Part shown: positions 1-64,000 of the stretch, piece by piece
Layout of the letters: each line of letters opens with the position of its first letter
Numbering within the stretch: the first letter of the stretch is position 1
Assembly (NCBI GenBank): GCA_025617745.1
Contig: CM046858.1
Span: 38,519,119 to 38,583,118, forward strand
Length of the DNA stretch: 64,000 bases
Source: Heliocidaris erythrogramma
Taxonomy: Eukaryota > Echinodermata > Echinoidea > Camarodonta > Echinometridae
Reading direction: 5' to 3'
Notes under the pieces: model-generated
What the model was told of the DNA's origin: nothing
What the model saw: only the letters and a program-made list of their open reading frames with translations
Databases searched by the model: none
Translations under genes and position numbers: made by a program

Positions 1-518
1 CCCCCAGATGTAATGTACAAACTGTAAATTGCTCTCCTCTCATACTCATGGCTCTTGATAATTTAATAGAGCTCTATGGAACTTTCCTGAGGTATATCTC
101 TCTCTGCTTCATATTTTTCCACTGATAGAGCTCACATGCGAATATGACTACATATATGTAAATAGATAACAAACTTGGTATCCCTGATATCTTTCTTAAC
201 TGAGCCTAAGTAGTTTCTACTTCCAACCTCTTTGCTGCTACAAATGTACATTCTTGAGTCTCATTCCCTACTGTAAAAACCATGTGCATGAAACTTTCCC
301 AAATTTCTTGAATGGTCGAGATTCGCGAAAAATCAATGCCGTGAAATATTAGAATTATTTAGATAGAATCAAAACGTGAAACATTTCCCTTTCGCAAAAC
401 TTTCATGCCATGAAAATGGTCAACATTTTAAACAACTCACAAAATTTTATAATCACAAAATTTTCTGGTTTTAAAGTAGGACTTTACTTCACAACTATAT
501 GTACAATATATTTCAAAG

Positions 519-635
519 TCAGATTGAAAAAGCACAGAAATGCTATTAAAAAGGTCATGACATCTGTAAGGAAATCAAAATCAGATTGAAAAGCACAGAA
601 ATGCTAAAAAGGTCATGACATCTGTAAGGAAATCA
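519..635. repeat. two-copy tandem duplication, about 60 bp
   Basis: Two near-identical copies lie head to tail (519-579 and 580-635). Both read from TCAGATTGAAAA through GGTCATGACATCTGTAAGG. The second copy is a few bases shorter in its A-runs. The high similarity suggests a recent local duplication. Confidence 0.8.
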
Positions 636-1781
636 GAGAGGGGATGGTGATGGTATTTTTAAAGTTTTTTTTCACAATGAATAGCAAGCTGAGCTTTTCC
701 TGTAGGGAAAAAAATCAAAACTACTTCAACCTGTGCTCAGTCCACACAATAGGGTTCAAAGAGTGGTCAGTCAGTGCACTGAAACTTTGAAAAGTGGAAA
801 TTTGGTCATTTGGGGACACTTTCTGTGAAAACCAGCAGGAGTACGTCTGATCTCATTCAACAAGCATCCTTTCATGCTGGGGACACACAGGAGGTCCTGG
901 CTTTTAGTTTAGAAAAGGTTTGACAGAAGATATAAAACCTTGCTACTGTACACCTCGTAGGCCTATACATGTATCATTGTCAATATTTTGATATATATGC
1001 AAAATTTTTGGGCCTATAATAACAATATTGAAACATTTCAGTGTATTTTCTTTACCCTGTACATGAACATTTGACAGTCCATAGTAAAGTCTATTAAAGT
1101 TATATGTAATAATTTTAATGAATACAAATTAATCTGCAATGTTAAAAGTGGTACAATGTACAAAAGTAATTCATGAGATCTTTAGAAATATCACTCACTG
1201 CACTGGGTACAAAAAGTATGTTTTAAACATTTTAAGTAGAGTGTGGATGGGGCATCTTGTGCAGGTCGATTGACTTACAGTTACAGTACTGGAATAATAT
1301 CTAAATTTATTTTAAGAGTTCTCCAGCATACTGTACACTTGTACATTTAGCAAAGTACTCTCAAGTCCAAACCCCTTTTGTAAAAACAGAAGTAAATGTA
1401 TACAAAAATACACTGATATTATTGTCATTTTGTTTTACCTGAAAACTTCCCAAAACTTGTGATGGTGTGAACACATGTAAACGTGTAGGCTGTAATGAGC
1501 ATCTGGAGTACACATTTTGATGCTGATAAATGATGGCACAGTGCATTCATGACATTGATGTATGGTATGTTCAAGGCAACAATTTACCATCACATTTCTG
1601 CGGTATGCACAGGGTCAAGTCTAACAATGTGTTCTTTTTATTTAACATTTTGTATTAAATGTGATGATACAGGCTGAAAGTACATGTATATGTACATGTA
1701 TGAGGTAGTCTGCAGCATTTTCATGTCTTGCAATAGATATGATTGTTCAAACAGGATTCATAAATATGAACATTTCATGCA

Positions 1782-2070
1782 TTACTCCGAAGGTTCGTTA
1801 TTCCAAAGGTTCGTAATACCGAAAATGAAATAGGGTTCGTAATCCCGAAAATGAAAACGGGTTCATATTTCTGAAAATGTAATATATAGAGCCCAACGTA
1901 CTGTAACTTTTGAAATTATAAACCTTCGGAAATATGAACCCGTTTTCATTTTCAGAATTACGAACCCTATGTCATTTTCGGAATTATGAACCTTCGGAAA
2001 TTCAAACCTTCGAAATTTGAAAATTCAGAAAAACGAACCTTAAAAATCATGAACCTTTGGAAAAACGACA
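1782..2070. repeat. palindromic repeat with TTCGTAAT/CCGAAAATGA sub-units
   Basis: The left part (about 1782-1876) contains several copies of GGTTCGTAAT...CCGAAAATGAAA. The right part (about 1920-2010) holds the reverse complement, with TTTTCATTTTC and ATTACGAACCC. The two halves form an imperfect inverted repeat around a 40-50 bp centre, and the arms themselves are built of short direct repeats. This looks like a non-autonomous DNA element. Family and target duplication are not determined. Confidence 0.6.
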
Positions 2071-4520
2071 TGTAAATATCTATACCCACCCCGTTGCCTG
2101 CATCCCATGAATCTCAACCACTCACCTCCTATCACGTGATTACAACCTAGTGAACTCAATTATTTGATGAATTGCCTGGACCGTGTATATGTACATGTAT
2201 GTGATAATTTATGGTAGGATATCCTGGCTAAGCTTCCGGTCTTTAATATGCTTTAATATGCACGCAGACCTTTGTAGTTAGGATGCTGCATTAACATGTC
2301 CTTGAGAAGGTTTAAAACGCTTTCTCGGTTTCAATCCGATACACCCTTCTAAATGGTTTCCTGTGCCACAGTTGAAGACTTCCCATCTACAAGATGAATA
2401 CTGAAACACTTTCATTACTTGTTTTAAGAATCAAACATTTAACTATTAAATGTTTTGACATAGAAATCAAATAAAATATGTATTACCATATAAATGTTTC
2501 TTTTTCTTTTTCATGTTTTTTGTTCACAGGAGCGTTTTTTGGCTTTGGGGTTGTAAAAGAGTGATTTTCTGAGTGATTTTTATGGTTTTTTAATTGCTTG
2601 TTTACCAGAACTCTTCTGGAGCTTTCTAGAGCTAAATCGCTTTACTGCTTCTTTTTTTTTCTTGCTGGTAGGCCTAAAAAAATGTCTTGTAATGTGAAGA
2701 GTGTGAAGAGTGTTCATAGTCGTCCATGTGTACAATATAATTTAACGTGAAAATTCATGCAAAAAAAATTATTTTGTTTGTATAATACATGTATTAAAGC
2801 ACACTATTATGCACAGATACTTGTATTGTACATGTATGTAGGAGATACAATACAATACAGCCACAAACTATACCAACACACGCCCCTTAGGGAAATGCCT
2901 GTTTCTGTCATTGACTCTCAATGTGTCCTGGCCTTCATTGTACTGGGCAATCACTACGTACAGACAGAGCATATAAAGAGAAAATCCACAACAGGCCTAC
3001 AACAAATCTACAATGTAAACATGTGTGGTATACTAACTGCAGAGTGTGGGTGTACATGTAGGCCTATACATGTGGTGTACGAATACCAACATAAATGGGA
3101 CACAAATTTGCCAACCCACTTTCTCATATTTTATATTTCTGCTGATAGGAGTAAATGAGAATGATATCCCCCAACGTACATCTACAGAATATATTGATAG
3201 TATTTATTGTACACATACTTGTACATATGTAAAGTAAACCCAATTATACTACCTATACAGTGTATCTAATCCAGAATAGGTTGAAGTGCATTCTTTTATT
3301 TGTTAATGAATCCAAGTCGAAAATTTCTGATATTCTACTTTAAAGCCCTCAATATAAAACAATTCACATGTACACATTTCAGGTTTAAAAAAAAAGTTCT
3401 GGCTCATGTAGAAATTAAGCCTTCATCTAGATCATAGCAAATATTATTTTCAAGGTATAAATTTTCATAATACTGTACTACAGGCAGTGAATGTCATTAC
3501 AATGATTCTCAAAAAGTATTGTTGCTTCCCAAATTAATGTGGACATGAAGGCCTACATACATGTACCAAGCAGGTACACATACTAGGCAAGCTTGCCTAG
3601 TACCTTCTTGTACACTGTACAGGCATACACTGTTGCATGGTAAATATTTCTGAAAACAATGAACCGCCAAAGCATTGTCATTGGCTATGACAGTACATTC
3701 ACAACACTGCTCATGTAAGCACAAGGAGTTATCACAGAACTCCTTGGTAAGCCCAAGGAGGTACATGTATGTAGTATGTACAGGTACATTGTAAAATAGA
3801 CCAACTTCTACTGGGTACATGTATGATGAGCTTGTGGTTATTTTGTGGATGTCTGAACAATGTGGTTTGTTCATGTACAGTAGTTCCAATTTCATAGTCA
3901 TAAAGTGGTATTCAAAGGCAAACTACAACTGCCACATGGCATGTTCCACAATAATTTATGCCCCTCAAAAACACACCCACTCATGAACTTTTCCATGGGG
4001 TCACCTGCTCCAAATATAACCCCATGGTGACCTTCTTGGGGGTGCACGCTGTGACACACACACAGCTGGCTTTTTCATTCAAATTTCTCCACAGCAACTA
4101 GCTTTTCTGCTAGGCCCTGATGGAAGTACAGTCTCTATGAAGTATCCCTTGGGTCTTGGCATCATTTTTTTTAATGACTTTAATGCATGAATCATGCAGG
4201 TTAGCCAGGATGATCAAGCTGGCACTGGCAAAATCATTCAATGTGTGTACAGTGGTATAAAAAGATGATGTGGGCCTTCACTTTATGGCATGTAGCAGAC
4301 AGCTAGTTCGCAGGGACAAACCCTGGTCAGTCGTAAAAGAGTGTCTGCACTGTAAGACTACCATAGGCCATCTAATGTCATATAGCTGCTACTGACAAGA
4401 CCAGAAGGTCTGGCAAATATTTCAGTACAGGTGTAAATTGCACTGAACCCTGTGTTATGCACCTTTTAGGACTTGCAAAGGGATAGGTTGAAATGAGATC
4501 ATCTTTTGATACATGTATTA

Positions 4521-4738
4521 GAGTGAAACCTGCTTTAAAGGCCACCTGTATAGAAAGATGACAGGCTGTCTATAAAGACTACATTAAATTATTCCCCTGA
4601 AATGATGTTTCTCATTGAAACATGTGTTAAAGGAAACCTGTGTATAAAGACCACCTGGCTACATGTAGGCCAAGAAAGACTGCTTTTTACAGTGTGTGTA
4701 TGTCTCCCTCAGGTGGTTTTTCCATACAGGTTTCATTG
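4521..4738. mobile_element. degenerate MITE, pogo/Tc1-like ends (TA target)
   Basis: The stretch begins TA-GAGTGAAACCTGCTTTA and ends in the inverted form CAGGTTTCATTG-TA. Internal words are CCACCTGTATAGAAAGA and GTCTATAAAGACTAC. Better copies of the same family lie at 52,363-52,497 and 55,088-55,277, where both ends are CAGTGAAACCTG/CAGGTTTGACTG inside TA dinucleotides. This copy is older and more diverged. Confidence 0.55.
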
Positions 4739-5117
4739 TATCATGATGACTTCATCCTGTGAGTGAAAAAAGCCAACATCATGAGCTATTAAATGTATAC
4801 ATGTACCATGCCGTCCTTGTAGTTAGTAGGATCAACGTGTGCCTGACAGTCAGAGCAGCCATGAGTCATACCGACAGGGGAAACCTGGGACTAAGAGGAA
4901 ATTACATGGAGGGCAGTCAATGTTCGTTTGTCTGGCACTCAGCCTGTGCATAAGGAGGTTGCATTATTCATGACTAGCAAAATGAGGGAGAAACTCACAA
5001 ATCTCCATGGATAACACGTACATGTACCCGAGTTGTACCGGCAATTTCTTGCCACAGTAAAATGAGGAGTGCTTTTTAGCCACGTACATGTACATGTAGG
5101 CCGACATGTATGGCTAG

Positions 5118-5519
5118 AGTGCCCACGTCTGCGCAGTGCCCATGTCTGCGCACACGCGTAACTGCGCGATTCGGTAGGTATTCATGCAAAAACTGAGTCA
5201 AAATAATGAAAAAAAGGTCTTATTTCAGACATTTTATTCACGAGCCTCAAAATGTTGTCTTTCACGTCAAAACTCCCGAACTGCGTGTACAATGAATGAG
5301 TGCGCAGACATAGGCACCATTGTTTTTTTCAATTTTGAAATGACACGGCCACCGTTTCTTGTGAAAATGATGTTGTTCTTGCTCTAATTTTGATGAGATT
5401 TTTGTCAAACTTACTCTTTAGAATATCAGGAATAATATAAAATAAAGCTTTAGAGAAATATTAAAGAAATTCTTGTTCATTTTCAGGTCAAAACCTTAGG
5501 TGCGCAGACAAAGGGCTCC
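5118..5519. repeat. possible MITE with GTCTGCGCAC inverted ends
   Basis: The left end carries two close copies of GTGCCCAYGTCTGCGCA. The right end carries the inverted form GGTGCGCAGACAAAGGGC, and a further GTGCGCAGACATAGGCAC lies between them. The arrangement suggests a small terminal-inverted-repeat element. I could not define a target duplication, so the boundaries are approximate. Confidence 0.35.
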
Positions 5520-6071
5520 CCATCATACATTGTATGTTACTTGGCACATTCTGATGTTTTTATGGACAATATTAAATGTCAGTTTCACTATTAATACAAA
5601 ATAGTCTTTAAAAATGTCATCACATTAAAACTGATTGATAGATTTTAAATTTCAAGACATAACATGTACAATACATGTACTTGTACATGTATCCTTTATT
5701 GAGATATGATTTTGATTTTTGAATAATTCAGGTATCCACATGTACATGTACATGTATGTAAGCTGGCTAAAAGTACAGACCATCATTCTAGAATGACCAT
5801 AATTTCCCCTACGGCACATGTGTGATATTCTTGAGCATAAAGTGCAGTATACCAGCCAGGGCTTGACACTTACGGGTGACCGGTCTAGGTCCGGACCCCA
5901 CAAATTTGAACATTTCAATGTAGGGCTCAATGCATGTACAGTATACAGATGCTAAAATATCTATGCGGATCCCCTACGGATAAAAGGTTAGTGTGTAGCC
6001 CTGTAGTATGGGAAGAATATCAGTTTTTGCTAAATTGCAAGTCCTCTTAAAAAGTCTGAGGCAACTGAGTC

Positions 6072-6214
6072 CTGGGGAGCGTTTCATGAAAGGAAGTTGT
6101 CGGATATTTTATCCGACAACTGTTATAAGCTACTGAAATCGTTGCATCTGATTGGCTGAGAGCTAATTTGTCGGATAAAATATGTGACAAGTCCTTTCAT
6201 GAAACACCCCCCAG
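6072..6214. mobile_element. palindromic MITE, family A (CTGGGGAGCGTTTCATGAAA)
   Basis: The ends are inverted repeats (CTGGGGAGCGTTTCATGAAA against its complement). Next come a TTGTCGGATA stem and a shared core reading GTTATAAGCTACTGAAATC and CTGATTGGCTGAGAGC. Other family A copies lie at 12,034-12,168, 21,265-21,406, 45,615-45,752 and 59,266-59,407. It is non-coding; the whole unit could fold into one long hairpin. Confidence 0.8.
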
Positions 6215-7353
6215 GAGATCAGACAGTGACTGAAAAGGGATACCTACATGTATTGTACATGTACATGTACCTTGATAATATTTAAAATCCTTGAAGTACA
6301 GAGATGACCCTCGTGGGTTCATGGTTACATGTATGTAAAGGTGGAAAATTCGATCTACAATATGTACATGTTAGTAAAGTTTTCAAAGAGCTCGAAATAT
6401 ATACAATCAAACAAAAGTTTTAGAACTTTGTACTTGTTATCTCGTTAAATTGATGACTAATGTTTCTAATGTATTTCTGTATAGCATACATGTATTCGTC
6501 TCCACAACACCTGGTTACTAAGTAAATACACCTGCTTTGCATAATGGCATTTCCATGGATAGAATCCACTTTGCATACATGACTACATGTACATCAGTAG
6601 TTGCTACATTAGGCAAGCCTGTGGCTAGCTTTTGAATAGTCATGAAAAGCATTTGTTCAAGAAAAAAACGTACAGTTGTGTACACATGCGCATGTACATG
6701 TACACAAAATATTAGTAAACCGGTCTAAAGGGAAATTTTGAAATGGCTTTGAACAGCTTTACAGTACACACAGAATGCATTTTAATATGGGTGCAGTTTA
6801 GTTTTCAGTCTTGGTGCTTCCTGTGTTATTACACTGTTATTACACGGTGTCTTCTCCGATAATCCCTTAAAGATCAAGTTCCTCCCGCGCGGCTGCTGAC
6901 ATGACGTCGGTCTCGAGGAAGGGTGCGTGATGATGTCACTTCAGGAGTGAGGTGAGTCACATGATAGGGTATACAAGCACGTCACAATGAAGTGTGTATA
7001 TATTGAGCTATTATGGAAATTAGAACCCTATTTTAAAGTCATGTACACCTGTATGTACAATTATTTTTAGAATACAATTACAACCAACCTGTGCTACAGT
7101 GTACATTGTAATTTCAGAGAAAGTTTCATTCTCCCCATTCAAGAAAGGAAATATTTAGAAAAACTAGAGTTTAATTCGTCATGACGAATTAGGTGATCTG
7201 TCTTTCACTTTGTACGATCATGATTGTAATCAGGATGATCATAATAATGGGGAAATGCTAAACTGAAGATAGGAAGTCAAGAATGCCATGAATGGAGATG
7301 CTTCTTGAGGACAGGAATGTAGCAAAATGTGTGAAACGGTCATTGTAAAAAGA

Positions 7354-7510
7354 TTACGGTGATGATGATAATGGTGATGATGATGAAGATGATAATATAA
7401 TGATGGTGATGATAATGATATTCATGATGATTATGGTGTTGGTGATTTTGAAGATGATTGATGATATAATGATGATAATGATAATGATGATAATGATGGG
7501 GATAATGGTA
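7354..7510. repeat. (GAT)n/(GATAAT)n microsatellite
   Basis: Imperfect GATGATAATGATG repeats fill this stretch. It lies inside the Helitron-like element. The apparent Ile/Met-rich open frames on both strands are a by-product of the repeat. Confidence 0.85.
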
Positions 7511-7897
7511 AGGATCATGACTGCAATGACAGTGACGTTAACCATGCCAAATATGAACGAGAAATCACATTTCGTTATGAAGATACGACCATAAGTTGAT
7601 TTGTAGAAAATGGCGTCTAGATGACGTCACAATAAGATAATTAAGATAATTGACTAAGCCAATTTTGAGAAATTGTGATATCTAATAGGACTAATGATAT
7701 TGTAGGATAGCTTTAATACACGTCAGTGAAACAGATTTTCCATAGGGATATACATAAACCACTGCACAGCACTTTGCAATAGACATAACATGCAAAATAA
7801 GGCATTTTATTACTTGGTTTGTGATTGTTTATGTTATAATAGTCGTAGAGGATGGTAAAATGACAAGTAAAAAGAAGCAAAAAAAAAAAAAAAAAAA

Positions 7898-7964
7898 TCG
7901 GCCCCGGGGATCGAACCAGGTACCTTGACCATGGTAGTCATGTGCTTTACCGATAGACCAAAAT
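7898..7964 (-). ncRNA. tRNA-like sequence with pol III A and B boxes (SINE head or pseudogene)
   Basis: On the minus strand an A box TGGTCTATCGG (7,950-7,960) is followed 32 nt later by a perfect B box GGTTCGATCCC (7,907-7,917). The T-arm pairs as CCTGG/CCCGG around TTCGATC. A T-run follows, as a pol III terminator would. The anticodon arm (TGAC/GTCA, loop TACCATG) is short and lacks U33, and the acceptor stem is not evident. It is therefore probably not a functional tRNA gene but a tRNA-derived SINE or pseudogene carried in the larger element. Confidence 0.5.
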
Positions 7965-10900
7965 ATTTCCCATAGAGATAACACGTAAACGAAAAACGTG
8001 ATTCTCAAATCCCATTTGGTACTGAAAAATTGGGCATGATCCCGACATCTGATCAAAAATTGGAGGGCTTACTAATAAAAGCTTATAGTCTCAGCTACAA
8101 CATATTAAAATCTGGAAGGAAATAGACCAAAAATAACTGAGATACTGCTCAGAGAACGATGTCATGTAGATTCATGATTCGAAAAAAAATCATCTTCCAT
8201 AGACATAACACGCAAATAGGGAAAAATTTGACATGTCGTCTTTAATTGAAGATTTCAGTGTGATGACGTCATCAAAATGAATAATGGTGGCAAGATGTCT
8301 CGTAGAGAATTGTTGCAGCTATAACATATCAAAATTTGGGAGAAAAACGACCAATAATTACGAATCTAGAGCCAAATTTGCATAAATGTGATGACGTCAA
8401 AACATGAAAAATGGAAATTTTGACTTCTGGTGCCATTTTGATGACGTCATAATGTTTATATGGATGAAATGATACATGAAATGAAATCTATGATTCATAC
8501 CCTACCTGATGATGACAAAAAATTTGGGGGTCAACGGACTATCTAACGAGCTACAATGAATTTTGTAGAGGCATGTTTTTGCACGTTTTTACGTTATTTT
8601 CGCCATAGACGCGCGCACGGATTTCGAACTTTGACGCGCCCGTACGACCTTATTATTGATTGAAATTGATTCAAATTGATGGAAATGATGAAGAAAAGTG
8701 TCAGGATTGCAAATCAATTAAAAAAACAGCGTTCTAACGTTATTTACGATTTGTGCGCGCGTAAAACGCGCGCGCGGACGCTTACGCACGGACATTTTTG
8801 AAATGCTCAAACTGACCTGAAACGTGTGCAGACTTGATCCTACGTGATTTTGAGCATTTTAAAATTTTGACGCGCGCGTACGCGTACGTCCTGACCTCTA
8901 GATGACCTGTGAGGACATGACCTGATGACCCGTCATGTGAAGTTTATGTGATGTAAATATAGTTGATTTTTGATGATCGATTATGAAGATATAATCGATC
9001 TTGTAAATTTACAAAATGGCGTCTTGATGACGTCATGATAACCTGATGACCTTGAATGAGATGCCACATCTTGACATTGACCAGTCTGATAAGTGACGAA
9101 AATTTGAAGAAAATTGAGAATGAAATTTTTGAGGAATCATGGTAACAAGAAAATGGGCGAAAAATAAAAATAAATAAAGAATAAATAAATAAATAAATAA
9201 TAAAGAAGAAAAATCTTGACGAAATTAAGAGGTGATCTGTCGATGTACGACAGATCACCTAATTATGACCTTGGGGAGAAAAGGAAATAACAAGGATCAT
9301 ACAGTCTCGCACTTGACCTTTTTTATCACAGCTGATATAGAGCAAAGGAGAGTAATTGCTCCTTTCCTTTACCAAAGTTCATTGATTTCCACAAGTTCCA
9401 TGGACATGTACGGAAGTACTATACAATGTACTTTTCTACAATGGTTACTCTTTATATTACCCTACAGCTTGCCAGACAAAGCAACAATTAGTCAACTACA
9501 TGTAACTTCTATCAATTGTAAAACAGATGTGAAACATGTACTGTATCCTTAATGCAAAATCTGGTTTATCGCAAGTAGCTTTTTACTTGATCTCTCCATT
9601 TAAAAAAAAATCCTAGAGATTAACTTTCATGTACATACAATTACAACCAACCTGTGCTACAGTGTACATTGTAATTTCAGAGAAAGTTTCATTCTCCACA
9701 TTCAAGAAAGGAAATATTTAGAAAAATGACGACCTTGGGGGTGAAAAGGAAATAACAAGGATCATACAGTCTCGCACTTGACCTTTTTTATCACAGCTGA
9801 TATAGAGCAAAGGAGAGTAATTGCTCCTTTCCTTACCAAAGTTCATTGATTTCCACAAGTTCCATGGACATGTACATGGAAGTACTATACAATGTACTTT
9901 TCTACAATGGTTACTCTTATTACCCTACAGCTTGCCAGACAAAGCAACAATTAGTCAACTACATGTAACTTCTATCAATTGTAAAACAGATGTGAAACAT
10001 GTACTGTATCCTTAATGCAAAATCTGGTTTATCGCAAGTAGCTTTTTACTTGATCTCTCCATTTAAAAAAAAATCCTAGAGATTAACTTTCATGTACATG
10101 TACATGTACAAATGTGCATGTACTTTGACATAATTTTGTAAAGTTTCCCAGAGCTCTGTTCGAACCTTCTGGGGGCAAATCGCTTAAATCACTCTTGTGT
10201 TATTAAATCTCTTTGCCAATCACACAGGAGTTGGAAAAAGCATATTTGATCATTTTTACACTGGCCCAGTAAGGTCTGAGCTTAGACCTCCATTCAGGTG
10301 CACATTCTACCCACCCCATTCACATACTGTAATAACATATGAATCATGCGCAAGAACACATGCCAAATTGTTACAGCTCAGTGCATCCAATTCGGAATGA
10401 ATGAAGATGGTTGAATGAACAGAATAATTCCAGTCAGAAACGATGTCTGTATACATGTACATGTACTGTAGATGATTCACTCACCACCCACAGACAGAAA
10501 TCACCATTTGTCATTCATCAAACAAATGATTAACAACAAATACTTTACAATAAACTTGAATCCTCAACGTTGAATTTAAGGTACATGTACATTGTACGTG
10601 TAAACATTTATGTACTATATTTAGCTAAGTTTGAATACTTGCTAGTTGCTACCTTGGCATATTTTTGAAAACTGATTTACTCCGCTGCCCACTTTGTACA
10701 TATACACGTTTACTCATTAAAGAGACATGATGGCTCAGTAGGAGCAATGCAGCACTTTTTATTCAATTTCCATAACCAGGAGAACCTAATGTACATGTAC
10801 AGTAGAATCAAAATCAAGTTGCTGCACTATTGGCCTTTGTTAAAGGCAAAGGTATTTTTTAAAGAAAAATTTAACCCCCACCCCCACCAAAAGCAGTAGG

Positions 10901-11058
10901 ATTACTACATGTACATGTATTTTCACTACTGGCTACTCTTGTGCATTGTGATGTGTAGCACTCAATACAAAGGTGTAATTTATCATTCTCCCCTCCCAAT
11001 CTACACCCACACTCATTTGCAGCAAGTCAGATATACATGTACCTGTAGAGTGCACACT

Positions 11059-11386
11059 GACCCCATTCTCATTACAAGGGATAGAGCGCTCTAGCGCGCG
11101 CTGGATCGCGCCACCTCTAAGGTGAGAACGCGGCGATGTCCTTTTGGCCCGCTCCACGGCACTCCACAGCGATCCCAAACCAGACCACCTCTGCGGGGTG
11201 GTCCACAAGAGATAGCGTGATCTAGAGCACGCCTATTCGCAGTTCACTGTGCAGAGAGTGGCAAGATAGATCGCGCTACCCTCTGCAGATGTGAACACTC
11301 GGTGTGCCAGCGGCGTGCCAGTGGACCTCCTTGGCACGCCCACGATGGAGCGATCCACTTTCCAATCTCGTAATGAGAACGGGGTC
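11059..11386. mobile_element. MITE with GACCCCATTCTCATTAC ends
   Basis: The left end GACCCCATTCTCATTAC is matched by the inverted right end GTAATGAGAACGGGGTC. The interior is GC-rich and repeats GATCGCGC/GCGATC words, unlike the AT-rich flanks. It has no coding content. No clear target duplication was found. Confidence 0.65.
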
Positions 11387-12033
11387 TTATCCTTACAATC
11401 AAGACCCTGTGTCTAGACCACAGATGTCAAGGGGAGTGCAATGAATAGATTGGCAATGATGGTTTGAACTTCCTTCTTCCAGTATATCCTCTAAAATCTA
11501 GATCAGGTGCATGGTGAGCACTGACCGGTATGATGAATATCCTGGGAATACTTGGAATATTGCAGAGTAGCAATTCTCTTTTTCTTAGCAGGATTGGTCA
11601 TAATATCTTCATTACTCATTAAAGAGTTCCTCTAACCCTAACAGTCATTAATAACAATGACGGTCATCCTTTGCTCAGGACTCAAACATTGTACGCCCAG
11701 TGCACTTCCAACTCCAAGCAACCCAAATTTCAAAATTCTATAAACAGGGGGACCATGCATATACTGTATGGACCCTGAAAATAAAATGCTCTTCCAGACC
11801 CCCAGCAAAAAGGAACATGTACGGCAGCCATGCTTGCTGCATATATGACACATCATAAAACATAAGCAATTAATTAACCCTTCATATAAAGTTGGCTTGG
11901 ATGAAGGCAGAAAAATCCATTAAAACCTTTAGAGAAAGTTGCTTTATACCTTTGAAATTTGAGATCACCAAAGCACTAATGATATGGGGAATTCCCTACA
12001 TGTATGTACATGTACATGGACTGATATTGCAAT

Positions 12034-12168
12034 CGTTTCATGAAAGGACTTGTCAGATATTTTATCCGACAAATTTGCTCTCAGCCAATCAGATGCAAGG
12101 ATTTCAGTAGCTTATAACAGTTGTCGGATAAAATATCCGACAACTTCCTTTCATGAAACGCTCCCCAG
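12034..12168. mobile_element. palindromic MITE, family A
   Basis: Inverted ends (CGTTTCATGAAAGG / CCTTTCATGAAACGCTCCCCAG) and the core GCCAATCAGATGCAAGGATT identify this as a family A copy, in the orientation opposite to 6,072-6,214. Confidence 0.8.
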
Positions 12169-12713
12169 GTTCATGTTTTCTACCGGTACCTACATGTAAC
12201 TTTCACACAAAGTATCACTTTTCTGTAAGTTGTAAGGGGCCTTGTTTTTTGCATGGGAGGCTATGTACATGTATGCTATCCAATACATGTACAATTGTAT
12301 GCATTAAGAAATATCAATAGTAGAGACTGAAAATTGTTGTGTCCACTTGGTACAAGATTTAAGTTAAATCCAAAACAAGATCATCGAGCCTCATACTATA
12401 CTGCTCTGTACATGTACATCTACACAAATATCAGAATCAGAGCAATGTAAAGCAACGAATGAGGTCTTGTAACAGGTCACCACATTCATTCAACCCCACA
12501 AACATTTAATAAGATCTTAATGTAGACTAGACTTTGTACAGTTGATTTGATCTTTAGAATTAAGATCTTACATTGTATGCTGTAAAGTAAATCATCCTTA
12601 CAATATGTAATTCACAGCAGTGACAGCACCATGACTTAACAAGTACCGGGGTACCAAAATAAATGTATTCGGCATGTTTCCAATTTCTGGGGTTTTTTTA
12701 ACCGTTTCTTTCC

Positions 12714-12757
12714 AGCGGAACAACCGACGATACAGAGAGACTGAAGCTTTTGGTCTA
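12714..12757. mobile_element. isolated end of a TAGAC-family element
   Basis: These 44 bp are almost the exact reverse complement of the left end of the element at 13,488. They run from AGCGGAACAACCGACG to CTTTTGGTCTA. The outer end faces right, so the body should lie to the left. I found no partner end preceded by the expected ATGTACTTG duplication, so the element is probably truncated. Confidence 0.55.
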
Positions 12758-13487
12758 ATGTACTTGCTGCCTGTCCAAATGGTTTACTGCAAGCTTCTGC
12801 AGAAACAGGCTGATAAGGGTCCGAGGGTCCGTGCCCAGAATTTTATTCAGCATATAAATTCTGTTTAATACTTTCCAGGACAGCTTCAAGGAGCTGTTGA
12901 AAGAAAGGCCCAAGGGAGCATCACTAAGGTTTCAAGGTCTTCTGTGGAAACAGCCTGATTGATGTTCAAGACTGGAACATACATTGTGCACATGTACATG
13001 TACATGTACAAGTAGCTGTCACATGTTGTTAACCATGCACATTATGTAGATCTACTGAAAAAGGAAGTCTCATCTCAATGACAATGTCTCATTCAGTCTC
13101 AGCACAACTTTTTAGTATGGCCAGGGGTCCTACATGTACATGTACATGGAAAGAGGCATGGGTCCAAAAGCTATGCACCCCGCAAATACAGACAATGTGT
13201 TCAATGCGCCAAATTTCTGCTGTGACTGAGCAACGAGGGTTGCAAAAATGCATTAGGTCTAGCCTAGATCTAACTGTTAGAACCTACATTATTTTTGTGC
13301 TAATTTTAGAAGGATCATTTACATGTGCATAGCTTGCCTTTAGGACCTTTTCATGATTTTGTTGAACAACATCTGACACGAGCATTGATATAAAGTTGAA
13401 AATGTTTGTTAAATATTGACATTCGTTTGCCCCAATTTTCTCAACGATTCAACTTCAGAATATTTAGAACCAAGGCAAGGGAGAATC

Positions 13488-14200
13488 TAGACCAAAAGCT
13501 TCAGTCTCTCTGTATCGTTGGTTGTTCCGCTGAGACTCCGTCTGGCTCCACTAGACCTCCGTACATAGAGACTGAATGCTCACATATCGCGTAGTGTGTT
13601 GACGGTCCTATCATTGAATAGTCTCCGCCCATTGACCTCTTTGATAGACGTGAGCGTACGCAAGTTGTAGACGTATGTGGTGCAGATAATAGACCCCGGA
13701 ACCGGAAGCGGTTCTCGGGGAAAAATCATCATTTTATTATTTCTCTGTGTGTTTGTGTGTGTAGCATTGCATTCAGTGGCGTACCCGTTAACAGTGCAGT
13801 ACCGTACAGTAACGTTACAGTAACGTAACCGGAAGGTACGTAGCGAACATGGTAGCGAACTCGTAGCCGGCTGCTCGGTAAGTCCTAATTCTATTTCTAA
13901 TTTTTACCTTATCTAATAATCTAGTTCTACTTTAATTTTTTAAACTTTTAAATATATCAAATGTAAGCTAAATATGGTCTAGACCTTTCTAAGTTCAGTA
14001 AATACATCTACTATCTAGATCTTTTTCTAAAATAGTGAAAAACTAATTCCGACCTAAGCATAGGTCGGCTGTTCGGACACCTTGTTGGTGATATATGGCC
14101 TGGGTGTACCGTCTGTCTATGCCTATGCCGGCTATGGGGAAGGTTGAGAAATGTCAGAAATATTAAAGATTTCCCCGTAACAGACGGTTATTTCTGTCTA
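13488..14200. mobile_element. TAGAC-ended DNA element, 713 bp, 9-bp target duplication
   Basis: The element starts TAGACCAAAAGCTTCAGTC and ends, in inverted sense, TAGACAGAAATAACCGTCTG. It is flanked by a perfect 9-bp direct repeat GGGAGAATC (13,479-13,487 and 14,201-14,209). The same two end types recur at 63,405-63,547 in opposite orientation. Nine-base duplications are typical of Mutator-like elements, but the family assignment is inference. No transposase is encoded. The interior holds two CCGGAAG (ETS-type) words near 13,700 and 13,830 and a strong splice-donor-like CTCG-GTAAGT near 13,880, so it may carry promoter-like cargo. Confidence 0.7.
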
Positions 14201-14378
14201 GGGAGAATCTAGGTTTAGGTAAAGAAATTTGCATAAACTAGTAGGCCTACCCCATCATACTTTTAAAATTTAAGTTAAAACTTTTTCAACAAAATGTTCA
14301 TGTCATAGTTCATACTCTGGTCCAATAGGCAATAGGCCTAGCCCTAGGTTCACCTGCTCAGCTCCTTGCATGCAACTA

Positions 14379-14958
14379 TAACTCCAGGGAGCTCCAACGC
14401 GCAGCGTTGGAGCTCCAGGTACAACTATCCAAAGTCGACCTAGCCCATTTTATGGCTAAAAGCATCGCTTAATTTCGGCAGGTAAGATAGAAATTTGTAC
14501 TTACACTTCAAGAGAATTACAGTAACTATGTAGCAGGCTCTTTGATTTTACGATTTAACGATAGTTTCGATGAAAAAAAATGGAATTTCCTCGCCGAGCC
14601 GATCTTTTCCCCGTACTGTACCGTCGATTCAAATGACTCGATCGCACTGTGTGATCGAGTCAGCGACGTATATACGGTACATTACACACATTGCGATCGA
14701 GTCATTTGAATCGACGGTACAGTACGGGGAAAAGATCGGCTCGGCGAGGAAATTCCATTTTTTTCATCGAAACAATCGTTAAATCGTAAAATCAAAGATC
14801 CTGCTACATAGTTACTGTAATTCTCTTGAAGTGTAAGTACAAATTTCTATCTTACCTGCCGAAATTAAGCGATGCTTTTAGCCATAAAATGGGCTAGGTC
14901 GACTTTGGATAGTTGTACCTGGAGCTCCAACGCTGCGCGTTGGAGCTCCCTGGAGTTA
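14379..14958. mobile_element. foldback/MULE-like element with 268-bp inverted arms
   Basis: The arms at 14,379-14,646 and 14,692-14,958 are inverted copies that differ at only about three positions. They enclose a 45-bp loop. The tips are TAACTCCAGG/CCTGGAGTTA, and a perfect 9-bp direct repeat ATGCAACTA flanks the unit (14,370-14,378 and 14,959-14,967). Each arm tip also holds a small hairpin, GAGCTCCAACGC-GCA-GCGTTGGAGCTC. It encodes no protein. Near-identity of the arms implies recent insertion or arm homogenisation. Confidence 0.85.
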
Positions 14959-15090
14959 ATGCAACTATAACTATTATTTATTAAAGCAGTTCCATATTAC
15001 GTCATGATAATTGATATAAACCATAAATTACATTAACTGCTTTCTTAATGCATTGCCATTAATTAAACATTGCTTTTGTTAGATACTCAC

Positions 15091-15223
15091 AATCCAAGTG
15101 TTTTTTCTTCGGTCCCATCATCTCCTCTGTGGTGGCTTTGCATACCGACTTCGCCAGGTCCGATCCCGCTATCGTATGACGGGCCGCCTGCATGCGATCC
15201 ACAACGCTTTGTCGTCCAGACAT
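15091..15223 (-). CDS. PICALM: PICALM/AP180-type clathrin adaptor, first coding exon
   Basis: The minus strand from the ATG at 15,223 encodes 44 residues plus one base: [11 protein letters not shown]..., then [18 protein letters not shown], and a donor GTGAGT follows. This matches the N-terminus of PICALM/AP180, where human PICALM begins MSG and has VCKATT...[10 protein letters not shown] at the start of the ANTH domain. That domain binds phosphoinositides and recruits clathrin at the plasma membrane. The exon ends in phase 1, so the next codon would be completed as T+AT (Tyr), as in the family. Directly upstream of the ATG, TTTTCTTCCAG resembles a splice acceptor, suggesting a separate 5'-UTR exon at higher coordinates. 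No further ANTH exon was found down to position 1, so the next exon is probably beyond the left edge. PICALM and its paralogue SNAP91 cannot be told apart from this exon. Confidence 0.85.
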
Positions 15224-16899
15224 GCTGGAAGAAAACAAGTTAGAATATCAAGTGAAAAATCTAGTACACTCCTGAAGTCTTGATGCGTGTTTTGTAGTCG
15301 CAATTATATCCAAAAATGTCCTCAGAATAATGGGTTAGTGTTGCCGATTCCTGGATGCGGTGCTAGCGGTAAAAACGGCACCTGTGCAATGCAATATAAG
15401 TACAGTATGCATGCACAAAATAGCGTATAAAATGCATACGAAATCGAAATGCAATGCAATGCAATGGGCGTGCACCCGCGTGCGTCATTGTGGCGTGCGC
15501 GCGAGTGCGTGCGTGCGGAAAGAAAGTACATGTAGAAGTAAGTGATAAATTCTACGTTCTGCAGGGAGAAGGACCCGGGGGCGGGGAGGGGGGGGGGGGG
15601 ACTCGACCCCCAAAATGGTAGCTATCACTGGCACTAGCGTACCCAAGAGGAGGAGGGGAGGGGGGCTTTTTTTGTCAGAGAATTATGGAGAAGGAAAACA
15701 TCCCTTTACCTCCCACCCACCCCCCCCCCCCAACTTAGCGACTTTTGGAGGGCTGGCGAGAAAAAAAATTGCCGCCTTTTTTTTTTGTTGCTTGTCAGAG
15801 AATTATGGAGGCGGAAAACATCTCATAAACCCCCACCACTGAGCAAATTTTGGAGGGCTGGCGAGAAAATAAATTCTCGGCACCACTCCCACACATACTT
15901 GCAAGCACTAGAAAATGCAAATTTGCAGTATAACAGATGGAGACTGTGGTACGAAGACGCCTCAGTAAAAAATATATATATATTTCGAGGGGGTTATCCC
16001 CTTGGCCAGATTTCACACAATAATTTATGTTCGCAAAATCACTCTGCGAGAGAGGGGAAAAGCTCCTGCTGCAGAGGCCTGATGGATCTGAAAAGTATGA
16101 AATCCATCCTCGCTAGAATAACAGCCCCCCCCCCCCCCCCAACCAGGGGTGACGATCTCCTCCTGCATGGGTTCAGGGATTGACCACGTTTTTTGGGGAA
16201 AATTGCATGCCTGGGGGAGGACTGTGAAGGTTGGCCCCCGCCGCTCCTCCCCCACCCGAAATAAAAACAGATTTTACATTTTTCATTTTGCGGTGTAAAA
16301 CATTGCACTCTATCGACGCTCTTCGTATTAATATGCCCTATTTTGCGAAGTCCACATAGGCTGCAAAAACGGGGGGGGGGGGTTGGGAGCCCACGTTTCA
16401 TAATGCTTTTGTACATGGGTGTCGATACCGGGGGTTTGGGTTATATAATCCCCAAAAATTTGAGGTGCCCCAAATATTTTTGGATAAAATAAACAAGACT
16501 TATGATACGTTACCTTAAAACTAATACATGTAATTATCCAAACCCATTATGTTTGATCTTAAAATACATGTATCATCACATTCTTTAATGATCAGAAGTA
16601 AGGAAATAAGAAATGCCATAATTTCAATGCAAAACTTTGTTATTCTCAATTAAGGGGTTCCATCCATATTGGCGTAGATCCGTGCATTCCTTCTTTTCAT
16701 TTTAAAAAAATATATATTTTGGGATGATCTAAAATGCAAGTTTTATAGACAGAATTTTGAAAAAAGTCCCTGGTTTCGGAGAGGGGGATACCTCCTCCCA
16801 CACCCTCGCCGCTCATCCCCCAATCATGAACACGGATCGACACCCTTGCTTTTGTAGTAGAAAATAATATGCTTTGTTCCCATGTTCATCCGGGGTAAT
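15224..16899. other. non-coding, poly-C/G-rich stretch
   Basis: No gene is recognised. The stretch contains several homopolymer runs of C or G (near 15,590, 15,720, 16,130 and 16,375). It also has two related segments around 15,665-15,690 and 15,790-15,815 sharing TTGTCAGAGAATTATGGAG. A 5'-UTR exon of the PICALM-type gene could lie here but cannot be placed. Confidence 0.45.
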
Positions 16900-17121
16900 C
16901 TCGCTAGTCATGTGGACCGCTATTCATAAGGACCACTTATTCATAAGGACCGCTATCCATAACGCGTGACTAAATGAATAGCGGTTTTGTATGAAGAGTG
17001 GTCCTTCTAAATAGCGAGCAAACCATAGACAAATTACCTCGCTATTCATAAGGACCTCCATTCATAAGGACCGCTATTCATAACGTGTGTTAAATGAATA
17101 GCGGTCCTTACGAATAGCGAG
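16900..17121. repeat. pair of adjacent palindromes with CTCGCTA...TAGCGAG ends
   Basis: Two hairpin-forming units lie side by side: 16,900-17,018 and 17,038-17,121. Each starts CTCGCTA, contains CATAAGGACCGCTAT and AATGAATAGCGG as opposing arms, and ends TAGCGAG. The second is a shorter, better-paired version of the first. They look like tandem copies of one small palindromic element. Confidence 0.75.
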
Positions 17122-20100
17122 CGGACCCGTTCAACCCTCCCCACACTTATTGTTAAAAAAAAAACGTTCCACCACTCATCCAATTAGGGTCACTTGCAAT
17201 ATATCATTTTAACTCAGTGCATGGGGGCAAACTGTGCAAAACGCCCTCTCTTCCTGCCCCTTAAAAATATCTCCAATATCTTAAAATTTGAATTGGTAGG
17301 CCCCTACAATCATGCAGGAATTTATTTGTAAAGGTGGAAACTGCATATACTGGGATCCCCCCAATCCTCCCGGCCCCATGGGTGCCACCACTGGAGATAT
17401 CTTGGCTAATATGCCGTACATAAACAGATTTTATTGGTTTTCACCAGCCAAGCTTTATAACATTAATATGTGCAAATTGCACCCTTATAATTATATCTCC
17501 TAATTTTCTCTGTTTTGTCGGTCTCGATCTCGTGCGCTGGGTTTTTTTTTTTCTTTTTTTGTGAGGTGTCGGTCTCATGCATGGGCTGTGAGTCTATTTG
17601 ACCTTATCAACTTTTGGTCTCGTTGGCTGTCAGTCTAAAATGTCCACGGAAGAATGTATCTCTGGACGGACTTATAACAATTTGAAGGAGAAAATAATTT
17701 AGTTTCTCCGTCTGGATATCCATTTTCCCCCTGCGCGCTGATTATTATTTTTTCTTTCATAAAGCGCTGCTACTTAAGAGCAGGGGCGTCTCTAGAACAT
17801 TTTTAATGGAGGGGGTGTGATACCCAAATTTGCCCTCAAAAAATGCTGCACCCTAATCCCCCCCCCCCCGAAATAATAATACAAGAAAATCGAAGGTGTA
17901 GATCGAGATTTTGATCATATCAGGCCCATTTTCGCAAGGAGGGGTCTGACGCCTTTTGCCCGAATATCAACTTTTCAATTCCTAAATTTTTGCAAGGGAG
18001 CGAAGCGAGGGAGCATTTTTAAAAACTTTTCGTAGTGAATATATACAGAAGTTACATACAGAAATTACATAATTATCTGGGAAGCCTCTCCCTTTTCCCC
18101 CTCCATTTTTTTGGCCGACAGAGGTGGCGCATTTACCGATAGCAATTTTGAGGGGGTTGTGACACCCCCACATAATTATCTGGGAACTGCGCTGCCCAAA
18201 ATATGTGGATATTCTGGCTCCTCGCTGCCCGAATATGAAGTAGTGGTTGCCCGATTATCGGAACTTTGAAAATCCTTGGGGGAGAGGGGCTGCAGTCCAT
18301 TGTCGGAGGGGGACGCCTCTTGCCCTAATATTAATTTTGCAGTGGTCTTGCGAGCGAGGGAGCAAAAAAAGAATAGCTAGTGTTTCTTTCTTTTTCTTTC
18401 CTTCCCTTTTCCTTTTCTTTTTCTTCTCCTTTCTCCTTTTCCCTTTCCTACTCCCTCTCGATTCCCCCCCCATTTTTTTGCCGTCAAAGGTGGCGCACTA
18501 CTTTCCCTCCACACAAAAGGGGGGCACAATGCATATACTTTTCTTCCAAAAGGGGGGGGGGCACGGGCCGGATGTGCCCCCCCCCCCCCTAAATCCGCCA
18601 CTGGTTGTGAGGACGGGGTGGAGGTTGGATGGACGGGATATTGGACAATCTACAACTTTAGGTCTACAGACAATATTACCTGATAGGATGACGTGTTCGC
18701 CCACCGACGAGATACTGCATCGCCTCCACTGTGTATTGCATAGCCTGCTTCGATTTGTCCATGTTTATCTTCTTTTTCTGTTGATTTATTCCTATAGATT
18801 ACCCGTCTCTGTGATAAATCAAAATAGTTAATCATGTATATAAGTAAATTGACATTGATTACACATCGAGTGGTCACCGTCGGGGGGGGGGGGGGGGGGA
18901 GGCACCCGTCCGATTACTTGTAGAATAAAATGAAAACTGTCATCAATTATTAGGGGGAGGTGCGGGAGAGTTCGTCCTGTTTACTTTCCTTTCCCCTCTC
19001 CTTGTGTTTCTCTCTCTCTCTCTCTCTCTCTCTTCTCTATTTCATTATTTTTTTCCTTTTCCCCGTCATTTGATTGGAGGGGCACGTAGCTCCAGTGCCC
19101 CCTGTTTGTTTGTTTGTTTGTTTATTTATGTTTTAAGGCGCTTATCATTCAAGAGTAAATATTTGCGCCTGTATCTAAGCCACCTGCTTAAATTGGCAAT
19201 GCTGCTAATACCCCCTGGGGCATCGTTTCTGGCCGTTGGATGATAATATCACAGCACAAAAGTATATTAGCGTATGATTATATACCAAACTTTTTTTTCA
19301 GGGCAAGCCCATGCAAAAATAATGTGGCGACAAATTAACAGGAACAATCGACTCACCGCATTTGCCGACAGAATGTCAAAATAACCAATTCAAAAGGTAT
19401 TCAATTTCATATCTATAATGCTCTCCCCAAGACCCTATATAGTGACAAAATATTTTCCTGCTATAAGAGTTTATTTTTTTATATATATGTTTTATTGAAT
19501 CAATAGAAAATAATCACATGTTTTCCTGCTCTAAGAGTTATTGATTGATAGTAACTGAAATGGTTTTGTACTGAACATAATATACAGCCAGTATAGACTG
19601 AACTGCATTGGGTTTACAATTTGAGACATAATTGTTAAAGAAAACTATTTCATCACATTTTATACAAAGACAAATCGAGATTTAAATAAATATTGTGCAA
19701 GTTACAGCATCGTCATCTTTAACATGGACTAACGTTTTTCTTTTTCTTTTTTTTTCTTCATTTCCACATTATACTCCTCAAACGATTGCACAATATTTCT
19801 GTGCGTTTTGTCCATTAAGCATGTGCACAGTATCATACACAGTGACAGAGGCCAAGGAAAGCCAATATACCTTATTTGAGCACGTTTACGTCACGATATC
19901 TCCCGGTGTTATGCTAAGACGAATTGGTTTCAAGTTTGGACACCGGGTTCATCTATGCCTATGGACGCTGTATTGGCATCTACCTAAGATATTAACTCAC
20001 TTCTCTTGGATGTTCTCTGTACGCATTCACCATTCGAAGTCGTCTAATATAGCACGTTATATACGATTTGACAACTTTCTTTGAAATTCCACTGAGTGAC

Positions 20101-21188
20101 GAAACTATGCATGGCTGAAGACTAATGAATGCTAATAACAAAGTAGTTCCCCTAGCTCTTGAAGACCTATGTGAAGTGACGTCAACATGGTCAAGTTACG
20201 CATTCATAGTGCACCTTTTCACGAAACTCGAATGTTGGAATTATATTCTGTTATTTTGTTGTCCAATGTTGATGAGAGAGGTATAATGGCAGAAGTGTTA
20301 AGTGATTTCATCTAAAATCCTTGAAAGTCCTCCAGTGCCTCTCTGAGAATCGTCGCTATTAATTCAAATCTTTGTTGAAGTCACAGCACAAAATCCATGT
20401 TCGCCAGTCACAACCAGAATGTCCTTATAAACAACGATATGTACTTAATAACACGATCGTCAAATTATAACTTCAATATCCTCCTTATAATACAATGAAC
20501 ACTAAAAACCATGTTCACCAATTATAACCTTAAAGTCCTCATAAACAACGTTGTATATACTCCATAAATTAACTCCAATGAAAGCAGCTCCAAAGTACAA
20601 GAGTGAAGTTCAACATTAATGATTTCCGTCTTGGAGTCAGACGACAGAATGATCACATGGCTTCCTCCTATAGCATGCTAAAGTGTGAAAAAGGTCCAAG
20701 GATGTCATGTAATTGCATAGTATTAATTTAAGCACCCTCTTCCTCTCACAATGTTATTCCCTATTCCATGCATACCCCTCCTCCTCATCCTCCAGAAAAA
20801 AAATGATTACGAATCTTGAAAAGTACTTTGTCTCCTGTTCGTCTCCCACACAACCTCGTATATGCCTGTGAGCATTATTGATGCCTTCACCAGAGGCACG
20901 CGAACTGATGTCTTCAGGTCGGTCCCTAATGGTGTTTCGGGGAGAAAAGATGAGCGAAGAAGATGAGATATGCAGAAACTTGAGACGATGCTTCCCTCCT
21001 TTTATAAAAAAAGACATGGATTGTTTAGCAGAAGTGCAAGTCAGGGTGTCCCCGAAATGTTCGTGTGGCCTCGAGAAAGAGATGCGCCGCAGTTCTACAT
21101 AATGAGTACAGGCACATAACAAAATACAGTATTTAAAACGAATCGTCTACACTGTCATACCCCAGTCACACCAATTAGATCGACACCT
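17122..21188. other. non-coding, repeat-rich; no gene recognised
   Basis: I see no exon with known similarity. The stretch includes poly-C/G runs (about 17,863, 18,556, 18,578 and 18,883), a (CT)n tract at about 19,008-19,034, a TTTG tetranucleotide run near 19,105, and pyrimidine-rich sequence at 18,380-18,470. Open frames over these tracts are low-complexity artefacts. Confidence 0.5.
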
Positions 21189-21478
21189 GGGGCCCCGTTT
21201 TATAAAACTTGTTATCAATAACAAATTGCAATAGTTGTTATAAGCTATACTGAAATCCTTGAATCTGGGGAGCGTTTCATCAAGTATTTTGTCAGTGATT
21301 TTCACCGACAAATTTGCTCTCAGCCAATCAGATGCAAGGATTTCAGTAGCTTATAACAGTTGTCGGTAAAAATCACTGACAAAACACTTGATGAAACGCT
21401 CCCCAGATTGGCTAAGAACGAATTTGTCATAGAAATGGGACAGTTGTTACTGATAAAACGTTTTATGAAACAAGGCCC
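21189..21478. mobile_element. palindromic MITE, family B, interrupted by a family A copy
   Basis: The outer element has inverted ends GGGGCCCCGTTTTATAAAAC and GTTTTATGAAACAAGGCCC. Its core (GCTATACTGAAATCCTTGAATCT then GATTGGCTAAGAACG, each cited in part) is split at 21,265-21,406 by a complete family A element. Uninterrupted family B copies at 45,869-46,020 and 43,431-43,571 show the empty arrangement, reading straight through GAATCTGATTGG at 45.9 kb. Confidence 0.8.
21265..21406. mobile_element. family A MITE nested in a family B MITE
   Basis: The complete unit runs from CTGGGGAGCGTTTCATCAAG to CTTGATGAAACGCTCCCCAG. It sits in the centre of the surrounding family B element. The two families share the inner core (CTGAAATC...GATTGGCT), so it landed in, or recombined at, the homologous centre of a relative. 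Confidence 0.8.
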
Positions 21479-21490
21479 AAAACGACACCA

Positions 21491-21619
21491 GGGGCCTGTA
21501 ACATAAAGAGATACAATCGATCTTACGACTGATATCAATCGTAAGTCTATGGCAAACCATGTACTGAAGAGTTACAATTGATCGTAAGATTGATTGTATC
21601 TCTTTATGTTACAGGCCCC
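21491..21619. mobile_element. palindromic MITE, family D (ATAAAGAGATACAATC arms)
   Basis: Inverted arms GGGGCCTGTAACATAAAGAG and CTCTTTATGTTACAGGCCCC enclose ATCGATCTTACGA and TCGTAAGATTGAT. A related element with expanded interior lies at 51,889-52,146, and a diverged one near 35,530-35,707. Confidence 0.75.
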
Positions 21620-22974
21620 AGACCTATTAAACACGGGATTACATTACTGCGAATGGCCAAGATTTTGTCGATTATCGGTCGGTGTGGAATCAGTATTGAG
21701 GTGTGACCGAGGTTATACTGGTTTTACACATCAGATCAATAATGGAAATCAGGGTACGTGCCTTTATACCAATCTCGCAAATTAGTATACTGTTTGCATG
21801 GGACGATACTGTGCTATAGCAGTTTGTGAAATGGAATTCGATCAATATAGTTTTCCCTCTGTGATTTGAGTGGTGCTATAGATTTGCATACCGACATTCT
21901 GTTTTTGTAATGAGCAATAACATCATGCACTATGATCATCATCGCACTGTGTTAAAAGCTTAGACAATCTGTCACTTTATTCCTTAATTTTTTTTCGAGT
22001 AAAATAAGAACATTAATGTGTTTTTTCCCTTTCTCTCGCTCTCCTTCCCGTCAATTTGATCCCCCCTTCCCCGCCCCTCTTTTTATACCTATATAGGCCC
22101 TATATCTTTCTCTTTATCGCCCTGTCTCCCTATACCCCTATTTTTCTCTCCCTCTCTCTGTATCTCTATATTTTCCCCTCTGCCTATCTTTCCCTCCCCT
22201 TTCTCTCTCTCTCTCTCTCTCTCTCTTTCTCCCACTCCTCTTTATCTCGCTCTCCCTATTTCTCTCTCTCACTTTCCCCTCCCTCCGTCACCCCTCCCTC
22301 CCTCTCTCTCTCTCTCTCTCTCTTTATCTCCGTTTCCCTCCCTCTATCGTGTCCATCACGCCTTTCTTCCTATCTCTCTATATATTTCTCCCTCTGCCTT
22401 ATATCCCCCTCTCTCTCCCTCTCTCTTCCCTTATACCCTCCATTCACTCACTCGTGATTATTATTACTTTGCTAGCTTTCCTGTCTTTCTTGTTAACACA
22501 CAGTCGTAACACGGGAGATAGTGGAACTGATTATCTGTCGGTGACGGAGAAGTTCAATTAGCACAGTGTCCTAATTCTACTTCTAATAAGGAGACAGTCA
22601 TGTGGCCCGTGCCCCGGCAGTTCATGTTTCTTGGCGGTTTTGGTGTCGTCTCCAAATAAATCCGCCATGTGGATCCGGTGACGGTCATTCATTAATTCGT
22701 CAAGAGCACGGAATTGCCGGCCGAGCTTCTCTTCCCCCCGCCCCCCCCCCCCCCCCCACAATGTGTATTGTTGATATCTGATCCACTTCACTATAATATC
22801 ATACACTAAATCTCCAATGAATCAATGACAACGCTTTCAAAATAATTAACACATAACATGCCGGGTCCAACCTTTATACGATTGGCACAGGCGAAGCCAG
22901 GATTTCAGTTTGGGGGCGGGGGTTGTGAACACGTGAAGAGTGCGAAATTGGTGCATGAAAGCGTGCTCCCCAGG
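21620..22974. other. non-coding; CT-rich tract, no gene recognised
   Basis: From about 22,030 to 22,450 the plus strand is almost purely pyrimidine, with (CT)n runs near 22,203-22,225 and 22,300-22,325. The Ser/Leu/Pro-rich frame over it is an artefact of the repeat. A poly-C run lies near 22,740. No exon is recognisable. Confidence 0.5.
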
Positions 22975-24860
22975 GGGTGGGTGCAGGGAGGGCTCTGACG
23001 TTTTATAGAAAATTTGAGAAAAAGATAGCGGCTCGTAGCACCTTTTTTAGGCGGAAAGTATTTAGACGTCCGGACTGCTTTTCAGTTATTTGAATGTATG
23101 ATACTGCACTGTAACAGGGATGGATGCAGGGGGGGGGGGGGGAGTTTCCCCCTTCCCGCGAAGAGCAAAAGCTCTGACGTTTGAGCAAATTTAAGAGAAA
23201 GATAAAGGCTTGTACACTGGCGTAGACAGGGGGCCCAGGGGGCCATGCCCCCCCCCCCCCATTCAGCCACTAAACTAAAAAAAAAAACAAAGAAAAAAAA
23301 GCTAGAGCGAAAAAGCGGGGGAAGTGAAAGAAAAGGGCCTAAAAAGGCGATACAAGCCGTTATCTTTCTCTCAAAAGTTGCTAAAACGTCAAAGTTTTCG
23401 CGCTTCGCACCAACCCCTGTTACAAACAGTGAAATGTTTCATCCAAATAATTGAAAAACAGTCCGCCTAAAAAAAAATTTGCTAAAACGTAAGAGCTTTC
23501 GCGCTTCGCGCGGGAAGGGGAAATTCCCCCTTCCTGCACCCACCCTGTTACATACAATGCAGTATTGCGTCCAAAATAACTGAAAAGCAGCAAGGGCGTC
23601 GAACTAACATTTGGCCTTAAAAAAGGTGCTAAAATGTCAGAGCTATCGCGCTTCGCGCGGGAAAGGGTAAACTCCCCCTTCCTGCACCCACCCCTGTTAC
23701 ATACAGTGCAGTATTACGTCCAAATATAACTGAAAAGCAGCCAGGGCGTAGAACTATAACTTTCCGCCTAAAAAAATTGTCTACGAGCCGTTAATCTTTC
23801 TCGAAAATTTGCTGTAAAACGTAAGAGCTTTCGCGCTTCGCTGGGGGCGTCGAACTAAGCAGCTGGGGGCGTCGAACTAACATTCGGCCTAAAAAAAGTG
23901 TTACGAGCCGTTATCTTTCTCTCAAATTTGCTGTAAAACGTCAGAGCTAAAAAAAAGGTGATAAGACGTCAGAGCTTTCGCGCTTCGCGCTGGAAGGGGG
24001 AAACTCCTCCTTCCTGCACCCACCCCTGTTACATACAGTGCAGTATTACGTCCAAATATAACTGAAAAGCAGCCAGGGCGTAGAACTTTAACTTTCCGCC
24101 TAAAAAAAATTGTCTACGAGCCGTTAATCTTTCTCGAAAATTTGCTGTAAAACGTAACAGCTTTCGCGCTTCGCGCGGGAGGGGGGGACTCCGCCTCCTG
24201 CAGTATTGCGTCCAAAATAACTAAAAAAGCAGCTGGGGGCGTCGAACTAACATTCGGCCTAAAAAAGTGTTACGAGCCGTTATCTTTCTCTCAAATTTGC
24301 TGTAAAACGTCAGAGCTAAAAAAAAGGTGATAAGACGTCAGAGCTTTCGCGCTTCGCGCTGGAAGGGGGAAAGTCCCCCTTCCTGCACCCATCCCTGTTA
24401 CATACAGTGCAGTATTACGTCCAAATATAACTGAAAAGCAGCCAGGGCGTAGAACTATAACTTTCCGCCTAATAAAATTGTCTACGAGCCGTTTATTTTT
24501 CTCTCAAATTTGCTAAAACGTCAGAGTTCTCGCGCTTCGCGCGGGAAGGGGAAGCTCCCCCTCCCTGCACCCACCCCTGTTACATGCAGGCAGCATTGCG
24601 TCAAAAATAACTGGAAAGCAGCCAGGGCGTCGAACTAATTACATTCGGTCTAAAAAAATAGGGTGCTAAAACGTCAGAGCTTTCGCGCGGGAAGGGGGAA
24701 AGTCTCCCTCCCGGCACCCACCCCTATATATTACATACACTGCAGTATTACGTCCAAATAACTGAAAAGCAGTCCAGAGGTCGAAATAACTTTCTACCTT
24801 AAAAAAAGGTGCAACGAGCCGTTAATCTTTCTCGAAAATTTGCTGTAAAACAATTTATGT
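22975..24860. repeat. diverged tandem array, unit about 150-190 bp
   Basis: A unit containing TTTCGCGCTTCGCGCGGGA, then CCCCCTTCCTGCACCCACCC, CAGTATTACGTCCAAATA, AACTGAAAAGCAGCCAGGGC and GAGCCGTTAATCTTTCTC is repeated about nine times. The CGCGCTTCGCG landmark recurs near 23,400, 23,500, 23,650, 23,830, 23,970, 24,165, 24,350 and 24,530. Some units are truncated or joined out of register. It looks like a locally amplified dispersed repeat; the unit's ends are not defined. Confidence 0.75.
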
Positions 24861-26368
24861 ATAATAGAAAGAACTATCCACATAATATTTGATGCCATGC
24901 CCCCCCCCCCCCCCCAAATCGGCCATTTCACGATTTCCCAACTAGACGGTCTAACGAGTTTCACCTACCACTCTTTAAAACTTTATTAGCGAAGAAGACA
25001 TTTATGTATGATGGCCCTAGATTTTGTAACTTTTTAAAGCTTATGATCTCAACTTGCCAGAATCACCAATATAACTACCTCCTTTTTCGGTCATGATTTG
25101 TCCTGCTTTTCCCTTGTGCCTGTTCCTTTTTCTTTTATCTGTTTTCCTTTTCCTTGTCGTTTCATGTTTGTTCTGTAACACTGTTTTGTGTTTTCCAAGT
25201 CTCCGTAGGGACAATATGAAACAATTTTATTTTCCCTGGGGGATCCACAAATTACAAAAACTGCTTTTTAATGGATCCCCCACATTTCCTCAGAAACTAA
25301 GAATTTCTATCAATAATTCATTATAATAATTTATTTATATGTGCAGTGTACTTCTACACTTATCAAGGAAAAATGAATTTGTACATACATTTTTTCATAT
25401 AATTCTGTGACAATATCTGTAATGCCATTGTCTTTTCTTTCTGTTGGAAATGAAATAAATACGAATTTGAATTAGAATTTTTATTTGAGCTTTCGCACTT
25501 CGTGCGTGATGAGCACGCTCATCACCAATTATTTAGCACTCTTCGTTCGCTCACAACCGCCCCCCCCCCCAAAAAAAAAAATCGAGTAGTTGCATTCTTT
25601 CCCTGATCGATTCTTTCCTGTCACTATATTTTATATTTTATATTTTTCTCTTTTTTTATCGCACTAAAGACTTCCAGATTTGGCATAATCTACTATTTAA
25701 TACATGCATGTAAAATATTAACGTTACTTATTGTTATTATTATGTAATTTGGCACAACGATACTGCATGTGAATTGTTTGTGTATTTTACCTTGATTATT
25801 GTGAAAAATGTTATTTTTAAAAAGGAAGTAATAAAATATTTTGGGTCAAAACTTCAAGGTCACACAGAATTTGCAGGGGTAAACCGATCATCACTAAAAT
25901 CTAATCAATTCTTTCCTGTCACTATCCGAACATTCCCTGAAAATTTCGTGCAAATCCGTTCACCCGTTCTCTAGTTATCTTATACACAAACAAACAAACA
26001 TAAGGAGCCCTTTACATAACCCTGCCGATTTTATCGGCGTGGGTAATGAAATCCTGCAGCTATGCGGTTGGATCCTTCACGTCTGCCTCCCCCTATTGAA
26101 AAATCCTGGCTACGCCTGTAGGTGACTTCATAACACTCCTGAATAACACGATCACAATGACTTTCGAGAAATCAATTCCAAGGAGCAATTTCAGTTACAT
26201 ATATTATTGTCCCATTGAAATTATGTTTCGATTACGTAATACGTTATTTGTAATCGTGGTTCGCACATTCAAAAGGTTGAAATATTACAATTAAAACTTT
26301 ACATTCTCGAGCACTTGTAAACTTATAGTCAACATTGTCAATCACTATGAACACGGTGACAAAGAGAG
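24861..26368. other. non-coding; possible retroposon-type tail near 25.9 kb
   Basis: No gene is recognised. Around 25,870-26,050 the sequence reads TTCGTGCAAATCCGTTCACC, then TTATACACAAACAAACAAAC, then CCTGCCGATTTTATCGGCG. I recall this type of 3' tail from dispersed repeats in marine invertebrates, but the family is not identified. Poly-C runs lie near 24,900 and 25,560. Confidence 0.35.
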
Positions 26369-26553
26369 CGGACAATTTATGCAGCTCCTCATTGTACCCT
26401 CCACAATAGCTCTAGTAGACAAAAGGACATCCCTTCACTGCTATTATGTGACACCTGTTCTACATATTTTTACAGGATAGCAATGAATGGATGTTCTTTT
26501 GTTAACCAGTGCAATTGTGAAGGGTACAATGAGGAGCAGCATAAATTGTCCGC
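26369..26553. mobile_element. 185-bp hairpin MITE with about 39-bp inverted ends
   Basis: The left arm GCGGACAATTTATGCAGCTC... is matched by the inverted right arm ending GCAGCATAAATTGTCCGC. A second inner pair, AAAAGGACATCC and GGATGTTCTTTT, lies inside. It has no coding capacity. Confidence 0.75.
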
Positions 26554-28660
26554 TTTTTTGTTCGTCATGTCCATAGTGAATGCACATTCAACATGTTAGC
26601 ATTGAATACATTACATATAAATTATTGTAGACACTAAAAGAAAAAGTAAAAAATTATGAACGTATAAGAGGACGTGTTGTGACAAAGCGTAGTTTCGGGA
26701 TACTGAACCTTACATTTATATACTCTGAAGCCTTTGTTGTTACCTAAAATTGGTATTATTAAAACTACAATTTTTGCAGCATTTCTCAATTCCCAGGATG
26801 ACGATACCCCTAAATATTTTTCGGGCGACCGAGCAAGATTTATTAAAACCTTTGCAGTCTATAGCATCCGAGCGCCGATATGCGTTATTGTTTGTTTCCA
26901 CAATTTTTGAAAGGGGAAGACCACCCCCCCCCCAAAAAAAAATACTATGATAATTAAAAGAAATGATAGAAAAAAAAAGATCCTCCATCTCCCCGAGACC
27001 CGATCGTAAAGATCTTCTTGCGTGGTGGCTTCATGCAAAATGTATTATTGCCAATATTGCGCGATCATATAAATTAAACTGTGTCGTAATCATTGTGTAT
27101 TCAAGCGTTAGAAAATGCACAGTTTCTGTCTAAACACCGTAATTCTGTAAAGTTACCACAAATTGTCCGAAGTGGTACCTGCTTATGGTAAAGATGTTAT
27201 TTCGTCATCAAAATATGCAGTAGATAATTATATTAAAGTTTAAAATAATCATTGCGCAAATTTTCAGTCAGGGGAGTGGCTAGAACATTTTTGTTGGGAG
27301 GGGATGCCTGGACCAACTTGCCCATAAACACCGGAGTTTTACAAAGCGTGTTATGATGCATAATAATTTTTCTCAAAATTGATGGATAAAGTCACTGTTT
27401 ATTTCAACGTACATGTATACACCAATCGGGAGTCGTCCGCGGCATGCCCTCTCCGAATTTGTATTTGATAATTTTTATCATCCGAGGCGTGTAAGATGAA
27501 TAATGTTCTGAGTTTTGAAGGAAAAATGATGAAAAATAAATATATTGGAATGGGTCCCCCTCCCACCCGGAGAGAACAATTCTGAAATTTACATGACCCC
27601 CCCCCCCCCCCGAGCGGTAATTGGCTAATTATTGTGCAACTCACGTGAGAAATGAATAGTCCTATACTCTGGCAGCAAAGAATGCAGTGGGAATGTAGGG
27701 GCGGCGGCAGTGGGCTATAGCCCCAGAGATTTCATCATAATAGTGAGGCAGAGGAGGCGCTCGGGGGGGGGGGGGGGAGCAGGGGGCTCAGTGCTCCCTC
27801 CCCATTTTTTCAAGTTCCCCTCAAAATTGCCCATTGTATTTCTGAAAATGCCCCTATTCTCTCTAATAAGTGCCCTTTCCCCCTTCTAATAGGTGCCCCC
27901 CTTTTCTCTCTAATATATGTCCAATGTTCTCCCTTTTCAGCTTTTCTTTCTTTTGCTTAACCATAGCATGATAGATGATTGGCTTGGACAGACCCCCTGA
28001 CGCCATGATGAGAATTGATGACTGAGGTCCAGACCCCCAGACATGCCTGCGCAAATGTTACTTAGTCCTAATATTACTGGAGTTTCGTCTTGGCTGCGGA
28101 AGAAATTGGTTGCCCTGAAGTTTGAATGTGTTGTTGTCTGCTATATGCTCTGATCATGGTTGAATATTTTTCATGCTGGAATTTCAACTTCGCCACCCAA
28201 ATTTTTAAATCGGGGTTTGGGATTAGATGCATACACCCCACCTCAGCTACCCACCCCACGCGAGCGCTCGGCCGCCTCGCCTCAAGGTTGCCAGAGTTGG
28301 CAGAATTCTGCTTTCTGGTAGAATTTTGACCTCTTTAGCATCTAGCATTATGCATTTAGCATCTAGCATTTAGCATAATTCTGGTGTTTTGGGGGGGTTT
28401 TTTTGCTTGTAATACACCCCCAAAATGCTGATAACCTATTTTTTAATTATTTTTTTTTGCTTGTCAGAGAATTTTTTAGTAAAAAGTCCTCCCAAAAATG
28501 TTGATAACTCTTTTTTTTTTTTTTTTTTTGGTTGTCAGATCATTTCTGAGTAAAATTTTAATTTAGCAGTAAAAGTATTGATTTTGCAGAATTTTCTCTT
28601 CTCCGCGTCCGTAGCAGAATAGTATTTTTTTCGCTGTCCACATATCATGCACACTGCTGC
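26554..28660. other. non-coding DNA upstream of SON
   Basis: No exon is recognised. Poly-C/G runs occur near 26,926, 27,598 and 27,764, with T-rich tracts near 28,440 and 28,510. A homologue of GART, which shares a promoter region with SON in vertebrates, is not visible here. Confidence 0.5.
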
Positions 28661-28730
28661 ATGCTGCATGCTTCAATTCGCGCGCCAGCTCGACGCGCGC
28701 GCGCCGTGTTCATCGGGTTGAAAAATCAAA
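28661..28730 (+). promoter_or_regulatory. probable SON promoter/5'-UTR, CpG-rich
   Basis: Just before the SON start codon the sequence turns abruptly CpG-rich (GCGCGCCAGCTCGACGCGCG), unlike the AT-rich flanks. The start codon lies in AAAATCAAAATGGCGGAG. CpG-rich, TATA-less sequence is normal for housekeeping genes. The transcription start is not determined. Confidence 0.45.
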
Positions 28731-28810
28731 ATGGCGGAGCATTTGAGAGATGCACTTCGCGACTTCGCCCTTCAAAAGATGCGTGATCTCGAAGCGGAGA
28801 GATCGAAGAA
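28731..28810 (+). CDS. SON: SON coding exon 1
   Basis: Starts at ATGGCGGAG and encodes MAEHLRDALRDFALQKMRD..., comparable to the short N-terminal helix of human SON (IEQIFRSFVVSKFREIQ). Ends in phase 2 before GTAGGT and joins in frame to 29,905. An in-frame GTG lies at 29,834, but that position is inside intron 1, so the ATG here is the real start. Confidence 0.8.
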
Positions 28811-31800
28811 GTAGGTTTTTCATTTTACATATTGCACATAGTCAGTGAGTTCTCAATATATACATTTTTTGTCACTAAATGTCACAGTACATCTATTATT
28901 AATTATCGAAGTATAAAGTCTCGTCCGTCGTGGTTCACGGGCCATAAACTTAAGGCTACACCAGCGCAGCCCGAGCCTAGTGTCTGCGGACTATCACCGG
29001 CGGGGTTGCGCTCGGGCTGATGGCTGGGGCCCGTTTGCCGGCGCTAATTTACTTTCGCACCGGGTAGCCAAAATTTTATTTAATCACATAGCTCAGGGTT
29101 AGGGTTTGTGGTTAAGGAAACCCAGGGTAACCTGGGTTATATAGTACCCAAACTATGATGTGATGAAATAAAATTTTGAGTATTTGGGTAGGCCTAGCTA
29201 CCTGGAGTCCTGGTGGGAAAGTAAATTAGTGCCCGTTTGCCGAGTTGTGACTCTGTCTGAGCTGAGACTGGGACAGAGTCTGACTCTGAGTGAGTAAGGA
29301 TAAGGAGAGGAAAAATGTCTTTGTTTCTTGTACTTGAAGTCCGGATTTTAGACTATGTTGAGCTAGGATCAGGATGAGGATGTTTACACTGCTTTGTAGT
29401 CAAATCGCAGGTGGGTCTTTTCAATATCCGCTACATGTATTGTAGGTACGACACAAATAATTTACATGGTCTATACTCTGATGGTCATGGACAGGCACAT
29501 GACGGGTGGGTGTGAGTGTTAAAAGAAATGTTGATTGAAAAATGGTGTTCATTTGGCAAATAGATCTAGAAAAAGTAGAAGTCTATTGTTACTAGACTAG
29601 ACAAACGGGTGTACCTGAACTTTCTCACTTTAGGTAAAGCCAAATATATGTAGACTTTCTACATGTATGCAATTAATCTTGCCAAATTTCATTAAATGTA
29701 AGAATTCATTCACCTCGTCCTAGAGATTACTCTCATTTTATTCTTCCATCCCATTTTGAACTCATTTTAGTTCATTACAATACATTTATGCTTTCCACAT
29801 ATCTTTGACATTGCTGACCTTCAGACATGATCTGTGGTCTGTGTATTGCAAAGGATTGCCACAGTAATCATCTTCATAAGTTCTGTTTTATTTGTTCTTT
29901 TCAGGAGCAAGAAAGACGACGATGGTGCTAGTAAAAGTCAAAAGTCGACAAAGATTAAGATCAACAGGGATGCCTCCAAGTTGATATCAGGATCATCAAA
30001 GAAGGCTTATGAATCACAGACAGTCGAGTCTGATTCCACAAAAAGCACTAAGCAACATCTTGATGAATCCAATGCAGGAGACAGCAGTAAAATAAAGAAA
30101 CTCATGAAGCTGTATGAGGAAGATACATCAACTGCAGCAGGGAAAGAGGGAAGTGTATCTGTCAACTTAAATTTTGATAAATCTGTACAGAAGAGAACAA
30201 CAGATGATCCTGCAACAGATGGACTATCTAGCAAAGAGCAGGATGGGACAAAGACTATGATAAGCTCTGGATGGACAAAGGTGGTGAAAGAAGAGTCCAC
30301 AAAAGTTGAGCCTCAGTTCAAGAGCTTATTGTTGAGCAAAAAAGTTGGTGCAGAGAAGAGTGTACCTATGTTGGGTGATAAGAAAATGATCAAGATAAAC
30401 ATCCAAACTAAATTGCTAGAGTTGCCACAAGAACCGGAGAAGGTGGCAAGAAATGCATCTGACTCGGACTCGGATAGCAGTAGTGGTGATGACAGTGACG
30501 ATAGTGACAATGAAAATCAGGTTGTAGATGGCTTGCCATGGAGGACCATTTTGGAAGATGGAGAGCTGACGCCATCATCAGATGAGGAGGAAGAAAAACT
30601 GGAGGAAGATGAGGGAATGGTGAAAGGTGAAAATGTGGAGAAGAGTATTGAAGAGAAGGAAGAAGTCGTGGAAAAGAAGGGGGAAGGAAAGAAAAAGTCC
30701 TCCAAACACAAGCAGAAGAGCAAACACAAGAAGCACAAACATAAAAAGAGCAAAAAGAAAAAGAGTAAACACAAGCACAAAGACAAAAAGAAGGATAGTA
30801 CTTCTGGTTCGAAGAATGATGGAAGCACTATGTCTGAACAAAGGAAAAGAGAAGAAAAAGATTTGACAGTATCAGGAAATGAAGCAATCAACTCGAAACA
30901 TAAAGGAGAGAAAACAAGCTCAAGCAGGAGAAGGAGCAAAGATGAAAAGCAAAAGGAATCGCGGCAGAAAGATGAAGCATTGCAGGATAAGAAAGGCAGG
31001 AGTAGTTCTAGTTCAAGTAGAAAAACAAGTGAAGAGAGGGAAGGAAGGGGGTCGAGGAATGATAAAATCTTGAAAGAAGATGCTACAATGGATATAAAGA
31101 CCAAAACTGAAGAGGGAAAGGAGAAATCTAGTAGAAGTCACAGTAAAAGCAGAAGTAGCAGCAAGGAAAAGAGTCATTCTAAGGATGTGGCAGAAGAAAA
31201 GATTAAAAGAAAAGAGGATATTGGAGAGAAGATTACAGAAGGAAAGGAACCAAATAGGGATGAAGAAGAGAAGAAGAAAAGATATGAAGAGAAAACTGAT
31301 GAGAAACATGAAAGAAGGTCGAAGAGTAGTGAGAAAGTGTCCCACAGAGGAACTAGTGAAAAACCAGAGAAAGCTGAAGAGGATGATAAACGTGTGCCTT
31401 TATCTGAAAAATCAGAAGGAGTTGCTAGTGGTACTAAAGAAAAGCAATCTGTACGTCATAAGGAAAAACATATAGAAAACCTGGGATGTGATGACAAAGA
31501 CAATGGTACCACTCTGTTACTTGAAAAGGAAAAAACTGCCAAGATGGATTCAAAAGAAGAAAGCAGGACTGTCGGAGAAAGTACAAATTCTAACAGTGCA
31601 GGAACTAGTGTCACCATAACCTTTTCCAATAATGCTACTTCAAGACCTCATATAGGCAGGAGAGGTGATGCAAGTCACAGAAGTGAAGAGTATAGTCATG
31701 ATGATAGGAGAATGCAAAAAGAAAAGACACAAGAAGAGGACAGTGGGAAAGGGGATAGAAGAGAGGAGGAGAAAAGGGATGGAACAAAGGAGAAGAGTCG

Positions 31801-34800
31801 TCATGATGAAAGTAGAAAAGGAGAAAAGAGACACAAAGAAAAGGGAAAGGACAAGGATGATAAAAAGCGTCGCCACTCTAAGAAGCATCAGGTATCGACC
31901 AAAGTCAAGATAGACCATCTGGAGCATGACTTTCCATCTGCTGAAGAATTTGCTGAGGATTCAGGTGATAAGGTCCAGTCAAAAAAGGATGACATGGAAA
32001 ATGAGATATCTGTCTCAGATAAGGACAATACCTCTGGAATCCAAGCAGCTCCTGCAGATGGTATTCAAGTAGTTGTGCCACCATTGGAAGATGCCCCAGC
32101 AGAAAGTGCTCTCAGAGCAAAAGAGAACTTGAAGGAAGAAAGTAGATCAACAGAGAGTACAAATACTTTGACAGAAGCCACCGCTGCAGCGAATGTGAGT
32201 GATTCCTCAACAAGCCTGTCCCATGCAGAAACATCTGAAGTGACTCTGGAGAAACATGCATTCCCCAGTGATGTGGATGACAAAAATAGTGCTACTATGG
32301 CTTCTGCTAAGCAGTTAGAGCACATTGGTGATATAAGGGACTTGAAAACAGGTGCTGAAAAGCTTGAGAGTGGTTCCCCCAAAGCAGAGAAAGGTTTGAA
32401 GATGGGCAAAAAGACTTTTGTTGATGTTGATAATTCAGAAGCGATTGACGACAAAGAAGCTAAACTCTCAAAAAGTATGGATGGCAAAAAGATTGCAGGT
32501 AGAAAAGAAGACTCATCTAGCAGTGAACAGAAAGAAGAAGGTGCTGTGAGTACAACTTCATCCTCAGAAAAAGCTGTCAAGGATGTTGAGTCTGGTGAGA
32601 AGAAGGTGGAGAGTAATAAGGTTAAAGAAAAATCAACTGACAAATCTTCAAAGAAGAGGAAGAAAGACAAATCCGATAATAAAGAGGAAGGAGCAGTTGA
32701 CAGTGAAATTGAAGAAGGTGAAATCATTAAAAAACACAAGAAGAGCAAGAAGAAAGATAAGAAGAAAGATAGAAATGAGAGTGATAAAAAAGACAGAAAG
32801 GAGAGAGACAGAAGTGAACACAGAGATAAAAAACACAAGAGGCGGCACTCCGAATCACGTTCAGAGTCGCGTTCACACTCTCGTTCTCACAAACGGCACA
32901 AAGGATCACGTTCCAAATCACCCTCTGATGATGATGGTGATAGCGATATAAGCATTGGAAAAACCAAAATGGTAGAAAAGAGTTATTTCAGTGAGTCGAG
33001 AGGCTGCTGGGTGACCCGGATGGTTCCTAAGGAAGACGATACAAGCTCTTCTTCTGGATATGATGATGGAAACGAACCTTATGACATTGGGGACACCTAC
33101 ATTCGTCATCCTCCTCATGACAGAAGAAGCGTCTTTGATAGACTCGGTGGCGGCAGTGGTGGCAGTAGTAGGGGTTGTTTCGAGGACCGGTTCGATAGGC
33201 ATTCAAACTATGGGTACAGACGTAGACGGGGACGTTCCTATTCAAGGTCACGCTCTAGGTCAAGATCCCCCAAGTTCCAGATTGACAAGAAGAAGTTGTT
33301 GGAGATTGCTAAAGCTAATGCCCTACAGAGAATGAGAGCAGGGGAGCTGCCAGCTAACTTGCCTATCCCTGAATCCATGAAGAAAGCAGCTGATTCATGT
33401 GAGTCAATTCCTATTCTTGTATCAGTTTGTACCTTGTGAATATGATTTACATGTATTCATTGGCAGTGAATGTGGCAATGATGTTCAGTATAGTGAAGCA
33501 GAATTATTTTTCTAATTTTTGTACATCATTTCAAGTGCCTTACCACTGTTTGTAATCCACCTCTAAAGAATGTTAAATGCAAACTTTGTTTCATTGTTTC
33601 ATTGACTTACCAGGTCTTCTATTTGTCTTTAGATTTCAAGCACTGATGTCAGATAGCATTTTCATTTCTTTGTGAAACTGAGAACATTGCATTTATTCTT
33701 AAGAAATAGTGCTAATGATAATGAAAATTTTTATCGGCTATTTAATGTATATAAGATTGTAGGTAAATTAAATCCTGCAACTGTGGTTAAGGCTAGTTTT
33801 AATCTTCACACAAGTAGGAAATCGTGACACCTACATGTATGGACAGATATTAGTTAAGAGGGTTTGTTTTTCATATACAGGGGCTCTGAGTTTGGACAAA
33901 CTGCCCTCAGCCCTCATCTTTTGTTTTCCGTGTTCTTGCATTGACATGTTCCTGTTGTAATTTATCATACAGTTGAAGTGAATGAATCGATCCAGAAGTT
34001 CACCGACCGCTGCAAGGCACTGGCTAATCTTCAAGGTGGCAGTTCTGATGATGACTCCCCAGTTAACAGACCTATAGGTTCTGACGATGAGGATGAGGAT
34101 GGGAGTGAGAGTCAGAAGCCGTTTGTGAGACATCCTTTCAAGGTCAAAGAGGCTGCTCCCATCATCATGAACATCAGGGTAAAGAACATGAACACTTTGG
34201 ATATTGCTGTTATATTCTGTGTGACAAAGACCTGTAGAGGTACATGTACCTTCAGGGCTGGTCTGACCTGATCAACAACACTAATGATGAAAACATTCAA
34301 AATCACACACCTGTTGTTAATGTTGAAAGGCATTAAAAATCATTGTTGTAGGTCCCATCTCAAATCATTTATACCAATTAGCCTCCCTCAACAATTTTAT
34401 CATCTTGTTGGGATCACTCGGTGAGCGATTTTCTTAAGGACACTTATCATCTTGTTGGCATCAAGACAACAGACCTGTGAGTCAATATCTGTGAGTCAGT
34501 CATTCCACTCTTTTGATGTGATGTCAAAATACTTGTATATGAAGGGTATGTGATGCCCCACTATTTTGGTTTATAATATCCGTTGAGACCTTGATTCTCG
34601 TATGTCGAAACCTTTATTACCATTTTAACGATTGAATTACATGTATATAACTAACCATTGCTTATCTTACTTGAAGTATGCTTTAATGACTTTGAAAACT
34701 TGCTTGGTTTATTTTTTAGAATGCCGTCCAGATACCTGTGGCGAGTAAGGACAATCTGAGAGTTCAGTTCCCAGTGTCCAGTGGCTCCCAACATCGCAGG

Positions 34801-37800
34801 AAAGAAGAGGAAATTGTGATTGCCAATGCTAATGATCCCTACGGCCAATGGACAGTGAGTATCATTAACATTTGCTTATATAGTGGGTGGAGTTTTCGGA
34901 TGACCATACATGTACATTCATCCATAGACAAGATTTGTCCCTTTAAACAGTTGCCACATACACAAGTACCCCCTTCCCGCCATCCCCTACAACTTCCCTC
35001 TTGCTACTAAACTGGATTCCTTCTGTTTATTAAGCAATAGCCAGTCTATTTGTTTGTAAATCAAGTATATCTATATTATTCTAATTATTTATTTGTTTTG
35101 ATGTAGAAATGTAATTTTTATCTTTTCAAACTATATTAAAATTAAATTTATTTAGTGAAATGAACTTATGCCACTAACTTGACCCAATGATTTTACTTAA
35201 CAGGCTGTGGAGAAGCCGGAGCCCAAGCCAGAGCCCAAACCGGCAGCAGCACCCACAACGAAAGCCAGTACTACACAACAACCAGCACCACCTGCAACCA
35301 CACCGGCAACCACACCGACAGCCACACTGGCAGCCACACCAGCCACTCAGACCACCCCAGCAGCCACAGCCACTGCTCCTGCAGGTGTTGCCACCACAGT
35401 TGCTCCTGTGGTGGCTGGCCCTCACATTCCAGGGGTGACCAACATTCAACCGCCGCAACCTGTACCAGAGAAGGACAAAGTCTTTGAAGATGCACCAGGA
35501 TTTGTGAGTATCCTTTATTCAGCAATCCTTAAAGATGAAGTTGAGTTCTGCGCCACGTCCTATAAACAGTCGTGAGAGTTTCAAATCAGTTGTGACTTAA
35601 AATCAATTGCAACTCTGTACTAAAGAGATTGGAGTTTGTATGCTTGCGATTGATTAGAGGACTTGTGATCAATCTGGGTCTACCACTACTCTTTGTAAGA
35701 CAGGGCCCTGGTCATGCATTTGCATTTTGGAAAGAAATTGAAAGGTTGATTATGTACTAAGAATTTTACTTAATCTTGTTAAAACAGTGAGTGCACTGCA
35801 CACAGTTTGATAGAAGTCAAGCGAGACTAGATTTTGTTAGTCTACTTCAGAGCCTGATCGGTTAAGAGAAGACATCGACTATTGTATGGAATATAATTTT
35901 AGAAGGTGACCATGGCAACCAAATTTTATCAATTTCAATTCCTTCAGTTATACCCTATACCATTCACAATGAAACATAAAATAGCGTGCTTCAATTAAAT
36001 ACTGATTTTCTACAGGCCTTCAAACTTTCAAAATTTGTCAAATTTCCGTCCATGACTAACTGATCATGCTTTCCAGCAGTGTGTCTAAAATTGCTAAAAT
36101 ACATTGGTGAATCTATTCATATGAAGTAATGAAGCCATTTCATTTGTTGAAAAAGGACTGCCTGAATCCGGTCTGTATTTAATAATAATATTTGATAATA
36201 AACCGTTCTTGTATAGCGTATATCACCTTACGATATAACGTCCCTATGTGCTTCCAAAGGGTTTGGATATTATTACCCTGTATGTAGTTTTTAGGTATCG
36301 TCCTGTCTATAACACTTTGAAGTAATTTATGGTCAATACATTATTACTTGCTTCACAAGGGTAAGTATTCTATGCTTTATGCTGGATAAATGCCTCCTCT
36401 ACCATACTTCAAGATTTATCCATTCCTAGTTTAACTCACAGGTGCCAAGTTGCAGCTGCTTGTGTATTCTACAAAATGCACACAGAACAGTGCCCAAAAG
36501 ACTTAAATGACATGCTTCCTCCGCCTCTAGAAAGGAGACGAGTGACCAGAGCTAGTGTATCTTCTCCTGTCCACGCTGTTCTATTACCCACTGCAAAAAC
36601 TCATCAATTGGACAGAAGCTTCATTCACACGGCTTCAAGGGTTTGGAACAGTCTCCCAAATCACGTTGTTGGAACGCCTTCCTGTACAGGACTATGCATA
36701 GATTTGTTTTGGCAAATCGCATTTCATGACTTCAATGTTTTACCTATTGCCCAATATTTTTCCTTAAATTGCTTTTTATATATTTTTAGAATGAGTTGCA
36801 GTGAACCAATGATTAGCCTTCTGGATCCTTGGTGTTTTGGCTGGCTATTGTTCACACTGTGCATGTTATACCAAAAAAAAAATAAAAAAAAAAGTACTAG
36901 CAGTATTGCTGTCTGGTGGTGCCCTGTTACCGAAGAATTTGTATTTCCAATGTGTACTGTGATATGAGCAAGTTATGCTAATGAAGGTAATTCATATATG
37001 TTATATTGCATATTTACATTTTTATTTTCTTCTTTTTTGCAGTCGTATGACATTGGTCAGATTGTGTCAGCCAGACTGAAGGCTGCCAGAGCCCTGCAGT
37101 CAAATCCTAACAACGTGGAAGCGCTTACGGTTCTACATCACTCCCAGAAACAGGTCAGTTGAAAATACTCTTTGTGCACAATATTTTCAAAACGTGGTAC
37201 TTTACACATTGATTTTATTCTTGGTTTGTGTACATATATCATCATTCTTATTATCTTTTGCAACACTCACCAATTATTTATTTAATTAGGAAATTGGTAT
37301 GTTATAGCATATTGGCAGAAAGGCTGCAGTGCGAGCGTAGCTTGACAAGCACGCAGCTTTCAAATACGGACTCTGAAAAGACCAGTCCATAATATTCACT
37401 GAATGAAAATCAGTGGTCTGTGATCAGGGAACTCAAGAATGGTGAAATGCCTTTATTTACAATAGATGCGACCAGTGTATTAATCTTTTTCATACACGAT
37501 ACAGTTCAAACTGCATTTCTCCTCTTTTGTTAAGGGCCAGCTGTTTCAGTTAATGGATTAATCCTAATTTTCTGTTCACATGGCATTATAACTTTTAAAC
37601 AGTGTTTGCTATCATGTCATTCTACTGCAAATTCCCATCATAATCTTTAAACATTCTTTTTCTGTTTGTTTAGATTCAGACATGGGCCCACAGCAGCAAG
37701 AAACCTGGTTTGTTTACAGGTAGCACTGACGCTACCTTCCTACGACCCGAGGAGCTTGGTAATCCCAATCGCAAAAACCAAGCTTGGATTAAGAAGGTTC

Positions 37801-40800
37801 GTATTCATGAGGAAGCCAGGGTTGATTTCTTCTTTATGATATAGGGATTATTTCATCAAGTGAGGAATTAATTAACTGTAAATGTCAACTTTGTGAATCG
37901 TTAAAGTTTTGTCACAAATTTAACCCATAGACTACGGGAACCGGGTGGCTCCTGAATTAAACCTATGAGAGTTAAATAATTCAGTAGTCAACGGGTTAAC
38001 TGACTGATTATTTCTTTTATCATCTATCATTCTTATCTGATTTATTTTGCTCCTAAAACCATCTTCAAAAAAAATCCTCCTGCCACCGCTGTTCCTTTAA
38101 TCTGTGCATTACTCCTCTTTAATCTCTTTCTCCTTTACTGCTTTATTATTAGTTGATAGGAGAAACTTTGATTCAGGAAACTAGATTATATAAAGTATAT
38201 GAGACTAGCATTGTCAGAAGTCCAAAGTACAGTAGCCTTAATTCTTTGTATGAATAAAGTTCTGTTCAGTTGAGATCTGTTACCAAACTCCCCCATCCTT
38301 AGAAAAAAATTGATTTGAAATGAGTGTTTTGTCATCACATTTGTGGGAAGGTTGTGAATATTTTTCAATTGATCACATATTTTTTTTGTCGCCTGTAACA
38401 TGTTTCCAGGGTAGTCAGCATTAATGTTAATTTAAATCCAAAATGTATTAACTTGTGGGTGTACGTTGTGACCCGTGATACATGATTTAGTGAGTTCTAT
38501 CAGGTGCATAATTGTGTACACAGAATAAACAGAAATTACCATTTTCCCAGTAAACATTGGTTTATGCCCTCCTTGAGGACTTGTTTCAAAACATTTAGAA
38601 AACGGAAATTAGGCTGCTGAAATGAAAAGCACAGGAGAAAGCAAAAGAGGGGATGTCAGGTGGAGGTTTACAAGTTCAGAAGACTCGTCAATTCTTTATC
38701 ATAAATATTGATTTGAATTCATCAATATTGACAAAAATTGAAGGACCACTTTTCTTTACATGTCTGTTTAATACTGGTAGTATTAGTATGCAACTTGCCA
38801 TTTAAAGAAAAATGGTCAGACACCCCTATTTTAGAAATGATGTATTCCACTCTCTGTCATCTCTCCAATGGGACGACATGGCCTCTTTGACAGACCATGG
38901 CATGTCCCATTTGAGAGATGGGGGTGGCAGCATACATTTCTCTGACTAGGCTGGAAACTTGTTACAGGTCATAAACCAATACGACGGCGCAGTAATAGCC
39001 ATGAGGAGAAGATTGTGGAGCTGCAGATGAAACTTGAATAAAACGCGGACATCGTGATAAGAGTTGGTGGGTAAGGGGTGTTTTATTTTAGCACTGTAAC
39101 ACAGGAAAATGGGTCCACAGATTCTTATGACAGCCAAGTAAAACTACTTTTTAAAAGATGAGTGCAAAACGTTTGTATAGTGTGTCACACTGAAAATGAA
39201 TTTCACCCGTTTGAGACTGAACTCGAAATTACCATAGCCCCTATTTCATAGAGTACTTTGGTGTCTACTCATGAGAAATGCATGTTGAATATTTCATTTT
39301 TTCTGATGGGTTAAAGTCTCTGTGTATGTTTAAGTGTTATATTTTTAGACTATAGTTGTGTACATGTACATCATGGATCGCACAAGTCATTGGCAAAGTT
39401 GTACCAAATACATGTAATTCCAAAATTATCAGACATGGTTATCTCAAAGTGAATGTAAACACCAGATTTTCATTATCGCGACAGTGTCATGAAGTGTAAC
39501 ATGATTATGGTTGTCTGTTCCTTTAAAGAGAATTGGAAGTAGTATTTTTCCGAAACACAAGATGCATATTATCTGTGTTATATTTAATACCAAACTGATA
39601 TATGTGGGCCCATTCCTTGTGCTAAAATCAAACCCTCCTTTTAATTCTTGCGGGATTTTCATGTGGTGTGTTTTGCCTTTATTATGTGTTTTTATCTCTG
39701 TATCCTGCGCTAAGGAATTTGCTGATGTTGTAAGTATGAATATCGTAGAGCATTGAGCCAGGCTGTGATAGCTAGGTGTAAGTACATGTATTCAATTTTT
39801 ATGCGTTCAGTAGTATGGCATCAAAAAATGTATTTGTTTATTAAGAGATTATTTCACGGATTTTGTTTTTCCATTTAAAGTGTTAAAATGTTGAAAGGAA
39901 TTTAGGAAATCACATCTTTTGGAAATAGCAAAGTCGTCACTAATTTTATTTTTGAAATGAGCAGTAGTATGTATAATGTGGAACTGTTATATTTGAGTGG
40001 AAAACATCCTTCTTTATCACCTAGCAATGAAAGATAGTTAAGACAATGCTTACTAGCAGTCATAACTAGGATTCTAATTTATTCCATTTTGTGTTTTCAC
40101 TTTTCTCCCACAAACACATCCCCAATCTTCACATACACTCCTCCAAAATACTCTTCCTCATTCTCAAAATATCAACATTTTAATGGTGTTATCCTCACGG
40201 GTCCTTTATCGTGGGTCATTTCTCCTTGGATCGTCCTTGGTTCCTGGATCCGGCCAACCCCTACAGGACATGTTCCTGACAGCTGCACCGGTCAACACGA
40301 ACATCGGACGTTCTCTCATGCACAAGATGGGCTGGAAGCAGGGAGAGGGACTTGGCAAGAACAAAGAGGGAGCTCTCAATCCATTGCTGTTGGAGATCAA
40401 GACAGATCGGCAAGGTCAGTAGGCACTTCTTGTTGAAAGACCATTAGCTATTTTTTCATGTATGTTTCCACGTGGAAGAATAATTCAGTTTTTGAGATTC
40501 ATTAGCAGAGACGGTTTTGGGATTTTTAAAAGAAATTTGTTCATTAGTGTGTCTGCGCTTTTGAAATACACAGTATATAAGAGTTAATTCTAATTCTTAG
40601 TCCCATGTGTGCATTGTTCATGTTTCTTTGTATATGATTTTCAGCCAGCATTTCTCATAAATTCATCCTTTCTTTCTCTCTCTCTCTGTCTCTTTTAAAG
40701 ATTTCCACAAAAAATGTTATTCTCAAAGAGGAAAATTTAAGGACTGGCAAGGGGGGGGGGGGGGGACTATATGGCCTTTTTTTGTTTGAAGTTTCAGGGG

Positions 40801-41695
40801 TGAATACTGCCCCAATAGAAATGTTTGCCAGATTAGGTAATTTCCTTATGATTTTGCTTGTGTAAGTAATATTGTAATAGGATTCTTCTAGTGCAGTAAG
40901 TGTTTTATTTCAGACTATGTCAGTATTGCTCACACTCTAATTCATTTTTTATTTGTCTTTTTCATATCATTTTCAGGTCTGGTAGCTGCAGAGGAGAAGC
41001 CTAAGAAGAAAGGAGACGTGTCGAAGGTGATCCGTAAGGACCTGTCCGGAAAGCACCCTGTGATGGCTCTTAATGAACTCTGTAATAAGAGGAGATGGGG
41101 CAAACCCAACTTTGAAGTAGTGAGAGAGGACGGTCCACCTCACAAGAAGAACTTTGTCTTCAAGGTAAACATCATAGCCATAGGTATCTCGTCTGCCCGG
41201 CAGAATGATGCAAATACGAATTTTGATCACATTTTTTGTTGTGTAATGAAAGAATAAAGAAATGGTATCAAGAGATCTACATGGAACATATTACTGGTAT
41301 AATCTTAGACGGTGTATGAACTATTAAAAGTGTTTTACATTTGATTTTTTGTAGTCAACGAAAGGTCAAGACTTTAAAATGCATGCTATATGCATGCTAC
41401 ATCTGCTTTAAACTTCCCTATTGTTTTTTTTTTTACTTTTTAAGTTGTAATCTATGATATTGTTGACCATATAGTTATTATAGACTCTCTAAATGCCAGG
41501 GCAGCTTTAAATTGTTTGAATGTGCAAAAACTGGTGGTAAATGTTAAACACTTTTCATAATTGTCTATTTTCGTGTGCCAGGTCCGAATCCGGAATGACG
41601 AGTACATTCCAACCGTGCCCTCGGGGAACAAGAAAGATGCCAAAGCCATGGCTGCAACAGTCGCTCTACAGAAGATGGGACTTCTACCATCGTGA
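28731..41695 (+). CDS. SON: SON, nuclear-speckle splicing cofactor (whole coding span, 10 exons)
   Basis: SON is a scaffold protein of nuclear speckles that promotes splicing of weak introns. Ten exons join in frame: 28,731-28,810; 29,905-33,398; 33,973-34,178; 34,720-34,854; 35,204-35,503; 37,043-37,153; 37,674-37,796; 40,267-40,414; 40,977-41,164; 41,582-41,695. They give 1,632 residues (human SON, about 2,426). Visible in order: an acidic, Lys/His/Ser-rich low-complexity region, RS-dipeptide tracts near residues 1005-1150, the conserved KKLLEIAKANA segment, QFPVSSGSQHRRKEE, a G-patch (MHKMGWKQGEGLGKN, about 1498) and a C-terminal dsRNA-binding domain (KDLSGKHPVMALNELCNKR ... KKDAKAMAATVALQKMGLL). 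The G-patch followed by a dsRBD is diagnostic for SON. The large DPYRL/ERSMM-type repeats of mammalian SON are absent. All junctions are GT-AG and phase-consistent. Its convergent neighbour is DONSON. Confidence 0.93.
28811..29904 (+). other. SON intron 1
   Basis: A GT-AG intron of 1.1 kb. Apart from a small inverted-repeat element at 29,041-29,230 nothing coding is seen. Confidence 0.75.
29041..29230. mobile_element. 190-bp MITE in SON intron 1 with flanking 12-bp repeat
   Basis: Inverted ends CTAATTTACTTTCGCACC and GGTGGGAAAGTAAATTAG lie inside a perfect 12-bp direct repeat GCCCGTTTGCCG (29,029-29,040 and 29,231-29,242). The direct repeat reads as a target-site duplication. Inner arms include CAAAATTTTATTTAATCACA and its complement. 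The family is not recognised. Confidence 0.75.
29905..33398 (+). CDS. SON: SON coding exon 2 (large low-complexity/RS exon)
   Basis: A single 3,494-bp exon encoding residues about 27-1191. It is dominated by Lys, Glu, Ser, Asp and Arg. A Lys/His block (KHKKHKHKKSKKKKSKHKH) lies near residue 300 and RS tracts (SESRSESRSHSRSHKRHK; RGRSYSRSRSRSRSPK) near the end. The last 40 residues (DKKKLLEIAKANALQRM...) match the conserved stretch after the RS domain of human SON. The human gene likewise carries most of its protein in one giant exon. Open frames on the opposite strand are shadows of this composition. Confidence 0.93.
33973..34178 (+). CDS. SON: SON coding exon 3
   Basis: Encodes NESIQKFTDRCKALANLQGG..., then an acidic run and RHPFKVKEAAPIIMNIR. 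This aligns with human IEELTEKCKQIAQSK...HHPFKLSEPKPIFFNLN. Acceptor ATACAG, donor GTAAAG; phase 1 in, phase 0 out. Confidence 0.92.
34720..34854 (+). CDS. SON: SON coding exon 4
   Basis: Encodes NAVQIPVASKDNLRV then QFPVSSGSQHRRKEE, matching human KEFPVSSGSQHRKKEA, and ends PYGQWT (human VYGEWV). Acceptor TTTTTTAG, donor GTGAGT. Confidence 0.92.
35204..35503 (+). CDS. SON: SON coding exon 5 (Pro/Ala/Thr-rich linker)
   Basis: Encodes AVEKPEPKPEPKP, then a Pro/Ala/Thr-rich linker built of ATTP/ATTA-like repeats, and ends KVFEDAPGF. The linker is much longer than in human SON and is probably disordered. Acceptor TTAACAG, donor GTGAGT. Confidence 0.9.
35504..37042 (+). other. SON intron 5
   Basis: It contains a lone end of the TTAAAGATGAAGTTGAG family near 35,529, a diverged family D MITE at about 35,560-35,707, a dispersed repeat with TTGTATAGCGTATATCACC at about 36,182-36,275, and a LINE fragment at about 36,400-36,720. 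Confidence 0.6.
36400..36720 (+). mobile_element. LINE (CR1/Jockey-like) reverse-transcriptase C-terminal fragment
   Basis: One open frame reads SLTHRCQVAAACVFYKMHTE, then PPPLERRRVTRAS and SFIHTASRVWNSLPNHV. The run from (S)L.HR..VA..CVFYK to RSF..TASR.WNSLP is typical of the end of LINE ORF2 proteins in marine invertebrates. Only the tail is present, as usual for 5'-truncated LINE copies. It lies in SON intron 5 in the sense orientation. Clade assignment is tentative. Confidence 0.65.
37043..37153 (+). CDS. SON: SON coding exon 6
   Basis: Encodes SYDIGQIVSARLKAARALQ and then SNPNNVEALTVLHHSQKQ, matching human PVDISTAMSERALAQKRLSE...LEAMSMLNRAQER. Acceptor TTTTGCAG, donor GTCAGT, phase 0. 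Confidence 0.9.
37674..37796 (+). CDS. SON: SON coding exon 7
   Basis: Encodes IQTWAHSSKKPGLFTGSTD... and ends KNQAWIKK, matching human IDAWAQLNSIPGQFTGSTG...GAQAWIKK. Donor GTTCGT is weaker than the other junctions. Confidence 0.9.
37797..40266 (+). other. SON intron 7
   Basis: The longest SON intron, 2.5 kb. No exon or clear transposon was recognised, only AT-rich sequence. Open frames near 39.5 kb lack motifs. Confidence 0.55.
40267..40414 (+). CDS. SON: SON coding exon 8 (G-patch)
   Basis: Encodes DMFLTAAPVNTNIGRSL, then the G-patch MHKMGWKQGEGLGKN and KEGALNPLLLEIKTDRQ. Human: MRKMGWREGEGLGKNKEG. Starts after CCCTACAG, ends in phase 1 before GTCAGT. Confidence 0.93.
40977..41164 (+). 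CDS. SON: SON coding exon 9 (dsRBD, first half)
   Basis: Encodes GLVAAEEKPKKKGDVSKVIR and then KDLSGKHPVMALNELCNKR, PNFEVVREDGPPHKKNFVFK, which is the alpha1-beta1-beta2 part of the double-stranded-RNA-binding domain. Human: KDLSGKHPVSALMEICNKRR. Confidence 0.93.
41582..41695 (+). CDS. SON: SON coding exon 10 (dsRBD, second half, stop)
   Basis: Encodes VRIRNDEYIPTVPSGNKKDA then KAMAATVALQKMGLLPS and TGA, the KKxAK..AA helix that ends the dsRBD. It stops soon after MGLLPS, whereas human SON continues about 19 residues after MGLVPK. The stop codon lies inside the first unit of a three-copy repeat (41,682-42,008). Confidence 0.92.
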   Translation, partial: VRIRNDEYIPTVPSGNKKDAKAMAATVALQKMGLLPS

Positions 41696-42008
41696 TGAGC
41701 GAAGCACAGTGATTCAGTTTGGAGGGTGATTTCGTGTATTTTGTACGAACACGAGAACAACTTTTTTCGATCCTACCGACTGTGCACAAAATTCTACCTT
41801 CGTGATGACCGAGGCAATGTGATTCAAGTTTGAAGGGGATTCTGTCTTTGACGTACGGGACATGAATACAATATTTTTGTCCAGCTGACTAACGCAAATT
41901 CTACCTTCATGATGACTGAATCATAGGTGATCCATGCTGGAAGGTAATTCCGTGTACGCCGTTTGGGGCAAGAGGACCACATTTCCTTGCTACCGACTGT
42001 TCATGAAG
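41682..42008 (+). repeat. three-copy diverged tandem repeat spanning the SON stop codon
   Basis: Units of about 107-110 bp start at 41,682, 41,792 and 41,899. Each opens TTCTACC(A/T)TCRTGATGA and continues with GTGATYCA...GTTTG(G)AAGG, ATTCCGTGTA-like and CCTTGCTACCGACTG-like words. The first unit includes the final codons and TGA of SON; the others lie in the 3' UTR. Similarity between units is moderate, so the duplication is not recent. Confidence 0.75.
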
Positions 42009-45000
42009 TTGATGACAAATTGTTATGTGGGCATTATTCAGTAATAATGATGATTTATAGCATTTGTATATGACTCTGTATTTTCTGTTTAAAACATGTA
42101 AAGGCACAGCAGTCATGCCAAGTTATCTTTCATCATTTAGATACGGTAAAAGAAAATGATGTTTCACGCCACACGTTTCACTGAATCACCCAGGGGGGGG
42201 GGGGGGGCGTTGATTGTTTGCTGTGATAAAAAGGGTTTATCGCAATGACAGAGTTGCCAACTGTTCCGGAATATGTATGAGGTGGATTTCAAGGCTTTCA
42301 TGACAAGTGAATAGCGGAGAGCATGGTTATTGTTGTCATGTTTTCTCTCACAAGCATTCAACCGTTGCGTAATTCACATTTTAATTTTGACCTCATGCAT
42401 ATTCCGGAACGGTTGGGGTTTCTGCAATGACCTTGCTCTGTCTGTCACGTCTATACTGATCTTGCAAGCAGCTAGGAGATATGGAAATAATAATAATGGA
42501 TAATAATAAATTAAAGATGGACCATTACAAGTTCTAAAATGATCTTCAGCATGGCATAAGAGAGTGCTTAGCATTGGTTTTGGAGAGTTTTTTTTTTAGA
42601 GCTACATGTATATTTAGCTTTGTCTGTAAGCCCTATCTTTGGTATATAAGCCACTTTGGAGATGCAATCTGAGCATGAGCAGATAAAGGTCATCTGTACC
42701 AAATTCTAAAACCCACTGACACTAATATTCGATATGTGCTCATGAATGTCATGTAATCATTATTCAATTATGCACTAATGGTGCATTCCATGATATCCAG
42801 GTGGAAGTATTCTTTTTAAAGGGGGAAACAAAAGCTATTCATGAGGCACCTCTATCACTCCCAGAGTTATTTTTCTGAAGTGCACATAAAGGGACCCTCC
42901 ATGTCTAAAATATCTGTGGATATTTGGGGTCATTTGTACCATGTGCTAACCCTGGCTTATTGGCATAAACCATTCCTTAATACAGTTATCAAAGTTATCA
43001 AATGATGTTTTAGTTCCCATGGAAACCGGATTCCCTCATTTTAAATATTAACAGATTGATTAATGTTAGTTCCTTGAAACATAGAAGATCGTTGTGAAAA
43101 CATGAACAAGGTAAAGTGAAGGAGAAAAAAAGACATCTTTTATAATGGTTTTAATGTCGCCACAGAATGTGATTTACCTTTGAAATAATGTTTATGAATT
43201 TATTTTTTGAAGGCTGGAAATGGCATTATATTTGTGTTAATGTGAAAATTCCACAGCTTAGTGAAACAAATCTACAACAACATTTCAAAAGGAAACATAA
43301 TACATACATGTATACTGGTTGCATTTATTTACCAAGAAAGCTTGTGTGTGTGTGATCTAGCAAAGTACATGTCAAAGTTTCGATTGTCATTAAGCTTGCC
43401 ATTTATTTCTTTTGATCTTTTATCAATTCTAGGCCCTGTTTCATAAAACTTATTACCAAAAACGAGTCACTATGACTGCTATTGAAATCAAAGCATTTGA
43501 TTGGCTGAGAGCATATTTGTCATTGATTTGTTGTAATTGTTATTGATAACAAGTTTTATGAAACGGAACCCTGATCTGTTTGTATACTTTGTTTTGTCTC
43601 CGGCCATCCAACCTTTGTTTTGCTCTTTTCATCTTTTTTTCCTGGGTTCTATTAAAGGTTATATTGGCTTTTTTCATAGAGCATCAATTTTCAAATGACT
43701 CGAGTAAAAGAAAAACCTTTTGCATGAAAATGTTTTTGAGAAGTAAAAGTCTCAAAATGTTGAAGTTTTCAAAAACACATGCTAAGTGAAAGTATGAACT
43801 GGGGTGTTGGCTAGCAGACCTAAGCAAAATCTGGTGCTTGTGAAGTTCATCTGTGTTCACATCTTGAGATGTAGCTGTAGAGCTTATTATGTTTCAAATT
43901 CCTGTTTTTGTGATGAGTTAATATGTATGAGATTAAAAAGGAAGTTTTTATCATTGGAGGCTATCTCAATTGCCATATGACAACACTATAAATAACATTT
44001 TGTTCAGTTGAGCTGATAAATACTACTACTACTACTACTACTACTAAGAATCTGTCTAGTTTTCCTCTTTAATATTTCAAGGCCAACAGAGGATTGTGGC
44101 ATAAAGTGTACCAGTCACCGAAAAAAATTATTTGTGTACAGCTAGAATGTAAAATCAACCTCAAAGCACTTTACCTGGCCTTCTAAGAGTTAATGGCTAA
44201 GGAGTATGAAGAAAAGCAAGGAAAACATAAAACACCCTCGTGCGGAACCCAACTTCGGTTCCTCTCCGTATGTGATCGCATACGGGTGCGTCGACTAGTC
44301 TCCCCACAATTCGATGTATTGTTTGTTGGGAGTGTATTTCAAGTTTGTCATCAGCATTTCAAGCTCATACATGTATTTTGAATATAGTATATTGACATAG
44401 AACCCCTGATATGCAGAACAAAATATTTTGGGGGATTGGTACACTTTATTTTCAGAGTAATTAAAGTGATTTTTGTTTTGTTTTCCAGGTAACCATACAG
44501 ATGCACCAAGACAAATCACTTTCACCAAACCATGGCCTTTGATCAACACCGTATTGACACAATATTTTTACAAATCAAAAGAAGCAAAGATGTGGAATAT
44601 TTTTCTTTTTTACTCTTTATTGTATAAAGCGTTGTGGCATTTTTGTATATATGAGTATGGATATGAAAAAGCATGCATTAAAGAAAACTATGCCATCCCA
44701 AATTTGTATTGTATTTTCTTTATTGTATACACATTCATTATAACTTTGCATTAATTTATTTTAAATACAAAAGGAGGTGATACATGTATCATTACATACA
44801 GGACATGTATAATATAAATAGAATTTAGAATAATAAATAACACCTCTAGAAGATGTGATTCATTTGTGGATCGGACAATTTCTTAGGTGACGTATGTTCC
44901 GGTCTATACACTACTGTAAAACCAGATTTTTTGCGCACATGAAAAGTTTGCAAATTTCGTGAGTGGTTAAAGATTCAAGAAAGTTCATGCTGCATAATGT

Positions 45001-45077
45001 TTGAATCGTAACTGACACAACAAATTTTTGAAATTTGTGAAAGTTTGAAGGTTGAGGTTTGCATGGTGGTACTGATA
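42009..45077. other. SON 3' flank; no gene recognised
   Basis: This probably includes the SON 3' UTR; an AATAAA lies at 42,505-42,510, but no poly(A) site can be fixed. It holds a poly-G run near 42,192, a family B MITE (43,431-43,571) and an ACT microsatellite at about 44,023-44,046. No protein motif was seen. Confidence 0.5.
43431..43571. mobile_element. palindromic MITE, family B
   Basis: Ends GGCCCTGTTTCATAAAACTT and AAGTTTTATGAAACGGAACC are inverted copies; the core reads ATTGAAATCAAAGCATTTGA and TTGGCTGAGAGC. Confidence 0.75.
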
Positions 45078-45496
45078 ACGTGGAGAAGGTTTACGGTTCA
45101 CCATGTGGTTATTCCTGAAAAGGACTATTGAGTAAGAAGAAGAAAGAGGAGAAGAAAAGGAAAGGGGAGATAGAAATTCCGAGAGTGTAGAAGTAATCTT
45201 TCTTAAAAGTGTGAAGTCCTGAAAAGGACTGTAAACCAGATGAGAAGGCTGAGAGTGGAGAAGACTCGACATTTCGGACAGGTTGACTGTCCATCATCAG
45301 AAGTCACACAATTTCAAAAATTCATTGTGTCGGTTATGATTCAAACTTCACACTTTCAAGAAAGATTACTTCTACACTCTCTGAATTTCTATCTCCCCTT
45401 TCCTTTTCTTCACCTCTCAGCTTTTGTCCACTTTCTTCTTCTTACTCAATAGTCCTTTTCAGGACTAACCACATGGTGAACCGTAAACCTCCACGT
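45078..45496. mobile_element. inverted repeat with about 140-bp arms and a central hammerhead-like motif
   Basis: Left arm 45,078-45,217 (ACGTGGAG...GTTTACGG...GTGTGAAGT) is matched by the inverted right arm 45,345-45,496. Both contain the GGACTATTGAGTAAGAAG / CTTCTTCTTACTCAATAGTC stretch. The 127-bp centre carries, on the minus strand, CTGATGA, a six-pair stem and GAAA (see the separate entry). Such motifs are known from Penelope-like retroelements, so this may be a head-to-head pair of their terminal repeats. No coding sequence remains. Confidence 0.55.
45262..45300 (-). ncRNA. possible hammerhead ribozyme core
   Basis: Reading the minus strand: CTGATGA (45,294-45,300), one unpaired T, GGACAG-TCAAC-CTGTCC (stem II, six pairs), GAAA (45,272-45,275), then TGTCGAGTC. 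These are the conserved hammerhead core and stem II in the right order. The extra T next to stem II, and the lack of a clear stem III partner, argue that it is degenerate or not a hammerhead. Confidence 0.3.
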
Positions 45497-45614
45497 TCGT
45501 GAAAGTTTCCTGCGGACATCACTGTCGTTTTACAATTCAGGCAAGTTTTTGGTTTTATATTAGGTCAAATTTAGAGTTTGGTCTTGCGTCTAGGGTTGAC
45601 TAGAAACTGACCCC

Positions 45615-45752
45615 AGGGGAGCATTTCATCCAGGTCTTGTCTGATTTTTACTGACAAATTTGCTCTCAGCCAATCAGATGCAAGGATTTCAGTAGCTTTT
45701 AACAGTTGTTGGTAAATATCACTGACAAAACGCTTGATGAAACGTTCCCCAG
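45615..45752. mobile_element. palindromic MITE, family A
   Basis: Ends AGGGGAGCATTTCATCCAG and GATGAAACGTTCCCCAG, core GCCAATCAGATGCAAGGATT. Confidence 0.75.
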
Positions 45753-45868
45753 AGTAACTGTTGCCAGAGCATGTGTCATAGAATCAATTCACTACATAGC
45801 ACACCTATCACTGCCTGCCACGTTGATGCTCTGACATATATGTTCCAGCAAAAACTGCTTCCGGTACA

Positions 45869-46020
45869 GGGCCCCGTTGCATAAAACTTGCTATCAATTA
45901 CAAGTTACAATAATTGTTATAAGCTACTGAAATCATTGAATCTGATTGGGTGAGAGCAAATTCGTCATAGATATGGGGCAGTTGTTACTGATACATGTAG
46001 CAAGTTTTATGAAACGAGGT
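45869..46020. mobile_element. palindromic MITE, family B (uninterrupted)
   Basis: Ends GGGCCCCGTTGCATAAAACT and AGTTTTATGAAACGAGG-type inverted copies. The core reads through GAATCTGATTGGGTGAGAGC. It serves as the empty-site reference for the nested copy at 21.2 kb. Confidence 0.75.
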
Positions 46021-46077
46021 ACAGATACAGGTTTGGGATTACAGATAGGTGTAGTGTAAGGTCCAGGACTGAAGTTA

Positions 46078-46411
46078 CAGTAGAACCTCATTATAACAAA
46101 CTCATGGGGACCACAGATATTACCTCGTTATATTGAAACCTTGTTATATCGGGGTCAAAAAAACAAAAGAATACAGTGGAATCTTGTTACAAACTCTTTG
46201 TTATACCAAAGTAATTTTGCCGGTTCACTTCTTTGTATCCTATTGTTTTTTAGCCCTGATATAACAAGGTTGCGATATAAAGAGGTCATTTCCTTGGTCC
46301 CAAGGAGTTTGTTATATTGAGGTTCCACTGCTCAAAGAAGTGGGACGGTTAAATTAGCTTGTTATAACGAGAGTTTGTTAAAACAGTGCTCTTTATAACG
46401 AGGTTCCACGG
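46078..46411. mobile_element. pogo/Tigger-type MITE (CAGTAGAACCTC ends, TA target)
   Basis: Starts TA-CAGTAGAACCTCATTATAA and ends TATAACGAGGTTCCACGG-TA, with inverted termini bounded by TA. A second pair of similar ends (CAGTGGAATCTTGTTAC near 46,175; GAGGTTCCACTG near 46,320) lies inside, suggesting a nested or partially duplicated copy. Ends of this type occur in pogo/Tigger transposons. No transposase. Confidence 0.65.
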
Positions 46412-46494
46412 TATTAATTTGGTTAGTGTAGGATATTCATCTAAGAGCTATCGTCACCGAAGCATGTGTCACACCACCTGAAAGGGCCATTCTC

Positions 46495-46984
46495 GGTCAC
46501 GTGTGTGACCAAAATCCCGAAAAATAGTTGATTTAAACCTAAATTTGCAGTATTTATCTTGCAGCACAAGTCTCTCATTTTGGATTACCCCCAACAGATG
46601 GAGGGTAATTATTTTACATGAGAGTACAACCTTTTCTTTCAGAGGTCAAAATTAGGCCGGTCACGTGTGTGACTTCGCACAAAAACGGGTCTGACTTGTT
46701 GGTAGTCAAACCTACTTTCTCATATTCCCCTCGGAGTGCAAGTTTCCACTTTTTCATTACTGTATGAGGGGATTGCTCTGAACAGTTTAAAGCAATTTTC
46801 CATAAATGAGTGAACATTCGTTTCTTTTAAAAGTGAGTTGGTCACGTGTGTGACCACTCCAAAAAGGGCGTTTTTAAATGTCTCTGTAAAAACATCTCTT
46901 TCATTTAGAAACTGACGATATCAAAAAGATCAATAACATTTAATCTGATTTTCTGGCAAGGCGGCAAAATTAGATGGTCACGTA
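46495..46984. repeat. degenerate tandem repeat with GGTCACGTGTGTGAC landmarks
   Basis: GGTCACGTGTGTGAC occurs at 46,495, 46,659 and 46,840, and a fourth copy starts at 46,976 but is split by the Tc1 element after GGTCACG. Its remainder (TATGTGAAC) follows the element at 48,661. Spacing is 136-181 bp. Sequence between landmarks is diverged but keeps GGCAAAATTAGR-type words before the motif. Confidence 0.65.
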
Positions 46985-48660
<1,676 letters not shown>

Positions 48661-48662
48661 TA

Positions 48663-49123
48663 TGTGAACATTTGTTTCACTTTACAAAGAATGGCCCGAA
48701 TGCACATCTTTATCATGATCAAACCAGATCTGCTCCACACATACAGAAATTGAATTCCCATGCAGCTTGGCAGGCAGTGAGAGATGGGTTTGTAAACAAA
48801 GGTCACATGGTGTACAACAGTAGTTGGTCACCCATGATAAGAAAAATTCTGGGTCAAATGGTATATACATGTATTTCAGACATTGTTGCATGAAATGTTA
48901 CTCCTGATTGCCATGGGCACTATTTCACAATTACAGTTTTCAATCACACCTCAAAGGTACTTTTTACCAACATGACAAAAATTGTCTAACACCACACAAA
49001 TTGACTATCATTACAAGATATAGTTTGAAACTTTTTAAATTTCATTCTCTGAAATAGGAAAATCAAATTATAATGTATATTTAATAGTCCTTTACTATAA
49101 AGTTTACGTCATTCAAGATATAG
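48663..49123. other. DONSON 3' flank
   Basis: Non-coding. On the minus strand an ATTAAA at about 49,079-49,084, some 40 nt past the DONSON stop, is a candidate poly(A) signal. No other feature was recognised. Confidence 0.4.
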
Positions 49124-49486
49124 TTAAACGAACAATCCATCTGTGCATGTCACCTCCTTGGTAGGTAGACTGATTATGCATTTGCTTGCCAGGTATTCCA
49201 TCTGACTCTTTGAAAGTCCACAGTTTGTTCTGATCGCTTTTAATTTCTCGTCACTCCCCGCGCCACTCCCTCCCGACTTCTCACTTGAGGAGCGTGTGCA
49301 TGCGGTGAAAGGAGCCGTTGCCTCGTGGTTGCTGAGGGCCATGTGAAAAGCGCCCTCTTGTGTTGTATGGAGAAGGGTGCATAGGCTGTGGATGTTATGG
49401 GGCATGATGGGACCTGTGATCTCCAAACTGCTGACCTCTACCAGCGATGATTGGTTGGATTGTTGCTTCAGGGTGCCCGATTTCAG
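49124..49486 (-). CDS. DONSON: DONSON coding exon 10 and stop
   Basis: Encodes [14 protein letters not shown], then [19 protein letters not shown], a Ser/Gly-rich stretch and [20 protein letters not shown] before TAA. Human: [20 protein letters not shown]...LTNCGLHPNTLEQL. It ends at about the human C-terminus. Confidence 0.93.
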   Translation of the reverse strand: MKSGTLKQQSNQSSLVEVSSLEITGPIMPHNIHSLCTLLHTTQEGAFHMALSNHEATAPFTACTRSSSEKSGGSGAGSDEKLKAIRTNCGLSKSQMEYLASKCIISLPTKEVTCTDGLFV

Positions 49487-52400
49487 CTGGGAAAATACGA
49501 GAGAAAAAAAACTTTTAGTTTTAGTGCAAGCTTTTTAAAGTTTCTTGTTAAAAATTCAAAACATTACAGATATTGAGTACGAAATAAGACGGGCAATGTA
49601 ATAGGAACATACACAAATGGAAAAAAAACCAAAACAACAAACAACAAGATGAATGCAACTGCGTCTCCTATATGCCTCCGCCTAAATTCAGTTGATGGCT
49701 CAAACTGCTCTTGAAATATTGTGATAACCAGAATAAAAGCCTCTAATTACATGTTAATTGACCTCTTTGACATTTGACCTTTTCATGTAAATTGACCTCT
49801 CTGACCTCCTTATCCCAAAATCTAATCAGTTCATCTTCGTATGGGGATACATACTAGTACCAAGTTTGAAGTTCTTACCTCAAACGGTTCTTGAGATATC
49901 GCAGTAACGAGGCTAAAAACCAGTAATTTCATGAAATTTCATGTAAATTGACCTCTGTGACCTCTGACCTTTGACCTACTTACCCCAAAATCTAATCAGT
50001 TCATCTTCGTATGGGGATACATACTAGTACCAAGTTTGAGGTTCCTACCTCAAATGATTCTTCAGATATCGCGGTAACGGTGCTAAACAACCAAGAATTT
50101 CATGTAATTTCATGTAAATTGACCTCTGTGACCTCCTTATCCCAAAATCTAATCAGTTCATCTTCGTATGGGGATACATACTAGTACCAAGTTTGAAGTT
50201 CTCACCTCAGATAGTTCTTGAGATATCGCGGTAACGGTGCTAAAAACCAGTAATTCCATATAATTTCATGTAAATTGACCTCTGTGACCTCTGAACTTTG
50301 ACCTACTTACCCCAAAATCTAATCAGTTCATCTTCCTATGGGGATACATACTGGTACCAAGTTTGAAGTTCTTACCTCAAATAGTTCTTCAGAAATCGCG
50401 GTAACGGTGCTAAAAACCAGTAATTTCATATAATTTCATGTAAATTGACCTCTGTGACCTCTGACCTTTGACCTACTTACCCCAAAATCTAATCAGTTCA
50501 TCTTCGTATGGGGATACATACTAGTACCAAGTTTGAGGTTCCTACCTCAAATGATTCTTCAGATATCGCGGTAACGAGAAGTGGGACGGACGGACGGACA
50601 ACCCGAAAACATAATGCCTCCGGCACCCACCTTCGGTGGGCGGAGGCATAAAAAAAAATTGGCAGAAGGGAACGCAGAACTTTAAGAGCTACTCCATAAT
50701 TACATCCATTTCATACATGTTTCTATGTGTTGGCAAAACAGGAAGTAAAAACCCACCTCTACCTTGATACAATTCCTTTATTTGCACCCCTCCCCTTGCT
50801 TTCTCTTTTTCCCCCTCCCTCCCTCCCTCCCTCTCTCTCGCTCCTCTCTTTTCCCCCACGATCTTATTCCAGCTCTAAACACAAAAATGGCAACCATCAA
50901 AGTGGCTCGGGGATCAGAACGAAGGTCTTGGAACCAAGGAAGAGCACCATTCCTTGATAGCAGAGTCCCTCAGATAGGACTCATAAGCGGGAGTCCCCTA
51001 GCTGCTATCCTACATAGTGAACTGAACTAAACATTCATGAACATTACCTTGCAGCTGTTCAGAGTAGCACCCTTGAACGCTATCGGTGAGAGGATGGTGG
51101 GCGGTATGTCGGCCAGCGGCCCTACACTCGTCAGCACGGTCCGGCTATTCAGGAGGAAGTTATACAAGGCCTGAGTGTCTGACCCTTCTACTAGCACCAG
51201 GGACTGAGGCCGATTGTCCAGTTTGAGTAGTTGGTCAGTTTGGCTGGCACAACTCGGTCAAGGAAACAATCCCAAATTCTTGTTGTTCATTGTTTTTATT
51301 CGTACACGGGCAAGTCCAAGCTATTTTTTCCCGTACGTTACCAAACACATCTGAAGTTCTAGCATATTAGATCACTGTATTCAATAGCCCAACTAGAGGT
51401 TTCATATAACCAAATGTCAATCAATCAATCATTTATTTCCACCACAAAAACATTACTAAAACAATCAATGCAAATCAGTATAATAAATAATAGTGGTGGG
51501 ATCATGGAAAGCACAAACCTCAGTGAAGCAAATGTGAAGCGAAATGACACATTTGACACCAATTTATACTCTGAACTCCTCAATGCTTGGTAACGTATGG
51601 GACACCAAAGACCAAATATCTGGGACATTCCCACAAGCACACCTGTGTGTAAACACTGCCAAACGTAAACAAATAAAGTGGCACCCGTTATGTAGACAGG
51701 TTCTACAACATACATTTCTTTCTACAGGGAGATGAAATAGGTGACCACTATAGACAGGTGGCCTATATACAGAGGTGGCCACTAAGACAGGTTTTTACTG
51801 TAATATCAATTCTCCAGTCTAGCAGCTAAATGTTTCCAATTTTTTATCATAAGGGCCATTTTAAGACCCTAACTGAACTAGTAGAACAGGGCCCCGTCTT
51901 GTAAAGAGTTGCGATTGATTTGATTCGATCGCAACCCCTATCTCTTAAGTGCACAGTTGCGATTGATTCGATTCGATCGCAACTCCTATCTCTTAAGTAC
52001 ACAGTTGCGATTGATTTGATTCGATCGCAACTCCTATCTCTTAAGTACACAGTTGCGATTGATTCGATTTGATCGCAACTCCTATCACTTAAGTACACAG
52101 TTGCGATTGATTTCGAATCAATCGCAGCTCTTTATAAGACGGGCCCAGATGTGTCAATATTATAATGCTTAAAAGCTTTGGCCCTACCTGAATTAGGCAG
52201 AAATATATAAGTTTGTCTGCAATTTGCATTCTCTCTGAATGAACTGAAGATCAATTGGAATTTCACCTCACATTACACATGAAGAATCCACATTCATACT
52301 TCACTAAGTATCAAGATGAATCCAATCTTTTTATTCAGAAACAGTACATCTGACATTTAATACAGTGAAACCTGTCTATAAAGACACGGTCTTTATGTAC

Positions 52401-55400
52401 AGGTTCCTTTAATACATGTTTGAATGAGAAACATTTTTCGAGGGAAACAAAAATTATGGTCTTTATAGACAGGTGGTCGCTAAAGCAGGTTTGACTGTAG
52501 TTGAACTCTTTTTCCCACTTGGATCTAGAGACACATACGACAGACTCCTTTGGTAAGTTTTGTCATAAAAACAGCATTTCAGGTGCATCAAACAATTTGA
52601 CTGTCGGGGGATTCAGTACGTCCAGCAAACAAAAGAGTTAAAAACAGAATAACATTAAGGATACAATTTGACTCTGCTGGGCTCCAAGGACGGGAAGTTG
52701 GTTCTATCCAGACCCATGCTCTGTAACCATGACGATGCTTTGGTAGGACTCTGAAGGATGTCTTCCTCTCCCTCCTCCTCCTCTCCGATTTCTTCCCTTT
52801 TCTTATCATCTTCTTGGTTTGGCTCAGACTGCTCATCGGTATCACCCTCAGGACAGCTTCAACAAGGAATACATAGATATAACTTTTAGAAAAGGGAACA
52901 TGGATGGTACATAAAAGTCTACCTGGGTGTATACTCCTTTTAGCAGAGGCATAACTGGGGGTGGGGAGGGGGAAGGTAAGAGAGCCCATTTGAATGGAAA
53001 GGAGGGAAGTTGAAGAAAAAACAAGGAGAGACAGAGAAAAAAATGAAAAAAGCGAGATAAAAGAAAGAGATAAATGTAAAAACCCCACTGCCTCCTCACT
53101 GGATGGCCTTGTTCTTTTACATTTCATTCACTGAGTAAGACCGGGGCCCTGTTTCATAGTAACTACTGCCACATTTCTATGACAAAGTTACTCTCAGCCA
53201 ATCAGATGCAAGGATTTCAGTAGCTTATAACAGTTACTGCAACTTGTTATTGACAATAAGTTTCATGAAACGGGGCCCAGTCCCCTCAACTCCTTACGCC
53301 TTACCGTACCCCAGAGACCCTAGTACACCCTCAGCGGGTGGACTCAATCCAAGCTAATCCAATCCAACCCGGGAATTTATGGAGCACCAATATCTAGTTG
53401 CCTAATCAAAGGCACTGATGAGACCGAGAGACTGTATATGCCATTTATGATTCATCCAGGAAAGACTCTGGTAGTGGCTAGTTGTATGCAATGTGGAAAA
53501 AGTATGTCTTAAGTAGACAGCAGATCACAAGAGCGAAGATACAGAGGAAGACTGTTCCACAATCTAGGTGCAGAAGCAGTGAATGATCTATCACCCAGCA
53601 GAGTATGTGTTCGAGATCTCTCAAGCAGATCTATATTTACCTGCTGATCGCGAATTCGCACGAGGATCCATGCTACACCAATACTTTTCAGCAGATATAT
53701 TCAAATAATATGTTTGGGGTATGGGCCTTATATACCATAGAGTCACATATATTTACTTAAAGGGAAGGTTGAGTTCTGGGAAAGGTAAAACATAACTTGT
53801 GAGCATTCTCATTCTTTTTATGTTAGTTTGGAAGAATATCACAGTAGAAATGTCCCCTGAAAAGGATTGCTCTTCAAATGCCCTCACATTCAAAATATGA
53901 CAAGAAACATCTGAAATGTTCAGGCCAAACATTTATGTGTAGTCCCATAGGTACACATTTCTGTGTGCAGTGCATTTTGGTGATTCCAAGACCTTACAGC
54001 ATGCACCAATTATTATGTGCTATATAATCAGCCTTTCCAAATTTCTTTGAGACCGTTTCTTTCACAATTCAATCTCATGAAAAGAACTCAACTTTATCTT
54101 TAAAATAATCAAATACAGCTTTTATAATGAATTTACTCCATGTCCTTTTACAGAGCATGAAAATTTGTGACAATAATAATGACTTGAAATACATGCTGCA
54201 AACTGAATTGAAAGCTGTTAGAAGTAAACCACTGATTGTCATACCTTTCAACAGTGGAGTTGCATTGTTGATCTGCAGTAGCTTTTGCAGTCTCTCTTTC
54301 TGGTGCAGATGGTGCTTCCTGATGTAGAGGCATGGTGAAACTAATGCCTGATCATTCAATAGATAAAGGAATAAATGAGTTGAAGAACAACTTGATATCA
54401 TCAAACATATCACATTGAATGTAGGTTACATAGTTCATCATTTAATATACATGTTTTATCTTTTAATTACTAATGAACATTGGAGTACCTTCATGAGTTA
54501 ACAAAAAAAAAACCAACACAATTCACATGTTCAAGAACATACAATTACGGAATATCTCATGGTAAGTAGAATGATAGACAAGAATACAAATCAACTTATT
54601 ATTTGTATTATCACAGAGAATTTCTGTTACAATAAATACAGAAATATTCGGGTTACATTAATTTTTGCGGATTTCCCGCTATTTTCGGCGGGCGCGAATT
54701 CTAGAACATGCAAAAATATTAGCACGATTTCTTGTGCTTTTTTTGAATGGATGCTGCATTGCGTGCTTCATCTGAATAATACGTGTTTGAATCCAATTCA
54801 ATTTAGAGTGTGTCTGTGTAGTTGAGTCTGTAGCCTGTACCATGCATTTGAATGGAGTCGCATTTTTGCGAGTGAGTAATTGTGCAGCGCGAATTCAAGA
54901 ACCCGCGAATATGTTTTGGGGTAGCTCAGCGCGAAAATTTAATCACACAAAAATAACAGCGTTTACAGTACTCGTCTCATCTCCTGTTTCATCTTTATAC
55001 TAGCTCTTACTGACTTTCATATATATTTCACTAGATCATATTAACTTGTGTATTTCATATCACTGAAGGATTCACATAATTATAGTACAGTGAAACCTGT
55101 CTATAAAGACCACTCAAGGGAGACAAGAAAAGTGGCCTTAATGAGCAGGTGGTCTTTATGGACAGGTTCATTTAATACACATATCAATGGGAAATGCTGT
55201 TCAAGGGAAACAAAAATTTTGGTATTTAATGACAGGTGGTCTTTCTATACAGGTGGTCGCTAAAGCAGGTTTGACTGTACATTAAACTAATACATAAACA
55301 AATGAAAATTCACTTATTACTGACACCCAATGCAGTTCACTTCATCTCATCTTCATAGGTAATTTACCTTCTGTTTTCAATGCTTCTCTGAGCCCTCTAG

Positions 55401-58400
55401 TGGTAGGGGTCAAGAGGGCATGCATGGTGGGCGTGGCAGCGATACCAGCGGCTCTGAAGAGAACGGTGAAGTGATGAGTGCAGAGGTAGAAGTAGGGGCA
55501 GTGACCTGACCTCAGCAGATGGAAGACAGATCGGAAACTCTCGGACCTAGTTTGAAAAGAGAATTAGCAAAAGTTCTTGAGATTTATCGTCATGAAAGAT
55601 GAAGACGAAAAGTTGATCAGTTGTCTCACGATGTGCGAACGAGATTTGTAATACTAATTCTGTCATGTTTGAAGTAGTCATTCAGAAAGCACAGAACACC
55701 AAAGGACAGTATTTAAAAAAAAATCTCTTTAGTAAGGATCACATTAATAATGAAAGAAGAAAGATGCATATGTGGAGGAGCACTTGCAGTATATGATCCG
55801 TAACTATACGCAGTCAAACTTGAAAATTCTTACTTAACAAGAGAAGGTTGAGTTCTGGGAAAGGTGAAAAAATAATTTGGGAGCTTTCTCATTCATTTTA
55901 TGTCAGTTTGGAAGAACATCATAGTAGAAATGTCCCCTGAAAAGGATTGCCCTTCAAATGCCCTCATATTCAAAATATGACGAGAAATAGTATTCGGCCC
56001 GAACATTCATGCCACTTTGTGTGTGCAGTCCCATATACCCATTTCTGTGTGCAGTGCATGTGTTTATATTAAATGGAGATGGGGCAATTTCTTATTATTT
56101 TGATGATTCCAAAACCTCACAGTCTACACCACTTCTTATATAGTCATAACCAACCTTTCCCAGTTGCTTTGAGAGAGTTTCTTTCAGATTGTAATCGCAT
56201 GACCAGAACTCAACTTTATCTTTAAAGCAAGCTTGTCAAAAGACATTAACTGAGGATAACAGTAAATAAAACTACACTGTTCACATAGGCTTTTATTATC
56301 TTTTTTACAAGTTTGAATCCAGAATTCCTTAAAACTTTCAAACAAAAGCATAATGCACAATATGAATTAGCACATTTTTTGCAAATTTCAGCATGAAACC
56401 TTTCATTTCCCTAAAAATAACTGCTTCAGCATCTTACTTACCAGTTCGTCATCAAGGCACTTGCAATGGCTGGATCCTTTGTAGCTATGGATTGCCTGTA
56501 GATACAAGTCATAAAGAAAATTTCAGAAATTTCAATTTTGCCTGCACTCTAGATATCTATGCTTCATAAACAAACCAAGAAAACAAAAGTTGTTTACATT
56601 TTTTGTGTAAAACAAACAGGGGAGGTGATTACTGGGTACATCACAGAGTTGCCCATCTGCATTTGATTGAATTACAACTTTTAAAACTTCATAACTTCCT
56701 TATCCATTATGAGATTTTCCTCAAACTTTGATCTGTTGCCTTCAATTATCTGCTTTTAGGACGGACTTCTCCTTTAACCCTTTCAGGACAGGAAATATTT
56801 TAAGGGCTAAATTGATCACATATTGTGATTCAAATTGGCAACAATAATATTTTTCTTTTAGTGCTACATGGTTCTAATAAAATGTAATGTCTTTGAAAGC
56901 AATATACAAGGTTAAGAACTTTGTTGAAATTTTTTAAAAATGGTAAATTTTGATAAAAAAATAACAATGGTTGAACCTCTCCATGTGTTGCCAATTCAAA
57001 GATGTTGAAATTTGTTCTCCCTTTTAAAATTCCTGGCATCAAACACAATATGGTCATGCAACAAAAATGGACAGTGTGTGCAGAAATTAATTTTTGCTCT
57101 TTCTTCTCATGTATCTGGTATATTATTTAGAGCTCTGGGTAGCGTTTACAAGTTCGCCGACATCTCATTGAAACGTGTGTATTAAAATTAATGTCGGCGA
57201 ACTTGTACTTATGATGGTTTGATGAAACAATGCCCTGAATCTAAAGTTATTGAGCCAAACCCCAAAATGTGGAGTGTTGTTGCGAAAGGGTTAATAAGTG
57301 ACCCAGTACCCAACTTACTTGAACTTTTTGGGTTCTGGGACAATCCTGGGGAAGAGGTTAAGCCATGGTAGATCAGGATGCATCCAACACATGGTAGCTT
57401 GCTGTAGATCACTCCTCCATCTGGACTCCTCAACAGTCTCTTGCTCCTGAAATATAGAAAAACAAGGCTTTTTTTTTTCATTTTTATTCAATTCGATTCT
57501 ATCTTTAAAAACATTTTACAAGACATTGAATAAAAACATGCAATTCCATATATAACATATTACATTTCAAATCACAAAATTGGGCACAGCTGATAAAAAC
57601 CAAAAGGATTTTGTCAGGACAGCTTCCAAAATGATATAATTTGGTAGACTAAATGGCAGAAACAAATAGCAATTAAAGTAACAACAGAACAATTAACGAA
57701 TTGCACCTTGTACTAACACAAGCCAGAATACAACATGGTGGGATAGGAAAGGAGATACACAGCAAAAAGAAAAAAGAAAAAGAGGGAGGAAAAGGCTTGT
57801 ACATGTAGATTCATTCAGTGAAAATCATGTATAATCAAAAATTGTTTTAGTTAACATTTAAAACTGTTATAAAAAAAAACTGAAAATATATTTGGTGGAA
57901 GCGAGTTCCAAATTACAGTTACATGTACATGATGTCTGCAGGAATAAGATGCAAATTCTGAATGTACATTTCATCTATGATATCTTAGAATTATAATTAT
58001 GTATGGCACTGTTAATTGAATAAATATTTTAGGAAGCTCGGTATCTATGCTTTAAGTATTGCACACACACATGTATATTCATTAAACTGGTAAACATCTA
58101 ATATACTGAGTTGCTTAAAGGGAAACATTCATGAGAAAAAAAGTTGCTTTAAATAAATGCAAACATTTTAGAGAAATAGATCAGTGAAAGTTTGAGAAAA
58201 ATCCGACAAAGAATAAGAGAGTTATGAATTTTTAAAATTCTATGGAAATCTCAAATTGGTCATGTGACTGTGATATCCTGTGATGTCATGGATTCACTAC
58301 TTTCCAATTTGTTTTTGTACATGTACATGAAGTGTCATTATTTTCTATTTTTCTTTAAAAAACATATATTCCTGTGCTCAAAGTATAGTGAGGGTAACAT

Positions 58401-61400
58401 GTTTTTGTATATCTTGTAAAAAAATAGGCATATTCTTTCATTAAATTGACCAAAAGAAAAATGATATTTGTATCTAAAAAATTATTAAAAGTTATTAATT
58501 TTCATTTTTTGTGTATAACATCTTCCTTATTCCTATGCTCGAGGCATTATTAAGGGTGGAATGTTTTGGCATGTCCTCTTGTTTATAAAACTAACTCTAT
58601 GCCTTTACTATTTCGAGAAAAAAAGGATATTTGGGGTCATTTTTGTGTACAAAAACAAATGTAGAGTAGTGATTCCATGACATCACAGGATATCACAGTC
58701 ACATGAACTGGAGTTGCCAATTTGAGTTTTCCACAGAATTTTAGAAATTCATAACTCACTTATACTTTGTCGGATTTTTCTCAAACTTTCACTGATCTAT
58801 TCCTCTGATTTTTGTGCTTTTGTTTAAAGCAACTTTTTTTCTCTCATGAATGTGTCCCTTTAAACAAAGTCTTGAATGGGATTGAAATTAGCAGTTGCCT
58901 GAATGCCACTGACCATCTGAAATCCTGCTGGGCAACCTAGAGTACGTACTGTTGTTGCCCAGGTGGCAACTAAAAAAAATCTAACTCTCATTTATTTGTC
59001 TCCTGTGAATTTTGTGCACTTCATTATAAAACCACCACAGGTGACTATTGTCTATCTAAATAAAATCTTAAAGTGAGAGATTGACACCGAATCAGCAGCT
59101 TTTTGGCACAGACCAACATGGTGATCTGACACATGCCCCGGCAACATTTGCTCCAAGCTTTATCTGGTCAGAGATATAGGGTTAGTTGTTTTTTTAATTG
59201 GGTTTTCATGATAGGGTTGGGGTCTGGGTTAGGATAAGGGTACAGGTTTGGTCCATGGTTATAGTCAGGGGAGTGTTTCATCAAGTGTCTTGTCAGTGAT
59301 TTTTACTGACAAATTTGCTCTCAGCCAATCAGATGCAAAGATTTCAGTAGCTTATAACAGTTGTTGCTAAACATCACTGACAAAACGCTTGATGAAATGC
59401 TCCCCAGGAATTTGGCAAGTGTTTGATATTGACCTCAGATCAAGTGTCATCGAAGTAAACATGCATACCATACAACCATGGCCTTTGCTAGGATATGCAA
59501 AATTCATTCATACTGCTTCAATAAGTTTTATCATCTTAATTATTTATTAGACGGAAAAATATGGTGGTGGTGGTTTAGCTTTATAGAAGAGTATTCAAGA
59601 TTGCAGCTATAAGGTGTTATATTTGAATGCCCATATTAAAATACATACATACATAAAAAGAACAACAAAACAAAATACAATTCATGAATGCCTAATATTT
59701 ACAGTAAACAATAGTCAATTAGATAGTGGTATCGTACTGACATTATTACTGCAGGTAATATTATAAAGTGACATTACAATTACAGAAAACAAAGTAAATT
59801 CAATTTCCTTTAATACGGTTCAGTAATTGAAAAGTAAATTTGTGTAAAAAAATAAAGAGACAGAATAGCCTTGATTAGTCTTATTCTATTCTAAAGTTTG
59901 CTGGTTACAAAAAATATCTCACTGTGAAATGAAAGCTTATCATTAGTCCTTTATATTAGGTATGCATTCAAAGCCAGTGTTTAATAAGTGGAGCAGGAGA
60001 ATGGCGTACAGTATGCCTCAACTTCCCAGATCAACAACCTATCCATGCTACCACACTTTGGTGGGTCTGAATTCCCTTACCTCGGTTTCAGGTCCATGAT
60101 GACCTTGTACAAAAGAGCAGAGTCCTTTGGCTTCCTCCTTCATGCGGATAGGTTGACACCAACCAAACGAGATGTGTGAGGTGAAGCGAAGACGTGTCCG
60201 AAGGCACCAGTCAGGTGTCAGGTAAGGTCTACCTCTGGCAAGGGTTTCACCATCAACTTGCTCATTCTGCTGTAATATGAAGGAGATGAATGTGATCAGG
60301 CACAGAGTTAAACTGAATTGAATTAAATTGGATTTATTGGTTTCTATGATGAACATTGTCCTTTTAATTGAATGAAAGTACAATTACCCCAAAAATAAAA
60401 AATAAAACCCTGGGTAAAAAGATAAGAAAGCTGCTGATAATACCTCTTTTGTAGATGTTGTCACAGTCTTTTCCTCCTCGGCTTCCATAGCTTTTATTGC
60501 TTTAGTAAGTCTTTGACATGCCTCCACATCAAATACCTACAAAATGGGACAAATGTGACAGAAAACACAGATAAAAGTATTATTTATACATGTATGTACC
60601 CTAACAATTTTACCCATTCTACTTCCACCTCCCTGCCTACACCCCCCCCCCTCCCCTCCCCCCAAAAACGACTGAACAGACCATCCTTGAATAAAGATGC
60701 AAAATGAATAAATAAATGATACAAATGAATAAATGGATGTAGGCATGCACTCCATCATTTTGCCTTTCCCAGTCACACTATCCCTCGAAACTCCTTGATA
60801 TGACCCCCCCCCCCCCATATGTGACAGTCAAGTATCACTCCTGTCTAGTGTTTTCAATTCAAATTTCCTTGTAATTTAATTTACATGCAGCAGACAGTTC
60901 TGTATGACATAATCAGCTAAAAACTCTACAAGTTTCCCAGCATTTCAAGAAAACAAATTTCCCTGATTTTTCCTAGTTGATGGGAGTTTCAAAATCCCAG
61001 GATCATTAAAGATAAAATTGAGTTCTGGTCATGCAATTACATTGTGAAAGAAAGTGTCTCAAAGCAATTGGAAAAGGTTGATCATGTCTACATAAGAAAT
61101 GTTTTATAACGAGTTGTTTTGGAATCATCAAAATAGATAAGAAATTGACCCAATCTCGCTTAAAGGACATGTACAGGACATGTACTGCACATAGATATGG
61201 GCATGGGACTACACATACAAGTGGCATAAATGTTTGGCGAGAATGTTTCAGCCATTTCTAGTCATATTTTGAATATGAGGGCATTTGAATGGCAATCCTT
61301 TTCAGGGGATTTTTCTACTATGATGTTCTTTCAAACTGACATAAAAGGAATGAGAAAGCTCACAAATTATTTTTCACCTTTCCCAGAACTCAACTTTCCC

Positions 61401-61980
61401 TTTAAAAGGAGGCATTTTACAAAGTAAAAAAGCCAAGACAGCAGGCCAATAATCCAGTGGGCACTGTTTGGAAATGAGACAAATTATAAGAGAGTGACTG
61501 CTTTCTTTTCAATGAAATTAGATGAAATTCCCTGATTTTTCCCAGATTCAAAAGAGTTTTACTTTCCTGAATTTTCCTTAACTAGACAAAAGGGCACTCA
61601 TTTTCCATGTTTGCCCGGATTTCAAGGATAGCAGGGAAGATAAAAAACTCTACCTCATCTTGCTGTGTGTCAAGCGCACTGAAGAGTTTCCGATGGTTAC
61701 TGCCATGCTCCTTCTCAACCTTCAGTCTCTCAGCCCCTACAACCTCACTCTGAATTCTTCTCCTCATCACGTTACCCCCACCCCCGCTACCGAACGGATT
61801 ACGTCTCTTCCCGCTCCGACTGTCTCCATCTGTCGTTGATTGTGACTTAGAGTTGCCCCTCGGTTGGTCCGATATGGAGGATTTTGAATTCAAGTCGCTG
61901 GTACTACGGCGATTTCTTTTCATCCGGACCTTCATGACGTGAGAGGGCTTGGTCCATTGCTTGCCGGGGGAATTTTCCAT
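49124..61980 (-). CDS. DONSON: DONSON, replication fork/CMG helicase assembly factor (whole coding span, 10 exons)
   Basis: DONSON acts in the nucleus with the replisome; vertebrate work shows it helps load GINS during assembly of the CMG helicase and protects forks. Ten exons join in frame from high to low coordinate: 61,980-61,654; 60,536-60,444; 60,269-60,081; 57,446-57,319; 56,495-56,442; 55,546-55,368; 54,347-54,245; 52,856-52,665; 51,243-51,048; 49,486-49,124. They give 607 residues (human 566). Conserved blocks: KRRNPFGS (human ARRNPFAR), [11 protein letters not shown] (human [11 protein letters not shown]), [60 protein letters not shown] and [10 protein letters not shown]. Length, order and end blocks all fit. 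It converges on SON with a 7.4-kb gap, the arrangement seen in vertebrates. Confidence 0.93.
49672..50649. repeat. terminal-inverted-repeat element built on a 160-170-bp tandem array (DONSON intron 9)
   Basis: Ends ATGCCTCCGCC and GGCGGAGGCAT are inverted. Inside, a unit containing AATCTAATCAGTTCATCTTC, GGGGATACATACTAGTACCA and GAGATATCGCGGTAACG is repeated five times. Units start near 49,813, 49,983, 50,141, 50,311 and 50,481 and are separated by TGACCTCTGTGACCT words. The last unit runs into GGGACGGACGGACGGACAAC. Non-coding. Confidence 0.75.
51048..51243 (-). CDS. DONSON: DONSON coding exon 9
   Basis: Encodes [38 protein letters not shown] and [19 protein letters not shown]. Human: HRPESVVLVKG...LLNFLINSKSL...PPTLLSPVAFRGAT. 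The acceptor could be GCCAG or a GAG nine bases earlier; both keep frame. Confidence 0.88.
51889..52146. mobile_element. family D MITE with internal 48-bp tandem expansion (DONSON intron 8)
   Basis: Inverted ends GGGCCCCGTCTTGTAAAGAG and CTCTTTATAAGACGGGCCC frame a 48-bp unit (GTTGCGATTGATTCGATTCG... CTTAAGTACACA). The unit starts at 51,908, 51,956, 52,004, 52,052 and 52,100. Because 48 is a multiple of three, it produces a spurious 16-residue protein repeat on the minus strand. Confidence 0.85.
52363..52497. mobile_element. MITE, CAGTGAAACCTGTCTATAAA family (TA target)
   Basis: Ends CAGTGAAACCTGTCTATAAA and GCTAAAGCAGGTTTGACTG, bounded by TA at 52,361-52,362 and 52,498-52,499. In DONSON intron 8. 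Confidence 0.8.
52665..52856 (-). CDS. DONSON: DONSON coding exon 8
   Basis: Encodes an acidic stretch ([25 protein letters not shown]) and then [19 protein letters not shown]. Human: DEDEEESFSWLEEMGVQDK. The donor (TT-GTATCC) is weak, so the 3' boundary is less certain than the rest. Confidence 0.8.
53143..53279. mobile_element. palindromic MITE, family B (DONSON intron 7)
   Basis: Ends GGGGCCCTGTTTCATAGTAA and AAGTTTCATGAAACGGGGCC (inverted), core GCCAATCAGATGCAAGGATT. Confidence 0.75.
53370..53700. repeat. unclassified dispersed repeat, possibly retroposon-derived
   Basis: Contains GGAAGACTGTTCCACAATCT and GTGAATGATCTATCACCCA, words I associate with dispersed repeats of marine invertebrates. 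No intact frame and no clear ends. Confidence 0.3.
53757..54103. mobile_element. MITE, TTAAAG...GTTGAGTTCTGG family, copy 1 (DONSON intron 7)
   Basis: Ends TTAAAGGGAAGGTTGAGTTC and GAACTCAACTTTATCTTTAA are inverted. The core includes GTCCCCTGAAAAGGATTGC. Two further copies lie at 55,834-56,225 and, reversed, 61,006-61,405. Confidence 0.75.
54245..54347 (-). CDS. DONSON: DONSON coding exon 7
   Basis: Completes Gly from exon 6, then [18 protein letters not shown] and [15 protein letters not shown]. Human: GIEFSLPLIKESG. Acceptor GATCAG, donor GTATGA. Confidence 0.88.
55088..55277. mobile_element. MITE, CAGTGAAACCTGTCTATAAA family (DONSON intron 6)
   Basis: Ends CAGTGAAACCTGTCTATAAA and GCAGGTTTGACTG inside TA dinucleotides (55,086-55,087 and 55,278-55,279). 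Longer than the copy at 52,363, with extra GGTGGTCTTTATGGACAGG units. Confidence 0.8.
55368..55546 (-). CDS. DONSON: DONSON coding exon 6
   Basis: Encodes [51 protein letters not shown] and LREALKTE. This is the best-conserved block of the family (human [31 protein letters not shown]). Confidence 0.95.
55834..56225. mobile_element. MITE, GTTGAGTTCTGG family, copy 2 (DONSON intron 5)
   Basis: Same core as 53,757-54,103 (GTCCCCTGAAAAGGATTGC; TGTGTGCAGTGCAT). The right end is CAACTTTATCTTTAA. Confidence 0.75.
56442..56495 (-). CDS. DONSON: DONSON coding exon 5 (54 bp)
   Basis: A short exon encoding [17 protein letters not shown] and the start of Trp. Human counterpart: NDATLQHVLMSDW. Bounded by CTACAG and GTAAGT; phases 2 and 2 fit both neighbours. 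Confidence 0.88.
57136..57233. mobile_element. short palindromic MITE (ACAAGTTCGCCGACAT arms) in DONSON intron 4
   Basis: Arms ACAAGTTCGCCGACAT and ATGTCGGCGAACTTGTACTT are inverted; outer parts keep GCGTTT/TGAAACAATGC. A diverged relative lies at about 62,487-62,600. Confidence 0.65.
57319..57446 (-). CDS. DONSON: DONSON coding exon 4
   Basis: Encodes [18 protein letters not shown], then [17 protein letters not shown] and VPEPKKFK. Human: [20 protein letters not shown]. Donor GTAAGT, ends in phase 2. Confidence 0.92.
58115..58863. mobile_element. TTAAAGGGA-ended DNA element with about 200-bp inverted arms (DONSON intron 3)
   Basis: Left arm TTAAAGGGAAACATTCATGA... runs past GACTGTGATATCCTGTGATG. 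The right arm is its inverted copy, ending CTCATGAATGTGTCCCTTTAA. Arms are diverged but alignable over about 200 bp. The centre holds two loosely related segments (TATTCCTGTGCTCAAAG... and TATTCCTATGCTCGAGG...). Non-coding. Confidence 0.75.
59266..59407. mobile_element. palindromic MITE, family A (DONSON intron 3)
   Basis: Ends CAGGGGAGTGTTTCATCAAG and CTTGATGAAATGCTCCCCAG with the shared core GCCAATCAGATGCAAAGATT. Confidence 0.8.
60081..60269 (-). CDS. DONSON: DONSON coding exon 3
   Basis: Encodes [17 protein letters not shown], then [19 protein letters not shown] and [21 protein letters not shown]. Matches human [21 protein letters not shown]...EEAQGLVQHCR. The acceptor has a CAGCAG ambiguity of one codon. 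Confidence 0.9.
60444..60536 (-). CDS. DONSON: DONSON coding exon 2
   Basis: Encodes [18 protein letters not shown] and [12 protein letters not shown]. Bounded by TTTTGTAG and GTATTA, phase 0 both sides. It is poorly conserved; the call rests on frame, splice sites and position. Confidence 0.75.
61006..61405. mobile_element. MITE, GTTGAGTTCTGG family, copy 3, reversed (DONSON intron 1)
   Basis: Ends TTAAAGATAAAATTGAGTTC and CAGAACTCAACTTTCCCTTT, with the core in reverse orientation relative to copies 1 and 2. Confidence 0.75.
61654..61980 (-). CDS. DONSON: DONSON coding exon 1
   Basis: Starts at the ATG of [16 protein letters not shown]; an in-frame TGA lies just upstream (61,993-61,995), so this is the first possible ATG. 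Basic, disordered N-terminus with the [12 protein letters not shown] motif. Ends DTQQDE before GTAGAG, phase 0. Confidence 0.88.
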
Positions 61981-62160
61981 CTCTGATGACAATCACACTT
62001 CTTGCTATTTCAGCTAAAGGCGAGAAAAAAGAATTGAAAATTTATGTGGCCTAATCGTGGAATAAATCCCATTTATATACAACCATAATTGAAACTATAC
62101 GTCGCCGACAGCGCGCGCCGTCGCACGCAGCCGCCATTTTATATCTGCATGACAAGAGGA
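61981..62160 (-). promoter_or_regulatory. probable DONSON promoter and 5' UTR
   Basis: Upstream of the DONSON start codon the sequence becomes CpG-rich near 62,100-62,135 (GCCGACAGCGCGCGCCGTCG). On the minus strand it includes AAAATGGCGGC, a YY1-type word common just downstream of housekeeping transcription starts. No TATA box was seen. The start site is inferred only. Confidence 0.45.
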
Positions 62161-62486
62161 GGCATGGATTCACAAACACTGTTGAGTTCTCGGAAATTTC
62201 TTATGCTCTTTTTTTGGATTTTTTTGTAAAAATACGTACGATCAAAAACACATAGTAATTCCAAAAGTTTTCCTAGGAGGAAACGCTGTGGTAGGACCTG
62301 TCGGTCGCGGGAGTTATCAGGAAAGTGTTATTTCAGGGCATTTCCATGTCCTGCTAACCCGTGCACAATTAGATTGCTGGGGAAAAATGCCTGGCTTCGT
62401 GATGGTAAAGGCGAATAAGCCCTAGCCAATTTTTTTTTTTTTTTTACACTCACGAAGCTAATCCTGGCTAGCCATACTGTCCTGGG

Positions 62487-62600
62487 CATCGTTTCATCAA
62501 TTAACCGTCATAACATATAAAGTACAAGTCTGCTGACATTGAAACCCATGTTAATTTTGATACATGTATGCGTTTCAATGGGATGTCGGTGAACTTGTAC
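62487..62600. mobile_element. short palindromic MITE related to 57,136-57,233
   Basis: Left words GCATCGTTTCATCAATTAA and AAAGTACAAGTCTGCTGACA face right words GATGTCGGTGAACTTGTACT, giving an imperfect hairpin. It abuts the next element, whose 9-bp duplication (GTACTTGGG) lies at this element's edge. Confidence 0.5.
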
Positions 62601-62605
62601 TTGGG

Positions 62606-63300
62606 TAGACCGAAATTTTCTGTCTCCAGTACGTTAGCCTCTTATCTGGGTAGGGTCGGCTACTACTTGGAGACAGAAGCCGTCCTATCACTTTGCTGTG
62701 CAAAATTTGTCTATGGCGTTGTGCCGTTCTAGTCTCGTACAAGGCAAAATGATTATGAAGGAAAAAATACGATAAATTTATTACGAACTCGTGCACATTG
62801 ATTTCAAAACGGTTATTTCTTTAACATTAAATATGTTTGTTTAGTGTTAAAAAAATAACCGTTTTGAAATCAATGTGCACGAGTTCGTAATGAATTTATC
62901 GTATTTTTTCCTTCATAATCATTTTGCCTTGTACGAGACTAGAAGCTCGGGTAACGGTTTGAATACGGCTGCAGGATTTTCGAACGGAGAAGACCTTGGA
63001 CCCTGAATTACATGAAAAAGGAGCATTAAATGGATCATTTGGTCAAATTGGTATGTTGAACAGATTAAGTATATCATATATGAATTAGAGCCTAGGCCTT
63101 ATGATTATTTTTAAAAAAATACAGAGGAAAAATGATTTTTTCCTACTGTTCCACTTCCAGCAGGCACAACGCCATATAAAAGGCATAGGGCCTAGACAAA
63201 TTTTGCACAGCAAAGTGATAGGACGGCTTCTGTCTCCAAGTAGTAGCCGACCCTACCCAAATAAGAGGCTAACGTACTGGAGACAGAAAATTTCGGTCTA
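62606..63300. mobile_element. TAGAC-ended DNA element, 695 bp, 9-bp target duplication
   Basis: Ends TAGACCGAAATTTTCTGTCT and the inverted AGACAGAAAATTTCGGTCTA. The perfect 9-bp repeat GTACTTGGG flanks it (62,597-62,605 and 63,301-63,309). Outer arms of about 130 bp enclose a second, inner inverted repeat at about 62,730-62,944. The inner arms each contain AACTCGTGCACATTGATTTC or its complement. No coding sequence. Confidence 0.8.
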
Positions 63301-63404
63301 GTACTTGGGTAGTTGGGAGCTCGTAGTCGTACAGCTAGCTTCGTACTGCAGCGGAGCAAACTCCAGCCTCCAGGAAGCTCCGCGGCCGCCGGCTGGAGTT
63401 ACAG

Positions 63405-63547
63405 TAGACAGCTGAAAACCGTCTGTTTCGGAGGAGTCTTTTAACATTTTCTTATTTTTACCTTCTCCTCCTACACAAGGAGGTGTAGTGAAGCAAGACG
63501 TAGTCCAGTGGAACACCCGACGAACAGAGACTGAAGCTTTCGGTCTA
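63405..63547. mobile_element. TAGAC-ended DNA element, 143 bp, 9-bp target duplication
   Basis: Starts TAGACAGCTGAAAACCGTCT and ends ACTGAAGCTTTCGGTCTA, with a perfect 9-bp flanking repeat GAGTTACAG (63,396-63,404 and 63,548-63,556). Its two end types match those of the 713-bp element at 13,488 in opposite orientation. It is an internally deleted member of the same family. Confidence 0.75.
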
Positions 63548-63854
63548 GAGTTACAGCGGAGCGCGGAGCTCGCTCAGCTTACTCAAACTCAATTAATCCC
63601 TAACTAATTTACATGAATTTATAAATAGGTCTCACTCAGAGATAACCGCCCATTTCAATCTACACTACTCACAAACTCAATATCTGATCTCCACAGAACG
63701 AATTAACCTCAGCTAGCTGAGAACGTCCAAGACCATCGTCCAACATAAACAACAAACACAACGAACTTCGATTCCAAAATATCCCGCAATTAATCTTGAC
63801 GGCAGGTGGCGCTCTTAAATTTACTCTTTTTGCATGCTGCGCGCGAGGCTCTTT

Positions 63855-63906
63855 CACAGAACTCCTATATAGACGTCCTTATAAAGACATCTTTAGGAGT
63901 TCTGTG
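63855..63906. repeat. 52-bp hairpin with 13-bp stem
   Basis: CACAGAACTCCTA and TAGGAGTTCTGTG are perfect inverted copies separated by 26 bp. Function unknown; it could be a very short MITE. Confidence 0.7.
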
Positions 63907-64000
63907 GGCTCTTTTCAAACTTTACTTTATCAGTGAGGTCCAATCTCCCTGATTTTATCACTGGGTTATGAGGTTGGCGTATACCCACCGGCGTAAATCC

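Follow-up and report, generated by a model that had tools for sequence, protein, structure and literature searches.

Young TAGAC-ended non-autonomous transposons in Heliocidaris erythrogramma, with 9-bp duplications at a palindromic target and neighbouring copies exactly 9 bp apart

The genome of Heliocidaris erythrogramma holds a real, young and abundant group of non-autonomous DNA transposons that end in TAGAC and are flanked by 9-bp target duplications. We think it rather likely that the group is mobilized in trans, duplicates 9 bp at a palindromic target and stacks at its own tips. The palindrome and the exact stacking go beyond the first observation, which concerned three insertions in one stretch of DNA, and are the parts worth following.

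That stretch, 64,000 nt long and called the window throughout, was the subject of a preliminary description reporting three TAGAC-ended insertions with perfect 9-bp repeats, and all three are present (Table 1). When each of the 1024 possible five-mers was tried as an inverted tip, with the two tips up to 10 kb apart within the window, TAGAC was the sole five-mer with three separate pairs having exact 9-bp repeats. The 398 TAGAC pairs in the window lead to a chance expectation of about 0.0015 (398/4^9), against the three seen; TCGCA also gave three pairs with 9-bp repeats, but these overlap and all lie inside one short stretch. An Rfam search of the window returned 0 matches.

Table 1. Target duplications, elements and lone end of the TAGAC group in the window
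Feature	Position	Strand	Basis or remarks
Lone A end, el1 type	12713..12757	-	45 bp, 97.8% to element 1
Left target duplication GGGAGAATC	13479..13487	.	sequence read and five-mer tip scan
Element 1, el1 type, 713 bp	13488..14200	+	A tip TAGACCAAAAGCTTCAGTC left, B tip TAGACAGAAATAACCGTCTG right
Right target duplication GGGAGAATC, then TAG	14201..14209	.	sequence read and five-mer tip scan
Left target duplication GTACTTGGG	62597..62605	.	sequence read and five-mer tip scan
Element 2, el2 type, foldback, 695 bp	62606..63300	.	TAGACCGAAATTTTCTGTCTCC at each end
Right target duplication GTACTTGGG, then TAG	63301..63309	.	sequence read and five-mer tip scan
Left target duplication GAGTTACAG	63396..63404	.	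sequence read and five-mer tip scan
Element 3, el3 type, 143 bp	63405..63547	-	B tip TAGACAGCTGAAAACCGTCTG left, A tip TAGACCGAAAGCTTCAGTC right
Right target duplication GAGTTACAG	63548..63556	.	sequence read and five-mer tip scan

As first described, the 13.5-kb and 63.4-kb copies (elements 1 and 3) each have an A tip at one end and a B tip at the other, the order being reversed between the two copies, and the two ends of each are different sequences. The 62.6-kb copy (element 2) differs in having the same A-like tip at its two ends and the long inverted arms of a foldback element: in a self-comparison its end arms of 123 bp match in inverted orientation at 95% (62606–62728 against 63179–63300), and a 218-bp inner palindrome (62727–62944) matches at 94%. 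The search that revealed these arms gave no inverted self-match in elements 1 and 3, which are thus not foldbacks. No transposase was recognized within the 713 bp of element 1, which has relatives on further stretches (L002, L006–L008 and several of L047–L061), and element 3 is a short version of 690-bp copies such as those on L001, L057 and L058. The lone end at 12,757 proved to be a real A end, for which no partner end with a matching repeat was found.

Across the genome (1.06 Gb in 26 contigs), the A tip (TAGACCRAAAGCTTCAGTC) has 1126 exact matches (572 and 554 by strand), the B tip (TAGACAGN{3,6}ACCRTCTGTT) 1178 (588 and 590) and the el2-type tip (TAGACCGAAATTTTCTGTCTCC) 462 (232 and 230); the reversed control of each search gave 0. 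Tip positions were taken from the first 100 matches of each search, covering contig 1 for A and B (7% of the genome) and contigs 1–3 for el2 (19%). The contig 1 sample for pairing comprised 89 of the 100 listed A tips, 53 of the 100 listed el2 tips (those within reach of the B list) and all 100 listed B tips, and each inward-facing tip was joined to the next tip. These 242 listed tips formed 63 A:B pairs, no A:A and no B:B pairs, 21 el2:el2 pairs and four mixed pairs, which can be explained by nesting; 66 tips stayed unpaired, and in a sample of 16 stretches several of the partners turned out to be mutated tips nearby. Among the listed pairs, A:B lengths are mostly near 130–160, 340–385 and 680–730 bp but extend to 18 kb, and el2 pairs mostly measure 660–690 bp. 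The elements with A and B ends fall into two subfamilies, an el1 type (TAGACCAAAAGC / TAGACAGAAATAACC) and an el3 type (TAGACCGAAAGC / TAGACAGCTGAAAACC), and within a single element the A and B ends have little sequence in common beyond TAGAC. The el2 foldbacks, with an A-like tip at both ends, make a third subfamily. The view of a single transposon group thus stands, although 'one family' is too simple a term for two A+B subfamilies and one foldback subfamily. A rare variant of the B tip, tried as the mark of a coding subfamily, was dropped at only three copies. Our literature search found no paper combining TAGAC with transposon terms.

The length of the duplication was read on 21 elements from 20 fetched stretches, taken in map order as the first unread A:B pairs of at most 1.6 kb and the first four el2 pairs, together with one el2 pair picked for its shortness. 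Sixteen have an exact 9-bp repeat, two have 9 bp with one mismatch, one has two mismatches and two have none. In the whole, non-random set of 38 elements with two flanks read, 28 have exactly 9 bp, one has 8 bp (L087) and nine have no exact repeat, so the 9-bp duplication originally claimed holds up, other or variable lengths having hardly appeared. The 28 exact duplications comprise 26 distinct 9-mers; L048 and L049 are copies of one insertion, because they share their flanks as well as the 9-mer. The rule is kept in long copies of 5.9 kb (AGTCATGTC), 2.1 kb (CGCTTAGTT) and 14.1 kb (GGTGCAAAT), and tip-to-tip intervals of 3.0, 3.6 and 18.2 kb have no exact 9-bp repeat. Copies with different target repeats reach 99.6% identity over about 690 bp (L001, L057, L058a), those of the 350-bp class up to 99.1% with the L048/L049 duplicate pair left out (L050 being at 95.0%), and el2 copies up to 99.0% (the short L066 being at 81.5%). 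Such likeness at different sites bears out the suggestion of a family active in this genome and, judged by sequence identity, the group was active recently.

Alignment of the 26 distinct sites reveals a palindromic target, RGCWN-G(N7)C-NWGCY, whose strongest bases lie outside the duplication, R(-5) G(-4) C(-3) W(-2) on the left and their mirror image on the right; the first base of the 9-mer is often G. In the left half, position -3 is C or T in all 26 sites (C in 21), -4 is G in 18 and -2 is W in all 26; the right half is weaker (W 21/26, G 18/26, C 15/26). Read separately, the two halves yield the same letters in mirror image, and the TAG noticed earlier after the target in two of the three window cases agrees with the start of the right half. 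Over eight half-site positions the sites score 159 of 208, with the motif scored on its own source sites and a neighbouring element forming one flank in two of the 26; 20,000 sets of 26 random window positions average 78.0 (sd 6.5) and never exceed 105. The A+B sites reach 126/160 and the el2 sites 33/48, which fits one enzyme for both. Palindromic target motifs that extend past the duplication are also described for Drosophila TIR and LTR elements, by up to 3 bp in the sections we drew on (PMC3276498), whereas here the strongest bases lie 3–4 bp outside and the motif reaches 5.

The tip itself resembles this target: TAGAC reads N-W-G-x-Y and so agrees with the right half at three of its four informative positions. 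We examined the spacing of outward-facing tips because of this resemblance. A genome-wide search with TTCGGTCTA-N{3,33}-TAGACCRAA gave 153 strand hits (reversed control 0), and the first 100 of these represent 59 places once those listed on both strands are counted once. Of these places, 44 have a gap of exactly 9 bp, as do 32 of 47 distinct spacers among the matches listed, and any other gap occurs at most three times. A second search, CTGTCTA-N{3,33}-TAGACCRAA, in which all 74 places were listed, found a gap of exactly 9 bp in 40 of the 74 (33 of 66 distinct) and any other gap at most five times; a count of 17 for its reversed control means that part of the remainder is background, and two of the 40 gap-9 places (TGGGGAAGG) resemble the interior of el1 rather than tips. 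Together, the listed gap-9 junctions of both searches comprise 62 distinct 9-mers with strands collapsed. Random insertion of about 1360 elements would yield some 0.003 abutting pairs, against the 84 gap-9 places listed. It thus appears that elements insert into the duplication flanking a copy already present, the tip of which is similar to half a target site.

Individual junctions have the arrangement that such insertion would leave. L058 is the one full chain read, a single abutting pair whose left and right outer flanks were both read: GAAAAGATG occurs there three times, at the outer side of an el3-type element, at its junction with an el1-type element and at the outer side of the latter. 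On L043 the shared 9-mer GGGTTAGCA lies left and right of an el2-type copy, and another el2-type end abuts on the left. Five compact cases, known from junction positions alone, have the same 9-mer at two successive junctions 88–718 bp apart, which is what an inner element with neighbours abutting at both ends would give; the case at C1:14.74 Mb is not a simple element, because its inner stretch begins and ends with tips of different subfamilies.

Could the target be a mere palindromic hot spot that is hit twice, with no role for the resident tip? We consider this unlikely. The motif is strong and resident insertions sit in good sites by definition, but its symmetrized information of about 6.8 bits corresponds to roughly a 100-fold preference (a rough estimate that leaves local hopping and open chromatin aside), which would raise the expectation from 0.003 to less than one, against the 84 listed gap-9 places. 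Recombination, or doublets transposed as one unit, is a still less probable origin of the 9-bp abutments. Among the matches listed, the same 9-mer does recur at distant places, GGGTTAGCA on three contigs and GTAAAAACC five times on contig 9, and arrays exist with periods of 1077 bp (C1:55.56 Mb) and about 2.9 kb; from the recurrence of the 9-mers, some abutments may stem from segmental duplication of a single event. Against a general explanation of this kind stand the 62 distinct 9-mers and the joining of two subfamilies, el3 and el1, around one 9-mer on L058, and recombination by itself offers no reason for 9 bp. The GGGTTAGCA junction was seen between two abutting tips at C2:45006934, C11:14909966 and C12:23935880, and this doublet may have moved as a unit.

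Directed insertion beside resident copies can be put as a model. A DDE transposase acting in trans would recognize the TAGAC tip and neighbouring bases, and insertion with a presumed 9-bp stagger would produce the duplication observed at RGCWN-G(N7)C-NWGCY. Since the TAGAC tip matches three of the four informative right-half bases, each insertion would leave a usable target at each flanking 9-mer. Later elements would land at that 9-mer and share it, giving chains of the form 'T e1 T e2 T' with the spacing that is observed, and the resident tip may help to retain the enzyme at the following target. Recombination may afterwards turn chains and nests into tandem arrays, a 259-bp array derived from el1 (L003–L005) and the 1077-bp array being possible examples.

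P elements likewise use their own 8-bp duplications as insertion sites. Comparable behaviour is described for IS30 of Escherichia coli, which in the sections available to us has dual targeting, to hot spots and to sites beside its own ends, and so forms adjacent copies; it is unlike the TAGAC group in being bacterial, in its 2-bp duplication and in its circle and junction intermediates (PMC9333248). By this analogy we propose, tentatively and with somewhat less than an even chance of being right, that the TAGAC group has a dual target choice like that of IS30, using palindromic sites as well as directed insertion beside its own ends through tip mimicry, that its chains seed satellites, and that foldback and asymmetric-end subfamilies share one enzyme, maybe of an undescribed type.

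Nested and tandem transposons are usually ascribed to chance or hot spots. A gap of exactly one target length is a sign of insertion next to a resident copy that can be counted; it has a simple sequence reason and can be checked in any genome by one spacing histogram. If the model is true, each insertion makes two further targets, copies grow into chains, and the choice of target is linked to the clustering of transposons and to the origin of satellite arrays.

A long copy encoding a MULE transposase, as the preliminary description had suggested looking for, was sought among the long tip-to-tip intervals. Long tip-to-tip copies do exist, but no transposase was recognized in those read. The autonomous candidates of 5.9 kb (L039), 3.4 kb (L043), 3.0 kb (L040), 3.6 kb (L006 and L041), 2.1 kb (L042), 14.1 kb (L044–L046) and 18.2 kb (L099/L100) were each rejected on this ground. 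Across these intervals the longest frames measure 114–335 aa, and the 5.9-, 14.1- and 18.2-kb copies, with longest frames of 114, 132 and 335 aa, contain no recognizable coding frame; the 335-aa frame, the only long one of the 18.2-kb copy, has a low-complexity sequence that Pfam does not match. The 18.2-kb interval, whose poly-G-rich flanks are not identical, is a copy of the 690-bp (el3) type holding about 17 kb of another inverted-repeat element (L099 592 to L100 8976), whose ends (CAGTAGGGGAGC) are inverted over about 640 bp and which shows an apparent ATTGT duplication. The 14.1-kb stretch between two el2 tips (C1:43028118–43042201) has an intact 9-bp duplication, no frame longer than 132 aa and an internal direct repeat with 3.56-kb spacing, 99.9% identical over 2.75 kb; it is possibly genomic DNA carried between two ends. 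Between A and B tips 3.6 kb apart near 3.251 Mb of contig 1 (L041 1–492) lies a fragment of a TatD-related DNase (PF01026), which is either part of a host gene flanked by two elements or a piece that was captured; the 9-mers there do not match.

The search for the enzyme was also made from the side of known transposase genes. The MULE model PF10551 has 31 matches in the genome. Thirty of these loci, fetched at about 3.2 kb each, contain no A, B or el2-like tip, and six of them widened by 3 kb on each side gave no TAGAC pair with a repeat in a tip-pair scan that covered these six and one 25-kb stretch. Sequences flanking the tips, compared with 215,578 bases around MULE genes (including 11 loci widened by about 3 kb on each side), gave matches of at most 12–16 bp. 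The MULE with the most alike copies could be delimited as an element of 14,967 bp (C5, about 7593499–7608465; L111, L069, L026, L070, L112), to which L027 and L028 are 99.4–99.8% identical over the stretches compared and which L025 matches over part. It has ends ACTGTCGG, long inverted repeats (ACTGTCGGCTAGCG...) of which the first 30 bp are perfect, an 8-bp duplication GGCACAGA and a frame of 861 aa, which in the part scanned has MULE and PHD domains. The TAGAC elements do not derive from this element, which has other ends and an 8-bp repeat; its delimitation shows that the method is able to find ends.

Three further models were run. The Merlin model PF12762 (DDE_Tnp_IS1595) has 52 matches in the genome, for example at C11:45233182, C15:539734 and C1:64030481, and the first eight listed lie in open frames of 359–512 aa, several with equal scores; a young, recently active Merlin group probably exists. 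The IS256-type model PF00872 has 0 matches, and the ZSWIM-type model PF21056 has nine, eight of which coincide with MULE loci. As sources of the enzyme, the MULE, Merlin, IS256-type and ZSWIM-type genes (31, 52, 0 and 9 matches) were set aside, none being linked to a mapped tip. A minisatellite near MULE locus M13, with units TAGACCGAA and TAGACAGAA, was discarded as a binding-site array, since it belongs to a separate dispersed repeat. The dispersed repeat with ATAGACAGAAGGTTCTATAG units (L073 564–712) has 1105 matches in the genome, often as inverted pairs about 1.6–1.9 kb apart, and is perhaps another foldback-like family.

Of the original classification as a non-autonomous MULE-type family, the non-autonomous part stands, with no transposase frame in the copies read, and the 9-bp duplications agree with it; the MULE identity itself found no anchor, none of the 30 MULE loci fetched having the tips. 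By analogy, a Mutator-like enzyme is still the most likely transposase, with about an even chance of being correct, a best guess founded on duplication length and the analogous Tm1 and Tetris elements. MULE duplications measure 8–11 bp in the part of the review cited (PMC6446971), commonly 9, and 28 of our 38 elements have exactly 9. The ends do not discriminate, because MULEs occur with and without terminal inverted repeats in the same source (PMC6446971); the A and B ends here are alike only at TAGAC, and el2 has 123-bp arms.

An enzyme of another or undescribed superfamily, such as a MULE-like outgroup missed by PF10551 or an intron-split enzyme, is possible, if somewhat doubtful. It would agree with the lack of a tip-linked gene for PF12762, PF00872 and PF21056 besides PF10551, and some enzyme must have existed recently because the copies are young; on the other hand, an ordinary autonomous copy may lie beyond the listed tips (contig 1 for A and B, contigs 1–3 for el2). 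A Merlin (IS1595-like) enzyme is quite unlikely: duplications of 8 or 9 bp are typical of that superfamily too, very unlike ends have been recorded in one of its families and 52 DDE_Tnp_IS1595 matches point to a probably recently active group, but the published ends, which are what we compared, begin with GG in the part of the account consulted (PMC8101967) against TAGAC at our exact duplications, and the contig 1 matches lie at least about 10 kb from any tip among the matches listed.

hAT and P elements have duplications of 8 or 7–8 bp. The duplication of the TAGAC group is mostly longer: one element of our 38 has 8 bp and 28 have 9, against the 8-bp duplication of hobo and the P element in the sections cited (PMC3276498).

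Tm1 Mutator/Foldback elements of root-knot nematodes likewise have mostly 9-bp duplications (45 of 53 are 8–10 bp long), a mix of MITE-like and foldback forms within the group and, in Tm1, two different 7-bp motifs at the outer ends; as far as the cited portion of the article goes, they are unlike the TAGAC group in that a form encoding the transposase is known, the end motifs are others and no clear consensus of the target was found (PMC3169594). The TAGAC group differs from them in its palindromic target and exact abutment, with no enzyme found. Tetris of Drosophila virilis, which we liken by its description, has foldback copies without conserved frames, no autonomous copy found, duplications of 8–10 bp and a part as building blocks of a satellite; it departs from the present group in having just three structurally complete copies, in the text available, and a variable duplication length (PMC4079207). 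The non-TIR MULEs Curupira and VANDAL share 9-bp duplications and little or no terminal inverted repeat, but carry a MULE transposase in the sections consulted (PMC6446971), and none is linked to TAGAC tips.

The stretches read contained some unrelated features. Another element with 9-bp duplications has unlike ends, TAGCCCCGGGACGCTGCC... / ...GGCAGTAA, each with a hairpin-like inverted repeat (L039 406–1149, L002 1546–2255, L007 662–1371). At 47363–48416 the window holds a broken Tc1/mariner transposase, whose HTH domains and DDE_3 lie in two frames that overlap. An open frame of 1202 aa, which is rich in K, E and S and has no match in Pfam, occupies 29831–33439 of the window, and a double-stranded RNA binding domain lies downstream of it at 40892–41257; together they may represent a SON-like gene.
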